DNA of 64,000 bases, taken from Tissierellales bacterium. GTDB taxonomy: Bacteria > Bacillota > Clostridia > Tissierellales > VENL01. This document shows positions 1-64,000 of the stretch, in pieces (position 1 is the stretch's first letter; each line of letters starts with the position of its first letter). The position numbers were made by a program, and so were the translations under genes. The notes beneath the pieces are model-generated. The model saw only the letters and a list, made by a program, of their open reading frames with translations. It had not been told where the DNA came from and did no database searches. The stretch covers positions 124,001 to 188,000 of the forward strand of contig JANQLB010000084.1 of NCBI GenBank assembly GCA_028280805.1, written 5' to 3'.

Positions 1-1791
1 TTTACAGAGGTACAAGGAATTTTTAATGAATTATCCGGTCAAGGGCTTCAGAATGTAATGGATCAGTTCTGGAATAGCTGGGAAGAACTTTCAAAACATC
101 CTGATAATCTTACTATGAGAGGGCTATTACATGAGAGAGCTGTTGCTTTTGTAGAAACAGTAAACCATATGGCAAATCAATTGGATAACTTACAGATAAA
201 TATAAACGAAGACATAAAAAACAAAGTAAACGAAGTAAATTATATTTCTAAGCAAATTGCAGCTTTAAATAAAGAAATCACATCGTTAGAATCGTTTGAT
301 GTCAAGGCTAATGATTACAGAGATACTAGGAATCAGCTTTTAGACAGATTATCTCAAATAGCTAACATAAGTTATAGAGATGACCCGACCGGAGCTATAA
401 ATGTTTTACTGGGCGGTCAAACCTTAGTTAACCAATCTAACTATAGAGAAATTGAATCCGTAAAAAATAATAGTACATTTGTTGATGTTTACTGGAAGGA
501 TACATTAACTAACGGCACGACTTTAAACCCTGACTCACAGAAGGTAAATCTACAATCGGGTGAACTAAGGGCATTAATTGATGGAAGAGGAAATATTGAC
601 TCTACGATTATCGGTCAAGATAACGGAACTGTTAATGATGAAGTTGATGTAGTTTTTGCAGTGGATGTAAGTGATAGTAATTCAGCTAACTTAGCTAATA
701 TCCAAACTGCAATAGAGAATTACAGAGATGATATGTTATCAAGAGGCTTGGATGCTCAAATTAGTGTAATTATTTATGGAAACGGAGCTCCAATGGCTGT
801 AACGGCTGAAGCATTTCAAGCGTTAGGAAGTTTTACGTTCTCAGCTCCATTATCGACGCTGGCAGCTACAGGTACTGATGTTGAAAACTTTGATGCTGTA
901 ATAAACAATATAAACGGTACAACCTTTAGACCCGATGCACATAAAAAACTCATCGTATTTTCAGATGATAACATTGGTGGAGCTATTGATGAAACTGGAA
1001 ATATTCAAACCTATTTAGATGACTTGAATAATCTGGGAATATCCACAACCATCGTCTCTGATCCATCACATAAACTAGATGGAGATACTTTTGACGAGGG
1101 ATGGGATGAGATAACTTATCCTACAGGTGGAGATTTCTTTGATATTAATAGATTAGGTTCAGGTATAGATGAGCTGGCAAAAGATTTAGCACAAGAAACT
1201 TCTGACACTGCCAGCAGGTATATGGGAAGAATTGAAGGCTATGATGAAATAATTCCCAATCTTAGACAAAAATTAAACTCATTTGTAAATACTATAGCTA
1301 GAAATATTAATTATATTCATCAACAGGGAAAAACTCTTTCAGGAGCAAATGGAGCTGAATTCTTTGTTGCATCTAATTCAAACGAACCTATTCAGGCAGG
1401 AAACATTAAAATTAATCCGCTTTTAAATACATTAAACAATATTGCTGTATCAAAAGATGGAGATAGAGGAGATGGAGAAATAGCAAAGAGTATTGCCGAT
1501 ATAAGAAAGTCTTATGTTTTTGCCGATATGATAGTAGATGAATATTTCAGAGACATCATATCAGATGTAGGAGTTGCAGCAAATGAAGTAGATGCATCAA
1601 GAATTAGTAAGCAGATTCTTTTAGACAATATATACCATAATAAGGCTTCTATATCAGCCGTATCTCTTGATGAAGAGATGACTAAAATGCTTCAATACCA
1701 ACACTCATATGTAGCTAATTCAAGGGTAATTAATGCAATTGATGAGATGGCTAATTTTATTATCAACAAAATGGGGGTTGTTGGAAGATAA
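1..1791 (+). CDS. flgK: Flagellar hook-associated protein 1 (FlgK) with inserted vWA domain, 5' end outside window
   Basis: Hook-filament junction protein. The reading frame is already open at base 1, so the start lies upstream; 596 residues are visible. The helical FlgK domain covers visible residues 1-210 and the conserved C-terminal region (SLDEEMTKMLQYQHSY, ending GVVGR) closes the protein. Between them, about residues 215-400 form a von Willebrand factor A domain. It has a MIDAS-type DVSDS at residues 222-226 (base 664), TGTD with Thr292, and FSDD near residue 322. In FlgK from other species the ALIDGR segment runs directly into the helix that here begins near RIEGYDEI, so the insertion sits between two FlgK helices. 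A second, ordinary flgK follows downstream. FlgK identity is secure. The vWA call rests on motif and fold-pattern reading. Confidence 0.93.
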   Translation, partial: FTEVQGIFNELSGQGLQNVMDQFWNSWEELSKHPDNLTMRGLLHERAVAFVETVNHMANQLDNLQININEDIKNKVNEVNYISKQIAALNKEITSLESFDVKANDYRDTRNQLLDRLSQIANISYRDDPTGAINVLLGGQTLVNQSNYREIESVKNNSTFVDVYWKDTLTNGTTLNPDSQKVNLQSGELRALIDGRGNIDSTIIGQDNGTVNDEVDVVFAVDVSDSNSANLANIQTAIENYRDDMLSRGLDAQISVIIYGNGAPMAVTAEAFQALGSFTFSAPLSTLAATGTDVENFDAVINNINGTTFRPDAHKKLIVFSDDNIGGAIDETGNIQTYLDDLNNLGISTTIVSDPSHKLDGDTFDEGWDEITYPTGGDFFDINRLGSGIDELAKDLAQETSDTASRYMGRIEGYDEIIPNLRQKLNSFVNTIARNINYIHQQGKTLSGANGAEFFVASNSNEPIQAGNIKINPLLNTLNNIAVSKDGDRGDGEIAKSIADIRKSYVFADMIVDEYFRDIISDVGVAANEVDASRISKQILLDNIYHNKASISAVSLDEEMTKMLQYQHSYVANSRVINAIDEMANFIINKMGVVGR

Positions 1792-1848
1792 ACAAAGAAT
1801 GATTGAAAATTTAAGATTTAAAATTAAAAATATTATTAGAGGACCTTT

Positions 1849-2136
1849 ATGAAGAAAAATAATATTATTAAAGAAAAAACTTATAATTTTGCTTTAAGAA
1901 TTATTAAGATTAGCAAATATTTAAATCAGAATAAAAATGAATATGTATCATCTAAACAAATATTACGTTCTTGAACAATTGTTGATGATAATGTTGAAGA
2001 AGCATGTTCAGGATAAAGCAAGAAGGATTTTATTTCTAAACTATCAATAGCATTGAAAGAAGCCTTTGAAACCAGATATTAGATTACTATTTTAACAAAA
2101 ATTATCAAAACTACAGAGGAAAACCTATATAAATAA
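1849..2136 (+). pseudogene. Decayed four-helix-bundle (23S rRNA IVS-type) protein
   Basis: One frame from ATG 1849 reads as the four-helix bundle family named after proteins encoded in 23S rRNA intervening sequences. Recognisable pieces are KEKTYNFALRIIKISKYL, NEYVSSKQILRS, DDNVEEACSG and SKKDFISKLSIALKEAFE. The frame has no indel but is broken by TGA, TAA and TAG codons; the last sits where the family has Trp (ETRYW). These proteins often travel as small mobile or accessory genes. Here the remnant separates two flgK genes. The family call is by remembered consensus. Confidence 0.7.
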
Positions 2137-2176
2137 ATTTTACATTTTAAATTTCCATAGAAAGGTTGAGATATTA

Positions 2177-3745
2177 ATGAGTGGTTGGTCAGGATTTTAT
2201 ACAGCAGTATCGGGATTGTATTCAAGTCAAAAGTCATTACATACTGCAAGTCACAACATAGCAAATGCAAATACTCAAGGTTATTCCAGGCAGCAGGTTT
2301 TAAGCAGAACTAATTCTGCATTTATGTTACCCGGAGTTGGTATGCTTGGAATGGGTACTGCGGTTTATGATATATCTAGAGTAAGGGATAGTTACTTGGA
2401 TTTTAAAGTTACTAATGAAAATGCTCCCTTAGGAGAATGGCAAGTTAAAAGTCAAAGTCTTACTGAAATAGAAAGTATGTTTAATGAACCATCTGACTCT
2501 AGTTTCAGACAGTATATGGATGATTTTTTTGTATCTTTAGAAAAATTAAGTATAAATCCCTCTAATGGTTCACACAGAGGTTCGGTTAGGCAAATGGCAT
2601 TAGCGTTAACAAATCATTTAAATGAAACAGCACATAATCTTTATGATATACAAAAAAATCTAAACTTTGGTGTTAGGACAAAGGTAAAGGAGATAAATGA
2701 CTATGCTGAGCAGATAAGTGATTTAAATAATGAAATATATAAGATTGAGGTAGACGGCAAAACTGCAAATGATTTACGTGATAGAAGAGACTTATTAGTC
2801 GGAAAGCTGTCTAAAATTGTAAACATACAAACTAGTGAAAGAGATGAAAAGTTTAGAGTAACTATTGGAGGAATAACGCTTGTAAATCATGTAGAAACCA
2901 GTAAGTTAAACATTATCACTGTTGATAATAAATATAATCCTGATGAAAAATTAGCTCAAGTTGAATGGGAAACAGGAAACCAACCATTAAAACTCGAATC
3001 AGGTGAACTAAAGGGATTACTTGAAGTAAGAGATGGAGATGGTCAAGGTGACAGCTATAGAGGAGTGGCATTTTACATAGAGCGTCTAGATGAATTTGCT
3101 AGAAAGTTAGTTGAGAAATTTAATGCAGTTCATTATAACGGTACTGGATTAAATAGTAGTAGTAATAAGTTGTTTTTCTCCTTTGATCAAAAAAACACTG
3201 CTGATTTTGATAGTCAGTTAAGCACTGCAACTGGTACAGCTTTAAGTGCGGTAGATTTTACTAATACAGCCAGTGGTACTTATGGTAATTATAAGAGTTT
3301 TATAGCTAACAATGTTAGAGCAGATAATATTTCATTATCTGGAGACATATTATCCTCACTAGATAATATAGCTCATATAGCTGCTGCATCTGGAGATAAT
3401 GGAGTAGAAAATAACGAAAATGTTTTAAAACTTATAGAACTAAGGCATGATAATTTTTTCTTTGACGATACTACTCCTCAAGGTACGCCAGATGACTTTC
3501 TTAAGGCAATACTATCAAATGTTGCAGTTGATAGTCAGCAGGCAGGTAGAATGTCACAAAACCAAAATGTTATTATGTATAACATTAAGAGAAATCAAGA
3601 TTCCATATCAGGAGTATCCTTAGACGAAGAAATGTCTAATATAGTGAAATTTCAGCACTGTTATAATGCTTCTGCTAGAATCATAAGTACAATAGATGAA
3701 ATTTATGATGTAACTATTAATAGACTTGGACTTGTTGGAAGATAG
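2177..3745 (+). CDS. flgK: Flagellar hook-associated protein 1 (FlgK), canonical form
   Basis: Protein of 522 residues, normal for FlgK, which joins the hook to the filament outside the cell. The N-terminus has the rod/hook helix signature SGLYSSQKSLHTASHNIAN with NTQGYSRQ (residues 11-40). The middle is helical, with LNNEIYKIE and the SGELKGLLEVRDGDG junction. The C-terminus reads GVSLDEEMSNIVKFQHCYNA and ends GLVGR. ATG 2177 follows a weak GAAAGG site. This is the second flgK in tandem. Unlike the upstream copy it has no inserted domain and the RDGDG segment runs directly into YRGVAFYIERLDEFARK. Confidence 0.96.
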   Translation: MSGWSGFYTAVSGLYSSQKSLHTASHNIANANTQGYSRQQVLSRTNSAFMLPGVGMLGMGTAVYDISRVRDSYLDFKVTNENAPLGEWQVKSQSLTEIESMFNEPSDSSFRQYMDDFFVSLEKLSINPSNGSHRGSVRQMALALTNHLNETAHNLYDIQKNLNFGVRTKVKEINDYAEQISDLNNEIYKIEVDGKTANDLRDRRDLLVGKLSKIVNIQTSERDEKFRVTIGGITLVNHVETSKLNIITVDNKYNPDEKLAQVEWETGNQPLKLESGELKGLLEVRDGDGQGDSYRGVAFYIERLDEFARKLVEKFNAVHYNGTGLNSSSNKLFFSFDQKNTADFDSQLSTATGTALSAVDFTNTASGTYGNYKSFIANNVRADNISLSGDILSSLDNIAHIAAASGDNGVENNENVLKLIELRHDNFFFDDTTPQGTPDDFLKAILSNVAVDSQQAGRMSQNQNVIMYNIKRNQDSISGVSLDEEMSNIVKFQHCYNASARIISTIDEIYDVTINRLGLVGR

Positions 3746-3868
3746 GCTAGAAATTTAAAATAGATAAATAAAATTAAAAGCAATAATATCAACAAACTTT
3801 CAAAGTTTAGAATCTAACAAAAATCTAAAATAGTATATATGCAATACCAAAATGGGGAGGGTATATAA

Positions 3869-4909
3869 ATGCGAGTTACAAATAATATGCTTATAAATAA
3901 TTTGATGAGAAATTTAAATAGTAACTATACAAAAATGGACAGAATTCAACAACAATTAACCACCGGCAGAAAGTTTCAACTGCCATCCGATGATCCTATC
4001 GGAGTATCTAAAAGCTTAAAGTTTCATACAGACATTTCTATCATTAAGCAACACAAAAGAAATTTAAATGATGCTCGTTCCTGGCTTCAAGTAACTGAGG
4101 ATGCTGTAGCAGAAATAGGAGATATATTCCAAAGAGTACGGGAGTTAACAGTACAAACTGCAAACGGTACTAACACAAATGAGGACTTGATTCAAACTTC
4201 TGCAGAGATTAAGCAGCTTAAAGAACATTTAATAAAGGTAGGAAATAGTACTTATGCAGGAAGATATATATTTTCCGGATTTAAGACAGATTTACCTCTT
4301 CTTGATGATGAAGGTAATTATAAATTAACCAATTATGACGAAGTAACTACATTCACAAATCCACCTGCTGATACTCAAGAATTACAAAATAGCGAACTTA
4401 TTAATTATAATACAGGAGTATCAGATAATGTTACAATTAATACTATAGGAATCAAGATTTTTGGGATACTTGATCCTTCAGGGGACATGGATATAACTAA
4501 TTTCAATGCATATACTGTTAATGGATATGATGTGGTTGATGCTGATAAAGAAGCTATAGGAACTAATGCTGACAAATCTTATCTTACATCCCTTTTTGAT
4601 CTAATTAACAACGCTATGAATGTAGATGATAAAGACACTCTACAGGAGTGCATTACTAAACTGGATAAATCTATGGAAAATCTATTATCTGTTAGAGCAG
4701 ATATTGGAGCTAAAATGAGCAGACTTGAACTAACAGAAAAAAGACTTGATTCTCAGCATACTAGCTTTACAGAACTATTGTCTGAAAATGAAGATGTTAA
4801 CATGGCTGAGATAATTATGGAATTAACGAATAATGAGAATGTTTATAGAGCTTCATTATCTATGGGATCGAGAATTATACAGCCAACATTAGTTGATTTT
4901 CTTCGATAG
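3869..4909 (+). CDS. flgL: Flagellar hook-associated protein 3 (FlgL)
   Basis: Second hook-filament junction protein, 346 residues, flagellin-like. The N-terminal helix begins MRVTNNMLINNLMRNLNSN and contains the family signature QLTTGRKFQLPSDDPIGV. The C-terminus carries the coiled helix ending NVYRASLSMGSRIIQPTL. ATG 3869 follows GGGGAGGG at the usual distance. It lies downstream of flgK and 12 bp upstream of the YviE-like gene, as in the Bacillus subtilis flgK-flgL-yviE-fliW-csrA block, and is probably co-transcribed with it. Confidence 0.96.
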   Translation: MRVTNNMLINNLMRNLNSNYTKMDRIQQQLTTGRKFQLPSDDPIGVSKSLKFHTDISIIKQHKRNLNDARSWLQVTEDAVAEIGDIFQRVRELTVQTANGTNTNEDLIQTSAEIKQLKEHLIKVGNSTYAGRYIFSGFKTDLPLLDDEGNYKLTNYDEVTTFTNPPADTQELQNSELINYNTGVSDNVTINTIGIKIFGILDPSGDMDITNFNAYTVNGYDVVDADKEAIGTNADKSYLTSLFDLINNAMNVDDKDTLQECITKLDKSMENLLSVRADIGAKMSRLELTEKRLDSQHTSFTELLSENEDVNMAEIIMELTNNENVYRASLSMGSRIIQPTLVDFLR

Positions 4910-4921
4910 GAGGAAATTCCT

Positions 4922-5473
4922 GTGTCTATACAAATAAGGACTATTGATGCAAAGCTAAATTTAAACATAACCTATCCTAAGATTGATATACAGCAGTCTA
5001 AAGGACACTTAAATATAAACCAGACAAATGCAGAGTTAATAATTCATAAAGAAGAACCAAAAGTAATTATTGACCAATATCAATGTTTTGCAGAATCGGG
5101 ATTAAAGAATAATGCAGATTTAGCTAAACAGTTTAAACAATTAGCTCTTAGGAAAGTTTTAGAGGGAATAAACAGAAAAACATCTGAAGGCAGAAGAATG
5201 ATTAATATAAAAAGAGGTAATTCTAATGCTATATCTGATATAGCTAAAAGAAATTTTCAACCTAAAACACGTCAGTTTAATTACGATATTATGCCTAAGA
5301 GCCGACCTAAAATAGACTTTGAGGAAAGCTTTAGTATGGACTGGAAATTAGGTGGAGTAGAAATAGATTATAAAATAGAAAAAGCTATGAATAATTTTCA
5401 GTGGGGAAAGGTAGAAGGGTATCTAGACCCATATCCTGATATTGAAATAAGTTATATTGATGAGAGAAAGTAA
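4922..5473 (+). CDS. YviE-like flagellar locus protein (DUF6470 family)
   Basis: Protein of 183 residues with GTG start at 4922 behind AGGAGG. It starts IQIRTIDAKLNLNITYPKI, with repeated short beta-like segments (LNINQTNAELII, PKVIIDQYQ) and a Gly/Arg-rich middle. Size and position between flgL and fliW match B. subtilis YviE, whose role is unknown; DUF6470 is the family name I recall. No catalytic motif, signal peptide or membrane segment is visible. Spacing to fliW is 14 bp, so it is part of the same transcription unit. Confidence 0.75.
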   Translation: MSIQIRTIDAKLNLNITYPKIDIQQSKGHLNINQTNAELIIHKEEPKVIIDQYQCFAESGLKNNADLAKQFKQLALRKVLEGINRKTSEGRRMINIKRGNSNAISDIAKRNFQPKTRQFNYDIMPKSRPKIDFEESFSMDWKLGGVEIDYKIEKAMNNFQWGKVEGYLDPYPDIEISYIDERK

Positions 5474-5487
5474 GAGGAGGTAATACG

Positions 5488-5940
5488 GTGAAATTAAATA
5501 CAAAACATTTTGGCGAGATAGAGATAATAGAAAAAGAAATTATTACCTTTCCTAACGGATTATTTGCTTTTGAAGATAATAAGAAATTTATTATAATAAA
5601 CAATCCGGATAAAGAAATTCCCTTTAAATGGCTTCAATCTATAGACAATCCGGATTTAACGTTTGTTATAATAAACCCCTTTATTTTCAAATCAGACTAT
5701 GATTTTTCTCTTAATGAATCAGCTATAGAAAAGCTTGAAATTAAAGAAGAAAAAGATATAGCAGTATATAATATAGTTGTAATTCCTGAGGATATTAATA
5801 AGATGACTGTTAATTTAGCAGCTCCGATAATAATCAATGTAAATAAACTTCTCGGTAAGCAAATAATACTGGATGATAACAGGTATTCACATAAACACTT
5901 AATTGTACAAGAAAAGCAAAACGCTAAACGGGAGGCTTAG
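5488..5940 (+). CDS. fliW: Flagellar assembly factor FliW
   Basis: FliW (150 residues) binds CsrA and, alternatively, flagellin, so cytoplasmic flagellin levels decide whether CsrA is free to block hag translation. The sequence has the family start TKHFGEIEIIEKEIITFPNG, the FKWLQSIDNPDLTFVIINP block and NLAAPIIINVNKLLGKQIIL near the end. The GTG start at 5488 is preceded by AGAGGAGG. The gene ends 3 bp before csrA, which is the usual translationally linked pair, and hag follows downstream, completing the three-part switch. Confidence 0.96.
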   Translation: MKLNTKHFGEIEIIEKEIITFPNGLFAFEDNKKFIIINNPDKEIPFKWLQSIDNPDLTFVIINPFIFKSDYDFSLNESAIEKLEIKEEKDIAVYNIVVIPEDINKMTVNLAAPIIINVNKLLGKQIILDDNRYSHKHLIVQEKQNAKREA

Positions 5941-5943
5941 CAT

Positions 5944-6171
5944 ATGCTTATACTTACAAGAAAAAAAGAAGAGAGCATCATAATTAATGGAAATATAGAA
6001 ATAATAGTATCAGATATTGAAGACGGAAAGGTTAAGCTTGGTATAAAAGCTCCTAAAGATATTGATATACATAGAAAAGAAGTCTATATTACTATACAAA
6101 ATGAAAATAAAGAAGCTGCTAATTTAGATAATGTTGATATATCAAAATTTAACGACATATTTAAGAAATAA
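5944..6171 (+). CDS. csrA: Carbon storage regulator CsrA
   Basis: RNA-binding translational repressor of 75 residues. The start [20 protein letters not shown] and the block [19 protein letters not shown] are diagnostic. CsrA dimers bind GGA motifs in RNA hairpin loops; in Gram-positive flagellated bacteria the main target is the hag leader. Candidate sites are present in this window's hag leader (GGA in a hairpin loop at 6843-6848 and the SD itself). ATG 5944 is preceded by GGGAGG. Confidence 0.97.
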
Positions 6172-6245
6172 ATATGCTTCAACATAGACCTTCATGTTAA
6201 TATATGGTATAATTATTTCAAGGTAGGTATTGGAAGGTGATAGAG

Positions 6246-6632
6246 TTGGAGAATATTGAAAAAATGTTGGTTAAGTTATTGGAAAACCAAGAAAAAATGC
6301 AAGATGAAATTAGTGGAATAAAAAGCGATATTAGCTCAATGCAAGGGGATATTTGTGGAATACAAAAAGATATTACTAAGCAGGGAATCATACAAGAGAT
6401 AATGGCTAGAGACATTGAACTTTTAGCAGAGGGACATAGGACTATTTTAGAGCAGAATGATAGACAGCATAATGAGATAAGACAACAATTTAATGACAGA
6501 TTAGAAGAAATAGAAACTGCAATCACAAATCTCTCAGAGGATGTAGTCTTCATAAAGCATAAAGAATATAAAAATGAAGAAAATATCTTTAAGATTAGAG
6601 AGAGTTTAAAAAAAGGAAAAGATGTTTATTAA
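6246..6632 (+). CDS. Small coiled-coil protein of unknown function
   Basis: I do not recognise a named family. From TTG 6246 it would be 128 residues, almost entirely heptad-patterned helix (LVKLLENQEKMQDEISGIK, then DISSMQGDICGIQKDIT), with no membrane segment or catalytic motif. TTG 6246 is preferred over GTG 6237 because the ribosome binding site GGAAGGTG (6232-6239) overlaps the GTG. An extended -10 (TGGTATAAT, 6205-6213) suggests its own promoter. Similar short coiled-coil proteins are common orphans in Clostridia. Its place between csrA and hag may or may not mean a flagellar role. Confidence 0.7.
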   Translation: MENIEKMLVKLLENQEKMQDEISGIKSDISSMQGDICGIQKDITKQGIIQEIMARDIELLAEGHRTILEQNDRQHNEIRQQFNDRLEEIETAITNLSEDVVFIKHKEYKNEENIFKIRESLKKGKDVY

Positions 6633-6640
6633 GAGTAGCT

Positions 6641-6661
6641 TGACCAACTATATGTTGGTCA
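6641..6661 (+). terminator. Hairpin after the coiled-coil gene
   Basis: Perfect 8-bp inverted repeat TGACCAAC / GTTGGTCA around a TATAT loop. It lies 9 bp after the stop codon. Only a loose T-rich stretch follows (TTAATATTTTC), so it is a weak terminator or an mRNA end-protecting hairpin. Confidence 0.5.
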
Positions 6662-6702
6662 TTAATATTTTCAGAAAAAGTTGAAAAAAATCGAAAAAAA
6701 TC

Positions 6703-6729
6703 TAAAGTCCCCTTTAATACTGCCGATAA
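6703..6729 (+). promoter_or_regulatory. Sigma-28 (SigD/FliA) promoter of hag
   Basis: TAAA (6703-6706), a 15-bp spacer and GCCGATAA (6722-6729) match the Gram-positive sigma-D consensus TAAA-N15-GCCGATAT at all but the last base. It lies about 155 bp upstream of the flagellin start, leaving a long leader for post-transcriptional control. Confidence 0.92.
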
Positions 6730-6796
6730 TAGTATTGAACAAAAGAAAACAATTTTAATGTATAGCTTTGGCCAGAGCTGATAATTAATTTTAGTT

Positions 6797-6880
6797 TTGT
6801 CCGTTAAATGCGGACAAGTTTATCCACGAAAGTGGAATAGGCAAGGATGCCAAAAAAATAATAAAAATTCAAGGAGGAAT
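6797..6880 (+). promoter_or_regulatory. Structured hag leader with candidate CsrA sites
   Basis: Three hairpins precede the flagellin start. Hairpin 1 is TTGTCCG/CGGACAA (6797-6817). Hairpin 2 is TCCAC/GTGGA with a GAAA tetraloop (6823-6836). Hairpin 3 is GGC/GCC enclosing AAGGAT (6840-6851), which places a GGA in the loop as CsrA prefers. A second GGA pair lies in the Shine-Dalgarno AAGGAGGA (6871-6878). This two-site layout resembles the B. subtilis hag leader, where CsrA occludes the SD. Binding is inferred. Confidence 0.65.
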
Positions 6881-6885
6881 TATCA

Positions 6886-8022
6886 ATGAGAATTAACACA
6901 AATGTTTCAGCATTAAACACTTATGGAAGATTAAAAAGTGCTAACAGTGGTCAATCTAAATCTTTAGAGAAATTATCTTCAGGATTTAGAATTAACAGAG
7001 CTGGTGACGACGCTGCAGGTCTTGCGATTTCTGAAAAAATGAGATCTCAAATCAGAGGTTTATATCAGGCTGAAAGAAATTCACAAGATGGTATTTCTTT
7101 AATTCAAACAGCTGAGGGTGCTTTAACAGAAACTCACGCTATTCTTCAAAGAATGAGAGAGTTAGTTGTTCAGTCTAACAACGATACTAATACTCCTCAA
7201 GATAGACAAAAGCTACAAGAAGAGATAGTGCAGCTACATACAGAAGTTACTGAGATAGCTGATAGAACTGAATTTAACGGATCTAAGTTATTAGATGGTA
7301 GTTTAGGAGTTTCAATTACAGATGGTACTGGTGTTAATGCTATGACAGTTGTATCAGCAACAGCTGAAGGAATCTCTTTTGATTTAGACGGAATAATTGG
7401 TGGTACTGCAATCGACTTTGCAGTAACTACTGCTACTAATGATATCAGCATAACAGTAGGTACAACAACTCAAACTCTTAGTGTAACAAATATTGGTGAT
7501 ATAACAGCAGGAACTATGTTAAACTTTGATGATGTAGGTGTTAGAATTTCATTCTCAGCTGACGCTGATGTAACTACACTTTTTAATAATCACAATCTTA
7601 ACACTGCAGGGACTAATGCAACTCTTCAAATTGGTGCAAATGGCGGACAAACACTTGATGTATCAATGGGTAACATGAAAGCTGACCAACTTGGAAATGG
7701 TTTTACTGGTGTAGATGAAGTGAATGTAACAAGTGCTACTCAAACATTCCAAACTAGATTAGATATTATTGATGGAGCTATTGAGACTGTATCACAGCAA
7801 AGATCTAAGTTAGGTGCATACCAAAACAGATTAGAGCATACAATTAAAAACTTAAATGCTGCAAGAGAAAACTTAACTGCATCAGAGTCAAGAATTAGAG
7901 ACGTTGACATGGCTGAAGAAATGATGGAATTCACTAAGAATAACATCCTTACACAAGCATCTACAGCTATGCTTGCTCAAGCAAATCAAGTTTCTCAAAG
8001 TGTATTACAGTTATTAAGATAA
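6886..8022 (+). CDS. hag: Flagellin
   Basis: Filament subunit of 378 residues. The N-terminal D0/D1 part begins MRINTNVSALNTYGRL and contains the signature GFRINRAGDDAAGLAISEKM. The C-terminal part reads RIRDVDMAEEMMEFTKNNIL and ends SQSVLQLLR. The middle (about 140-280) is Thr/Ser/Asn-rich surface-exposed sequence, where clostridial flagellins carry O-linked glycans. ATG 6886 follows AAGGAGG. Transcription is from the sigma-28 promoter at 6703 and translation is probably CsrA-controlled. The gene is monocistronic, with a strong terminator after it. Confidence 0.98.
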   Translation: MRINTNVSALNTYGRLKSANSGQSKSLEKLSSGFRINRAGDDAAGLAISEKMRSQIRGLYQAERNSQDGISLIQTAEGALTETHAILQRMRELVVQSNNDTNTPQDRQKLQEEIVQLHTEVTEIADRTEFNGSKLLDGSLGVSITDGTGVNAMTVVSATAEGISFDLDGIIGGTAIDFAVTTATNDISITVGTTTQTLSVTNIGDITAGTMLNFDDVGVRISFSADADVTTLFNNHNLNTAGTNATLQIGANGGQTLDVSMGNMKADQLGNGFTGVDEVNVTSATQTFQTRLDIIDGAIETVSQQRSKLGAYQNRLEHTIKNLNAARENLTASESRIRDVDMAEEMMEFTKNNILTQASTAMLAQANQVSQSVLQLLR

Positions 8023-8040
8023 TTAGATATATTAAATAGT

Positions 8041-8085
8041 TATAATAAAAGCCAGCTTTTCTAAGTTGGCTTTTATTATAATTAA
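8041..8085 (+). terminator. hag terminator
   Basis: Perfect 14-bp stem TATAATAAAAGCCA / TGGCTTTTATTATA (8041-8054 and 8067-8080) with a 12-base loop; the right arm supplies the T-run. It begins 18 bp after the flagellin stop. Confidence 0.9.
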
Positions 8086-8469
8086 ATTTAAAAGAGATGT
8101 TAAAAAAAGGATAATTTTAATAAAATCTAGTTTAAAAAATAGATTTAAGAAAGGAAAATACTTCATTGAATCTCTTCAATTTTTTCGTTGGAGTAGATTT
8201 GATTTTCAAACACCAAGCCAAAAACCATACGAACTAATTTACGATATGTTAATGTAAGTGTTATTCTATGTTAAGGAGTAGTTACTTCATAAAATTTTTT
8301 ATAATAATCATTGCACTAAGGAGAAAAAGATTTATCTTTTGCTAATCATTCTTTATTATATCTTAGCATTAGGATATCTCAATTAAAAATTGTAATAAAA
8401 ACAAATAAAAAAATATGGCTAGAACACTTATAAAAATGCTTCTAAACATATTATACAAGGAGAATAAAA
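8086..8469. other. Intergenic stretch with no supported gene
   Basis: About 380 bp of very AT-rich DNA between the hag terminator and the DUF115 gene. A plus-strand open frame ends at 8257 with the non-random-looking tail TPSQKPYELIYDMLM, but its only starts lie in the terminator or lack a ribosome binding site. It may be the tail of a lost gene. No promoter with two good boxes was found; AAGGAG at 8458-8463 is the ribosome binding site of the next gene. Confidence 0.5.
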
Positions 8470-10329
8470 ATGAATATCTATAAAAATAATTTGGAGCTTT
8501 TAAAAAAAAAGAATGATATAGTATACGCTGAAATTAAGAGAAAATTAGATTGTTTTGACGAAAATGCCGGAGTTAAGGTTGAAGTTCATAAGAATAAGGA
8601 AGGACTGCTAAATGTCACAATAAATAACAAAAAAAATAAATGGTTTGTTCACAGTAATTATAATGCAACAGTTGAAGCTGAAAGATGGGTACAGTCTGTT
8701 GATATTAAATCAAGAATAATTATAATTCTTGGGATGGGAATGGGGTATCATATTCAGGAATTACTTAAAAATATTGGTCAAGATACTATATTAATTATCA
8801 TAGAGCCAGAGATAGCAATAGCTAAGAAATTATTTCAGTATAAAACAATTGAGAATATTATCATGGATGAAAGAGTAAGATTTATTTTAAGTGATGATGA
8901 AAAAGATGTAGCAAATATGATATTTGATATATTTAAAAATTTGTTTATGGAGAATATCGAATTTAAAATTTTTAATAACTACTCTATTGATTATTTTGAA
9001 ATGTTTAATAACGTTCAAAAAGAATTATATAATACAATGAATAGTCTAATAGTAAATATGGCCACTAGAGAACATTTCAAATACTTATGGCTTGCTAATT
9101 TTATAGGCAACACCTCAAAAATATGCAGCAGTTCAAATTTTAAAGATCTATTGAATAAATTTAAGGGAAAACCCGGTATTATTGTTTCCGCAGGACCTTC
9201 ACTAGATAAAAATATACATTTGCTAAAAAAATTAAGAAATAAAGCTGTAATTATTGCAGGTGGTTCTGCTATAAGAATATTAAAGAAAAAAGGTATAGAA
9301 CCACATTTTTTAGTAGCGATAGATGGTGATCCATTGGAGAAGGATATTTTCGATGATATTGATTTTCAGAATAATACATTAATATATACTAATAGGTTAT
9401 ATTATGAAATAGTAAAAGAGTATTCAGAAAAGAAATTCTTAATACTGGATAATGAGGATGAACTCGCAAAATATTTTTCAGACAAATATAACCTTGACTT
9501 GGTTCAAATATCTCCTAGTCAGACTGTTGCAGGGATAAATATAAATGTAGCTACTTTATTAGGGTGTAACCCAGTAATTTTTGTAGGTCAAGACTTAGCC
9601 TATACAAATTTAGAGCATCATGCTGACGGAGCTGCTCATATGTGTAATTTCGAAGAGGAATTGAAAGAAAATCCAAAGAAGTTTATTAAAGTTAAAGATA
9701 TATTTGGTAATGACACATATACTATTAAGCAGTTTTTAACTGCTAAAAGAGAAATGATGAGAAAAATGGCTAAAGAAATTGAAAAGGGATATATGTTTAT
9801 AAATGCTACAGAAGGAGGAATTGGACTTGATATATGTCCTAATATGACATTAAAGAAAGTCGAGAAAGAATTTCTGCAAAATGAATTTGATAGTATAGAA
9901 GATACAATTAATGATGTCCATACCAATGCAAGTATAAAAATAACTGAAAACCAATTGGAAGAATTTTTGAATCAAATGATAAATGGTGCTGATGAGTTAA
10001 AACAAATTATTAAGCATAGATATGACTTAAGTATAGAGATTAGAGATATTCTAAAAAATAAAGATTTTAATAATAGTAAATTAAATAAATTATCATTGGA
10101 AGTGAATATGCTTGAAGAAAAAATTAATGAAAGTGAATTTTATAATAAAATAGTTAAAGGATCTATAGCACAAACTTTAACAATACATAGTGGAATAATG
10201 AATAAAAAATTAAATTACTCTGATGATATGTTTGAAAAAAATATGATAAAAATTCAATGTATAATTAATCAATGCATGGAAATTATAGGAGTTTGCAGTT
10301 TTGTTATTAATATGGACAGGATACTTTAA
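8470..10329 (+). CDS. Maf/DUF115 family flagellin glycosyltransferase
   Basis: Protein of 619 residues of the motility accessory factor family, which transfers nonulosonic acid sugars (pseudaminic or legionaminic acid) to Ser/Thr of flagellin in the cytoplasm. The central MptE-like domain (about 220-380) shows GKPGIIVSAGPSLDKNI, AGGSAIRILKKKGIEPHF, AIDGDP and VGQDLAYT. The C-terminal third is helical and probably binds flagellin. Its position directly after hag supports this role. The sugar-synthesis locus downstream is largely destroyed, so the donor sugar must come from elsewhere or the enzyme is now idle. Confidence 0.88.
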   Translation: MNIYKNNLELLKKKNDIVYAEIKRKLDCFDENAGVKVEVHKNKEGLLNVTINNKKNKWFVHSNYNATVEAERWVQSVDIKSRIIIILGMGMGYHIQELLKNIGQDTILIIIEPEIAIAKKLFQYKTIENIIMDERVRFILSDDEKDVANMIFDIFKNLFMENIEFKIFNNYSIDYFEMFNNVQKELYNTMNSLIVNMATREHFKYLWLANFIGNTSKICSSSNFKDLLNKFKGKPGIIVSAGPSLDKNIHLLKKLRNKAVIIAGGSAIRILKKKGIEPHFLVAIDGDPLEKDIFDDIDFQNNTLIYTNRLYYEIVKEYSEKKFLILDNEDELAKYFSDKYNLDLVQISPSQTVAGININVATLLGCNPVIFVGQDLAYTNLEHHADGAAHMCNFEEELKENPKKFIKVKDIFGNDTYTIKQFLTAKREMMRKMAKEIEKGYMFINATEGGIGLDICPNMTLKKVEKEFLQNEFDSIEDTINDVHTNASIKITENQLEEFLNQMINGADELKQIIKHRYDLSIEIRDILKNKDFNNSKLNKLSLEVNMLEEKINESEFYNKIVKGSIAQTLTIHSGIMNKKLNYSDDMFEKNMIKIQCIINQCMEIIGVCSFVINMDRIL

Positions 10330-10484
10330 TAAATTTTTGAACTTATTGGAAAATTTCTTATTTGAATTACTATTTAAAATATACGAAAATACTTTCTAAA
10401 TTCTCTTAAATGGGCGGATTAAATATTATTTAAACCTAAACATTATATCTATAGAAGATAAGTCAACAGAAAGGAGATATTATT

Positions 10485-10804
10485 GTGACAAAACCTAGAA
10501 TAATCCTTGTTGTTGGTGGTGGACACTGTAAAGTAGTTACATCAATCTTACAAGAGATAGATAGTTTTGACATATATGGTATATCTGATTTAAAATCTAA
10601 ATTAAACAATAAAATCTTAGAGTAAAAATTAATACTACAGATGAACAATTAAGAGATGTGTTTATGAATGTTGTTGCTAATGCTTTCATTACAATTGGAA
10701 AGATTGACAATTCAGCAACTAGACATAGGCGGTATGATAAAGTTAAAAATATTGGATTCAAAATACCAAAACTTATTAATGGACTAATAAAAAGTATAAT
10801 TTAA
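10485..10804 (+). pseudogene. neuD-like sugar acyltransferase, frameshifted and truncated
   Basis: From GTG 10485, behind AAGGAGAT, the frame begins MTKPRIILVVGGGHCKVV, the NeuD/PglD-type N-terminal Rossmann segment (GGGHxKVV), and continues EIDSFDIYGISDLKSKL. It hits TAA at 10623. A one-base loss near 10620 restores the family reading when corrected (KILGVKINTTDEQL), and the second frame runs through NAFITIGKIDNSATR and NIGFKIPKLI to TAA at 10804. The entire left-handed beta-helix acetyltransferase half is missing. NeuD enzymes acetylate sialic or legionaminic acid precursors. Confidence 0.75.
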
Positions 10805-10856
10805 AAACTTAAATTATAAATACTAGAAAAAGTTTAAGTATTGTAGGCTTAGAAAG

Positions 10857-11530
10857 GTAATTATTGATTATTCAATTGAGAATAATTATCACTTATTAAT
10901 ATTAGGGGATTGTGATGATTATTTTTCAAATAATAGAATAAAATCAATTATACAGCAATTTGATATATATAAGGATTTTTTTATAACAAAATAACGCCTA
11001 TATCAAACAATGGTAAAATACTAAGTTCTTATGGTAGAGAATTACCTGCACAAATAGATGATTATAAAGAAATCTTAGATTATAACTTTCTTGGACTATC
11101 TAACACCTCATTAAATCTAATTAAGACTACAAAATACTTAAAAGAAATTAAGATATCAAATGTTATTGCATTTGATTGGTATTTATACTCGCTTCTGTTA
11201 TATAAGCATTACTGCGGAAAACTTGTTGACAATACTAAGACATTTTATATAATTCATGAAAATAATACAGCTGGCATTACAAACCTCCTTACTGAAGAGA
11301 CACTTATTAAAGGTATAAGAGTTAAAGAAAATCATTACAAAGCATTGTTGCATACTGATGATACATTTAAGCACAAGCTGGCAAATATACTAAAGTTAAA
11401 GAAAACTCTTGACGATAATAAATATAGAAAATTATATATAGATACAATAAATAAGAATTCAAGTACTTCATTGTTTTAGCGGGAAAATATAAAAACTCTT
11501 GAAGAAATAGAGGAATTAAAATGGCAGTAA
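10857..11530 (+). pseudogene. Decayed surface-polysaccharide glycosyltransferase-like gene
   Basis: Fragments in two frames form one protein. The first is IDYSIENNYHLLILGDCDDYF (a family-2 glycosyltransferase-type acidic motif) followed by NNRIKSIIQQFDIYKDFF. A frameshift near 10990 leads to ITPISNNGKIL, LDYNFLGLSNTSLNLIKTTK, NVIAFDWYLYSLLLYK and FYIIHENNTAGI. A TAG at about 11478 stands where Trp is expected, before RENIKTLEEIEELKWQ and TAA. The start is missing. The DCDDYF and HENNT motifs fit glycosyltransferases of sialic or legionaminic acid clusters; this is a recollection-based call. Confidence 0.6.
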
Positions 11531-11567
11531 AAATTAGGAATAGAATTTTCGGAAATTATACTGAATT

Positions 11568-11639
11568 ACTGAAGAAGATATAACTTATAAGAGACCAGGT
11601 ATCGGAATTGAACCCAAATACAAGGATTTTCTTATTGGA
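11568..11639 (+). pseudogene. neuB/legI C-terminal (SAF domain) fragment
   Basis: A 24-codon stretch, TEEDITYKRPGIGIEPKYKD followed by FLIG, matches the antifreeze-like SAF domain that ends N-acetylneuraminate/legionaminate synthases (pattern ITxKRPGxGIxPxY). Nothing of the catalytic TIM barrel is left. It is joined almost directly to the neuA fragment that follows, which indicates deletion of the intervening DNA. Confidence 0.7.
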
Positions 11640-11644
11640 CTAAT

Positions 11645-11884
11645 ACATTAGATAAAGATTTAGTTCTTGATAATTTTATAAAAAAGGAAATTATAAACAA
11701 AAACCGACAAGAATTACCAGACCACTATAGATTAAATGGTGCTATTTACATTGCTAAGCCTAATTATCTATTAAAGAATAGAAACTGGTATAAGGAAGAT
11801 AGTTATGCATATATAATGCCTAGAGTAAGGTCAGTAGATATTGATAGTGAAATCGACTTTACGATTGCCAGAAGTATTAATTAA
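11645..11884 (+). pseudogene. neuA/legF C-terminal fragment
   Basis: An 80-codon open stretch ending in TAA reads DKDLVLDNFIKKEIINKNRQ, LPDHYRLNGAIYIAKPNYLL, SYAYIMPRVRSVDIDSEIDF. This is the C-terminal half of CMP-sialic/legionaminic acid cytidylyltransferases (signature RxxLPxxYRxNGAIY...MP..RSxDIDxxxDF). The nucleotide-binding N-terminus is absent and there is no start codon with a ribosome binding site, so it is non-functional. Confidence 0.8.
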
Positions 11885-11920
11885 AAAACAACAATCATAT
11901 AAAACGGGGAGTTGAATTAT

Positions 11921-12997
11921 ATGAAGAATCTAGAACATGTTTTAGTAAACGAGAAATGTTCTATTAAGGAAACCATGGAGCATATTGATAAATCAGGAAG
12001 AGGTATAGCAGTAATAGTAGATGATAATAAGCGCTTGATAGGTACAGTAACTGATGGTGATATTAGAAGAGCAATATTAAATAAGATGTCGATAGATTTA
12101 AGCGTTAATACGATAACGAAATATGACTGCATATTTATAAACAGTACCTCTTCTAAAAAATTTATAGAAAATATTTTCAAATCAAAAAAAATACTTCAAA
12201 TTCCAGTAGTAGATGAAAGTATGAGAGTAACTGACGTTATATTTTTTAAAGATTTATATGATAAAAATAATTCAAGAAATAATTATGCTCTTATTATGGC
12301 AGGAGGACTTGGAACAAGACTAAGACCTTTAACTTCTGAATTACCAAAACCTATGTTAAAGGTTGGGGACAAGCCTATTTTAGAAATAATAATTGGTCAA
12401 TTAAAAAGCTTCGGTATTACAAATATATTAATATCAGTTAACTATAAAGCTCATATTATTGAAAGCTACTTTAGAAATGGCAATGATTTTGGAGTTAACA
12501 TTGAATATATAAGAGAAAAGAAAAGGTTAGGTACAGCCGGATCTCTTAAGCTTGCAAGACATTATTTAGATAAACCTCTTATATTAGTAAATGGAGACAT
12601 ATTAACAAAGCTTAATTTTGATCAATTCTTAGATTTTCATGTTAGAAATAATGCTGATATAACTATAGCAACTAGAAAGCATGACATAGATATACCATAT
12701 GGTGTTGTAGATTTAAACGATACAAGTGTTGTAGATTTAAAGGAAAAACCTACATTAGAATTTTTTGTGAATGCAGGAATGTATTGTATTAGCCCCCAGA
12801 TGGTTGACTACATTCCCGATAATGAATATTATGACATCACGACACTTATAGATATTGCTATGAAAAAGAACTACTCGGTTAAGAGTTTTCCTATAAGGGA
12901 ATATTGGATAGATATAGGGCAGATACAGGATTATACAAGGGCTAATAATGAATACTTTGATATATTTAGGAGTGAGATAAGTGCAACTAGAGAATAA
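11921..12997 (+). CDS. CBS-domain nucleotidyltransferase (PtmE-like)
   Basis: Protein of 358 residues. Residues 1-120 are a CBS pair (GRGIAVIVDDNKRLIGTVTDG, then QIPVVDESMRVTDVIFF). Residues 124-350 are a nucleotidyltransferase with MAGGLGTRLRPLTSELPKPM, ILVNGDILT and EYWIDIGQ. The same architecture occurs in Campylobacter PtmE, which makes GDP-glucosamine for legionaminic acid. ATG 11921 is preferred over an upstream TTG because GGGGAG lies 9 bp before it. It is the only intact gene inside a decayed nonulosonic acid locus. The exact sugar cannot be read from the sequence. Confidence 0.82.
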   Translation: MKNLEHVLVNEKCSIKETMEHIDKSGRGIAVIVDDNKRLIGTVTDGDIRRAILNKMSIDLSVNTITKYDCIFINSTSSKKFIENIFKSKKILQIPVVDESMRVTDVIFFKDLYDKNNSRNNYALIMAGGLGTRLRPLTSELPKPMLKVGDKPILEIIIGQLKSFGITNILISVNYKAHIIESYFRNGNDFGVNIEYIREKKRLGTAGSLKLARHYLDKPLILVNGDILTKLNFDQFLDFHVRNNADITIATRKHDIDIPYGVVDLNDTSVVDLKEKPTLEFFVNAGMYCISPQMVDYIPDNEYYDITTLIDIAMKKNYSVKSFPIREYWIDIGQIQDYTRANNEYFDIFRSEISATRE

Positions 12998-13148
12998 AAA
13001 GATTCTTGTTACAGGTGGAGAAGGCTTCATAGGCAGTAATTTAGTTGAAAAACTAGTAGAATTAGGTGCAGAAGTAACAGCTTTAGTACAATACAATTCA
13101 TTTAATAATTGGAGATAGATTGAGACTATTAAAGATTATAGAAAGGGA
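12981..13148 (+). pseudogene. legB-like NAD-dependent sugar dehydratase, N-terminal remnant
   Basis: GTG 12981 overlaps the end of the nucleotidyltransferase gene. It reads MQLENKKILVTGGEGFIGSN, the NAD-binding GxxGxxG start of an extended SDR, then LVEKLVELGAEVTALVQYNS. TAG at 13116 replaces an expected Trp. The rest of the roughly 320-residue enzyme is gone; a few in-frame residues (IETIKDYRKG) lead straight into a different gene's C-terminus. Confidence 0.7.
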
Positions 13149-13151
13149 AGA

Positions 13152-13262
13152 ATGAATATATCTGAGGAATTATCAGTTAAAGGTATTAATCTCCGAAGTT
13201 CAGTAGGATTAAGTAGAGAGGATATAGACAAAATAGTAACAATAATTAAAAGTATTAAATAG
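13152..13262 (+). pseudogene. legC-like PLP aminotransferase, C-terminal remnant
   Basis: The 36 residues MNISEELSVKGINLRSSVGL, then SREDIDKIVTIIKSIK and TAG, match the extreme C-terminus of DegT/DnrJ-type sugar aminotransferases (pattern GxNLPSSxxLxxEDIxxI). It is in frame with the legB remnant upstream, so a single deletion removed the 3' part of legB and nearly all of legC. Confidence 0.65.
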
Positions 13263-13274
13263 AGGAGAGATATT

Positions 13275-13649
13275 ATGACTCATGAGGAAAATATACAATT
13301 AATGTTAGAAACTACTAAAACAGCTCAGGAATATATAGATAAATTAATAAATGGAATTAATCAGTGTGCAGAAGATTTTCAAACAGGAAGTGAAAAACGA
13401 GCTTTAGATATTACACTACAAATTATAGATGGAATGAAATGGCTAACTGAAGCAATGTCATTAACAAAGGAAATACATAAAGAAGAAGTGAATATCCAAG
13501 ATATTAATTTATTTCTAAATAACATAATAGAAGGCTTTGAAAATAAAGACTATATTTTAGTCAGTGATATATTAGATTATGAGATAAAACCAATTATTAG
13601 CACATGGAAACAAAAACTAGCAAAAACAAATAAATTTGAGAACAATTGA
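13275..13649 (+). CDS. Flagellar-locus protein of unknown function
   Basis: Protein of 124 residues, all-helical, acidic and soluble, from ATG 13275 behind GAGGAGAG. Segments include ENIQLMLETTKTAQEYIDKL, ALDITLQIIDGMKWLTEAM and DYILVSDILDYEIKPIISTW. Proteins of this pattern occur beside flaG/fliD in other Firmicutes; DUF8042 is a possible family but I am not certain. No catalytic motif is visible. The frame is intact, in contrast to the wrecked genes just upstream. Confidence 0.7.
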   Translation: MTHEENIQLMLETTKTAQEYIDKLINGINQCAEDFQTGSEKRALDITLQIIDGMKWLTEAMSLTKEIHKEEVNIQDINLFLNNIIEGFENKDYILVSDILDYEIKPIISTWKQKLAKTNKFENN

Positions 13650-13718
13650 GAACTGATAAAATACCTATAATCTACTTAAGCTATTTTTTATATTTTACTT
13701 ATTCTAAATTAAAGTGAC

Positions 13719-13746
13719 TAAAGTTTGCTTAATTACATGACGATAT
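13719..13746 (+). promoter_or_regulatory. Sigma-28 promoter for flaG-fliD-fliS
   Basis: TAAA (13719-13722), a 16-bp spacer and GACGATAT (13739-13746) match the sigma-D consensus with one mismatch in the -10 (A for C). It lies 42 bp upstream of the flaG start, in the gap after the unknown gene. Confidence 0.78.
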
Positions 13747-13787
13747 ATAAATTGAGACAAAAGTATAAAATGTTAGGAGGGAAAGCA

Positions 13788-14156
13788 ATGCGTATTGAAG
13801 GATCAGCCACGACACCAGTACAAATACCTCAAGCATTAGAGAATAAAATGAGTACATCTCAAGAGGTTAAAAAAATTGAAAATAATCATGACTTTGAATC
13901 AACATTTATTAATAGTGAAAAAAGGAAAGTAGAAGAAGAACAAATAATAAGTGCAATAGAAAAGGCGAACAAAGAATTTATGATTTATGATAGAAAATTT
14001 GAATTTTCTATCCATGAAAAGACAAAGGCAATAATGGTTAAAGTAATAGATGCAAAAAATGATGAAATAATTAGAGAAATACCTCCGGAAAAAATTTTAG
14101 ATATGGTAGCTAAGTTATGGGAGCTGGCAGGAATAATGGTAGATGAAAAAGTATAA
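13788..14156 (+). CDS. flaG: FlaG family flagellar protein
   Basis: Protein of 122 residues from ATG 13788 behind TTAGGAGGG; starts further upstream lack a ribosome binding site. The variable N-terminus is followed by the FlaG domain: NKEFMIYDRKFEFSIHEKTK, IMVKVIDAKNDEIIREIPPE, KILDMVAKLWELAGIMVD. FlaG proteins affect filament length or secretion and are nearly always encoded next to fliD, as here (36 bp upstream). Probably expressed from the sigma-28-type promoter at 13719. Confidence 0.92.
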   Translation: MRIEGSATTPVQIPQALENKMSTSQEVKKIENNHDFESTFINSEKRKVEEEQIISAIEKANKEFMIYDRKFEFSIHEKTKAIMVKVIDAKNDEIIREIPPEKILDMVAKLWELAGIMVDEKV

Positions 14157-14191
14157 ATTGTGTCATTATAAAGTTAAAGGAAGGTGATATT

Positions 14192-16681
14192 ATGTCTGAT
14201 ATGCTTAGAATAACTGGTTTAGCAACAGGTATAGATACTGAAAGTATGATTCAGAAACTAATGAGTGCTCAATATATTAAAGTAGATAGAGTGAAGCAGC
14301 AAAGACAAATAGTAGAGTGGCAAAGAAATAGTTATAGAGACATTAGTAATTTACTAAGAGGATTTAAAGATGAATTTTTTGATTACTTAAATCCAAGTAC
14401 TAACCTTAGGTCTGCAAATTCATTTGCAGCATTTTCTACTACTGCGAGAGCAGGTGGAGTAGATACAAATGCCGTAACAATAAGAGCAACGGGTTCAGCA
14501 AGTACCGGGACTCATACATTAAATAATATTGCTTTAGCTAAAAAAGCTTTATGGAAAAGTTCGGGTTCTGTATCTCCTTCAATGACTGGAGGAGCAGTAA
14601 ATTTTGCTGATTTGAAAGAAGGAAAGTCATTTGACATAACGCTAGATGGTACTAAAAGAACAATAACACTTAACAGTTCAGCAGCAGGAGCAAGTGACGC
14701 TGCAACACTTGCAGGAGAATTACAAACTTTGATTAATGATACTTTTGGTGCCGGTAATATTTCTGTAACTCATGATGGTTCAAATCATTTAGTATTTGAA
14801 GCACAAGGACACATTCTACAACTTAGTAGTACACCACATACATATGTTAGCGATTTAGGCTTTAGAAATCCTCAAACTAACTCAATTACAGGAGAGATCC
14901 TTGATTTTTCAAGTCCAATTAGTATAAGCGGAAATTTAAATATAGATGTAAACGGGGTAAAAACCAATGTATCAGTAGATATAACAAATGCCGCTGATAT
15001 AACTGACTTTACTGTTCAGCTTCAAGCTGACATTGACAGTGCCTTAGGAACTGGTGTTGTAAGAGTATCAAATTATGGAGATAGAATTAAGCTGATTTCT
15101 CATAACACATCCGATGAGATTACTGTATTATCCGGTGATACTACTGATGTTATTGGACAAATTGGCTTTAGCAGCGGAGCGAAAATTAGCAAACTACAGG
15201 GAGATGTCAACTTAGATATGTCGGATATTGGTAAAGAATTTGACATCTATGTGGAGGGTAGTAAGTATCATATAGATTTACCTTCTGATTATTCAAACTT
15301 GAATGATTTAGCAAATGAGATAAATAACCAATTATCAATGCAAGGTGCTGGAATCACTGTGAGTGATGATGGAAGCGGAAATTTAATATTTAACGGAACA
15401 AATGGTTCAGAAATTACAGTAGCTGATAGTACTGAATCAATAGTTAATGATTTAGGATTTAAATCAGGAGACCTTAATATAGTAAACTTCAATACCACCT
15501 TAAGAGATTTAAACTTAGACATTCCAATAGTTTTTAATGGAGGAAAAGCTGAATTTGAGATAAACGGAGTTAGTTTCTCGTTTGATGAAACTGATACGCT
15601 GCAATATGTTATGAACGAAGTAAATACAAGCAGTGCAGGTGTTACATTTAGATATAGCAGTCTATCTGACACATTTACTTTACAGTCAGAAAATGAAGGT
15701 GCAATAAATGATATTTCTTTAAATGACTTAAATGGAACTAATTTATTGAGCGGTGTATTAAAGCTAACTCAGGAGCAAGCTGCAACTGATGCTCAGTTTA
15801 CTTTAGATGGTGTTACTACTACTAGATCATCTAATATTTTTACTATAGATGGAATTGAATATACATTAAACTCTGATTATGACCCAACTGGAACTGAAGG
15901 TTTAGCAGATATTGAGTTAAATATAAACGCTGATCCGGATGAAGTTATTGATAAAATAAAAGATTTTGTAGCTAAATATAATGAAGTTATTTCTACTATT
16001 AATGACAAAATATCTGAAGAGAGATATTTTGATTATAAACCATTAACAGAAGCTCAAAAAGATGAAATGTCAGAAACTGAAATTGAGAGATGGGAAGAAA
16101 AGGCCAAGAGTGGTATATTAAGAAGTGATTCTATGCTTCAATCAATTACTTCTGATATGAGAAGAGCTTTATATGATACTGTAGAAGGAGTTGGATTAAA
16201 TCTTTATGATATAGGGATTAAAACAAGCTCTTTCTATCAAGATAAAGGTAAATTAGTTATTGATGAAGAAAAACTTAAGTCTGCATTAACAGATAATCTT
16301 AGTGAAATAGCTCAATTATTTACAAAGGAATCAGATATCAGATATAGTGATAGTTCAAATAGAAGTCAAAGATATAGCGAACAAGGTTTAGCTCATAGAT
16401 TACATGACATAATTGAAGATAATATTAGAATAACCAGAGACAGCGATGGATATAAAGGTTCACTACTTGAAAAAGCAGGTATTGAAGGAGATGTTACAGA
16501 ATTTAATAATATATTAAGTGAAGAACTAAAAGACTATGATGATAGGATTAATGACTTATTAAAAGATTTAGCTGACAAAGAAGATTACTATTATTTAATG
16601 TTTGCCAGAATGGAGCAGTCAATTTCTCAAATGAATTCCCAATCATCTTGGCTGATGCAGCAAATGGGTGGAGGGATGTAA
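14192..16681 (+). CDS. fliD: Flagellar filament cap protein FliD (HAP2)
   Basis: The cap catalyses flagellin polymerisation at the filament tip. The N-terminus MSDMLRITGLATGIDTESMI and the C-terminal helices (ERYFDYKPLTEAQKDEMSET; NLYDIGIKTSSFYQDKGKL; YYYLMFARMEQSISQMNSQS) are diagnostic. At 829 residues it is long for FliD, which is often 450-700. The extra length is in the exposed middle, made of repeated beta-rich modules with Ser/Thr/Asn/Asp. ATG 14192 follows AAGGAAGGTG. Confidence 0.96.
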   Translation: MSDMLRITGLATGIDTESMIQKLMSAQYIKVDRVKQQRQIVEWQRNSYRDISNLLRGFKDEFFDYLNPSTNLRSANSFAAFSTTARAGGVDTNAVTIRATGSASTGTHTLNNIALAKKALWKSSGSVSPSMTGGAVNFADLKEGKSFDITLDGTKRTITLNSSAAGASDAATLAGELQTLINDTFGAGNISVTHDGSNHLVFEAQGHILQLSSTPHTYVSDLGFRNPQTNSITGEILDFSSPISISGNLNIDVNGVKTNVSVDITNAADITDFTVQLQADIDSALGTGVVRVSNYGDRIKLISHNTSDEITVLSGDTTDVIGQIGFSSGAKISKLQGDVNLDMSDIGKEFDIYVEGSKYHIDLPSDYSNLNDLANEINNQLSMQGAGITVSDDGSGNLIFNGTNGSEITVADSTESIVNDLGFKSGDLNIVNFNTTLRDLNLDIPIVFNGGKAEFEINGVSFSFDETDTLQYVMNEVNTSSAGVTFRYSSLSDTFTLQSENEGAINDISLNDLNGTNLLSGVLKLTQEQAATDAQFTLDGVTTTRSSNIFTIDGIEYTLNSDYDPTGTEGLADIELNINADPDEVIDKIKDFVAKYNEVISTINDKISEERYFDYKPLTEAQKDEMSETEIERWEEKAKSGILRSDSMLQSITSDMRRALYDTVEGVGLNLYDIGIKTSSFYQDKGKLVIDEEKLKSALTDNLSEIAQLFTKESDIRYSDSSNRSQRYSEQGLAHRLHDIIEDNIRITRDSDGYKGSLLEKAGIEGDVTEFNNILSEELKDYDDRINDLLKDLADKEDYYYLMFARMEQSISQMNSQSSWLMQQMGGGM

Positions 16682-16708
16682 CAATAGAAGAATTAAGGAG
16701 GCATATAA

Positions 16709-17089
16709 ATGGCAGTAAGTAATCCATATGCAAAATATAAAGAAAATGATATCAAAACAGCTACCCCGCAAGAATTAAGCTTGATGCTGTATAAAGGAGC
16801 AATGAAGTTTATAAGGCAGTCAATAATCAATATAGAAAATAATGATATGCAAAATGCACATAATAGTAATATTAGAGCTCAAGATATATTTATTCACTTT
16901 ATGTCAATTGTGGACATGGAAAATGAAGTAGGTAAACACTTGTTTTCTTTATACGAATATATGCATAATAGACTGCAGGAAGGAAATATGAATAAAGATA
17001 CAGAAATTCTTGAAGAGATATATGGAATGACCAATGAATTAAAGGAAACTTGGGAGCAAGCAATGAAAATAGCTAAAAAGAAGGGATAA
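16709..17089 (+). CDS. fliS: Flagellin chaperone FliS
   Basis: FliS (126 residues) binds the C-terminus of unfolded flagellin and keeps it from polymerising in the cytoplasm. Family features are NPYAKYKENDIKTATPQELS, LMLYKGAMKFIRQSI and LREEW-like LKETWEQAMKIAKKKG. ATG 16709 follows AAGGAGGC. It lies 27 bp after fliD and 6 bp before a FlgN-like gene, so it belongs to the flaG-fliD operon. Confidence 0.96.
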   Translation: MAVSNPYAKYKENDIKTATPQELSLMLYKGAMKFIRQSIINIENNDMQNAHNSNIRAQDIFIHFMSIVDMENEVGKHLFSLYEYMHNRLQEGNMNKDTEILEEIYGMTNELKETWEQAMKIAKKKG

Positions 17090-17095
17090 TAATTC

Positions 17096-17575
17096 ATGGA
17101 AGATTCCAATAAAGAGATAATTATTTTGATAGATATGTTAAATAAAAAATCTGACTTACTTAGTGAAATACTAAATATAACTCATAAACAGACTGATGCA
17201 ATTAAAGACAGTAATCTTGATAAATTAGACAATCTTATTATGATAAAACGGACTTATATTGATAAGATTGATAATATTGATTCTTCATATGCAAAGCAGT
17301 TTAGTAAAATTAGAAATCTTTATAATGTAAATGAAATTAGCCAAATAGATATAAAAAAAGATATAAAAATTAAGTTTAAACAATTAAATCAACAATTACA
17401 TGAAAAGGTTGAAAATATATTTGAAATTGATAAGAAAAACAGTGAATTAATAAATAATAATTTTCAACAAGTGAAATCTAAATTAAAGGATATTAAGCAA
17501 GGAAAAAAAGTAACCTCTAATTACTATAGGCAATCCATTCAAACGGAAGGATATTTTATAGATAAAGGTAGATAA
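17096..17575 (+). CDS. FlgN-like flagellar export chaperone
   Basis: Helical protein of 159 residues with the FlgN pattern: NKEIIILIDMLNKKSDLLSE, then ITHKQTDAIKDSNLDKLDN, then IMIKRTYIDKIDNID. FlgN proteins are cytoplasmic chaperones for the hook-associated proteins FlgK and FlgL. The C-terminus carries QQVKSKLKDIKQGKKV, shared with the related protein at 17871-18344. The start at 17096 uses a GGGAT-type site inside the end of fliS. Assignment is by length, helix pattern and place, not by strict motif. Confidence 0.72.
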   Translation: MEDSNKEIIILIDMLNKKSDLLSEILNITHKQTDAIKDSNLDKLDNLIMIKRTYIDKIDNIDSSYAKQFSKIRNLYNVNEISQIDIKKDIKIKFKQLNQQLHEKVENIFEIDKKNSELINNNFQQVKSKLKDIKQGKKVTSNYYRQSIQTEGYFIDKGR

Positions 17576-17596
17576 AATTTATGATGAGGTGAGATT

Positions 17597-17803
17597 ATGG
17601 ATATAAGTTCAATGCATCAAAGTTCATTATACAGCTTAAGACAAGCTTTAGGAATTGCAACTATGAGAAAAGCAATGAATCAAGATGCAAATACAGTAGC
17701 AAATTTACTAAAGGGAATGAAAGCTGCCAACCAGGCAACTGGAGCATCATTAGAACGTTCGGTATATCCTCACAAAGGCGGGAGTATAGATATAAGCATA
17801 TAA
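17597..17803 (+). CDS. YjfB family putative motility protein
   Basis: Protein of 68 residues starting MDISSMHQSSLYSLRQALGI with GIATMRKAMNQDANTVANLL in the centre. This fits the YjfB family, small sigma-D-regulated proteins of flagellated Firmicutes with unknown role. ATG 17597 follows GAGGTGAG. It sits between two FlgN-like genes, 21 bp after the first, and is probably co-transcribed. Confidence 0.8.
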   Translation: MDISSMHQSSLYSLRQALGIATMRKAMNQDANTVANLLKGMKAANQATGASLERSVYPHKGGSIDISI

Positions 17804-17870
17804 CAGAGAAATCCGTAAATCAAGCTTAAAATAGAGGATGAATTATCTGGATAGGTTAGGGGTTGTTGTT

Positions 17871-18344
17871 ATGAAAAAGATTATAATACTTGAACTAATA
17901 GAAATTTCCGACAAAAAAATATCTCATTTAAACAACGTATATAAACTGACCAAAAATCAAGGAGAAGCAATTGAAGCAGACAATATGGATAAGCTGCAGG
18001 TTTATACAAATAATAAACAAAAAGAAATTGACAAAATTAATATTTTAGATGATGCTTTTACAAATAAGTATTATGAATATAAAAAAGACAATAGTGATTG
18101 CCTAGAATCTGATGACAGTGAGTCAGCACAAAATATTATCAAACTTAAAGATTGCATAGAAAGAATAAGTTATATATTAGCATCTATATCCCAGTTAGAA
18201 CTGCAAAATAATAATAAAATATGTGAGAGTTTTAATAGAGTTAAAGCTAAATTAAAGAAAATCAGGCAAGGAAAAAATGTTATTAAAGAGTATCGTAACT
18301 ATAAAAAGATTTCTAGTTCTTCTTTTATAAATAAAACAAAATAG
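17871..18344 (+). CDS. Second FlgN-like helical protein
   Basis: Protein of 157 residues from ATG 17871, preferred over ATG 17838 because AGGGG lies 9 bp before it, while the upstream ATG overlaps its would-be site. The order of segments parallels the 17096 protein: LIEISDKKISHLNNVYKLT, EAIEADNMDKLQVYTNNK, KEIDKINILDDAF, and finally FNRVKAKLKKIRQGKNV. The shared end motif (VK-KLK-I-QGK-V) points to duplication. It probably acts as an export chaperone for a different late substrate, or as a FliT-type regulator. Confidence 0.65.
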   Translation: MKKIIILELIEISDKKISHLNNVYKLTKNQGEAIEADNMDKLQVYTNNKQKEIDKINILDDAFTNKYYEYKKDNSDCLESDDSESAQNIIKLKDCIERISYILASISQLELQNNNKICESFNRVKAKLKKIRQGKNVIKEYRNYKKISSSSFINKTK

Positions 18345-18359
18345 AGTAAAATAATATTA

Positions 18360-18387
18360 GAATCATCTTATTAAGGTGATTCTTTTT
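18360..18387. terminator. Bidirectional terminator between flagellar operon and yvyF-like gene
   Basis: GAATCATCTT / AAGGTGATTC (18360-18369 and 18373-18382) forms a stem with one G-U pair and a TTTTT run on the plus strand. It lies between convergent genes and touches the last codons of the minus-strand gene. Confidence 0.8.
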
Positions 18388-18613
18388 ATTTATCCATAGG
18401 AGTTATTCTTTTTTCACGAATATACTTAAGAATCAGTGACTTAGAAATACCGGTTGCCTTTGATATTTCAAAAATATCTGCTCCTCTATGAAAGAATAAA
18501 TAATCTTTTATTTTCTCATAAGGATTGTTCATTTTTTTAGCACAGCTCTTACATAATATATCATTGTCCGTATTCACCAATTCACCACATAATTTACAGT
18601 TAATAAATGCCAT
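18386..18613 (-). CDS. YvyF-like flagellar operon protein (TIGR03826 type)
   Basis: Protein of 75 residues. The N-terminal zinc-ribbon-like part has four cysteines (NCKLCGELVNTDNDILCKSC) and is followed by a helix-turn-helix-like part, GADIFEISKATGISKSLILKYIR. This matches B. subtilis YvyF, encoded in the flagellar/flgM region and proposed to be regulatory. The start at 18613 is chosen because GGGGTG lies 5 bp before it; the longer frame adds an unrelated hydrophobic leader. It is convergent with the flagellar operon. Confidence 0.8.
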   Translation of the reverse strand: MAFINCKLCGELVNTDNDILCKSCAKKMNNPYEKIKDYLFFHRGADIFEISKATGISKSLILKYIREKRITPMDK

Positions 18614-18740
18614 AAAAGCACCCCATTTAAATAAATTGCATATCAATATAATTATATAATTAAAAATCCTATTATTCAATAAATAGTATCTAACTGTGTT
18701 TATTCATAAAAAATTAGTTCTAAAGTCCTAAAATTTACAG

Positions 18741-18781
18741 ATGACAAGGTGATGTTTAAGCTTTCATGCTCACCTTGTCAT
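18741..18781 (-). terminator. Hairpin downstream of the chemoreceptor gene
   Basis: Perfect 12-bp stem ATGACAAGGTGA / TCACCTTGTCAT (18741-18752 and 18770-18781) in the gap after the minus-strand chemoreceptor. An inner AGC/GCT pair extends it. No strong T-run follows on the minus strand, so termination efficiency is uncertain. Confidence 0.65.
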
Positions 18782-18819
18782 ACTAAATATAAAATTTTTA
18801 TCTAACGAATCACGTTTTA

Positions 18820-20919
18820 TTAATCAATCTGAAATTTACTAATTTCATCCTGTAAATTACTTGAGTATAAATCCAACACAGTTATTAAATCATTTAACTC
18901 TTCTACAGCACTAAGTATTTGTTCTGTACTGGCTGATACTTCCTGTGTTCCTGATGCAGTTTCTTGGGAAGCAGCAGCAATTTTCTCTATAATATTTACA
19001 ATTTCATTTTTCTTCTCAACCGTTTTTTCATTTAACTTATTAATTTCCTTAACTTTCCTAATTATTTCATTTACTTTTTGTGAAATTTTATTAAAAGTTA
19101 TTACTGTAGTTTCTACTGAGCTTACTTGCTGTTCTACTACTGTATTAGTTTTATTCATACTATCCACTGCTTTTTGAGATTGCTGTTGCATATCGTGAAT
19201 AATAGTTTCTATATTTAAAGTTAATTTAGCCGTTTCTTCTGCAAGTGTCCTTATTTCCTGTGCTACTACACCGAATCCTTTCCCATGCTCTCCGGCTCTA
19301 GCTGCTTCTATACTGGCATTAAGGGCTAATAAATTGGTTTGGTCTGCTATACTGTTAATACCTTTAATTATATCTCCAATATTTTGAGAACTATAATTAA
19401 GGCTATCTACAACACCGCTAATCTCACTATTTGCTAAAGTAGTTTCGTTCGTTGCACTAGAAAGGGTTTCCATAATATTTAAGCCGTTTTTATTGAGGGT
19501 TTCCAATTCATTAAATGAATTAATAATATATTCAATAGAATTAGATACATACTTAATATTATTTGCCAGTTCGTTAATACCAGCAGCTCCATTTTCTGTA
19601 GCATTTGCCTGTTCACTAGCTTTATAAGCCATTTCACTTGTTATCTTGGCAACTTCATTAGTAGAAATAGAAGTTTGATTTCCAATCTCAGATAAAGAGT
19701 CACAACTATTTGCCACAGTATTGACAGATTCTTTTATTCCTTTAATAAGATTAGTTATATCATCAATCATCTTATTAAAGTTATCTCCTATAATTGCAAA
19801 TTCATCCTTGCTTTTAATATTAACTTTTTCCGACAAGTCACCTTGTGATGATTTTTGGATAACTTTGTTTAACTTATTTAAGTCATTAATAATACGTTTA
19901 GAAATTAATACTCCAAAGACGGACGATAAAGCTAGAGCTATTAGTACCACAAGTATATTAAAGTTTCTAAGAGGTAATGTGTCTTGTGTAAGCTCACTTT
20001 CTATAAAAACACCTGTAATAATCCAATCATTTGTAGAGTTAGTATTAGATATTAAGTACTTTTTATTTCCTTTATCATTATAATCGTGTAAAGTCAGGTG
20101 CTTTTTATTTAAATTATTCCATAAATTACTGTCTGTTTTACTTAAATTAGTTCCTATATTTTCTAGATTTTTATGAACCAATATAGTACCTTCTTGATCC
20201 GTGATTAATAAATATCCGGTAGAACCTAAACGGTAATTAGCAAATCTTTTTGATAAAGAACTTAAATTTATATCATAAACTATTACACCTAGAACCTTTT
20301 CATTTTCTATAACAGCTTTACCTATAGATATTACAAGCAGTTCTTTTGTTTTATTTTTGTATGGATTTAACCAAACGGCTTCTCCTTTTTTTTCTGATGC
20401 TTTTTCATACAAATTTTGATCTATTAAGTTCAGATGTGAACTGCCTAATTCAGGATAAGAATACAAATTACTATTTTTAGTAACGAAATAAGCATTTATT
20501 ATGTCATCTCTTGATTTTTGAGTATTTTGTAGTAATTCCAGTACATATTTATCTTGAATGTCTACGTTTTGAACAGTGGCCCCGGAAATAACATCTATAT
20601 TGTCATAAGAAGCTTGTCCTTTATTTTCTGCTAATACTAAATCTGTAAATGCTGAATTTTTACTTAAAGCATTAATACTCACTTCAACGTCTTCAAAATA
20701 TTGTTTAAGATTAGAATTTAACTGCTCTAATGAGGTTTTGGCATTTTGTTCTAGCTTATATAATAAAGTATTTTCTGCTCTGTTAAATGAAAGATACCCT
20801 AATATAATAACTGGTAATAGTGCTATCAATAATAAAATGGCATTAAGTTTAAATCGGAAGCTTTGAAAATAACGTTGCAGCATTATTTTCCACTTGCCTT
20901 TAATATTTCTACCTTTCAT
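18820..20919 (-). CDS. Methyl-accepting chemotaxis protein with dCache-type sensor
   Basis: Transmembrane chemoreceptor of 699 residues. TM1 lies near 26-46 ([20 protein letters not shown]). A large extracellular double-Cache-like domain follows, with [20 protein letters not shown] and [22 protein letters not shown]2 is near 320-340, then a HAMP domain ([20 protein letters not shown]). The cytoplasmic signalling hairpin includes the invariant [20 protein letters not shown] tip. It signals to CheA/CheW, which are not in this window. A TTGGTA-N18-TATAAT promoter and GGGAG precede the start. The ligand is unknown. Confidence 0.95.
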
Positions 20920-21260
20920 ATGTATAAAACTCCCTTCATTTATTATCTTTAATAATTATACCCTTTATATTTTATGGATACCAAATTAAATAAAATAGTT
21001 AATGATAATTAAAATTGCTATCAATTCATTTATATTGTGGTTTTAAATGCACTTTAAATCTAAAGAATTGTGAGTTTATAAAAAAATTATAACATATAAT
21101 TATTATAATAAAACTTAATAAAAGATGTAGTTAATTTTTTTTAATGTTTAAATTTTTACTTTTAAGTGTATTGTAAATCAATAGAAAATATAAACTATAA
21201 TAATTAAGCAGAAACGGCATAATATATAAGGTTGAAAATTTTCCACTTTTAATTAACAAA

Positions 21261-21371
21261 TTATACACATGAATGGACGTGCGAATAACACTTTTCCACA
21301 AAGTTATACACATTATCCACAGAAAATCCATTATACTATCCACAAAAATATAACAAGATAAATGTGGATAA
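21261..21371. other. DnaA-box cluster between mcp and hpf
   Basis: The 760-bp gap 20920-21687 holds no gene. It carries five DnaA-box-like 9-mers within 111 bp: TTATACACA (21261), TTATACACA (21304), TTATCCACA (21313), CTATCCACA (21336) and TGTGGATAA (21363, reverse strand). A weaker TTTTCCACA lies at 21292. The flanks are extremely AT-rich. No dnaA, dnaN or rpmH is nearby. A DnaA titration or control cluster is more likely than oriC. Confidence 0.72.
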
Positions 21372-21687
21372 CTTTACTAATAATAATTCAATATTATTAA
21401 TAAACATCAATTAAATTTATAAATTTATTTTATAAAATTACACGTAAATTGTCTAAGTTTGTAAAAAGAATGTTAATCAAAATATAATGTGGGTATTATA
21501 TATATAATAAAACTAAAGGAAACTATATTTTAAAACTGTCAAAAAGTTTTGAAATTAGCAGGAAACTAAATATCAATATAGAAATATAATAGTTATAAGG
21601 AGAAAATTAACTTAAAATTAACAGTTCTTATATCACAATAATAGTTTCCTTATTTTAACCTTTTATATCTGAAAGGAGTTGATATAT

Positions 21688-22215
21688 TTGAGAATTACTG
21701 TAAGCGGAAAAAACATGGATGTTACTGATGCTTTAAGGAGTACTGTTAACAAAAAGATGGGTAAGCTGGATAAGTATTTTAACAAAGATTTGGAGTTAAA
21801 AGCTACAGTAAGTGTTGAAAAAAATAGGCACATATTTGAAGTAACCATTCCTTTTAATGGTACTATTTTGAGATCTGAAGAGGTTACAGATGACATGTAC
21901 ACATCTATCGACAAAGCAGTTGATGTTCTTGAAAGGCAGATTAGGAAGCATAAAACAAAGCTTGAAAAAAGGTATTATAGCGGAGGGTCTATCAAATTTG
22001 AAAATATAACCCAGTTACCTGAGGAGGATAAAGATTCAAAGATAGTAAAAACAAAGAAATTTGCTATAAAACCTATGGATGAAGAAGAAGCTGTTTTACA
22101 GATGGAACTCATAGGTCATAGTTTCTTTGTATTTAGAAATGCAGAAACTAATGAGGTAAATGTTGTATATAGAAGAAAGGACGGCAACTACGGATTAATA
22201 GAGCCGGAATTTTAA
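21688..22215 (+). CDS. hpf: Ribosome hibernation promoting factor, long form
   Basis: Protein of 175 residues. The N-terminal domain (MRITVSGKNMDVTDALRSTV, KMGKLDKYF) binds the 30S decoding site and the C-terminal domain (VKTKKFAIKPMDEEEAVLQM, DGNYGLIEPEF) dimerises 70S ribosomes into 100S. This two-domain length is the long HPF of Gram-positives. TTG 21688 is chosen because AAGGAG (21673-21678) lies 9 bp upstream; an earlier TTG abuts it. Located upstream of secA and prfB, as in many Firmicutes. Confidence 0.94.
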   Translation: MRITVSGKNMDVTDALRSTVNKKMGKLDKYFNKDLELKATVSVEKNRHIFEVTIPFNGTILRSEEVTDDMYTSIDKAVDVLERQIRKHKTKLEKRYYSGGSIKFENITQLPEEDKDSKIVKTKKFAIKPMDEEEAVLQMELIGHSFFVFRNAETNEVNVVYRRKDGNYGLIEPEF

Positions 22216-22240
22216 ATCCATAAGAATATATTAGTAGACA

Positions 22241-22270
22241 GACGAGGGACTTTTGTTCCTCGTCTTTTAA
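22241..22270 (+). terminator. hpf terminator
   Basis: GACGAGG / CCTCGTC stem around a short T-rich loop, followed by TTTTAATT. It begins 26 bp after the hpf stop codon. Confidence 0.85.
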
Positions 22271-22392
22271 TTATATATTAGTACATAAGACTCAATTTAT
22301 AAAATATATTTATATTTACTTTAAATCATGAAGGAATATTTAAATTTTTATAGAAGGACTATAGTATAATGGAGAAAAGGAGTAGGATAATA

Positions 22393-22986
22393 ATGCTAAT
22401 AGAGTTCTTGATTGGGTCAATTTTTATTGGAAGTATAAGAGGAGGAAAAGTAATAAGATTATTGCATAAATCCTTTAACAGAATCTCAATTTTAATTCTA
22501 GCACTACTAATACAAATTAGCTTTTTTCATTTTACATTTAGAGGATATAGCATAGTATTAGATAATATATCTACTTTATATGGTATTTCTGTTGGTTTTG
22601 TAATTCTTTCAATTGCCGTTAACTATAAGTTTAGAGAAAGTTTAATTATATTTATTGGTGTTATAATGAATACAATTTCTTTCTTTGTTAATAGCAGAAC
22701 AGTAGTAGTTTCTTTAGACGGATTAAATTATATCGGGCTAAATGAAACTGCAAATTTAATAGCACAGCAGAACATTGAACTTTTTACACCATTAACAGAA
22801 TTGACTCGATGGAGCTTCTTATCCCGTTTTATTGCAATACCTACACCATATCCGTATCCTCAGATTTTTAGTATAGGAGATTTACTTATTAGCGTTGGAA
22901 TATTCCTGTTAATACAGAAAGTAATGTTTGATGACAGTGTAGACAAAAACAAGATGATAACTTTTAACTATAACAACAGAATTTAG
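22393..22986 (+). CDS. DUF5317 family membrane protein
   Basis: Membrane protein of 197 residues with about five hydrophobic segments. The N-terminus MLIEFLIGSIFIGSIRGGK and the late block FIAIPTPYPYPQIFSIGDLL match DUF5317 (pattern NxLGLxE... PxPYPxPxVFSxGD). Function is unknown. ATG 22393 is preferred over ATG 22369 because AAAGGAG precedes it and family members start at this point; the upstream ATG also has an AAGGA. It lies between hpf and secA, with a terminator after it. Confidence 0.78.
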   Translation: MLIEFLIGSIFIGSIRGGKVIRLLHKSFNRISILILALLIQISFFHFTFRGYSIVLDNISTLYGISVGFVILSIAVNYKFRESLIIFIGVIMNTISFFVNSRTVVVSLDGLNYIGLNETANLIAQQNIELFTPLTELTRWSFLSRFIAIPTPYPYPQIFSIGDLLISVGIFLLIQKVMFDDSVDKNKMITFNYNNRI

Positions 22987-23030
22987 ATATTAACAAAACC
23001 TTTATCTAAATTAAAACATCAAATACTTAA

Positions 23031-23073
23031 TATCCAGTTTGAGAATACTTTCTCTTTCTGGATTTTTTGACGC
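23031..23073 (+). terminator. Terminator after the DUF5317 gene
   Basis: ATCCAG...GAGAA / TTCTC...CTGGAT forms an interrupted stem of about 13 pairs followed by TTTTTTGA. It is upstream of the secA promoter. Confidence 0.8.
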
Positions 23074-23092
23074 AAAGGATGTCTTGCGGTCA

Positions 23093-23120
23093 TTGACTAT
23101 TAATGGTAAAATAGTATGAT
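23093..23120 (+). promoter_or_regulatory. secA promoter
   Basis: TTGACT (23093-23098), a 16-bp spacer and TATGAT (23115-23120), 33 bp before the secA GTG. Close to the sigma-A consensus, with one mismatch in each box. Confidence 0.65.
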
Positions 23121-23152
23121 AGCAATTATGTTAAACTGAGAGGGGAATTATT

Positions 23153-25888
23153 GTGAAAAAAATATTTGAAAAAGTTTTCGGTAGTTATAGTAGTAGAGAA
23201 ATCAAGAGAATTATCCCTATTATAGATAAAATAGAAGCATTAGAAGATGATATGAAGAAATTAAGTGATGAGAAATTAAAAGCTAAAACAGATGAATTTA
23301 AGTTAAGACTTAAAAATGGAGAATCATTGGATGACATTCTCCCTGAGGCCTTTGCAGTTGTCAAGGAAGCAGCCTATAGAGTTTTGGGACAAAAACATTT
23401 CAGAGTGCAGATGATAGGTGGAGTAATATTACATCAAGGACGTATTGGAGAGATGAAAACAGGAGAAGGTAAGACCCTTGCAGCCACTCTTCCACTATAT
23501 CTAAATGCCCTTGAAGGTAAAGGGGCTCATTTAGTTACAGTAAATGATTATCTTGCATCCTATCAAGGTGAATTAATGGGTAGAATATATAAATTCCTTG
23601 GTCTATCTGTAGGAATTTTAATACATGGTGTTAGCAATGAAGAAAGAAGACGTGCATATGAGTGTGACATCACCTACGGAACAAATAACGAATTTGGATT
23701 TGACTACCTTAGAGATAATATGGTTATTTACAAGAAAGAAATGGTTCAACGAGATTTAAATTATTGTGTTATTGATGAGGTTGATAGTATATTAGTTGAT
23801 GAGGCAAGAACACCTTTAATTATATCTGGAAGTGGTGATAAGTCCACAGAGTTTTATTTCGTTGCAGACAGATTTACAAGTACACTAGAGGGCAGAATAG
23901 TTGATCCAAACGAAAAGAAAAAGGAATTATTTGATAGAGAATATAAGGAAGAAGATACGGATTACATCGTAGATGAAAAGGCAAGAACAGTAACTCTAAC
24001 GGATAGAGGTGTAGCAAAAGCGGAAAAATTCTTTAATCTTGAAAACTATGGAGACATCAAGAACATGGAAATATCCCATCATATCAATCAATCTTTAAAG
24101 GCAAGAAACCTTATGAAGCGGGACAGTGATTATGTGGTGAAGGATGGTCAGGTTATTATAGTTGATCAATTTACTGGAAGACTTATGTTTGGTAGAACTT
24201 ATAGTGATGGTTTACATCAGTCCATAGAAGCTAAAGAAGGCTTAGAAATTAGAAAAGAATCAAAAACATTAGCAACAATAACATATCAGAATTTCTTTAG
24301 GATGTATAAAAAATTAGCAGGTATGACAGGTACAGCTAAAACTGAAGAAGATGAATTTAGAGAAATTTATGGTGTGGATGTTGTAGAAATACCTACCAAT
24401 GAGCCTGTTATAAGAAAAGATCTTGCTGATGCTGTATATAAAAATATAGAAGCTAAATACAGAGCAATTATAAACGATATTGAAGAGTCGTATAAAAAAG
24501 GTCAGCCCGTATTGGTAGGTACAATTTCAATTGAAAAATCTGAGTTGATAAGTAAGCTTCTTAAGAAAAAGAAGATACCTCATGAAGTGTTAAACGCTAA
24601 GCATCATGAAAGAGAAGCTGAGATAATAGCTCAGGCAGGAAGATTTGGAGCTGTAACCATTGCTACTAACATGGCAGGTCGTGGTACGGATATTATTTTA
24701 GGTGGTAATGCAGAGTTCATGTCTAAGAGTCAAATGAAACAAAAAGGATATAGTCATGAGATTTTATCTGAGATTGACAGTGTAGTTGATACTAATGACC
24801 CAGAAGTAATTGAAGCTAAAAAAGTATATAAAGATTTATTACAAAGGTCAAATGAAGAAACTAAGTCTGAGCATATAAAAGTTTTAGATGCTGGAGGACT
24901 TCATATAATCGGAACAGAGCGTCACGAATCGCGCCGTATAGACAATCAGCTTAGAGGGCGTTCCGGTAGACAAGGAGACCCGGGATCATCCAGATTCTTT
25001 TTATCGCTTGAAGATGACCTTATGAGATTATTTGCAAGTGATAGTATCAGAATGATGGTAGATAAAATGGGAATGCCTGATGATGAGCCTTTAGAACATG
25101 GTTTGTTAACCAGAACTATTGAGAATGCACAAAAGAAAGTAGAAGGTAGAAACTTTAATATAAGAAAACATGTACTTCAATATGATGATGTAATGAATAA
25201 ACAAAGAGAAGTAATTTATGAAGAAAGAAAAAAGGTGCTTGAGGGTGAAGATTTAAAAGACAATATATTCTCAATGCTTGATAAGATTGTAGATCAAAGT
25301 ATATCAGTTTATACCTCAGGAACAAGATACCCTGAAGAATGGGATATAAAGGGTTTAGAAGAATATCTGTCAAAGATATTCCTGCCTAATGAATCATTAG
25401 TAATAGATGATTTAGAAAATTTAACAAAGGATAAATTAAAATCCATGATATTGGACATAGCCCAAGCAGCGTATAAGCAAAAAGAAACAGAGGTTTCTTC
25501 TGAAAGGTTAAGAGAAGTAGAAAGGGTTATTGTTTTAAGGACTGTAGATTCTAAATGGATTGATCATATTGATGCTATGGCTCAGCTTAAGCAGGGTATA
25601 GGACTAAGGGCTATGGGACAGGAAGATCCGGTTAGAGCTTATCAAGTAGAAGGTTTTGATATGTTTGAAGAAATGATAAGCAGCATCCAAGAAGATACAG
25701 TTAGATATATGTTTAATTTCAAGATAGAGAAAGATGTAGAAAGAAAGAGAGTAGCAAAAATTACCGGAACAAATCAAGGAGATCAAAACAGTAAGCCTAA
25801 AACAATAGTTAAAGGTAAAAAAGTTGGAAGAAATGAAACTTGTCCATGTGGAAGTGGTAAAAAATACAAGAAATGCTGTGGACAGTAA
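23153..25888 (+). CDS. secA: Preprotein translocase ATPase SecA
   Basis: Motor ATPase that pushes unfolded preproteins through SecYEG, 911 residues. It has [10 protein letters not shown] (Walker A, around residue 101-108), [18 protein letters not shown] with DEVD at 208-211, [14 protein letters not shown] and [14 protein letters not shown]. The C-terminal SEC-C zinc motif [18 protein letters not shown] is intact. GTG 23153 follows AGAGGGG. Upstream of prfB, the classic Firmicutes secA-prfB pair. Confidence 0.98.
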
Positions 25889-25920
25889 AATTACTTTTTA
25901 ATTTTTTATGGAGGTGTAGT

Positions 25921-27031
25921 ATGTTACAATATGAAAGCTATAAATCTAAGATAAACGAACTTAAGAATCAAATAAAAGAAATAGGTGTTTCACTTTGACT
26001 TGCCTGCTTTAGAAAAAGAGGCAGAAGAATTAGAAGAAAAAATGATGCAGACAGACTTTTGGAATGATAGTAATAAGGCTCAAAAAATAGTTCAAGCATC
26101 TAAGTCTTTAAAAGATAAGATTGACTTTTATAAAGATACTCTTAAAAGAGTAGAAGATGTTGAGGTATTATTAGAACTTGCTAACGAAGAACAAGACGAA
26201 TCCATTGTAAATGAGATAAACAACGATATAAAGCTTTTAGCTAAAGAGATAGATACACTAAGAATCAACACATTATTAAGTGGTGAATACGATAACAATA
26301 ATGCCATAGTTTCCATACATTCCGGAGCAGGGGGTCTTGAGGCTCAAGATTGGGCTGAGATGCTTCTAAGGATGTATAAAAGATGGTGTGAAAAAAAGGG
26401 GTTTTCCACAGAAACTCTTGATATTTTACCAGATAAAGAAGGCGGTATAAAGAGTGCTACACTTTTAATAAAGGGACAAAATGTATACGGGTATCTAAAA
26501 TCAGAAAAAGGAGTTCACAGATTAGTAAGAATTTCACCATTTGACTCATCCGGTAGGAGACATACGTCTTTTGCATCTATAGATGTTTTTCCTGAATTAA
26601 ACGATGATATTGATATAGAAATATCGCCTAGTGATTTAAGGATAGACACATATAGAGCGGGAGGAGCAGGAGGGCAGCATGTAAATACTACTGATTCTGC
26701 TGTCAGAATTACTCATATACCTACCGGGATAGTAGCACAGTGCCAGAACGAGAGGTCTCAGCACAGTAATAAAGCTACAGCTATGAGGATGTTAAAATCT
26801 AAGCTAATTGAACTAAAGGAAATGGAGCATAAAGAAAAAATTGAAGATTTACAAGGTAAATACAATGAAATAGCTTGGGGTTCACAAATTAGATCATATG
26901 TTTTTCATCCATATAACCTTGTTAAGGATCATAGAACTAATGCTGAAATAGGAAATATAAACAGTGTTATGGATGGAGATATTGATTTGTTTATAAATGA
27001 GTATTTAAAAATGAAGGCGAGCAAAAGCTAG
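25921..27031 (+). CDS. prfB: Peptide chain release factor 2, programmed +1 frameshift
   Basis: RF2 recognises UGA and UAA. The frame starts at ATG 25921 (GGAGGTG before it) and reads 25 residues to CTT TGA (25993-25998). A +1 slip on CTTTGAC continues as LDLPALEKEAEELEEKM, giving 369 residues, the usual RF2 size. SPF, the stop-codon recognition tripeptide, is in LVRISPFDSSGRRH, and AGGAGGQHVN carries GGQ near residue 250 for peptidyl-tRNA hydrolysis. The in-frame UGA is the known autoregulatory device: low RF2 favours the shift. AGGTG ahead of the slip site acts as the internal SD-like stimulator. Confidence 0.97.
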
Positions 27032-27083
27032 TAGATATTTATGAAAAACAGTAAATCTTAACGTTTTTTACAGACTTGCTAAA

Positions 27084-27119
27084 GGCTGCCTATTTATCGA
27101 AGGCAGCCAATCTTCTTTC
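27084..27119 (+). terminator. Hairpin after prfB
   Basis: GGCTGCC / GGCAGCC (27084-27090 and 27102-27108) with an 11-base loop, followed by a broken T-rich tail (AATCTTCTTTC). It probably ends the secA-prfB transcript. Confidence 0.7.
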
Positions 27120-27175
27120 ATCTCCATTTAAACTGTATAATTATGCTATAAAATAAAAGATAAGGAGAAGTTGAT

Positions 27176-29329
27176 ATGAATATTATAGACATATTATGTA
27201 AAGAGTTTAGTTTAAAAAAAACACAGGTAGAAAATACTATAAATCTTATTGATGAAGGCAATACTATTCCTTTCATTGCAAGATACAGAAAAGAACAAAC
27301 CGGTCAGTTAAGTGACATAGTATTAAGAGATTTAAACGACAGACTTATATACTTAAGGAATCTTGAAAATAGAAAAGAAGAAGTTATTAGATTAATTGAT
27401 GAACAAGGAAAATTAACAGACGAGTTAAAGGAAGAAATATTAAAAGCTGAGGTACTACAAAGAGTTGAGGATTTATACAGACCATATAAACCTAAGAAAA
27501 GTACAAGAGCTACTAAGGCTAAAGATAAGGGCTTAGAGCCTTTAGCAGAGATTGTATTTAATCAGGAAGTAAATGATGGGAGTATTGAAGACCTTGCAAA
27601 GCCTTTTATTGACGAAGAAAAAGGTGTGAATAGTGTTGAAGATGCTTATCAGGGGGCTATGGATATTATTGCTGAAAAGGTATCTGATGACCCGGAGTTT
27701 AGAGATATAATCAGAAAAATAACCTTTGCCAAAGGGATAGTTATCAGTAAAGCTGTAGACAAAGAAGAAAAATCGGTTTATGAGATGTACTATAGCTATA
27801 ATGAGCCTGTTAAAGTAATAGCAAACCATAGGATATTAGCTATAAATAGAGGTGAGAAAGAAAAGTTTGTAAAGGTAAAAATAGACAGTCCTGATGAAGA
27901 ATTAATAGATTTATTAAAATCTAAAATTATTATAAACAACAAAGCTATAACTACTCATTACCTTAATGACAGCATTGAAGACAGCTATAAAAGATTAATT
28001 TCACCTTCTATCGAAAGGGAGATTAGAAATATTCTAACTGAAAGGGCAGAGGAAGATGCCATTAATGTTTTTGGTCAGAATTTAGAACCTCTTCTTATGA
28101 TACCTCCTATCAAAGATAAAGTTGTAATGGGATTTGACCCTGCATATAGGACAGGATGTAAGATTGCAGTATTAGACGAAACAGGAAGACTTTTAGACTA
28201 TACAACTGTATATCCAACAGCACCACAAAATAAAGTTGAAGAAGCAAAGAAAGAATTAACTGCTTTAATTGAAAAATATAACATAGATATAATAGCTATA
28301 GGTAATGGTACTGCTTCTAGAGAATCCGAAATGATAGTAACTGATATGATTAAGGAATTAGATAGAAAGGTTTACTATACTATAGTAAGTGAAGCCGGGG
28401 CATCTGTTTATTCAGCATCAAAAGTTGCCAATGAGGAATACCCAGATATAAACGTATCAATAAGAGGAGCTATCTCAATAGCAAAAAGACTTCAAGATCC
28501 ATTAGCAGAGCTTGTAAAGATTGATCCTAAGCATGTTGGAGTTGGTCAGTATCAGCATGATTTAAATCAAGGAAAATTAGATGCAGCATTAGGTGCTGTG
28601 GTTGAAGACTGTGTTAATAGTGTAGGAGTTGATTTAAATACTGCTTCTGTATCATTACTAAGCTATATTTCCGGAGTTTCAAAAAGTGTAGCAAAAAACA
28701 TAGTAAAATATAGAGATGAAAATAAAAAATTCTCAAGTAGGGATGAGTTATTAAAGGTTAAAAGATTGGGAGATCAGACTTTTATTCAATGTGCAGGATT
28801 TTTAAGAATTTCTGATGGAAATAATGCGCTTGACAACACTTCTGTTCATCCTGAATCGTATGATGTAGCATTAAAGCTAATTAAAAAGCTTGGTTTTGAC
28901 GGAGAGGATATAAGAAAGGGTAATTTAAATGCAATAGACAATATGATTGAAAAAAATAGCATAGAGCAATTAGCTGGTGAGTTAGAGATTGGTGTTCCTA
29001 CGCTAAAGGACATTATCAAAGAACTTAAAAAGCCGGGCAGAGATCCAAGGGATGAAATGCCAAAGCCTATATTTAGGACAGACGTATTAAAAATGGAGGA
29101 TTTAAAGCCAGATATGGTATTAACAGGAACTGTTAGAAATGTTATAGATTTTGGAGCATTTGTGGACATTGGAGTTAAGCAGGATGGATTAGTTCACATT
29201 TCCGAGCTTAGCAATAAATTTGTCAAAAGACCTAATGACGTAGTGTCTGTTGGAGATGTAGTAAACGTAAGAATTATTGATGTAGATATAGAAAGAGGAA
29301 GAATTTCACTTAGTATGAAGGATTTATAA
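27176..29329 (+). CDS. tex: Tex family RNA-binding transcription accessory protein
   Basis: Protein of 717 residues with the full Tex layout. It has an N-terminal helical region (NTIPFIARYRKEQTGQLSD), a YqgF/RNase H-like domain (MGFDPAYRTGCKIAVLDETG, IAIGNGTASRESE), HhH motifs (LLSYISGVSKSVAKNIVKY) and a C-terminal S1 domain (GTVRNVIDFGAFVDIGVKQD, IDVERGRISLSMKDL). Tex binds nucleic acid and affects transcript and toxin-gene levels in several bacteria. ATG start after AAGGAG; no disruption seen. Confidence 0.96.
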   Translation: MNIIDILCKEFSLKKTQVENTINLIDEGNTIPFIARYRKEQTGQLSDIVLRDLNDRLIYLRNLENRKEEVIRLIDEQGKLTDELKEEILKAEVLQRVEDLYRPYKPKKSTRATKAKDKGLEPLAEIVFNQEVNDGSIEDLAKPFIDEEKGVNSVEDAYQGAMDIIAEKVSDDPEFRDIIRKITFAKGIVISKAVDKEEKSVYEMYYSYNEPVKVIANHRILAINRGEKEKFVKVKIDSPDEELIDLLKSKIIINNKAITTHYLNDSIEDSYKRLISPSIEREIRNILTERAEEDAINVFGQNLEPLLMIPPIKDKVVMGFDPAYRTGCKIAVLDETGRLLDYTTVYPTAPQNKVEEAKKELTALIEKYNIDIIAIGNGTASRESEMIVTDMIKELDRKVYYTIVSEAGASVYSASKVANEEYPDINVSIRGAISIAKRLQDPLAELVKIDPKHVGVGQYQHDLNQGKLDAALGAVVEDCVNSVGVDLNTASVSLLSYISGVSKSVAKNIVKYRDENKKFSSRDELLKVKRLGDQTFIQCAGFLRISDGNNALDNTSVHPESYDVALKLIKKLGFDGEDIRKGNLNAIDNMIEKNSIEQLAGELEIGVPTLKDIIKELKKPGRDPRDEMPKPIFRTDVLKMEDLKPDMVLTGTVRNVIDFGAFVDIGVKQDGLVHISELSNKFVKRPNDVVSVGDVVNVRIIDVDIERGRISLSMKDL

Positions 29330-29357
29330 GCTAACTAAGATTAAGAGGAGGAAAAAA

Positions 29358-30623
29358 ATGAGTTATAATAGTGAACACAATATAGCACAGTATAGACGTC
29401 GTTGGTACATTTGGTCAATACTTGCCCTGGCTTATATAGTTGTATTTTTTCATAGAGTGGCTGTAGGTGTAGTTAAGACTGAACTTATAGATGCTTTTAA
29501 TATTAGCGGTGTTGAATTTGGAAATCTGGGAGCTATGTATTCATGGCCTTATATGGTAATGCAAATTCCTTCAGGTATATTAGCTGATACTTTAGGAGCT
29601 AGAAAAACTGTTACCTTAGGAACTTTGTTAGCTGGTATAGGTTCTGTGATGTTTAGTTTGAGTGAGAATATAACTATGGCATACATTGGAAGACTAGTTG
29701 TAGGTCTTGGTGTATCTGTAGTATTTATATCATTACTAAAGATTTTATCACAGTGGTTTAAAGAAGATGAATTTGGAAGAATGTCAGGACTGACATCCTT
29801 TGTAGGTAATGGAGGATCATTACTTGCACAGTATCCATTAGTTATTATGGTTTCTTTAATGGGATGGAGAATGTCCTTTATGACTATTGGCTTAATTACG
29901 ATAGGAATTGCTGTATTTGTATATATTATTGTTAGAAATCGTCCAGAAGATGTAGGCCTTGCTCCCGTTACATCAAGGCTGGTTAAAAATAAGATTAGTT
30001 TAAAGGAGAGTATTAGAACCGTCTTTCTTAATCTAAGAACTTGGCCTGGATTTTTTATATTTGGAGGGATGTTTGGATCTTTAATAGCATTTATTGGTAC
30101 ATGGGGTGTATCCTATATGATGGATACCTATAATATTTCAAATGCACAAGCTTCTACTTTTACTATGACAGTTACTGTAGGGCTTATGGTAGGAAGTTTA
30201 GTAGTTGGTACAATTTCTGATAAATTACGCAGGAGAAAAGCACCTTTATTGATTTTTTCCATAGCATATTTTATATCTTGGATTATTTTGCTTTATGTAA
30301 TGCCGGGTAATATGCCTTTTGGTATTTTATACATTTTATTATTCGCTATGGGATTTACAGGAGCGGGTTTTGTTCTTTCTTGGGCATGTTCTAAGGAAGT
30401 TAATCCTTCTGAATATGCCGGTATATCAACTGCAATAGCCAATATGGGAGGTTTCTTATTTGCAGCAGTCATTCAGCCTTTAATAGGATATGTACTTAAT
30501 AACGACTATTCTATAGATTCATATAACAAGGCCTTCTTAATATGTCTAATATCTGCTGGTATCGCTGTATTAACTACTATCTTAATCAAAGAGACCAATT
30601 GTAGAAATATATATGAAGATTAG
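29358..30623 (+). CDS. MFS transporter
   Basis: Twelve-helix major facilitator of 421 residues. It has the cytoplasmic loop motif GILADTLGARKTVTLG between TM2 and TM3 and GTISDKLRRRKAPLL between TM8 and TM9. FHRVAVGVVKTEL in TM1 and the RPEDVGLAP linker after TM6 resemble organic-anion and sugar-acid permeases (UhpC/GudP-like), but the substrate cannot be assigned. ATG 29358 follows GAGGAGG, 28 bp after tex. A strong terminator closes the unit, so it may be co-transcribed with tex. Confidence 0.9.
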   Translation: MSYNSEHNIAQYRRRWYIWSILALAYIVVFFHRVAVGVVKTELIDAFNISGVEFGNLGAMYSWPYMVMQIPSGILADTLGARKTVTLGTLLAGIGSVMFSLSENITMAYIGRLVVGLGVSVVFISLLKILSQWFKEDEFGRMSGLTSFVGNGGSLLAQYPLVIMVSLMGWRMSFMTIGLITIGIAVFVYIIVRNRPEDVGLAPVTSRLVKNKISLKESIRTVFLNLRTWPGFFIFGGMFGSLIAFIGTWGVSYMMDTYNISNAQASTFTMTVTVGLMVGSLVVGTISDKLRRRKAPLLIFSIAYFISWIILLYVMPGNMPFGILYILLFAMGFTGAGFVLSWACSKEVNPSEYAGISTAIANMGGFLFAAVIQPLIGYVLNNDYSIDSYNKAFLICLISAGIAVLTTILIKETNCRNIYED

Positions 30624-30638
30624 GAATATCAACTATAA

Positions 30639-30674
30639 TAGAGTTCATCATTGAGTATGAACTCTAATTTTATT
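30639..30674 (+). terminator. Terminator after the MFS gene
   Basis: Perfect 10-bp stem TAGAGTTCAT / ATGAACTCTA (30639-30648, 30657-30666) with an 8-base loop, followed by ATTTTATT. Confidence 0.85.
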
Positions 30675-30678
30675 ACTG

Positions 30679-30707
30679 TTGAATTTTATTTTAATACATT
30701 ATATAAT
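30679..30707 (+). promoter_or_regulatory. Promoter of the amidohydrolase pair
   Basis: TTGAAT (30679-30684), 17-bp spacer, TATAAT (30702-30707), 45 bp before the TTG start of the first amidohydrolase gene. Confidence 0.65.
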
Positions 30708-30752
30708 TATATTTAGGAACACGAAATAAAATTATATTAAGGAGTGAGTATA

Positions 30753-31913
30753 TTGTTACTTATTAAGAACGGAAAAATTTATACAATGGCTGGAGAAATC
30801 ATTGAAAATGGTAGTATATTAATTGAGAACGGTAAAATTAAGGAAGTTGGTAAAGACATAGCTGTACCTTTAAATGCAGAAGTAATTGACGCACAGGGAA
30901 AGATGGTTACGCCGGGAATTGTTGAAAGTCACTGTCATTTAGGACTATTTGAAGATGCTATTGGATTTGAAGGAAATGATGTAAATGAAATGGTTGATCC
31001 ATTAACACCTCACATAAGAGCAATTGATGGTATTAATCCAATGGATAAGACGTTTGAAGAAGCATATAAAGGTGGAATAACTTCTGTAGTATCAGGACCG
31101 GGAAGTGCTAATGTAATAGGCGGTCAATTTGCGGCAATAAAAACTTATGGTAAAAGGTTAGATGATATGATTATTAAAGAACCAATAGCAATGAAGGTCG
31201 CTTTTGGTGAGAACCCTAAAAGAGTTTATAATGCACAAAGTAAATCTCCAATGACTAGGATGGCTATTAGTGCTATACTTAGAGAAACTTTATTTAAAGC
31301 TAAAGAGTATATTGAACAACTAGAAAAGAGTAAAGAAGATGAGTCAAAAAAGCCGAAATTTGACATGAGAATGGAAGCATTAATACCGGTTATTAAAAAA
31401 GAAATTCCGTTAAAAGCTCATGCTCATAGGGCAGATGATATATTTAATGCGTTAAGAATAGCTAAGGAATTCGATGTAGATATTACTCTTGAACACTGTA
31501 CAGAAGGTCATCTAATAACTGACTATTTACTAGAAGAAGGAAAAGCTTGTATTATAGGACCTTCCTTTGGCCATAGATCAAAGTTTGAATTAAAAAATCT
31601 TACATTTGAAACCCCGGGTATATTAAATAAAGCAGGAGTAAAAGTTGCTATTATGACTGATTCTCCCGTAGTTCCTCTTCACCATTTACCGCTTTGTGCT
31701 GGATTAGCAGTTAAAGCAGGAATGGATGAAATAGAAGCTTTAAAATCTATTACAATAAACGCGGCTGAAATTGTAGGTATTGCAGATAGAGTAGGAAGCA
31801 TAGAAGTTGGCAAAGATGCCGATATAGTAATATTTGATGGAAATCCGTTGCTGGATGTTGATTATGAAACAGTTGTTACTATTATAGATGGTAAAGTTGT
31901 ATATAAAAGATAA
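30753..31913 (+). CDS. Amidohydrolase, tandem copy 1
   Basis: Metal-dependent hydrolase of 386 residues, imidazolonepropionase/dihydroorotase superfamily. The beta-sandwich edge MLLIKNGKIYTMAGEIIENG is followed by the metal site ESHCHLGLFEDAIGFEGND (HxH), PLKAHAHRADD, LEHCTEGH and IMTDSPVVP (catalytic Asp). The C-terminus returns to the sandwich (GKDADIVIFDGNPL). TTG 30753 is preferred over GTG 30744 because AAGGAG overlaps the GTG and the paralog starts at the same residue. Substrate unknown. A close paralog follows 76 bp later. Confidence 0.9.
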   Translation: MLLIKNGKIYTMAGEIIENGSILIENGKIKEVGKDIAVPLNAEVIDAQGKMVTPGIVESHCHLGLFEDAIGFEGNDVNEMVDPLTPHIRAIDGINPMDKTFEEAYKGGITSVVSGPGSANVIGGQFAAIKTYGKRLDDMIIKEPIAMKVAFGENPKRVYNAQSKSPMTRMAISAILRETLFKAKEYIEQLEKSKEDESKKPKFDMRMEALIPVIKKEIPLKAHAHRADDIFNALRIAKEFDVDITLEHCTEGHLITDYLLEEGKACIIGPSFGHRSKFELKNLTFETPGILNKAGVKVAIMTDSPVVPLHHLPLCAGLAVKAGMDEIEALKSITINAAEIVGIADRVGSIEVGKDADIVIFDGNPLLDVDYETVVTIIDGKVVYKR

Positions 31914-31989
31914 TTAAATATTATATAATTATTAAATTATTTTAGAAAAAACGTAATTTAATAATAAAATTTTAAGAAGGAGAGATAAA

Positions 31990-33150
31990 ATGCTTTTCAT
32001 AAAAAATGGTAAGATATACACCATGACTGGTGAAATTATAGAAAATGGAAGTATTTTAGTTGAGGACGGAAAAATAAAAGCTATAGGTAAAGATGTTATA
32101 GCTCCGTCAGATGCTGAGATTATTGATGCAAAAGGTAGTATTATAATGCCCGGATTTGTTGAATCACATTGTCACTTGGGTCTTTCAGAAGATGCCATAG
32201 GGTTTGAAGGAAATGATGTAAATGAATATACAGATCCGGTAATGCCGCAGCTTAATGCTAAAGATGGAGTAAATCCTATGGATAAAACTCTTAAAGAAGC
32301 ATATGAAGCAGGAATCACAACTGCTACTACAGGACCGGGAAGTGCTAATGTTGTTGGCGGACAGTTTGTAGTAATTAAGACATATGGTGATAGAGTTGAT
32401 GATATGCTTATAAAAGACCCCGCTGCTATGAAAGTGGCTTTTGGAGAAAATCCAAAAAGGGTTTATAATTCTAAGAAGAAGTCTCCAATGACTAGAATGG
32501 CAATAGCAGCAATGCTTAGAGAAACTTTATTTAAGGCCAAAGAGTATCAAGAAAAACTTGATAAGAGTAAAGAAGATGAATCTAAGAAACCTGAATTTGA
32601 CATAAAGCTAGAGGCTATGACAAAGGTAATAAGAAGAGAAATTCCACTAAAGGCTCATGCTCATAGAGCAGATGACATATTTACTGCATTAAGAATAGCT
32701 AAAGAATTTGATGTAGATATTACTATAGACCACTGTACAGATGGACACCTAATAGCTGATTATTTAGCAGAAGAAGGAAAAGGCTGTATTGTAGGTCCTA
32801 CTTTAGGACATAGAAGTAAGTTTGAAACTAAGAACAAAACTTTTGAAACTTTAAATATTCTTAATAAAGCTGGAGTTAAAGTTGCTATAACCACAGATTC
32901 TCCCGTAGTTCCTCTGCATTACCTTCCATTATGTGCAGGTAAAGCAGTTAAAGCAGGTATGGACGAAATGGAAGCTCTTAAGGCTATAACTATATATCCG
33001 GCAGAGATATTGGGGTTACAAGATAGAATAGGGAGTCTTGAGGTTGGAAAAGATGCTGACATAGTAATCTTTGATGGTAATCCGATAATGGATGTAGATT
33101 GTAATACTTTAGTAACAATTATAGATGGAAAAATTGTGTATAAAGCTTAA
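31990..33150 (+). CDS. Amidohydrolase, tandem copy 2
   Basis: Paralog of the preceding gene, 386 residues, colinear from MLFIKNGKIYTMTGEIIENG to GKDADIVIFDGNPI. All metal and catalytic positions are kept: ESHCHLGLSEDAIGFEGND, LKAHAHRADD, DHCTDGH and TTDSPVVP. Differences are spread along the length, so the duplication is not recent. ATG 31990 follows AAGGAGAG. It may have a different substrate from copy 1. Comparable genes are sometimes annotated as imidazolonepropionase-like, but no hut genes are nearby. Confidence 0.9.
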   Translation: MLFIKNGKIYTMTGEIIENGSILVEDGKIKAIGKDVIAPSDAEIIDAKGSIIMPGFVESHCHLGLSEDAIGFEGNDVNEYTDPVMPQLNAKDGVNPMDKTLKEAYEAGITTATTGPGSANVVGGQFVVIKTYGDRVDDMLIKDPAAMKVAFGENPKRVYNSKKKSPMTRMAIAAMLRETLFKAKEYQEKLDKSKEDESKKPEFDIKLEAMTKVIRREIPLKAHAHRADDIFTALRIAKEFDVDITIDHCTDGHLIADYLAEEGKGCIVGPTLGHRSKFETKNKTFETLNILNKAGVKVAITTDSPVVPLHYLPLCAGKAVKAGMDEMEALKAITIYPAEILGLQDRIGSLEVGKDADIVIFDGNPIMDVDCNTLVTIIDGKIVYKA

Positions 33151-33158
33151 TTTTCTAC

Positions 33159-33186
33159 TTGACATATTGTTATTAATATGTAATAA
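33159..33186 (+). promoter_or_regulatory. Promoter of the FMN riboswitch transcript
   Basis: TTGACA (33159-33164), 16-bp spacer, TAATAA (33181-33186) with TG just before the -10. It lies about 25 bp upstream of the aptamer. Confidence 0.65.
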
Positions 33187-33211
33187 TAAACTCAAATTTA
33201 ATATTGATTTT

Positions 33212-33330
33212 AATCTTCAGGGCAGGGTGAAATTCCCGACCGGCGGTATAGTCCGCTAGCTGCATGGCAGTTGATCTGGTGAGATTCCAGAACCGACAGT
33301 AAAGTCTGGATGGGAGAAGGTTGATATATT
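33212..33330 (+). ncRNA. FMN riboswitch (RFN element)
   Basis: The conserved RFN blocks appear in order: CTTCAGGGCAGGGTGAAATT, CCCGACCGGCGGTA, a variable hairpin GCTAGCTGCATGGCAGTTGA, CTGGTGAGATTCCAGAACCG, ACAGTAAAGTCTGGATGGGA and AGAAGG. These form the six-helix junction that binds FMN. A terminator hairpin follows at 33371 and the riboflavin transporter gene comes next, so FMN excess should stop ribU transcription. Confidence 0.97.
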
Positions 33331-33370
33331 AATCTTATATTTAATATTAAGGTTTTATTGAAAAGTTATG

Positions 33371-33403
33371 CCCCTTGAAGAATTTTGTTCAAGGGGTTTT
33401 TAA
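33371..33403 (+). terminator. FMN riboswitch expression-platform terminator
   Basis: Perfect 9-bp stem CCCCTTGAA / TTCAAGGGG (33371-33379 and 33388-33396) followed by TTTTTAAAT. It lies between the aptamer and ribU, as expected for transcription attenuation. Confidence 0.9.
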
Positions 33404-33465
33404 ATTTGCATAGCTCCCATCAAAATTATAGAAATCAAAACTATTAATTAATGGAGGCGATTAGT

Positions 33466-34077
33466 ATGTTAGCAGCAAAACGAAAACTTAGTATCAGATC
33501 AATGACTAAAATATCTCTTTTATCAGTTATAGGATTTGTAGTAATGCTGATAGAATTTCCGCTGGGTATTTTCCCGGAATTCTTAAAGCTTGATTTAAGT
33601 GATATACCAGCGTTAATTGGCTCTTTTACCATGGGTCCAATAGCTGGAGTTATAATTCAGTTAATACAAAATATTCTTCATGCTTCTGTTAAGCTTGCAG
33701 AGACTGGAGGAGTAGGACAGTTAGCAAGCTTTATGGTAGGTAGTGTATTTGTTTTTACAGCAGGTTCTATTTATGCCAGAAGAAAATCATTTAAGACTGC
33801 AATACTGGCTATGGTAGTTGGAACAATATCAATGTCCTTATTTGCAGCTATATTTAATTACTTAATTTTCATACCGCTTTATGCAAGATATTTTGGAATA
33901 CCTTTAGAAAAGTATATTGATATGGTTGTAGATATGGCACAAAAAGTCAATAAATTAGTAGTTAATTATGAAACTCTGATTTTCATTTCAATTTTTCCGT
34001 TTAATCTTTTAAAAGGTACAATAGTTTCATTCATAACATTATTATTGTATAAGAAAATATCTCCATATCTACGATAA
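33466..34077 (+). CDS. ribU: Riboflavin transporter, ECF S component (RibU)
   Basis: Integral membrane substrate-binding subunit of 203 residues with about six hydrophobic helices. Features are LSVIGFVVMLIEFPLGIFPE, LKLDLSDIPALIGSFTMGPI (the S-component signature), ILHASVKLAETGGVGQLASF and FNYLIFIPLYARYFGIP. The FMN riboswitch upstream fixes the substrate as riboflavin. The energising EcfA/A'/T module is not in the window. ATG 33466 is chosen because GGAGG lies 8 bp ahead; an earlier ATG overlaps that site. Confidence 0.96.
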   Translation: MLAAKRKLSIRSMTKISLLSVIGFVVMLIEFPLGIFPEFLKLDLSDIPALIGSFTMGPIAGVIIQLIQNILHASVKLAETGGVGQLASFMVGSVFVFTAGSIYARRKSFKTAILAMVVGTISMSLFAAIFNYLIFIPLYARYFGIPLEKYIDMVVDMAQKVNKLVVNYETLIFISIFPFNLLKGTIVSFITLLLYKKISPYLR

Positions 34078-34092
34078 ATTACTGTTTTTTAT

Positions 34093-34136
34093 AAAAAGCA
34101 TGGTAAGACATAAAATACTTATCATGCTTTTTTATT
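34093..34136 (+). terminator. ribU terminator
   Basis: AAAAGCATGGTAAG / CTTATCATGCTTTT, 14 pairs with one mismatch, then a continuing T-run (TTTTTTATTG). It starts 16 bp after ribU. Confidence 0.88.
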
Positions 34137-34263
34137 GTTATGGAAATAAAATGTATTAATTTATTTTAGTCAATAATAATTGTGTAGTATAATATTTATA
34201 TAACAATAAATTTTCTTTCAAGATAATAAGCATTTAAGCCATTATTATTTAGGAGGGATAAAA

Positions 34264-35394
34264 GTGCTTTCAGGAAATCATTATTTTATAAAGCTCATTA
34301 TAGTATTAATTAGTATTATTCCTACAGTAATAAATATAGACAATCAGCAGATTTCACTTTTTATTTTTTACTTACTTCTATATATTTTAAATATCAGAAT
34401 CAGAAAAATTATTACTGTCAAGCAATTTTTAATATTATCTTTATTTTGTGACTTCGTAATTATTTATATTATGTTTAATACATTTAACGGCTTAATCTAT
34501 TTATTAACCTTAATAATTATAATTGACGGCATAGTTTGCATAAAAAATTACAACTATGGTATTGTTATAGTTAGCAGCTTGTTTATGATGTATCTTATCA
34601 AGGATATGGAACTTGAGAGTATATTATTAGCATTATTTACTGTTTGTTATATATTTCTTTTTACTCAGTCAATTACATTAAAAAATAAGAAAATAGCAGA
34701 AATAGAATATTTGTATGATGATGTAAGACGTTACAGCTATGAGCTTGAAAAAGCAAAAAAACAGGTTGAGTTATATTCAAGCAAGGTAGAGAAGTTAGCT
34801 CAAGTACAAGAAAGAGCTAGAATATCAACAGAAATTCATGATACTATAGGTCATAGACTAACTGCATTGCTTCTGCAAATGGAAGCAGGAGTTAGATTAT
34901 TAGAGAATAATAAGGAAAAATCAAAGGAGCTTTTACAGGCATCCGTTGAAAATTTAAGAGAAAGTATAGATATACTAAGAGAAACTGTTATGAGTATAAA
35001 GCCTAAAGAGCATAAAAACATTATTTTTTCAATTAAAGAGATGATTAATAAATTCAAGAATGATACTGATATTAATGTTACACTAAATATTAATGGTAAT
35101 CCTATAAAATTATATCCCGGAGCAGAGTTAGTATTATATAAAAACACTCAGGAGGCTTTAACTAATGCTGCAAGACATAGTAAAGCAGAAAACATAATAA
35201 TAAACTTAGCTTATACAGACAAGGAAGTTTTAGCCACTATAGCTAATGATGGATTTATAGCTAGAGACATAAAAAAAGGATTAGGTATAACAGCAATGGA
35301 AGAAAGATTGAGCTTTATAGGTGGAAGGTTAAACATCTATACAAATGATAAGTTCATTATTGAAAACATAATCCCTATTAAAGATATACGGTAG
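34264..35394 (+). CDS. Sensor histidine kinase, NarL/DesK type
   Basis: Membrane kinase of 376 residues. Residues 1-140 contain about six hydrophobic segments with almost no external loops, as in intramembrane-sensing kinases. A coiled coil (VRRYSYELEKAKKQVEL) leads to the HisKA_3 box RISTEIHDTIGHRLTALLLQ with phospho-acceptor His192. A HATPase domain (NTQEALTNAARHS, GLGITAMEERLSFIGG) ends the protein. GTG 34264 follows AGGAGGG. The response regulator follows 21 bp later and an ABC-2 exporter follows that, an arrangement common for membrane-stress or antibiotic-response systems. Confidence 0.93.
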   Translation: MLSGNHYFIKLIIVLISIIPTVINIDNQQISLFIFYLLLYILNIRIRKIITVKQFLILSLFCDFVIIYIMFNTFNGLIYLLTLIIIIDGIVCIKNYNYGIVIVSSLFMMYLIKDMELESILLALFTVCYIFLFTQSITLKNKKIAEIEYLYDDVRRYSYELEKAKKQVELYSSKVEKLAQVQERARISTEIHDTIGHRLTALLLQMEAGVRLLENNKEKSKELLQASVENLRESIDILRETVMSIKPKEHKNIIFSIKEMINKFKNDTDINVTLNINGNPIKLYPGAELVLYKNTQEALTNAARHSKAENIIINLAYTDKEVLATIANDGFIARDIKKGLGITAMEERLSFIGGRLNIYTNDKFIIENIIPIKDIR

Positions 35395-35415
35395 TTTAAA
35401 ATTGGAGGTGATTAC

Positions 35416-36054
35416 TTGAGTATAAACGTGCTTGTAGTAGATGACGACAAAATTGTAAGAGACAGCATGAAGATAATACTTTCCATGGATGGTGATATTA
35501 ATGTTGTTGGGACTAGTTCTAACGGAGATGAGGCTTTTGAGTTTTGCAGACATAACAGAGTTGATGTAGCTTTAATGGACATCAGAATGCCGGTTTGTGA
35601 TGGAGTACTGGGAACTAAGAAAATTAAAGAGACATTCCCTAGTATTAAAATTATTATACTTACTACATTCAATGATGATGAGTATATTGTTCGGGCATTA
35701 AAAAATGGAGCTTCTGGCTACCTACTAAAAAACATCTCACCGGATAAGATAATTAAAGACATAAAAGCAGTACATAGCGGTAACATGTTAATACATTCAG
35801 ATGTTGCAAAAAAGATAGGAGAATTACTTAGTTTAGAAAAAAAAGATAATTACTCTGCATATAACTTAAAGAATAATGAAATTAAGATTATGCAGTTAAT
35901 TTCTGATGGATATACAAACAAAGAGATAGCTGGAAAAATGTTTCTTAGTGAAGGTACTGTAAAAAATAAAATTTCAGATATACTTAGAAAGTTAAACTTA
36001 AGAGACAGGACTCAAATAGCAATATATTATCTTAAGGGAGGAAAACTTAAATAA
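35416..36054 (+). CDS. Response regulator, NarL/LuxR type
   Basis: Transcription factor of 212 residues. The receiver domain starts INVLVVDDDKIVRDSMKII, with phospho-acceptor Asp55 in ALMDIRMP and the Lys in YLLKNISPDK. The C-terminal LuxR-type HTH reads MQLISDGYTNKEIAGKMFLS, then EGTVKNKISDILRKL. TTG 35416 follows GGAGGTG. It is partner of the preceding kinase. The probable target is the ABC operon starting 155 bp downstream, though a terminator lies between. Confidence 0.94.
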   Translation: MSINVLVVDDDKIVRDSMKIILSMDGDINVVGTSSNGDEAFEFCRHNRVDVALMDIRMPVCDGVLGTKKIKETFPSIKIIILTTFNDDEYIVRALKNGASGYLLKNISPDKIIKDIKAVHSGNMLIHSDVAKKIGELLSLEKKDNYSAYNLKNNEIKIMQLISDGYTNKEIAGKMFLSEGTVKNKISDILRKLNLRDRTQIAIYYLKGGKLK

Positions 36055-36063
36055 TTAATATAT

Positions 36064-36087
36064 AGTGTCATACAGACACTTTTTTTA
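36064..36087 (+). terminator. Two-component operon terminator
   Basis: AGTGTC / GACACT (36064-36069, 36075-36080) directly followed by seven T residues. Confidence 0.82.
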
Positions 36088-36208
36088 TGCAGTGATTCCG
36101 TAATTTAAAGAATGACTTAAGTCATTTAGAGTGGTTACTTTTAGTGATAGAAATGTTTAATAGATATAAGTAAAATATAAACACAAAGAAAAAAAGGAGG
36201 TTTTAGAT

Positions 36209-37141
36209 ATGGGTGTAGAGCTTAAGAATGTTGTAAAAAGGTATAGAGATAAGCTTGCTGTCGATAATATTAGTTTAAGAATAGAGGACGGAGAAATTTT
36301 TGGACTATTAGGACCAAACGGAGCCGGTAAGAGTACTACCATAAAGATGATAATGGGACTTTTGGATCAGAATAGCGGTAAAATAAAAATAAACAATATG
36401 GATGTAGCGAAGAAATCCTTAGATGTAAGAAAAATATTAGGACTGGTCCCCCAAGAATTAGCTATATATGAAGATTTAACTGCTAAGGAGAATTTAGAGT
36501 TTTTTGCAAAACTTTATGGATTAAGAGGGAAAGAACTAAAGGAGAAAGTAAATGAAGCATTGGAATTTACTAAATTAACAGAAAACAAAAACGAAAAAAT
36601 TAAGAGATTTTCAGGAGGGATGAAAAGAAGACTTAATATAGCTTGTGCTATAACCCATAATCCTGAGATTATAATAATGGATGAACCGACTGTAGGAATA
36701 GATCCTCAATCTAGAAATCATATTTTACAGTCAGTAAAGGAGTTAAATAAAAGAGGTTCAACTGTTATATACACAAGTCATTATATGCAGGAAGTAGAAG
36801 AAATCTGTGATAGAGTAGGTATAATAGACCATGGTAAGCTTATAGGACTAGGGACAAACGAAGAATTAAAAAGTCAATTATCTGAAGAAGAAAGGCTTGT
36901 AATTGATGTTATGAATATGAAATTTAATTTACTTGAAGAAATAAGAAATCTAAATGGAGTTATTAATGTAATTCAAAATAAAGATTCATTAGAAATTCTC
37001 ACAAAAAAAGCTCAACAAATTATGCAGGATGTATTATTCATATTATCAAAAGAAGATGTCAAAGTAAGTAATATTTCTCTACAACAGCCAAACTTAGAAA
37101 GTGTTTTTTTATCTCTTACTGGTAGAAACCTAAGGGATTAA
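36209..37141 (+). CDS. ABC-2 type exporter, ATP-binding subunit
   Basis: ATPase of 310 residues. Walker A GLLGPNGAGKSTTIKM, Q-loop GLVPQELAIYEDLTA, signature RFSGGMKRRLNIACA, Walker B IIIMDEPTVGIDPQ and switch TSHYMQEVEEICDR are all intact. The roughly 80-residue C-terminal extension (DUF4162-like) is typical of drug or peptide exporters. ATG 36209 follows AAGGAGG. Two permease genes follow at once, so the operon encodes a complete exporter with a heterodimeric membrane part. Confidence 0.95.
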   Translation: MGVELKNVVKRYRDKLAVDNISLRIEDGEIFGLLGPNGAGKSTTIKMIMGLLDQNSGKIKINNMDVAKKSLDVRKILGLVPQELAIYEDLTAKENLEFFAKLYGLRGKELKEKVNEALEFTKLTENKNEKIKRFSGGMKRRLNIACAITHNPEIIIMDEPTVGIDPQSRNHILQSVKELNKRGSTVIYTSHYMQEVEEICDRVGIIDHGKLIGLGTNEELKSQLSEEERLVIDVMNMKFNLLEEIRNLNGVINVIQNKDSLEILTKKAQQIMQDVLFILSKEDVKVSNISLQQPNLESVFLSLTGRNLRD

Positions 37142-37155
37142 GGAGGTATATAACA

Positions 37156-37938
37156 ATGGAATCATTAACTATTGCAAAGAAAAATCTAAAACTGCTTTTT
37201 GGAAATGTACTGTTTATTATATTTCTTATTGTAATGCCAATACTTATGTTGTACTTTATGAAAATGACAATAAACAATATTGATCCTATTGATAATAGTA
37301 TTGGAACAGGTTTTGTAGAGATGGTTTTTTTAGAATCTGGTACTGGTGATTCTTTAATACAGATGCTTTATTCAGGTATATTGGTTCAGTTTTTGCTACT
37401 CGCCAGTGTAATAGCAGGAGCAATGGTAGTAGGAGAAAGAGAAGATAATACTTTGATGAGAATGTTTGCAGCACCTATTTCAAAGCTCAAAATACTAGTA
37501 GGTATACTGATAGCACATTTAGTATTTGTTTTATTAGTTACTTTTGCAATAATAGCTGGAACTCATTTACTTTTAGATATTTATTGGGGAAGCTCTTTAG
37601 GAAGTATTATGATTGTAGCATTATTTGCAGCATATGTTGGAACATCTCTTGCCTTCATTGTTTCCGGCATATTTAAAACCAGTAAAACTGCAGGAGCTGT
37701 TATGTCTATAGTAGTTGTAGCTATGACTTTTCTGAGTGGAGGCTTTGTTCAGGGACAACAGCTTGATACTATATCAAAGTTTACAGTTAATAGATGGATA
37801 GCAGAAGCATTTGTTAAGCTAATGTCAGGTGGAGTCTTTGAAGATATTCTTATTAATATTAGTATTTTAGCTGTAATGGGTACAGTATTTTTGTTAATTG
37901 CACTCATAATATATAGGAAGGAGAATATCTATGAATAG
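37156..37938 (+). CDS. ABC-2 type exporter, permease subunit A
   Basis: Membrane protein of 260 residues with an N-terminal TM (LLFGNVLFIIFLIVMPILML), a short extracellular segment and five more helices. GAMVVGEREDNTLMRMFAAP is the ABC-2 permease coupling motif and FLSGGFVQGQQLDTISKFTV lies before the last helix. RBS AGGAGG precedes ATG 37156. Its 3' end overlaps the next permease gene by 8 bp, indicating coupled translation. Confidence 0.92.
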   Translation: MESLTIAKKNLKLLFGNVLFIIFLIVMPILMLYFMKMTINNIDPIDNSIGTGFVEMVFLESGTGDSLIQMLYSGILVQFLLLASVIAGAMVVGEREDNTLMRMFAAPISKLKILVGILIAHLVFVLLVTFAIIAGTHLLLDIYWGSSLGSIMIVALFAAYVGTSLAFIVSGIFKTSKTAGAVMSIVVVAMTFLSGGFVQGQQLDTISKFTVNRWIAEAFVKLMSGGVFEDILINISILAVMGTVFLLIALIIYRKENIYE

Positions 37939-38950
37939 CATTTTTATAGGAATAAACGTTATAAAGCGATCGTTATATGACATCAATTCTATCAATTTCT
38001 TAATCATATTTCCCATACTCGCTGCACTTATAGTATTTATAATGTTTGGAGGTACTGGAGTGATGGAAATCGGCATAACTAATGTACAAGAAGATGATGG
38101 ATTAGTAGAATATATAAATAATAATGACAAATATAACGTACAAATTTTTAATGAAGGTGAGTTAGAACAAAAAATAGAAAACAAAGACATAAAAGCAGGT
38201 ATAGAATTTGCCGGATTAAATCAGTTAAAGCTAATAGCATTAAAAAGCGATTCTGAAATTCATGAGCTTAGAGGGTTTATAGAAATGTATATGTCATCTG
38301 TTTCTTTAGGAGTAGACATTAAGCAAGAAGAGGTATCACATGATAACAAAGATAGCGGAAGTAAAATGGGTTTAAGTATTATGGCAATGTTCATAATAGT
38401 ATTTGCCGGAAATGGTATAGGACTATTATTAGAGGATAAAAAGTTAAAGACCTTTGCACGAACATTTGCTACTCCCATAAAGCAATATGAAGCTGTACTT
38501 GGATACATGATGTCTAATATGATTTTAGGCATAGTACAGATTATAGTTTTTCTGTTTTTTACAACCTTCTTATTTAACATAAATTGGGAAATATCTGTGC
38601 TTAATGTGTTTATTCTCCTTTTGATATATATGATAGGAGCTATAGGTTTAGCAATTGGTCTTGCAGGATTTATCAGTGATAGTACAAAATATACTATGAT
38701 ACTGATGCTTACAGGTGTGGTTACCAGCTTTATAGGAGGAAGCTTTTTCCCTATAGAAAATTTAAATAGTTTCATTCAAAGAATATCAATTTTTACACCT
38801 CAGAAATGGTTAATGGATTCATTTGACGTCCTTGCAGATGGGGGCTCTTTTAGTGACATACAAATGAACATCTTAATATTATTATTATTTGCGATTGTAA
38901 TGTTCAGCTTTGGACTTAAAGTATTAAAACCGAATTTTGAGGATTTGTAA
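37931..38950 (+). CDS. ABC-2 type exporter, permease subunit B
   Basis: Membrane protein of 339 residues. An N-terminal TM (INFLIIFPILAALIVFIMFG) is followed by a roughly 120-residue extracellular domain, then five helices. LEDKKLKTFARTFATPIKQY is the coupling helix and SFIGGSFFPIENLNSFIQRI precedes the last TM. RBS AAGGAG lies inside the upstream gene. It forms a heterodimeric exporter with subunit A. Substrate unknown; the adjacent NarL-type two-component system suggests stress or antimicrobial response. Confidence 0.92.
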   Translation: MNSIFIGINVIKRSLYDINSINFLIIFPILAALIVFIMFGGTGVMEIGITNVQEDDGLVEYINNNDKYNVQIFNEGELEQKIENKDIKAGIEFAGLNQLKLIALKSDSEIHELRGFIEMYMSSVSLGVDIKQEEVSHDNKDSGSKMGLSIMAMFIIVFAGNGIGLLLEDKKLKTFARTFATPIKQYEAVLGYMMSNMILGIVQIIVFLFFTTFLFNINWEISVLNVFILLLIYMIGAIGLAIGLAGFISDSTKYTMILMLTGVVTSFIGGSFFPIENLNSFIQRISIFTPQKWLMDSFDVLADGGSFSDIQMNILILLLFAIVMFSFGLKVLKPNFEDL

Positions 38951-38979
38951 ATCTTAAATGATGAATTTTGTTATATATA

Positions 38980-39008
38980 TTGTATGCAGGTAATGAAATG
39001 GGTATAAT
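38980..39008 (+). promoter_or_regulatory. tsaE-tsaB-rimI promoter
   Basis: TTGTAT (38980-38985), 17-bp spacer, TATAAT (39003-39008), 35 bp before the tsaE start chosen here. Its place supports the shorter tsaE start. Confidence 0.72.
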
Positions 39009-39042
39009 ATCAATAGGCTTGTCAATTAGAAAGGATGAAATT

Positions 39043-39501
39043 ATGATAGATATTATAACTCATAGTTCAAAAGAAACTCAGGATTTAGGTTATAGGCTTG
39101 GGACTCTTTTAAAAGAAGGTGATATAGTTTGTCTTGTGGGTGACTTAGGTGCAGGCAAAACCACATTGACACAATCTATAGCAAAGGGATTAGGGGTAGA
39201 GGATTATGTTACGAGTCCTACATTTACACTAATTAATGAATATAGCGGGAGACATATGCTTTATCATTTTGATTTATATAGACTAAACAGTGTTGACGAA
39301 ATATATGATTTAGGATATGAAGAATATTTTTTTTCACAAGGAGTTTGTGTAATTGAATGGGCGGATATACTACAAGAAAATTTGCCGCTGGAAAGGTTAA
39401 ATATTTTTATAGAAAGAGATAAAGAAGACCATGATAGAAAAATATTAATAAGCGGTGCTGGAAACAGATATAGAGAAATAATCGAGGAGTTGAAAAAATA
39501 G
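39043..39501 (+). CDS. tsaE: tRNA t6A biosynthesis ATPase TsaE
   Basis: TsaE (152 residues) is the ATPase of the TsaB-TsaD-TsaE complex that makes threonylcarbamoyladenosine at tRNA position 37. Walker A is CLVGDLGAGKTTLTQSIAKG, followed by VTSPTFTLINEY and HFDLYRLNSVDEIYDLGYEE; IEWADIL is the Walker B-like end. ATG 39043 follows AAGGA. The longer frame to 38968 overlaps the promoter and is not used. tsaB follows with a 1-base overlap. Confidence 0.95.
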   Translation: MIDIITHSSKETQDLGYRLGTLLKEGDIVCLVGDLGAGKTTLTQSIAKGLGVEDYVTSPTFTLINEYSGRHMLYHFDLYRLNSVDEIYDLGYEEYFFSQGVCVIEWADILQENLPLERLNIFIERDKEDHDRKILISGAGNRYREIIEELKK

Positions 39502-40223
39502 TGAAGGTACTAGCAATTGATACATCCAGTATTGTAGCTACCTGTGCAGTTATGGATGATGAGAAATTAATTGGAGAATATATATTAAATCATAAAAAGA
39601 CCCATTCTCAAAAAATTATGCCTGTGATTAAGGAAATTTTAGATAGTTGTGAATTAGATACTGAAGATATAGACGTTTATGGAGTTGCAAAAGGACCGGG
39701 TTCGTTTACGGGTTTAAGAATTGGTCTAGCCACTATAAAAGGACTTGCTCATGCTACAAATAAGCCGGTTGTTGGAATATCAACTTTAGAAGCGTTAGCT
39801 TTTAATGTACCTTATAGCCAAGGGATAATAGCTCCTATAATGGATGCTAGACGTCAAAGGGTATATACCGGATTATACAAGTGGCAGGATGGGGATTTAT
39901 GTGTTATTGATGAGCCTATGGCAATAGAGGTAGAAGAATTAATTAATATACTTTTAGATAGAAATGAAAAGATAATTATAAACGGTGATGGCTCAATAGT
40001 GTATAAACCTATAATACTAGAAAAATTAAAGTCAAGAGTGTTATTTGCTCCCAAATCTGCAAATTTATCCAGAGCATCTTCTGTTGCCGAATTAACAATG
40101 GCAAGAGCGAAAGAAGGAAAATTAGAAAGCTATATGGAAATAGTACCTGATTACTTAAGAAAATCACAAGCTCAGAGAGAATATGACAAAAAAATACAAT
40201 GCTCTGGTGAACACCATGGATAA
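39501..40223 (+). CDS. tsaB: tRNA t6A biosynthesis scaffold TsaB
   Basis: TsaB (240 residues) is the inactive TsaD-like partner. It begins VLAIDTSSIVATCAVMDDEK and has GVAKGPGSFTGLRIGLATIK and APIMDARRQRVYTGLYKW. The GTG start at 39501 shares a base with the tsaE stop. rimI overlaps its 3' end, so the three genes form one tightly coupled operon. tsaD lies separately at 45411. Confidence 0.95.
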   Translation: MKVLAIDTSSIVATCAVMDDEKLIGEYILNHKKTHSQKIMPVIKEILDSCELDTEDIDVYGVAKGPGSFTGLRIGLATIKGLAHATNKPVVGISTLEALAFNVPYSQGIIAPIMDARRQRVYTGLYKWQDGDLCVIDEPMAIEVEELINILLDRNEKIIINGDGSIVYKPIILEKLKSRVLFAPKSANLSRASSVAELTMARAKEGKLESYMEIVPDYLRKSQAQREYDKKIQCSGEHHG

Positions 40224-40677
40224 ATCAATAAAGGATAATATAGCTGTTAGAGAAATGCAGGATATGGATGTAGATGAAGTATTGTCAATTGAAAAAAAAT
40301 CATTCTCCACTCCATGGTCAAGAGAGGCATTTCAATTGGAGGTAGCAAAAAATAGCCTTGCTAAATATATAGTTGCTTTGAAAGATAAAAAAATAGTAGG
40401 ATATGCTGGTATGTGGTTGATTATTAATGAAGGACATATTACAAATATAGCAGTTGATCCTCAAGTTAGAGGTCAAGGTATAGGAGATATTTTAGTTAAA
40501 GAACTAATAAATATTTGTAAATCATTAAATATTACAGCTATAACTCTTGAGGTTAGAAAGACAAATTATGTAGCTAAGTCACTTTATAAAAAGTACGGAT
40601 TTAAAGAAGCTGGTGTTAGACCTAGATACTATAGTGATAACAAAGAGGATGCAATAATAATGTGGAAAGAATTTTAA
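40216..40677 (+). CDS. rimI: Ribosomal protein S18 N-acetyltransferase RimI
   Basis: GNAT acetyltransferase of 153 residues. Motif A is ITNIAVDPQVRGQGIGDIL, followed by ITLEVRKTNYVAKSLYKKYG and RPRYYSDNKEDAIIMWKE, the RimI signature. ATG 40216 overlaps the last codons of tsaB by 8 bp, with GGTG ahead; an in-frame ATG at 40183 is possible but lies deeper in tsaB. It is cotranscribed with tsaE-tsaB, as in most Firmicutes. Confidence 0.92.
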   Translation: MDKSIKDNIAVREMQDMDVDEVLSIEKKSFSTPWSREAFQLEVAKNSLAKYIVALKDKKIVGYAGMWLIINEGHITNIAVDPQVRGQGIGDILVKELINICKSLNITAITLEVRKTNYVAKSLYKKYGFKEAGVRPRYYSDNKEDAIIMWKEF

Positions 40678-40703
40678 ACGAGGAAACTCGTTTTTATTTT
40701 TTT
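40676..40703 (+). terminator. tsaE-tsaB-rimI terminator
   Basis: AAACGAG / CTCGTTT closed by a GAAA tetraloop, then TTATTTTTTT. The stem starts inside the rimI stop codon. A second inverted repeat, GACAAAAA / TTTTTGTC (40706-40725), follows at once, just ahead of the sigma factor gene. Confidence 0.88.
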
Positions 40704-40762
40704 CAGACAAAAAGGTTTTTTTGTCGTATTATTATTATAGAAGGTCAAAAGGAGGAGGTCAT

Positions 40763-41341
40763 ATGAATGAGAGTGATAAAGAGATAGTAGATAAATGTCT
40801 TGAAGGTAATGGACATCTTTATGAAATACTTGTAACCAGATACCAGAAAAAAATCTATAATATAGCTTATAGATTTACCGGAAGTAAAGAAGATGCACTT
40901 GATATAACTCAAGAGGTTTTTATAAAGGCGTATAACTCATTAAGAAAATATGACCCTAATTATAAGTTTTCTTCTTGGATACTTAAAATTACTACTAATT
41001 ATTGTTTAGATATTAAAAAGAAAAAAAGAGTTGAAACAGTTGAATTAAATCTGGATTTACAAAATAATGACACTACAGTTAGTGCAGAGAACTCATATAT
41101 TTATAAAGAAAATCAAAAAGCAATTTATGATGCAATAAACGCCTTGCCTGAGAAATACAGAATAATTATAATTTTATATCATAATCAGAACCAAAGCTAT
41201 AACGAAATATCAAAAGTCCTAAATCTACCATTAACTAAGGTAAAGAATAGACTCTACAGAGCAAGATTAATGTTAAAAGAAGAATTAGAAGGTATCAGAA
41301 GGGAGGAATCTGAATGGATTGTAAAAAAGCTTCAATATTAA
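40763..41341 (+). CDS. ECF-type RNA polymerase sigma factor
   Basis: Sigma factor of 192 residues with regions 2 and 4 only. Region 2 includes YQKKIYNIAYRFTGSKEDAL, DITQEVFIKAYNSLRKYDP and FSSWILKITTNYCLD. Region 4 includes INALPEKYRIIIILYHNQN, then QSYNEISKVLNLPLTKVK. ATG 40763 follows GGAGGAGG. Its end overlaps the anti-sigma gene by 28 bp. The downstream envelope genes are its likely regulon. No duplicated ECF-type promoter could be defined by eye. Confidence 0.94.
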   Translation: MNESDKEIVDKCLEGNGHLYEILVTRYQKKIYNIAYRFTGSKEDALDITQEVFIKAYNSLRKYDPNYKFSSWILKITTNYCLDIKKKKRVETVELNLDLQNNDTTVSAENSYIYKENQKAIYDAINALPEKYRIIIILYHNQNQSYNEISKVLNLPLTKVKNRLYRARLMLKEELEGIRREESEWIVKKLQY

Positions 41342-41862
41342 TGATGATGTTCTTAGATAACACTATTAGCGAATCAGATAAATTAAGATTACAAAATCAT
41401 TTAGAAGAATGTAATTATTGTAAACAAGAATTTTCTTTACTTTTAGAAAGCATTAATATAATTGAAAGTATAGAAGAAATAGAACCTCCCAGCAAAATTA
41501 AAGATACGGTTATGAGCAGAATAGATACAAATAAATATAAAGAAAAATCAAAAACGAGGTTATGGATATTATGGATAACAGTCATATTTAGTATGACTAC
41601 AGGAGCATTAGCTTACTTAGTTTTTAATAATGCAGTTATTGTTAAAGAAATTTTAATACCTTTATTAATTAAATTTGTAAACTTTGTAACTCTAACTTTA
41701 CCTGTACTTTTAGTAAAGATAGAAGAAAATTTCTTTGTGTTAATGGGGGTGGGTATGGTAATAATATCCATGCTTTTATCATCAATTATTATATTAGTCG
41801 CATTACAGTATTATGTAACTGAGAAATTAGAAATTAAATTTAGAGGAGGGTTTAAATTTTGA
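41314..41862 (+). CDS. Transmembrane anti-sigma factor (zf-HC2 type)
   Basis: Protein of 182 residues. The cytoplasmic N-terminus has the zinc anti-sigma motif HLEECNYCKQEF (HxxxCxxC). Two hydrophobic segments follow (LWILWITVIFSMTTGALAYL and VGMVIISMLLSSIIILVAL). It would hold the ECF sigma factor at the membrane until a signal releases it. GGGAGG inside the sigma gene precedes ATG 41314. The stop overlaps the next gene's TTG start by 4 bp. Confidence 0.9.
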   Translation: MDCKKASILMMMFLDNTISESDKLRLQNHLEECNYCKQEFSLLLESINIIESIEEIEPPSKIKDTVMSRIDTNKYKEKSKTRLWILWITVIFSMTTGALAYLVFNNAVIVKEILIPLLIKFVNFVTLTLPVLLVKIEENFFVLMGVGMVIISMLLSSIIILVALQYYVTEKLEIKFRGGFKF

Positions 41863-42890
41863 AGAATTCAAGAATAATTATAATTATTATGATTATGCTG
41901 ATGATGATGGTAACAACAGGAATGGTATTTGCTTCTAACAGTATCGATCAAGGGAGTAAGTTTGTATTATTCAAAGATTTTAAAGTGGAAGAAGATGTGA
42001 TGCTTGTAGGAAATATTGTAGGAATTTTTTCAGATGTAGAAATAGACGGTACAGTTAGTGGTGATGTAGTATCTATATTTGGTAGTGTAAAAACTAAAGG
42101 TAGAATTGATGGAAGTCTTATTGCAATGTTAGGTAGAGTTGACTTAGATGACAATGCCATAATTAATAAAGATAAGGTTCAGATTCTTAGTAGTTCATCG
42201 ACTTCTTCAAATGTCTTTGTAAGGGGAAATAGAATTAATGTTATGTCCTTTGAAAGTCAGTTAAGCGGTATAACAATATTATTAATTGTAATAATGATAG
42301 TATTTATCATTAAGAACATTATTGATTTTATATTATCGTTAATACTGCTATTGGCAATACCTGAAAAAATCAATAAAATAACAGATGCTGCAACTCAAAG
42401 AATCGGGAGAAGATTTGGAATAGGAATTTTAGTAGTGTTATTGTTCTACGTTTCCTCAATAGTATTTGGATTATTAGGCTTTTTTATCATTGGAATACCA
42501 TTTTTATTCATGTTAGTAATATTAAGATGGCTCATTAATATTGGAGGAAAAACAGCTATAAAACTGGCAATCGGTAGAAGACTTTGTAAAAAGGAAGGCT
42601 GTTCACATATTACTCAATTAATATTAGGAAGTTTAATATATCTGCTGATTGAAATAACCATAATTGGAGCAGTTATACTATATTTAGGAAAGCTGGTTGG
42701 AATAGGAGCTATTATAGATACAAAAATTGGTACTGTAGATAACATAGATATAAACAATAAAAAACCACCAGAGACATTTGCCAAATATACTGTAGTAAAT
42801 GAAGAAAATAGATTAACTGAAGAAAGCTCTAATATTCAAAGCAATAAGACAAATACAGATGATACGATAGATAATGATAAAAGATATTAG
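41859..42890 (+). CDS. Membrane bactofilin-like (polymer-forming) protein
   Basis: Protein of 343 residues. A signal-like N-terminal segment is followed by short beta-helix repeats with the bactofilin rhythm (VEIDGTVSGDVVSIFGSVKT, KGRIDGSLIAMLGRVDLDD). Then come several TM segments (ITILLIVIMIVFIIKNII; FGIGILVVLLFYVSSIVFGL; LILGSLIYLLIEITIIGAV) and a polar tail. TTG 41859 overlaps the anti-sigma stop and has GGAGGG ahead. Its repeats probably face outside the membrane, unlike cytoplasmic bactofilins. Function is inferred from context only. Confidence 0.75.
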   Translation: MKNSRIIIIIMIMLMMMVTTGMVFASNSIDQGSKFVLFKDFKVEEDVMLVGNIVGIFSDVEIDGTVSGDVVSIFGSVKTKGRIDGSLIAMLGRVDLDDNAIINKDKVQILSSSSTSSNVFVRGNRINVMSFESQLSGITILLIVIMIVFIIKNIIDFILSLILLLAIPEKINKITDAATQRIGRRFGIGILVVLLFYVSSIVFGLLGFFIIGIPFLFMLVILRWLINIGGKTAIKLAIGRRLCKKEGCSHITQLILGSLIYLLIEITIIGAVILYLGKLVGIGAIIDTKIGTVDNIDINNKKPPETFAKYTVVNEENRLTEESSNIQSNKTNTDDTIDNDKRY

Positions 42891-42910
42891 TAAAGAGAGG
42901 AGATAATTAC

Positions 42911-43813
42911 ATGAAAAAAATCTTAATTTTGATATTAGCTTTTTTAATGATTGGACTTAGTGGTTGTGTAATAGATTTAGAAAATACTGTTGATGAAATA
43001 AGAATAGATACTGATAACTTTAAAGTAAACTTGAACTTAGATAATCGTTCTGAAATTGGGGATTTAAAAACTCACACTAAAGTTATAGAACTTGATAGAC
43101 AAGAAGAATTAGAGGTAAGATTAGACGTAAATGCAGCTAAAATTAATATATCTTCAACCAGTGATAAACTATTTGAAGGTAAAGTTGAAACAGACATTCA
43201 AAATCTAATTCCTATAATGGAGTTAAATAGAAATAAGCTTGTAATTGATGATGATTTTAGTTATAACTCTCTTAGAAATTTTACAAATGATTGGATGCTT
43301 AAGGTTACCGATAAAGTTCCTTTAAGTTTCGATATTAAGACCAATGCAACAAGAAATAACTTTGATTTTACAGGATTACAGATAGAAGATTTAAAAATGA
43401 ATATAAACGCAGCAGATACAGACATTATCTTTAATGAGGTTAACAAAGCAGATTTTAAAACTTTTAGATTAGATTTAAATGCAGGTAGTGTTGAAGGACA
43501 TCGACTTGATTATGCATCTGTAGAAGAAATAGATGTTAAAGTAAATGCAGGAAATGTAAAATTAAAATTTGGTGAGAATATTATAAAGGATACCAAAATA
43601 TATTTAGACGGTAATGCATCAAGTGCTACAGTAGAGTTACCTAAAGATGTTGGAGTATCCATTGAAAGGGAAAGTAACTTAGTAAATATAGATATTAGCA
43701 ATCGCTCTTTTAATAAAAGAGGAAGTAGTTATACCAGCAGAAATTATGATACAGCTAAGTATATCATTGATATAGTTGTAACAGGGGCAATGTTTAGTGT
43801 TAAGATAAATTAA
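42911..43813 (+). CDS. Lipoprotein with adhesin-like beta-repeat (DUF4097/toast-rack type)
   Basis: Protein of 300 residues. The signal peptide ends in the lipobox GLSGC with Cys19, so it is anchored to the outer face of the membrane. The rest is repetitive beta structure (LEVRLDVNAAKINISSTSDK, IEDLKMNINAADTDIIFNEV, IDVKVNAGNVKLKFGENI), the right-handed beta-helix pattern of DUF4097/toast-rack proteins. It is likely co-expressed with the sigma cassette. The 'NAG/NAA' turns recur every 20-25 residues. No enzymatic motif seen. Confidence 0.8.
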   Translation: MKKILILILAFLMIGLSGCVIDLENTVDEIRIDTDNFKVNLNLDNRSEIGDLKTHTKVIELDRQEELEVRLDVNAAKINISSTSDKLFEGKVETDIQNLIPIMELNRNKLVIDDDFSYNSLRNFTNDWMLKVTDKVPLSFDIKTNATRNNFDFTGLQIEDLKMNINAADTDIIFNEVNKADFKTFRLDLNAGSVEGHRLDYASVEEIDVKVNAGNVKLKFGENIIKDTKIYLDGNASSATVELPKDVGVSIERESNLVNIDISNRSFNKRGSSYTSRNYDTAKYIIDIVVTGAMFSVKIN

Positions 43814-43838
43814 TAAGCAGAAATCCTCTTAAAATCAT

Positions 43839-43905
43839 ATACTCCCTTTATATTATGCAGATTAACAATAAAAAATCTGTTTATATAAGGGGAGTATTTT
43901 ATTAT
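43839..43905 (+). terminator. Terminator of the sigma-factor cassette
   Basis: ATACTCCCTTTATAT / ATATAAGGGGAGTAT, 15 pairs with one mismatch and a long loop, followed by TTTTATTATATT. Confidence 0.75.
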
Positions 43906-43977
43906 ATTAATAGCATGAACAACATAGTCTCCTGCATACTAATATAAAGTAATATTACAGTTTGGGAGGTGTGGGTT

Positions 43978-44715
43978 ATGAAGAAGAAACTATTAATATT
44001 ATTTATTTTAATTATAGGCAGTAAATGTTTATCTGGCTGGTTAGTTCAGGCTGATACTCAAGATAGTAATACTCTTAAGCAGATACTAATAAATAGTAAC
44101 ATAAAGGTTAATGATGATGTAATTGAATTTGTCGATATATTTAAAAATAAAGGAATAATAGTGGGAGATTTATTTGTAATTGGTAAAGAAGTTTGGAATG
44201 ATGGTACAGTAGTAGGAGATATATTAGGAGCTAATTTGATTACAAATATAAGTGGAGTTTCAAAAGGAAATGTGAGAGTTATTACACAAAGATTTGAGGT
44301 AGGCGGGGAAGTATATAGAAATGTCAGTGTTATAACTAAGAATTTCATTCTTAATCCATCTGGAATTATAGATGGAAGTATATCTGTAATAGGAGATAAA
44401 GTACAGATAGATGGTATGGTTTCTTCAGATATTAGGGGGAAAATCAACTCTCTCATAATTACAGGGGAGATAAAGGGCGATGTTAATGTAGATGTAGAAA
44501 AAATTCAATTTGGTGAAAATGGAAGAATACATGGGAATTTAAATTATAAAAGTAAAAATGAAATTCTAATGCCGTTTTCTAAAGTAGATGGAAAAATAAC
44601 CTATGAAAAAAAAGTACCTATTATAAAAAGATATTATATTAAAGAAAAGATAGCTTTACTTCAAGCTTTAAAGTACCTTTTTGAGTTTTTTATTATGGTA
44701 TCTAAGTGTATATAA
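43978..44715 (+). CDS. Secreted bactofilin-like polymer-forming protein
   Basis: Protein of 245 residues with a signal peptide (KKLLILFILIIGSKCLSGWL...QADT) and then about 160 residues of beta-helix-like repeats. Examples are GIIVGDLFVIGKEVWNDGTV, VGDILGANLITNISGVSKGN, GIIDGSISVIGDKVQIDG and ITGEIKGDVNVDVEKIQFG. The pattern resembles bactofilins, but export is predicted. ATG 43978 is used because GGGAGG lies 8 bp ahead. It follows the sigma cassette behind its own gap and terminator, so it may be transcribed separately. Confidence 0.75.
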   Translation: MKKKLLILFILIIGSKCLSGWLVQADTQDSNTLKQILINSNIKVNDDVIEFVDIFKNKGIIVGDLFVIGKEVWNDGTVVGDILGANLITNISGVSKGNVRVITQRFEVGGEVYRNVSVITKNFILNPSGIIDGSISVIGDKVQIDGMVSSDIRGKINSLIITGEIKGDVNVDVEKIQFGENGRIHGNLNYKSKNEILMPFSKVDGKITYEKKVPIIKRYYIKEKIALLQALKYLFEFFIMVSKCI

Positions 44716-44782
44716 TAGCTCATCATTGAAATAATATAAATAAACGGATATAAAGTTAACAAAGTCAGCTGGGAGGTAGAAT

Positions 44783-45004
44783 ATGACTAATGCTAATAGG
44801 GAGCAGTTAATGAAAGTAGCAAGAAACTGCACTGCTTATAGGTACAAACAGGATAGTGATTTAAAATCTAATGTTAAAATATTAGGTGAAACTACAAGAA
44901 GTTGTGAAAACTGCCGTCATTTCACAGAAGATCATCAATGCGATATAGATTTAATTGATGAAATATTAAGCGATATGGCTATGGAGTTAGACGAAGAAGA
45001 TTAA
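44783..45004 (+). CDS. Small cysteine-containing protein of unknown function
   Basis: Protein of 73 residues from ATG 44783 behind GGGAGG. There are four cysteines: ARNCTAYRYKQ, then RSCENCRHFTEDHQCDID, a zinc-ribbon-like spacing (CxxCxxxxxxxC). The C-terminus is strongly acidic (MAMELDEED). No family recognised. A perfect palindrome follows at 45036. The good ribosome binding site and normal codon use support a real gene. Confidence 0.7.
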   Translation: MTNANREQLMKVARNCTAYRYKQDSDLKSNVKILGETTRSCENCRHFTEDHQCDIDLIDEILSDMAMELDEED

Positions 45005-45035
45005 GATTATTTACATTGCAACTAGTATATGTAAT

Positions 45036-45060
45036 TTAGGGGACATAAAATGTCCCCTAA
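45036..45060. terminator. Palindromic hairpin between convergent small genes
   Basis: Perfect 11-bp stem TTAGGGGACAT / ATGTCCCCTAA with an AAA loop. It lies between two convergent small genes and can serve both strands, though neither side has a strong T-run. Confidence 0.6.
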
Positions 45061-45072
45061 CTCGTTTAAAAT

Positions 45073-45246
45073 TTATTTAAGTTCATTATTTTCTTCTGGT
45101 TCATAAAACTTCAATGGTTCATCTGTTTTATCCTTTAAAACCATTAACCAAGCCAAATCTGCTTCTGTTACTTTTTTTAACATTCCATCTGACATAATAT
45201 TCACCTGTGAAACTTTGTTAAATAAGCGATTGTAAGATTTAGCCAT
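45073..45246 (-). CDS. Small protein of unknown function
   Basis: Minus-strand protein of 57 residues starting MAKSYNRLFNKVSQVNIMSD and ending acidic (FYEPEENNELK). The start at 45246 has AGAGGTG ahead; a GTG 9 bases upstream would overlap that site. It contains AWLMVLKDKTDEP but no recognisable domain. It is transcribed divergently from tsaD. Confidence 0.6.
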   Translation of the reverse strand: MAKSYNRLFNKVSQVNIMSDGMLKKVTEADLAWLMVLKDKTDEPLKFYEPEENNELK

Positions 45247-45341
45247 TCTATTCACCTCTTTATAAAGGTATACTATTATTATTTATTTAAAAGCTAAATA
45301 TATGTTAGAAAATTTTACTGTAACCTTTTTACTAAGTATAT

Positions 45342-45369
45342 TTGAAGAAGGTATCAAATGAGTTATAAT
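45342..45369 (+). promoter_or_regulatory. tsaD promoter
   Basis: TTGAAG (45342-45347), 16-bp spacer, TATAAT (45364-45369), 42 bp before the tsaD ATG. Confidence 0.65.
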
Positions 45370-45410
45370 GTTATTAACAATTAAAGATATAAAAAATTGG
45401 AGGATTTAAA

Positions 45411-46439
45411 ATGAAAAATCAAATACAGAACGATATAGTTGTACTAGCTATAGAAACCTCATGTGACGAAACATCAGTAGCTGTTGTTAAAAATGGCAGA
45501 GAGGTTCTATCAAATATTATTGCATCTCAGGTAGAAATTCATCAAAAATTTGGAGGAGTAGTTCCGGAGGTGGCTTCAAGAAAACATATAGAAAACATAA
45601 ATCCAATTATACAGAAAGCTTTAGATGAAGCAGGAATATCTTTAGAGAGCATAGATGTTATTGGAGTTACTTATGGACCCGGTTTAGTAGGTGCATTACT
45701 TGTTGGTATATCATCAGCTAAGGCTATAGCGTTTAGCAGAAAGATTCCGTTAGTAGGAGTAAATCATATAGAGGGACATATATTTGCAAATTTTATCGAA
45801 CATAAAAATTTAGAGCCTCCGTTTATTTCTTTAATAGTTTCCGGAGGACATACTCATCTTGTTTATGTTAAAGATTATGGAAAATATCAGATTATGGGTA
45901 AAACTAGAGATGATGCAGCAGGTGAAGCCTTCGATAAAATAGCAAGAGCTTTAAAGCTCGGGTATCCGGGAGGTCCAATAATAGATAAACTTGCACAGAA
46001 GGGTAATAAAAATGCAGTAGAATTTCCAAGGGCTTATTTAGAAGAAGGCAGCTTTGATTTTAGCTTTAGTGGTTTAAAGTCAGCTGTATTAAACTATTTA
46101 AACAGTTGTAACCAGAAAGGGATTAATATAATAATAGAAGATGTAGCTGCTAGTTTTCAACAATCAGTAATAGAAGTATTAGTTAACAAAACTATAAAAG
46201 CAGCTATAGATAAAGGAGTTAAAACTGTAACATTGGCAGGAGGAGTTGCCGCAAACTCAGAATTAAGAAATCTTATGGTTGAACAATCTAAAAGAGAAGG
46301 TATAGATGTTAAATTCCCGTCAAAAGAATTATGTACAGATAATGCTGCAATGATAGGTGTAACAGCATATTACAATTACATTAGGGGAGAAATCGCAGAT
46401 TTAGAATTAAATAGTGTACCAAATTTAAAAATTTGTTAA
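45411..46439 (+). CDS. tsaD: tRNA N6-adenosine threonylcarbamoyltransferase TsaD
   Basis: Catalytic subunit that transfers threonylcarbamoyl to A37 of ANN-decoding tRNAs; 342 residues. ASKHA signatures include [50 protein letters not shown] (metal-binding HxxxH), [28 protein letters not shown] and [19 protein letters not shown] 45411 follows TGGAGG. Monocistronic and apart from tsaE-tsaB, which is usual. Confidence 0.97.
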
Positions 46440-46505
46440 AATTTTTTGTTTAACTCATTATGTATATTACATTATGTAAAATTATTTAACACAAATTAAC
46501 ATATT

Positions 46506-46707
46506 TTTTACACAATCTAAAGTAAAGCCTGTCCACAGCATAGAATTAGATTATCGGTAAATTTTGTGGATAATGTGGAAAAAATAATAAAATTCACTTA
46601 TATATTAGAGAAAATATGTGGATAAGGCTGTGGATTATGTGAATATATTGTTAATAATTTGGGAAAACTATATTTTTTTATTAAGTCAACAAAAAATATG
46701 TGGATAA
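46506..46707. other. Second DnaA-box cluster, between tsaD and the ABC-F gene
   Basis: The 380-bp gap 46440-46819 contains TGTGGATAA at 46565, 46617 and 46699, each an exact reverse-complement TTATCCACA box in the same orientation. Weaker relatives lie at 46506 (TTTTACACA), 46529 (CTGTCCACA), 46574 (TGTGGAAAA) and 46629 (TGTGGATTA). The surrounding DNA is very AT-rich. No replication gene adjoins. A DnaA titration or regulatory site is the best reading. Confidence 0.72.
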
Positions 46708-46776
46708 CTATTAAGTTTATAAAGTTTACATAACGTATATGATAAGGGGAAAAATGATGAAAATTGCTAATATGAA

Positions 46777-46813
46777 AAGGGATAGTTTCTTAAATGGCTA
46801 TCCCTTGTTTTAT
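46777..46813. terminator. Bidirectional terminator, tsaD / ABC-F
   Basis: AAGGGATAG / CTATCCCTT (46777-46785, 46798-46806) with a 12-base loop and GTTTTAT after it on the plus strand. It lies just past the stop of the convergent ABC-F gene. Confidence 0.75.
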
Positions 46814-46819
46814 AGTTAA

Positions 46820-48730
46820 TTAAGTTAATTTCACCCATTCATCAAACATCTTTTCAAGCTTTTGTTTTAAATTATTAGTTTCTTGATGAATTTCTTTACT
46901 TTTTTGAGGGTTTGAGAAAACATCAGGATTACACATCAGTTCTTCTAACTCATTGATTTTTTTCTCAATTCCAGATATCTCCACTTCTAATTGTTCAATT
47001 TCCAACTTTTTTTTCTTTTCTTGCTGCTTCTTTTCCTTTTCTTTCTTTCTTCTAGCTTTTATTTCAGTTTTTGTAATACTATATTCATCGTCAATATCAT
47101 CATATAAATACTCATTCTTTTTTTCTAAATAGTAGTTATAATTTCCTAAATATTCTGCTAGTCCTTCCTTAGACAGCTCTAATATTTTAGTAGTTACTTT
47201 ATTAAGAAAATATCTATCGTGTGAAATTATAAGCAAAGTACCTTCATAATTTATCAAAGCATCTTCAAGGATTTCTTTTGAATCAATATCAAGGTGATTA
47301 GTAGGCTCGTCCATTAAAAGAAAGTTAGCATCAGATAACATAAGCTTTAACAAAGCTACTCTGCTTTTCTCTCCGCCACTTAAATCGCCTATTTCTTTAT
47401 ATATATCATCTCCGGTAAAAAGAAATTGTGCTAAATAGGTTCTAATTTGATAATGATCTAAGCGTGGATTATCATCCCATATTTCATCTAAAATAGTATT
47501 TTCATGGTTTAAGCTAGACTGCTCTTGGTCAAAATATGCAGTATTTACATGTGTTCCAACTTTAAAATTACCATTATAATCTTTAATCTTTTTCATTAAT
47601 ATTTTAAATAGAGTAGTTTTACCTACTCCATTTGGACCAATGAGACCAACTCTTTCCTGTCTATATATATTAAAATTCAAATCACTAAACAAATTGAAAT
47701 CATTAAATGACTTTGTTAGATTTTCTACATGTAAAATGTCATTACCGCTTTTAATCTTAGGTGTAAATCTTATCTTTGCTTTTTCTCTCATTGAAGCAGG
47801 TTTATCTATTATTTTCATTCTATCAAGCATTTTCTGCCTGCTTTTTGCTTGTCTGATATATCTTTTTCCTCCATATGACATAAATCTCCTTACTATTTCC
47901 TCCTGCTTATTTATATCTTTTTGCTGTTCTTCATATTTCTTTGTCTGAAGTTCCCTTTCCTTTTTTCTTTTCTTCATAAAAACAGAATAATTTCCATTAT
48001 ATACATTAACATGTGTATTTTGCAAATGAAAGATTTTATTAACAACTGCATTAAGAAAGAATCTATCATGAGATATTATTAAGACAGCACCTTCATATTC
48101 TCGAATATATTTCTCTAGCCAGTTAATAGATTCAATATCAAGATGGTTTGTTGGTTCATCTAATAGTAGTATATTAGGCTTTTGTAATAGCATTTTTGCT
48201 AGAGCAACTCTAGATTTCTGCCCACCGCTAAGTTGATATATAGGCTGACTAAACTGGTTATCATTAAATCCTAAACCTTTTAATACACCTTTAATCTCAC
48301 TTTTATAACCATAACCATTTTTATTTTCAAATTCTTCACAAAGGGCAGCATATTCATCCATTAATTCTTGGAGCTTTATTGATGACTTATTTTGTGCTTC
48401 AAAGCTTATTTTATTTTCTAATTCTCGAATATTTTCTTCAATAATTATAATATCTTCAAAAACCTTTAAAGTCTCCTCAAAAACTGTATTATCACTTTCA
48501 ATTTGAGTATCTTGTTTAAGGTGGCCAATTTTACAATCTTTAGTAACGTAGAGTTCTCCTGAATCTTTAGATAATTCATTGGATATAATGTTAAAGAGGG
48601 TAGATTTTCCAGTTCCGTTTAACCCTACTAAACCTATTTTTTCACCATGATTTACAGAAAAAGTTACATTGTCAAGCACCTTATCTACTACATAGCTTTT
48701 TGATATATTGTTACATGATAGAACTATCAT
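46820..48730 (-). CDS. ABC-F family ATPase
   Basis: Soluble ribosome-associated ATPase of 636 residues with two ABC domains: Walker A GLVGLNGTGKSTLFNI and GLIGPNGVGKTTLFKI, signatures QLSGGQKSRVALAKM and DLSGGEKSRVALLKL. They are joined by the helical linker (P-site tRNA interaction motif) with KQEEIVRRFMSYGGKRYIRQ. A charged coiled coil ends the protein (KARRKKEKEKKQQEKKKKLE). The layout is YdiF/Uup-like. ABC-F proteins act in translation or antibiotic protection; this one looks like the housekeeping type. GGAGG precedes the start at 48730. Confidence 0.94.
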   Translation of the reverse strand: MIVLSCNNISKSYVVDKVLDNVTFSVNHGEKIGLVGLNGTGKSTLFNIISNELSKDSGELYVTKDCKIGHLKQDTQIESDNTVFEETLKVFEDIIIIEENIRELENKISFEAQNKSSIKLQELMDEYAALCEEFENKNGYGYKSEIKGVLKGLGFNDNQFSQPIYQLSGGQKSRVALAKMLLQKPNILLLDEPTNHLDIESINWLEKYIREYEGAVLIISHDRFFLNAVVNKIFHLQNTHVNVYNGNYSVFMKKRKKERELQTKKYEEQQKDINKQEEIVRRFMSYGGKRYIRQAKSRQKMLDRMKIIDKPASMREKAKIRFTPKIKSGNDILHVENLTKSFNDFNLFSDLNFNIYRQERVGLIGPNGVGKTTLFKILMKKIKDYNGNFKVGTHVNTAYFDQEQSSLNHENTILDEIWDDNPRLDHYQIRTYLAQFLFTGDDIYKEIGDLSGGEKSRVALLKLMLSDANFLLMDEPTNHLDIDSKEILEDALINYEGTLLIISHDRYFLNKVTTKILELSKEGLAEYLGNYNYYLEKKNEYLYDDIDDEYSITKTEIKARRKKEKEKKQQEKKKKLEIEQLEVEISGIEKKINELEELMCNPDVFSNPQKSKEIHQETNNLKQKLEKMFDEWVKLT

Positions 48731-48847
48731 GATAAATGCCTCCTTTATTTACTGTCATGTATTAAAATTGTTAGTTTAATTGTAGCAGAAAAAAGGAAAA
48801 AATTAAACCTAAAGGGAATTATACAGTAATGATTAGCACAGAAAAAA

Positions 48848-48876
48848 TTGACATATATTTAACAAAGTGATATAAT
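48848..48876 (+). promoter_or_regulatory. rex promoter with overlapping Rex-like operator
   Basis: TTGACA (48848-48853), 17-bp spacer and TATAAT (48871-48876) are a perfect sigma-A consensus. The 18-mer TTGACATATATTTAACAA (48848-48865) matches the clostridial Rex consensus TTGTTAANNNNTTAACAA at 11 of 14 defined positions, covering the -35 and spacer. This suggests autorepression by Rex. Binding is inferred. Confidence 0.7.
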
Positions 48877-48938
48877 TAAGTAATATAGTATGTTAGGTTT
48901 TTGATATATGTATTTTAAATAAGTGAGGGGATAGATTT

Positions 48939-49577
48939 ATGAAAAAAAGTAAGAAAGTATCCATGGCAGTAGTTAGAAGATTACCCAAATATTATAGATA
49001 CTTAGGAGATTTACTAAAAAAAGACATTAAAAAAATATCTTCTAAACAACTAAGTCAATTAACAGGATTTACAGCTTCGCAAATCAGACAGGACTTAAAT
49101 AACTTCGGAGGTTTCGGACAGCAGGGCTATGGATATAGTGTTAGTGACTTACATAGCCAGCTGGGTAAAATCTTAGGTTTAAATAGACCATATAGAGCTA
49201 TTATAGTAGGAGCTGGGAACTTAGGTCAAGCTATAGGAAATTATGGGGGATTATCAGAAGCAGGGTTAAATCTTTTGTCATTCTTTGACAAAAGTTCGAA
49301 AATGATAGGATTAAGTATTGGAGATGTTGAAATTCGCAACGTAAAAGCATTGTCAAGCTTTATAAAAGAGCATGATATTGAAGTTGGAATTATAACTACT
49401 CCTACAGAGAGTGCTCAATCTGTTGCAGATATAATGGTTGAAAGCGGTATAAACGGTATATGGAATTTTGCTGAAGCTGACCTGAAAGTTCCAGATAATG
49501 TGATGATTGAAAATGTTCATTTAAATGAAAGTTTATTCACCTTAAGCTATTTAATGGAGAATTTATCAGAAGAATAA
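48939..49577 (+). CDS. rex: Redox-sensing transcriptional repressor Rex
   Basis: Rex (212 residues) senses the NADH/NAD+ ratio and represses fermentation genes when NADH is low. The N-terminal winged helix includes AVVRRLPKYYRYLGDLLKK and ISSKQLSQLTGFTASQIRQD, then NNFGGFGQQGYGYSV. The Rossmann domain has AIIVGAGNLGQAIGNYGG and GIITTPTESAQSVADIMV. ATG 48939 follows GAGGGG. It is monocistronic with a terminator after it. Rex-like sites are seen in its own promoter and in the gdhA leader. Confidence 0.97.
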   Translation: MKKSKKVSMAVVRRLPKYYRYLGDLLKKDIKKISSKQLSQLTGFTASQIRQDLNNFGGFGQQGYGYSVSDLHSQLGKILGLNRPYRAIIVGAGNLGQAIGNYGGLSEAGLNLLSFFDKSSKMIGLSIGDVEIRNVKALSSFIKEHDIEVGIITTPTESAQSVADIMVESGINGIWNFAEADLKVPDNVMIENVHLNESLFTLSYLMENLSEE

Positions 49578-49586
49578 TTAATCAAT

Positions 49587-49620
49587 AGGGTATTATCTTA
49601 ACAGGTAATACCCTTGTCTT
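49587..49620 (+). terminator. rex terminator
   Basis: AGGGTATTA / TAATACCCT (49587-49595, 49606-49614) with a 10-base loop, then TGTCTT. Confidence 0.78.
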
Positions 49621-49827
49621 AATATATCGAAATATAGACATTTAAGTTCAATTTACTTAGCAGCTTTAAATACTTAAATCCACTTTTAGTATATATTTAA
49701 GCTTAAATAACAGGATTAAATAATTGCAAAAGTCGAGTATATAATATAAAAAAATTGACTTTATATATTTTCTATAAAAATTGTGATAATATTATAATAT
49801 AATTACTAAGTATACGGAGGAATATTG

Positions 49828-50640
49828 ATGAAAGTTGTCGGATTAGTGGGAGAAAGCGGAAGTGGAAAAAGCTATAAGGCTATAGTGGTTGCTAGACAAA
49901 TGAATATTGATTATATAATAGATGATGGACTGCTTATAAGTGGAGCAAAGGTTTTAGCTGGAAAATCAGCTAAAAGAGAAAGTTCTACAGTATCAGCAGT
50001 TAAAACAGCTTTATTTATGGATTCCTCCCATAAAGATAAAGTTAAAAAGGCTATACAGAATAATAACCCAAACACAATATTAATCTTAGGAACATCTGAT
50101 AAAATGGTAATAAAAATTGCAGCTAATTTAGACCTTCCAAAGATTTGTGACATTATTTACATAAATCAAATATCAACAGATGAAGAAATTAATCATGCAA
50201 AAAACTATAGAAGAAAAGAAGGAAAACATGTTATTCCTGTACCTACCTTTGAAGTCAAAAAGGATTTTTCCGGATATTTTATTGATACTTTAAAGATATT
50301 TAGAAAAAGAGAGAGAAAAAGAGAGGAAGTTTTTGAAAAAACGGTTGTAAGACCAACTTTTAGTTATTTTGGGAGATATATAATATCTTCAAAAGTTGTT
50401 AAAGATTTAACGAGAATTGCTGTAAAAAAAATTCCAAATATACATAAAGCAAATAATATATTCATTAATGACTTTGAAAGAGGAATAATAATTAGTCTTG
50501 ATGTAGATATAATATTTGGAGAAAAAATAACTTGTATAATTGAAGATTTACAGAAACAAATAGTCCATGAAGTTGAGCATATGACAGCATTAAATATCAT
50601 TTCAGTAGACGTTTTTGTAAAAAAGATAATAAAAATATAA
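49828..50640 (+). CDS. P-loop NTPase fused to an Asp23/Gls24-like domain
   Basis: Protein of 270 residues. The N-terminus MKVVGLVGESGSGKSYKAIV is a Walker A P-loop (residues 8-15), with NTILILGTSDKMVIKIAANL and DIIYINQIS as further core strands. After a basic linker (IFRKRERKREEVFEK), the last 95 residues follow the Asp23 pattern: GRYIISSKVVKDLTRIAVKK, IPNI, ERGIIISLDVDIIFGEKI, ITCIIEDLQKQIVHEVEHMT, and ISVDVFVKKI. Asp23 proteins form envelope-associated complexes. I know no function for the fusion. ATG 49828 follows CGGAGG. It is monocistronic by spacing. Confidence 0.72.
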   Translation: MKVVGLVGESGSGKSYKAIVVARQMNIDYIIDDGLLISGAKVLAGKSAKRESSTVSAVKTALFMDSSHKDKVKKAIQNNNPNTILILGTSDKMVIKIAANLDLPKICDIIYINQISTDEEINHAKNYRRKEGKHVIPVPTFEVKKDFSGYFIDTLKIFRKRERKREEVFEKTVVRPTFSYFGRYIISSKVVKDLTRIAVKKIPNIHKANNIFINDFERGIIISLDVDIIFGEKITCIIEDLQKQIVHEVEHMTALNIISVDVFVKKIIKI

Positions 50641-50646
50641 TATTTG

Positions 50647-50675
50647 TTTACAAAAAAAAATAGGTATGTTATAAT
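50647..50675 (+). promoter_or_regulatory. gdhA promoter
   Basis: TTTACA (50647-50652), 17-bp spacer, TATAAT (50670-50675). It is about 195 bp upstream of the gdhA start, which leaves an unusually long leader. Confidence 0.75.
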
Positions 50676-50744
50676 GCCAGTGTAGTGAATAAATAAAACT
50701 ATATGATATTTTATATAATATAGTTTACATCCATTTGAAGTGCT

Positions 50745-50800
50745 AGGTTTTTTTACAGGAAAACCTTTTCTTTGAAAAAATAAAGTTAAAAAATTAACAA
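50745..50800 (+). promoter_or_regulatory. gdhA leader: attenuator-like hairpin and Rex-like site
   Basis: The leader has AGGTTTT / AAAACCT (50745-50751, 50760-50766) followed by TTTCTTT, which looks like an intrinsic terminator inside the leader. Just after it is AAGTTAAAAAATTAACAA (50783-50800), a perfect GTTAA-N4-TTAAC palindrome matching the Rex consensus at 12 of 14 defined positions. An AT-only hairpin AAACTATAT / ATATAGTTT lies upstream. Either element could regulate gdhA; both are inferred. Confidence 0.5.
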
Positions 50801-50806
50801 ATCTAG

Positions 50807-52210
<1,404 letters not shown>

Positions 52211-52254
52211 ATACAAATCAGCTTAAATAGATGATTATATAAATATAAAACTTT

Positions 52255-52296
52255 GGAGAGTCTTCATTTGAAGGCCCTCCTTGTTTTTTTGTTTTA
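52255..52296 (+). terminator. gdhA terminator
   Basis: GGAGAGTCTTC / GAAGGCCCTCC around an ATTT loop, 10 of 11 positions paired including one G-U, followed by TTGTTTTTTTG. Confidence 0.88.
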
Positions 52297-52366
52297 GAAC
52301 ATATAAAAAGGGTTATATTTATTATATGTAGTTATATAAATCTTAAAAGGTTAAGGAGGGATTGTT

Positions 52367-53257
52367 TTGGAATACAATATTATTGAAAATAAAGATACAA
52401 TAACAGTCAAGAATATTAAAGATTTTATACCGAAACATATATTTGAATGTGGCCAATGTTTTAGGTGGGATAAACAAAAAGATGGAAGTTACACAGGAGT
52501 CGCTTTTAATAGAGTAATAAATGTAAAAAAAGAAGGTGATGATATAATTTTTTCAAACACAAACAAGAGGGATTTTGACGATATTTGGTTTAATTATTTT
52601 GATTTAGGCAGAAATTATAGGGAAATAAAACAAGAGTTAGCAAAGGATGATATATTAAATAAAGCTATTAAGCATGGTCAAGGGATTAGAATTCTTAATC
52701 AAGATCCTTGGGAAATTCTTATATCTTTTATTATATCTGCAAATAACAGAATACCTATGATTAAAAAATCTATAAAAATTCTAAGTAAAAGATATGGAGA
52801 GTACATAGAAGAATATAAAGGAGAGAAATATTATAGTTTTCCATTGTCTAATGTTTTAGATGATTTAAGTATAGAAGAAATTACAAACTGTGGTACTGGA
52901 TTTAGAGCTAAATACATACTCAATGCTTCGAAAATAGTTTCATCAAATCAAATAGATATATATAAATTGAAAAATCTATCTACACCTGATGCTAGAAATC
53001 AACTAATGTTATTTGCAGGTATAGGTCCTAAAGTTTCTGACTGCATTATGTTATTTTCAATGAATAAAAGTGATGCTTTTCCTATAGACATATGGGTAAA
53101 AAGGGTTATGGAATACTTCTATGTTGATGAAGGCACTAAGCTTATGGACATTCAAAAATATGCTCAAGAAAAATTCGGAAACTTAGCAGGTTTTGCTCAG
53201 CAGTATTTATTCTATTATGCACGAGAGCTGGGAATAGGGAGAAACAAAAAACGATAA
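52367..53257 (+). CDS. ogg: 8-oxoguanine DNA glycosylase/AP lyase, OGG1 type
   Basis: Base-excision repair enzyme of 296 residues. The N-terminal OGG domain has FECGQCFRWDKQKDGSYTGV. The HhH-GPD domain has NQDPWEILISFIISANNRI, the hairpin FAGIGPKVSDCIMLFSM with catalytic Lys222, and FPIDIWVKRVMEYFY with catalytic Asp241. These match the human OGG1 Lys249/Asp268 arrangement. TTG 52367 follows AAGGAGGG. Bacterial OGG1-type enzymes are typical of Clostridia and replace or supplement MutM. Confidence 0.93.
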   Translation: MEYNIIENKDTITVKNIKDFIPKHIFECGQCFRWDKQKDGSYTGVAFNRVINVKKEGDDIIFSNTNKRDFDDIWFNYFDLGRNYREIKQELAKDDILNKAIKHGQGIRILNQDPWEILISFIISANNRIPMIKKSIKILSKRYGEYIEEYKGEKYYSFPLSNVLDDLSIEEITNCGTGFRAKYILNASKIVSSNQIDIYKLKNLSTPDARNQLMLFAGIGPKVSDCIMLFSMNKSDAFPIDIWVKRVMEYFYVDEGTKLMDIQKYAQEKFGNLAGFAQQYLFYYARELGIGRNKKR

Positions 53258-53266
53258 ATAAGTTTA

Positions 53267-53295
53267 TTGCTAATAAATAACCTGTTCTATATAAT
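53267..53295 (+). promoter_or_regulatory. Promoter of the DUF554 gene
   Basis: TTGCTA (53267-53272), 17-bp spacer, TATAAT (53290-53295), 39 bp before the ATG. Confidence 0.65.
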
Positions 53296-53333
53296 ATCTA
53301 TATACAGTAAAACTATAGATAGGAGAGAAATTT

Positions 53334-54029
53334 ATGTTAGGTACTATAGTAAACGCTTTGGCAATAATTATAGGAGGTACTATAGGAATATTAATTAAGC
53401 ATGGACTTAAGGAAAAGTACAAAAAAACTATAATGCAGGGTCTTGGACTTACTATTATATTAATAGGACTTATGAATGCACTAGAGGCTGAAAATTTACT
53501 ATTAGTTATATTAAGTGTTGTAATAGGAAGCATAGTTGGGGAATGGATTGAAATAGAAAAAAAATTAGAGAAGCTTGGAGACTATGCCCAGAAACATTTA
53601 GGAAAAGGTGATTCAAATTTTTCTGAAGGCTTTGTAACTGCTTCACTACTATACTGTGTAGGAGCTTTAGCTATAGTCGGATCATTAAATAGCGGTTTAA
53701 ATGGAGATCATACAATTCTTTTTACTAAGTCAATATTAGATGGAGTTACTGCTATTGTTTTTTCATCAACTTTAGGAATAGGAGTTATTTTTTCTGCGAT
53801 ACCTGTTTTGTTATATCAGGGTTTTATAACATTAACGGCATCAGCACTTGAGCCATTTCTTGTAGATGCTGTTAAATACAATATGAGTTCTGTAGGGGGA
53901 TTATTAATTATAGGAATAGCCATTAATATTCTTGATATTAAAAATATTAAAGTAGCAAACATGATTCCGGCAATCTTTATTCCTTTAATATATTATATGC
54001 TGACTATTTTTTATAATTTAATTACTTAA
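53334..54029 (+). CDS. DUF554 family membrane protein
   Basis: Integral membrane protein of 231 residues with about six to seven hydrophobic segments. The start MLGTIVNALAIIIGGTIGIL and the blocks GLTIILIGLMNALEAENLL, EGFVTASLLYCVGALAIVGS and DGVTAIVFSSTLGIGVIFSA match DUF554 (YdfK/YqgA type), of unknown function. ATG 53334 follows AGGAGAG. It has its own promoter and terminator. Confidence 0.92.
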   Translation: MLGTIVNALAIIIGGTIGILIKHGLKEKYKKTIMQGLGLTIILIGLMNALEAENLLLVILSVVIGSIVGEWIEIEKKLEKLGDYAQKHLGKGDSNFSEGFVTASLLYCVGALAIVGSLNSGLNGDHTILFTKSILDGVTAIVFSSTLGIGVIFSAIPVLLYQGFITLTASALEPFLVDAVKYNMSSVGGLLIIGIAINILDIKNIKVANMIPAIFIPLIYYMLTIFYNLIT

Positions 54030-54055
54030 TTAGGTTAGTTTTCATTTAGAATATT

Positions 54056-54082
54056 TGAGCAAGTATGTTTTTGCTCTTTTTT
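54056..54082 (+). terminator. DUF554 gene terminator
   Basis: GAGCAA / TTGCTC with a T-rich loop, followed by TTTTTTAC, 27 bp after the stop codon. Confidence 0.8.
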
Positions 54083-54198
54083 ACTTTGAAATTAGAAATA
54101 AATAAAAGAAACTTTAAGATAATTGATGATAATTGAATAAAACATAGCTTAATCAGATATAATTCGTATTAACAACCAAATTCATTTTAAAATAAGAT

Positions 54199-54227
54199 TT
54201 GATAAGCTTAAATTGTTTATGTAACAT
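54199..54227 (+). promoter_or_regulatory. groESL promoter
   Basis: TTGATA (54199-54204), 17-bp spacer, TAACAT (54222-54227). The expected start of transcription is next to the CIRCE element. Confidence 0.65.
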
Positions 54228-54241
54228 AGTAAATGTGAATA

Positions 54242-54268
54242 TTAGCACTCGGCATAATTGAGTGCTAA
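54242..54268 (+). promoter_or_regulatory. CIRCE element (HrcA operator)
   Basis: TTAGCACTC, 9 bases, GAGTGCTAA: a perfect match to the CIRCE inverted repeat. HrcA binds here and represses groESL until heat shock. hrcA itself is not in the window. Confidence 0.97.
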
Positions 54269-54314
54269 TAAAGATAAGTTAAAAATTAAATAAAATATAT
54301 AAGGAGGTTATGTT

Positions 54315-54584
54315 ATGACACTTAAACCATTGGGAGACAGAGTTGTTATTAAAAAATTAGAAAAAGAGGATACAACTAAGAGTGGTATAGTTTTACCTAA
54401 TTCAGCTAAAGAAGAACCTAAAATTGCTGAGGTAATAGCAGTAGGATCAAAGGTTGAAGAAAAAGGAGAACTTAAAGTAGGAGATAAAATAATATTCCCT
54501 AAGTTCGCTGGAGACGAAGTTAAGGTTGATGGAGAAGAATATACTATTCTAAAAGCAGATCAAGTTTTAGCTATCGTACAATAG
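54315..54584 (+). CDS. groES: Co-chaperonin GroES
   Basis: GroES (89 residues) forms the heptameric lid on GroEL. It starts [20 protein letters not shown], has the mobile loop [20 protein letters not shown] and ends [19 protein letters not shown] 54315 follows AAGGAGG. It is controlled by the CIRCE element just upstream and co-transcribed with groEL 54 bp later. Confidence 0.98.
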
Positions 54585-54632
54585 ACTAATCAAATATTAT
54601 CACATAACCTAAAAAATAAATAAAAGGAGTGA

Positions 54633-56273
<1,641 letters not shown>

Positions 56274-56285
56274 TATAAAAGAATT

Positions 56286-56324
56286 GAGTAGGAGGTAGAT
56301 AAAATAATTATCTACCTCCTACTC
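56286..56324. terminator. groESL terminator, bidirectional
   Basis: Perfect 17-bp stem GAGTAGGAGGTAGATAA / TTATCTACCTCCTACTC with a 5-base loop, between groEL and the convergent CotF-like genes. The T-run is short, but the stem is very stable. Confidence 0.85.
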
Positions 56325-56334
56325 GATTAAAAAT

Positions 56335-56601
56335 CTATATTAAATTAGAATATTTCTTAACCATATTTTTTATTTCCCTATCACTTGCAAGATTTACTTT
56401 ATTCCAGCCTCTTTTTTCAGTTGCATTATACAAAGAAAACTGAATTTGTTGAGTATTTGATAGACAGTCAGAGTATATTTGTCTAAGTTGTGGACATGGA
56501 GATTGTATAATTGCGTTATTATATGCTACAGTAAGGTGTTTTTCAGAGGTCAACAGATCTATTAAAAGCTCTTTTTCGGTTAGTGATTTATTATGATACA
56601 T
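56335..56601 (-). CDS. Small CotF-like spore coat protein
   Basis: Protein of 88 residues of ferritin-like helical pattern: LTEKELLIDLLTSEKHLTVA, YNNAIIQSPCPQLRQIYSDC, then QQIQFSLYNATEKRGWNKVN. This resembles the spore coat CotF family (DxLxSEK...YxxxxxExxxxxLR), suggesting a role on spores. The start at 56601 has AAGGAGG ahead. It lies 28 bp after a related small gene on the same strand, so the two form an operon. Confidence 0.78.
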   Translation of the reverse strand: MYHNKSLTEKELLIDLLTSEKHLTVAYNNAIIQSPCPQLRQIYSDCLSNTQQIQFSLYNATEKRGWNKVNLASDREIKNMVKKYSNLI

Positions 56602-56629
56602 GCAAATTCCTCCTTAGTAATTACTTAAC

Positions 56630-56839
56630 CTATAGCTTTAAGTAAGATAATATATCGAGATAGTTTTGTTTATGTTTTTCGCCGGCCTCAAAAAAAATAT
56701 TTTTCAGTTCACTATCATAAATCTTTTCAGCAAAATTTAAATATTTTTTATACATTAGTGCTTCTTGATTTAGCTGCTCCTCCATTAGTGACATCATTTG
56801 AGTATCCATTCTAATTTTGCTTTCTTCATTAGTTTTCAT
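56630..56839 (-). CDS. Small helical protein paired with the CotF-like gene
   Basis: Protein of 69 residues, helical: MSLMEEQLNQEALMYKKYLN, AEKIYDSELKNIFFEAGEKH, NYLDILSYLKL. The pattern EQLNQEALMYKKYLNFAEKI looks like half a ferritin-like bundle and is common in short clostridial partners of CotF-like proteins. A good GGAGG-type site (AGGTAAGG) precedes the start at 56839. First gene of a two-gene minus-strand operon. Function unknown. Confidence 0.7.
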   Translation of the reverse strand: MKTNEESKIRMDTQMMSLMEEQLNQEALMYKKYLNFAEKIYDSELKNIFFEAGEKHKQNYLDILSYLKL

Positions 56840-57039
56840 TACCTTACCTCCATTTAAATTTTTAATTGTGAAGCAACTATATTTCTAGTATATTACTATT
56901 GCAAAAATATATAGCATGTAAAATATGAAACTACAAACAATAAAATAGTTTAAATGAATATTATTTCCTCTCAATTATAAAAAATGTTAGCTATATGCTA
57001 TAATAAATTAAAAGATATGTGAAATACGAGGAGTGGCAT

Positions 57040-57861
57040 ATGATGGAATTTAAAGAAAAATATAAAAAACTGCAAAATAGCATTAAAAATTTAGAAAAAG
57101 CTGTTATTGCATTTTCAGGAGGTGTGGACAGTACATTATTAGCTAAAGTCTGTTATAATATATTAGGAGAAAATGCTTTAGCTGTTACGGCTATAGCTCC
57201 TGTTCATTCTAAAAGAGAAATTGAAGATGCCATAAAGCTTACAGATGCAATAGGCATAAGACATAAAACTATAAAATTTGATATGTCCGATATTGAAGAC
57301 TTTAAGTACAATCCTTGGGATAGATGTTATATCTGTAAAAGAAAAATATTTTCTAAAATTAAAGAAATTGCTCATGAAAACGGCATTTCCAATGTTATAG
57401 ATGGCTCAAATGCTGATGATGTTATGGATTATAGACCGGGTTTAAAAGCACTCAAAGAGCTTAGTGTTAAGAGTCCCTTAAAGGATGCACATATGACTAA
57501 GTCAGATATACGACAGTTATCAAAGGACTTAGGATTATGGACATGGAATAAACCGGCTTTAGCATGTCTGGCCACCAGAATACCTTATGGGGAAGAGATA
57601 ACTGAAGGAAAGTTAAAAATTATAGAAGATTCTGAAAGCTATCTTGAAAGTATTGGTTTTAAACAATTTAGACTTAGATACCATGGAAATTTGGCAAGGA
57701 TAGAAGTTGCCCCAGACGAAAGAACTAAGTTTTTTGATTTAGAATTAATGGATAAAATATCAAATGAGCTTAAGAAAATAGGATTTACTTATGTAACCAT
57801 TGAGTTAAGCGGATACAGAACAGGAAGTATGAACAAACAAAAAAGACAACTGGGAGGATAA
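57040..57861 (+). CDS. larE: ATP-dependent sacrificial sulfur transferase LarE
   Basis: LarE (273 residues) adds sulfur to the nickel-pincer nucleotide precursor of lactate racemase and related enzymes, giving up its own cysteine. The PP-loop FSGGVDSTLLAKV lies near residue 26. The sacrificial Cys176 is in KPALACLATRIPYGEEIT, at the same number as in Lactiplantibacillus LarE. CYICKRKIFSKIKEIA is another family block. ATG 57040 follows GAGGAG at 6 bp; ATG 57043 is equally possible. An extended -10 (TGCTATAAT, 56996-57004) precedes it. larB follows after 3 bp. Confidence 0.94.
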   Translation: MMEFKEKYKKLQNSIKNLEKAVIAFSGGVDSTLLAKVCYNILGENALAVTAIAPVHSKREIEDAIKLTDAIGIRHKTIKFDMSDIEDFKYNPWDRCYICKRKIFSKIKEIAHENGISNVIDGSNADDVMDYRPGLKALKELSVKSPLKDAHMTKSDIRQLSKDLGLWTWNKPALACLATRIPYGEEITEGKLKIIEDSESYLESIGFKQFRLRYHGNLARIEVAPDERTKFFDLELMDKISNELKKIGFTYVTIELSGYRTGSMNKQKRQLGG

Positions 57862-57864
57862 AGG

Positions 57865-58638
57865 ATGGAAAAAAAGTATATTGAAGAATTATTACAAAAT
57901 GTAAAAAATGGCACTATGGATGTTGAAGATGTTATGTCGAAATTAAAGGATTTACCTTTTGAGGACTTAGGTTTTGCTAAAGTAGACCACCATAGAGGTA
58001 TAAGGAACGGTTATCCAGAGGTAATATATTGTGAAGATAAAACTAATGAGCATATAAGAGGAATAGTTGAAAAAATGCTTGCAAAGGGGAGTAACGTATT
58101 AGGTACTAGAGCTAAGATAGAAGTTTATGAAGCTATCAAAGATTTATCAGATAATGTTGAGTATTTTGAAGGACCTAGACTAATAGTTATTAAACAAAAA
58201 GAACCTTCAAAAACTATTAATAAAATTCTGGTAGTTACAGGAGGCACATCAGACATTGCTGTATCAGAAGAAGCAGCTATAACGGCTGAGATTTTAGGTA
58301 ATACTGTTGAAAGACTTTATGATGTTGGAGTAGCAGGAATACATAGATTATTATCTAATAGAAAAAAGCTGGACGAAGCTAGTGTAATTATTGTCGTAGC
58401 AGGAATGGAAGGAGCATTGGCAAGTGTTGTAGGCGGTTTGGTAGATAAGCCGGTTATAGCTGTTCCAACCAGTGTAGGATATGGAACGAATTTTGGAGGA
58501 TTATCAGCTTTACTTACAATGTTAAATAGTTGCTCTAGCGGAGTAGGAGTGGTAAATATTGATAATGGATTTGGAGCAGCATATCTAGCAAGTATTATTA
58601 ATGGACAAATAGAAAAAGCTTTAAAAAGTAATATATAA
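57865..58638 (+). CDS. larB: Nickel-pincer cofactor carboxylase/hydrolase LarB
   Basis: LarB (257 residues) carboxylates nicotinic acid adenine dinucleotide and splits off AMP, the first step of nickel-pincer synthesis. The C-terminal half is PurE-like: ILVVTGGTSDIAVSEEAAIT, LYDVGVAGIHRLLSNRK, IIVVAGMEGALASVVGGLVD, then PTSVGYGTNFGGLSALLTML. LGFAKVDHHRGIRNGYPEVI lies in the N-terminal part. ATG 57865 follows GGGAGG. larE, larB and larC are in operon order. No larA is visible. Confidence 0.95.
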   Translation: MEKKYIEELLQNVKNGTMDVEDVMSKLKDLPFEDLGFAKVDHHRGIRNGYPEVIYCEDKTNEHIRGIVEKMLAKGSNVLGTRAKIEVYEAIKDLSDNVEYFEGPRLIVIKQKEPSKTINKILVVTGGTSDIAVSEEAAITAEILGNTVERLYDVGVAGIHRLLSNRKKLDEASVIIVVAGMEGALASVVGGLVDKPVIAVPTSVGYGTNFGGLSALLTMLNSCSSGVGVVNIDNGFGAAYLASIINGQIEKALKSNI

Positions 58639-58674
58639 AAAAGGTTAACATAAATCTGTAATGGAGGCATTAAA

Positions 58675-59894
58675 ATGGAAAAAAGAATACTATATTTTGA
58701 TTGTCTTTCTGGTATAAGTGGAGATATGACTATAGCAGCTTTGTTGGACCTCGGAATAAATCAGGATGAATTTTTACAAGAATTAAAGAAGATAAATATT
58801 GATGGATATAAGATTGAAGTTAAAAAAAGTCAAAAAAATGGCATTTCGGGTATTGACTTTAAAGTAATTTTAGACAGCCACGATGATATTCATGAACATA
58901 ACCATTCTCACCAACATCACCATAGTCATGGACATTCTCATATACACAGAAACTTGCATGACGTAGAGCATATAATAGACAACAGCAAACTTAATAACAA
59001 GGTTAAGGAAATGAGTAAAACTATATTCGGATATGTAGCAGCTTCAGAAGCAAAGATACACGATAAGCCTATCGAAGAAGTACATTTCCATGAAGTGGGA
59101 GCTGTAGATTCTATTATAGATATAATTGGTACTGCCATTTGCATTGACAAGCTAAATGTGGATGAGATATATTCTTCATATTTGCATTTAGGAACGGGAT
59201 TTGTAAATTGTGCACATGGAAGAATACCTGTACCTGCACCTGCTACATTGGATATTTTAAAAGGTATACCTATTTACTCTACAGGAGTCAGAAGCGAGCT
59301 GGTTACACCAACTGGTGCTGCTATTATAAGAGCACTAGCAAAAGATTTTGTTCCAATACCAGAGATGTTAGTTGAGCAAATAGGATATGGATTAGGTAAA
59401 AAAGATTTAGAGATTACTAACGTATTAAGGGTTCTTGTAGGTAAAAAAAAACTAAAGAAAATCTAATTATTATAGAAACAAATATTGATGATATGAATCC
59501 TGAAATATACTCGTATCTAGCTCCTAAGCTTTTTGATAACGGAGCTTTGGACGTTTTTCTAACAAACATCATTATGAAGAAAAGCAGACCGGGAGTAAAA
59601 ATTAGTGTATTGTGTAAAGAAGAAGAAGCAAGTGTATTTGAGGAAATTTTATTTAATGAAACTACAACTCTTGGAGTTAGAAGATATAAAGTAGAGAGAG
59701 AAAGCTTAGAAAGAGAATATGTACCAATGGAAACAAAGTTTGGAGTTGTTACCATTAAAAAAGCTGCAAGAAGCGGTAAAATTTTAAAATATGCTCCAGA
59801 GTATGAGGAGTGTAGAAAAATTGCACAAAGATATAATTTACCCCTTAGAGATGTTTATCAAGAAATATTCCTAGCAATTAATAAAAATTTGTAA
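58675..59894 (+). CDS. larC: Nickel-pincer cofactor nickel insertase LarC, -1 frameshift
   Basis: LarC is a CTP-dependent cyclometallase that inserts nickel into the pincer nucleotide. The first frame (58675-59466) has FDCLSGISGDMTIAALLDLG, a His-rich loop (HEHNHSHQHHHSHGHSHIHR) and FHEVGAVDSIIDIIGTAICI, and stops after LVGKKKLKKI. The second frame carries IIIETNIDDMNPEIYSYLAP and TLGVRRYKVERESLEREYVP to 59894 but has no start site of its own. The joint is nine A residues (59443-59451); a -1 slip gives 406 residues, full LarC length. Known larC genes elsewhere are also read by frameshifting. Sequencing error or mutation in the A run is the alternative. Confidence 0.85.
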
Positions 59895-59900
59895 AAAATG

Positions 59901-59929
59901 TTGACAATCATAAAATCTTTTGTTAGTCT
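59901..59929 (+). promoter_or_regulatory. Promoter of the guanine riboswitch-guaBA transcript
   Basis: TTGACA (59901-59906), 17-bp spacer, TAGTCT (59924-59929). It lies 6 bp after larC and about 33 bp before the aptamer. Confidence 0.6.
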
Positions 59930-59961
59930 AGTACAAATCATTTAAAAAACATAGTAATAAG

Positions 59962-60028
59962 CTCATATATCTCTCGGAATATGGTCGGGAAGTATCTACC
60001 AGACAACCGTAAAATGTCTGACTATGAG
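59962..60028 (+). ncRNA. Guanine riboswitch aptamer
   Basis: Purine aptamer: P1 CTCATA / TATGAG, P2 with the GGAATATGG loop, J2/3 TATCTACC, P3 CAGACA / TGTCTG with the CCGTAAA loop. The base that pairs with the ligand, in GACTATG, is C (60022), which selects guanine; adenine switches have T here. It sits upstream of the GMP synthesis genes guaB and guaA, which guanine would turn off through the terminator at 60181. Confidence 0.95.
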
Positions 60029-60180
60029 TGGGATTTATTATATCTTTTTATCCGATAGTTTACAATTTTAATACTCCCGATTTTAAAGCCATGAGTAAAG
60101 AATTGTATAGTATCCGGATAATACGACTATACGTTCAGATAAAGTTAAAACTTGACCTGAACTTAAGTCTTAATTTATAT

Positions 60181-60219
60181 ACACACAGATTCCACTTAGC
60201 ATATCTGTGTGTTTTTTTA
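60181..60219 (+). terminator. Guanine riboswitch terminator
   Basis: ACACACAGAT / ATCTGTGTGT stem followed by TTTTTTTATC. It is the likely expression platform. Inverted repeats in the 150 bp between aptamer and terminator (for example around 60110-60150) could form the antiterminator, but I could not settle the alternative fold by eye. Confidence 0.88.
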
Positions 60220-60258
60220 TCATATAACAGGATTAATATATTAATATTATCATGGTAG

Positions 60259-61740
<1,482 letters not shown>

Positions 61741-61755
61741 AAGCGGAGGATTATA

Positions 61756-63288
61756 ATGAAAAACAACATGATCTTAATAATGGATTTTGGAGGTCAATAC
61801 AGTCAATTAATTGCCAGAAGAGTAAGAGAAGCTAATGTATATTGTGAAATAGTTCCTTATAACTATTCTATAGAGAAAATAAAACAAAAAAATCCAAGCG
61901 GAATTATTTTCTCAGGAGGACCATCCAGTGTATATGAAGAAGATGCTCCTAAATGTCATGAGCAAGTATTTCATCTAGATATACCTATATTAGGAATATG
62001 CTATGGCGGACAGCTTATGGCTCAAGTTTTTGGCGGTAAAGTTAATAGAGCAAAATCCAGAGAATATGGTAAAGTAGATTTAGTCATTCAGAACAGAGAA
62101 GAAATATTTAAAGACATTAAAGGAAATATCAAGTGTTGGATGAGTCATACAGATTTCATAGAGCAGACTCCGAAGGATTTTGTAGTTACTGCTCAAACAC
62201 AGTCTTGCCCGGTAGCTGCTATGAAAAATGAAGAAAAAAAGCTATATGCTGTGCAGTTTCATCCTGAAGTTGAGCATACAGAGATGGGCAATGAAATTAT
62301 TAATAACTTTATTTATGAGGTTTGTAAAGCTGAACCGGATTGGGATATGGGTAATTTTGCTGATGAAACAATTGAAAATATAAAAAAATCTATTGGAGAT
62401 AAGAAAGCCTTATGTGCTTTATCAGGTGGAGTCGATTCATCTGTTGCAGCCGTACTTGTTCATAAAGCTATTGGCAAAAATCTTACCTGTGTTTTTGTAG
62501 ACCATGGTCTTTTAAGAAAGAATGAAGGAGATCAGGTAGAAGAAATATTTAGAGATAAATTTGATATGAATTTAATTAGAGTAAATGCTAAAGATAGATT
62601 CTTAAATAAGCTTAAAGGGATTACTGATCCTGAAGAAAAAAGAAAAATAATTGGAGAAGAATTTATAAGAGTATTTGAAGAAGAAAAGGTAAAGCTTGGT
62701 GAAATAGATTATCTCGTTCAAGGTACAATTTATCCGGATGTAATAGAAAGCGGTACTGACAAAGCTTCTGTTATAAAAAGTCACCATAACGTAGGTGGGT
62801 TGCCGGAAGACGTTGACTTTGAGTTAATAGAACCTCTAAGACCTTTATTTAAAGATGAGGTTAGAAAAGTAGGAAGAGAGTTAAATATTTCAGCCGAAAT
62901 TGTAGAGAGACAGCCTTTCCCGGGACCGGGATTAGCAATTAGAGTTCTTGGAGAGATAACAGAAGAAAAGCTGGAAATAGTTAAAGAAGCTGATTGGATA
63001 TTTAGACAGGAAATAAAGAATTCAGGACTTGATAATCAGATATGGCAGTACTTTGCAGCTCTTCCAAACATAAAAAGCGTTGGTGTAATGGGAGATGAAA
63101 GAACTTATACACATACAATAGCACTAAGAGCAGTAACAAGTTCTGATGGAATGACATCAGATTGGGCGAGAATACCATTTGATGTCTTAGAAAAAATATC
63201 AACTAAAATAGTTAATAACGTTGAAGGTGTAAACAGAGTAGTATATGACATTACTTCAAAGCCTCCTGCTACTATAGAATTGGAGTAA
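61756..63288 (+). CDS. guaA: GMP synthase, glutamine-hydrolysing
   Basis: Converts XMP to GMP using glutamine; 510 residues. The class I amidotransferase domain has [13 protein letters not shown] with Cys82 and [14 protein letters not shown]. The ATP pyrophosphatase domain has [20 protein letters not shown]. The C-terminal dimerisation domain ends [14 protein letters not shown], complete. RBS AGCGGAGG precedes ATG 61756. The 3' end of guaA is a well-known integration site for mobile elements, and accessory DNA follows here. Confidence 0.98.
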
Positions 63289-63412
63289 AGATTCCGAACT
63301 CTGAAACCATTGATTTTACTGGGTTTTTGAGGTGTTCAAAGTGCTTTTGATTCCATTTTGACTTCATTTTAAAATGATAATAGTGATACGAAACAAAATA
63401 AGTGATTAAATT

Positions 63413-63444
63413 AAGGGAATCTCATATGAGGTTCCCTTTTTAGA
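63413..63444 (+). terminator. Terminator downstream of guaA
   Basis: AAGGGAA ... CTCATATGAG ... TTCCCTT forms an almost fully paired hairpin (63413-63437) followed by TTTTAGAT. The 120 bp between guaA and it hold no gene but include the similar pieces TTTTGATTCCA and TTTTGACTTCA, which look like degenerate repeats. Confidence 0.8.
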
Positions 63445-63457
63445 TATCACTAGAAAA

Positions 63458-64000
63458 TTAAAACTGAAGCTCTCTTATTTGCTTTAATACAGATTGGATG
63501 TTTTCAGAATTATATCCATATTTCGATGTCGATATTCCAATCAAGGAATAGATAAAATCATATATAACTTCTTCGTTAGCAATATCGTGAATGTTGAACT
63601 CAATTAATTCTCCATAGCAATTGAGTTTCTCAACTTATTCATTCGGGTTGTTAGTGAGTCAATTTTTTTCTTACTTACTTCACCGTATTCATATTTGATG
63701 AAAGGTTTAATGACATTAAAATGTTCTTTGATAGAATGATCTAATTGTTGCTTAAGACTATCCTTAAGGTTTTCTATTAAATTCACAAAATCCTGTATAT
63801 CTTTTTTACTCTTTTTACCACTTTGCTTTTCTACTAGTTCCTTGAGTGTTTTGATAACTAATTCCTTGGACTCATAATATCTATCAGATCTTACTTTTTC
63901 ATCATTAAAGTAGATTCCAAATTCGCCTTCAAATGCTGAAAAAGCATTGATAATTCTTGAAATACCATAAGTGTTTCTATCTTCATATTTACTAATATGC
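63458..64000 (-). pseudogene. HEPN-domain (ApeA-like) gene, frameshifted, 5' part outside window
   Basis: The minus-strand frame enters at the window edge: KYEDRNTYGISRIINAFSAF, then FVNLIENLKDSLKQQLDHSI and VIKPFIKYEYGEVSKKKID. It reaches SLTTRMNKLRNSIAMEN and stops at 63604. One missing base at 63614-63616 explains this: restored, the text reads RNSIAHGELIEFNIHDIANE and goes on to NSENIQSVLKQIRELQF with a stop at 63458. RNxxxH is the HEPN RNase motif, so the lost base falls in the catalytic His codon. HEPN/ApeA proteins are anti-phage or toxin-like. The family is inferred from the motif and helical pattern. Confidence 0.65.

Follow-up and report, generated by a model that had tools for sequence, protein, structure and literature searches.

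A von Willebrand A-fold domain within the hook-filament junction protein FlgK1 of Clostridia

The window analysed here, a stretch of 64,000 nucleotides from a Tissierellales bacterium, begins inside a gene of a flagellar operon, and the question raised by this gene is whether a von Willebrand A (vWA) domain has been built into the junction protein FlgK and, if so, what such a domain could do at the hook-filament junction. A sequence-only reading had proposed this architecture and had suggested a metal-dependent adhesion module. The flagellar genes concerned are the following, with loci of the compared genomes designated below by L numbers.

1..1791, plus strand: flgK1, the FlgK paralogue with the vWA insert (TIGR02492, FlgK_D1 and Flg_bbr_C; the first 95 codons precede the window)
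2177..3745, plus strand: flgK2, the tandem FlgK paralogue without the insert (TIGR02492, 362.3 bits; separate FlgK2 clade in the tree)
3869..4909, plus strand: flgL position, flagellin-like junction protein (Flagellin_N/Flagellin_C and gene order)
4922..5473, plus strand: DUF6470 (yviE-like) gene of the flagellar operon (PF20074, 2.3e-48)
5488..5940, plus strand: fliW (PF02623, 5e-44)
5944..6171, plus strand: csrA (PF02599, 1.3e-22)

The frame at 1-1791 is open throughout and starts 95 codons upstream of the window; the complete flgK1 (L037:11716-13791) encodes 691 amino acids. Scored without its first 95 residues, the product reaches 233.9 bits against TIGR02492, the curated NCBIfam equivalog for FlgK (cut-off 170.75), and it matches the Pfam families FlgK_D1 (4.5e-53) and Flg_bbr_C (5.7e-11). 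By these profiles the product is identified as FlgK, the hook-filament junction protein, and its assembly into the junction is predicted. The genes are arranged in the order flgM, flgN, flgK1, flgK2, flgL, DUF6470, fliW, csrA, flagellin and maf-like, which is the standard order of a Gram-positive flagellar operon, as in Bacillus. The gene for the FlgK1 chaperone, flgN, lies immediately upstream of flgK1, and the neighbouring flgK without an insert, already pointed out from the sequence, is confirmed as flgK2 (2177..3745).

Two further features of the locus may be recorded here. Between flgK1 and flgK2, the plus strand at 1849-2136 carries a reading frame broken by several internal stop codons (MKKNNIIKEKTYNFALRIIKISKYLNQ...), which by eye resembles a four-helix-bundle or 23S rRNA intervening-sequence protein; because the corresponding flgK1-flgK2 gap in Sporosalibacterium (L038) is shorter than 20 bp, this frame looks like a lineage-specific insertion. 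Downstream of the flagellin gene, the region 8470-12997 (plus strand) encodes an MptE-like/Maf-type protein and then what appears by eye to be a sugar nucleotidyltransferase with CBS domains, which suggests a flagellin glycosylation locus.

The insert itself and the residues of its metal ion-dependent adhesion site (MIDAS) are placed as follows.

622..1215, plus strand: vWA-fold domain inserted in FlgK D1, full-protein residues 303-500 (Pfam VWA, AF2, PDB matches and insert length)
664..678, plus strand: MIDAS loop 1, DVSDS (DxSxS) (sequence and 49-homologue alignment)
874..876, plus strand: MIDAS loop 2 Thr (ATGTD), Thr292 (sequence and 49-homologue alignment)
964..966, plus strand: MIDAS loop 3 Asp (VFSDD), Asp322 (sequence and 49-homologue alignment)

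With ~195 residues (visible-frame residues ~208-405, nucleotides 622-1215), the insert is slightly larger than first estimated (~185 residues at 643-1200); its presence, the clean FlgK sequence on both of its sides and the residues quoted for it (DVSDS at 222-226, Thr292 and Asp322 in window numbering, all exact) were read correctly. Searched alone, the insert matches Pfam VWA (PF00092) at E 2.3-2.4e-4, and it is one of only five places returned by a six-frame VWA search of the whole genome (E 4e-4). Its score of 21.9 bits falls just below the Pfam gathering cut-off of 23.8, and a phmmer search of the PDB with the single insert gave no match, two results that would also be expected if the insert were a generic Rossmann-like or variable region merely resembling vWA. 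This reading is rendered highly improbable, however, by homologous inserts that pass the VWA cut-off (L043 at 35.0 bits and L041 at 28.0 bits, with E values down to 2e-8 in relatives), by a profile built from 26 inserts that matches the integrin alpha-M and alpha-L I domains in the PDB (E from 6e-5), and by fold comparison, in which the best matches are vWA/I domains with Z up to 18.5. In related genomes, the same profile also picks up ordinary vWA proteins (E 5e-17); L036, a vWA protein of a related genome, matches Pfam VWA at 4e-12. Searched singly, only 7 of the 26 inserts reach E 0.1 or better against VWA, and the insert family is therefore divergent.

The AlphaFold (AF2) model of the insert (mean pLDDT 84, pTM 0.87) has the alternating beta-alpha open sheet of vWA topology. 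Its Foldseek neighbours are integrin I domains, BatB, LapA vWFA and vWF A1 (E from 8.6e-8), and re-alignment by VIA gives an rmsd of 2.6 over 174 residues at the highest Z. When the visible 596 residues are modelled together, the FlgK proteins of Salmonella and Campylobacter are the top matches, with vWA domains next. A VWA profile search and the prediction of a Rossmann-like fold had been named at the outset as checks on the vWA claim; both were run, neither contradicted it, and the claim is upheld by Pfam VWA, the AF2 fold and the family profile. We therefore treat the insert as a vWA-fold domain by profile and predicted structure. A chance motif is ruled out by the profile, fold and family evidence, and an artefact of assembly or frame by the recurrence of the architecture in independent genomes and by the position of the gene inside a 242-kb contig.

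On alignment with Salmonella FlgK (9go6), the insertion point lies between residues ~287 and 292, in the link from the D1 beta-hairpin to the following long helix. Salmonella FlgK, in contrast, has its D2 domain inserted later in the chain, and the FlgK1 region that matches this later site is short. The vWA domain thus appears from the alignment to be the sole sizeable outer domain of FlgK1, placed at a site different from that of Salmonella D2. Across 152 complete FlgK proteins, the length at the insert site is bimodal, either 146-239 or 0-25 residues with none between: all 48 complete insert-bearing FlgK1 proteins carry 146-239 residues at the identical site, and all other FlgK proteins carry 0-25.

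The insert is not a peculiarity of one organism; many Clostridia have it in their FlgK1 paralogue. Within the order of the window, a FlgK of any kind is found in 93 of 248 genomes, and FlgK1 with the insert in 13 of 249, spread over six families; named hosts in Tissierellales include Sporosalibacterium and Anaeromonas. Of 391 genomes drawn evenly from the class, 32 besides the window's own have a match below 1e-20, in frames of 531-779 amino acids; the ones re-examined as loci lie in FlgK frames. Other named hosts are Herbivorax, Ruminiclostridium, Pseudobacteroides and Thermoclostridium. Phylum-wide matches besides the window lie mostly in longer or different frames and are candidate FlgK proteins at most. 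Across Tissierellales and the other clostridial families the insert was seen in FlgK1 and never in the tandem FlgK2, and none of the matches listed that carry it is a frame-disrupted copy.

The history of the insert was read from an unrooted tree of the FlgK core (141 rows, insert columns removed). FlgK1 is one side of a branch with SH-aLRT support of 98, FlgK2 is a separate group placed with FlgK proteins from other Clostridia (Fusibacter, for example), and all inserts lie within FlgK1. Insert presence requires six changes on this tree, against 36 in shuffles. Both states occur within genus g20 (L012 and L014 with the insert, L019 and L020 without), and L060 lacks the insert that its sister L146 has. 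In a separate tree of the inserts, those of FlgK form one group that is distinct from the free vWA domains and divides along host lineages, the free domains being a small set picked by similarity to the inserts. Independent insertion in each lineage is not favoured, given the identical site and, within the limits of that small set, the grouping of the inserts. One ancient gain followed by several losses is probably the history that these trees reflect, an unrooted count being indifferent to gain and loss.

Many Tissierellales and related Clostridia keep two ancient FlgK paralogues in tandem (window 1-3745; L038-L061). By the tree the flgK1/flgK2 tandem long predates the window genome, a point on which the sequence-only reading was unsupported or over-read. 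Modelling of the Salmonella junction suggests that identical FlgK layers cannot stack (PMC12221982), and against this no-stacking model two FlgK proteins sharing one junction are a puzzle.

All five MIDAS residues (DxSxS, the loop-2 Thr and the loop-3 Asp) are present in the window FlgK1. Among 49 FlgK inserts the complete set is found in four (L037, which is the window's own, L043, L137 and L144); 42 retain the loop-1 Asp, 19 the full DxSxS-type motif (with Ser or Thr allowed) and 15 the loop-3 Asp, which is replaced by Asn, Gly or others in the remaining 34. The gapped loops are hard to align, and of these counts the one for loop 2 is the least certain; the nearest relatives of the window protein, L004 and L005, have no Thr at the aligned place. 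The most conserved positions of the insert are instead Trp463 and Gly472, each kept in 47 of 49, Thr470, and the base residues Asn303-Gly304, which hardly vary; the MIDAS-face loops are less conserved than the strands. The insert also evolves faster than the FlgK core (46-47% versus 61-68% identity to same-family relatives). On this evidence the family conserves the fold, not the metal site, which on this alignment is decayed in most relatives. The FlgK1 proteins of L011, L012, L013, L014 and L021 have shrunken inserts of ~137-157 amino acids, in which the C-terminal half of the vWA domain remains but the MIDAS loop is gone, as is the central region.

FlgK export is assisted by FlgN. FlgK1 would be exported unfolded with this chaperone and would polymerise at the hook tip, and its vWA domain would fold outside the cell, giving an outward-facing vWA ring at the hook-filament junction. 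On balance we favour, if only by a little over even chances, the view that this ring of modules acts mainly as a protein-contact outer domain, with metal binding possible where the MIDAS is whole. Because clostridial FlgK1 seems to be without the D2 domain of Salmonella, the vWA domain may be the outer contact domain here and bind adjacent subunits of the junction or hook, or other material at the surface; its most likely job would be performed through the vWA surface and not through a conserved metal site, while in the minority with a whole MIDAS, the window protein included, metal-dependent ligand binding may persist. In Salmonella, the junction has 11 FlgK per flagellum (PMC12221982), and the accessory outer domains of FlgK, which vary among bacteria, have been modelled as touching the hook (PMC5691160). 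A compensating change in the hook protein was sought and rejected, as FlgE open-frame lengths show no counterpart to the insert, with no clear difference between genomes with it (426-506 amino acids) and without it (416-489). Clean loss in some lineages (L060, genus g20) shows that the insert is inessential for the existence of FlgK1, and such losses fit an accessory better than an obligatory structural role. The retention of the loop-1 Asp in 42 of 49 inserts tells against the contact role, as it could mean some pressure on the metal site.

The same Asp is among the reasons for considering metal-dependent adhesion, in which a divalent cation at the MIDAS would let the FlgK1 vWA domain hold an external ligand and the junction would be a surface-binding ring. 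All five positions are in place in the window protein, and among its nearest folds in the PDB are integrin I domains that bind ligands and the vWFA of the adhesin LapA. As a role for the family this is nevertheless unlikely, because complete sites are so few, the loop-3 Asp is replaced in most inserts, the two nearest relatives have no aligned loop-2 Thr, and ~11 domains near the cell body would occupy a sparse and sheltered position. A metal-dependent adhesion module, as proposed from the sequence, is not what the family conserves, the complete MIDAS being rare and the domain lost outright in some lineages; the window FlgK1 itself may yet act in adhesion. A narrower version, in which the members that keep the MIDAS form a junction ring of integrin-I-like metal-dependent domains acting as a ligand-binding or mechanosensing collar, is held to be slightly less likely again. 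Alternatively, the insert may be a hitch-hiking domain that serves no selected function: acquired long ago and tolerated where the surface is permissive, it would now be decaying. The erosion of the MIDAS, the shrunken inserts, the outright losses and the faster divergence from the core would all agree with decay, but a fold-sized insert, in which Trp, Gly and base residues hardly vary, persists in 42 of 49 proteins from several lineages, no disrupted frame is found among the listed matches that carry it, and a useless domain of 190 residues should disappear far more often; we regard this explanation as improbable. An outer domain that acts mainly through protein contacts remains the preferred reading.

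Compared with the FlgK/HAP1 proteins of Salmonella, Campylobacter and Burkholderia pseudomallei (9go6, 2d4y, 5xbj, 4ut1), FlgK1 shares the D0/D1 core, the C-terminal FlgK signature and the place in a flagellar operon; those proteins also have lineage-specific outer domains (D2, D3), but these are not described as vWA. The fold is likewise that of the LapA vWFA (9no5), the I domains of integrin alpha-X, alpha-2 and alpha-M, BatB (3ibs) and the TFIIH vWA subunit. The MIDAS motif of vWA and integrin I domains recurs in the window FlgK1 but is mostly incomplete across the FlgK family, and these known domains sit in adhesins, receptors and complexes, whereas none of the matches lies within a flagellar protein. 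In kind, the nearest precedent is the proteolytic flagellin flagellinolysin (PMC5595980, PMC7643111), in which a globular functional domain is similarly inserted into a flagellar axial protein and displayed on its outside; there, however, a metallopeptidase is built into the flagellin FliC, of which there are thousands of copies, whereas FlgK1 would form a ring of ~11 subunits with a vWA insert. A search confined to the open literature brought up no description of a vWA-bearing FlgK, and within that scope the earlier claim that no case had been described holds.

FlgK proteins of the Syntrophomonas type (L106:6001-8538, L081:676-3198, L101:6001-7803) have another large insert, at a later site; they measure 841-846 amino acids, and related forms ~600. 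A second vWA-FlgK architecture was considered for Syntrophomonas and rejected, as Pfam returns no vWA, nor any other family, for the insert that was searched. It seems that FlgK can take up outer domains unrelated to one another.

FlgK is usually viewed as a structural gasket of the flagellum, and some Clostridia put an integrin-type domain into it and keep a plain FlgK alongside. These bacteria offer a natural system for asking what purpose the outer surface of the hook-filament junction serves, and whether a junction shared by two FlgK paralogues has them stacked, mixed or alternating. Relatives of the same genus with and without the vWA domain make a direct comparison possible.
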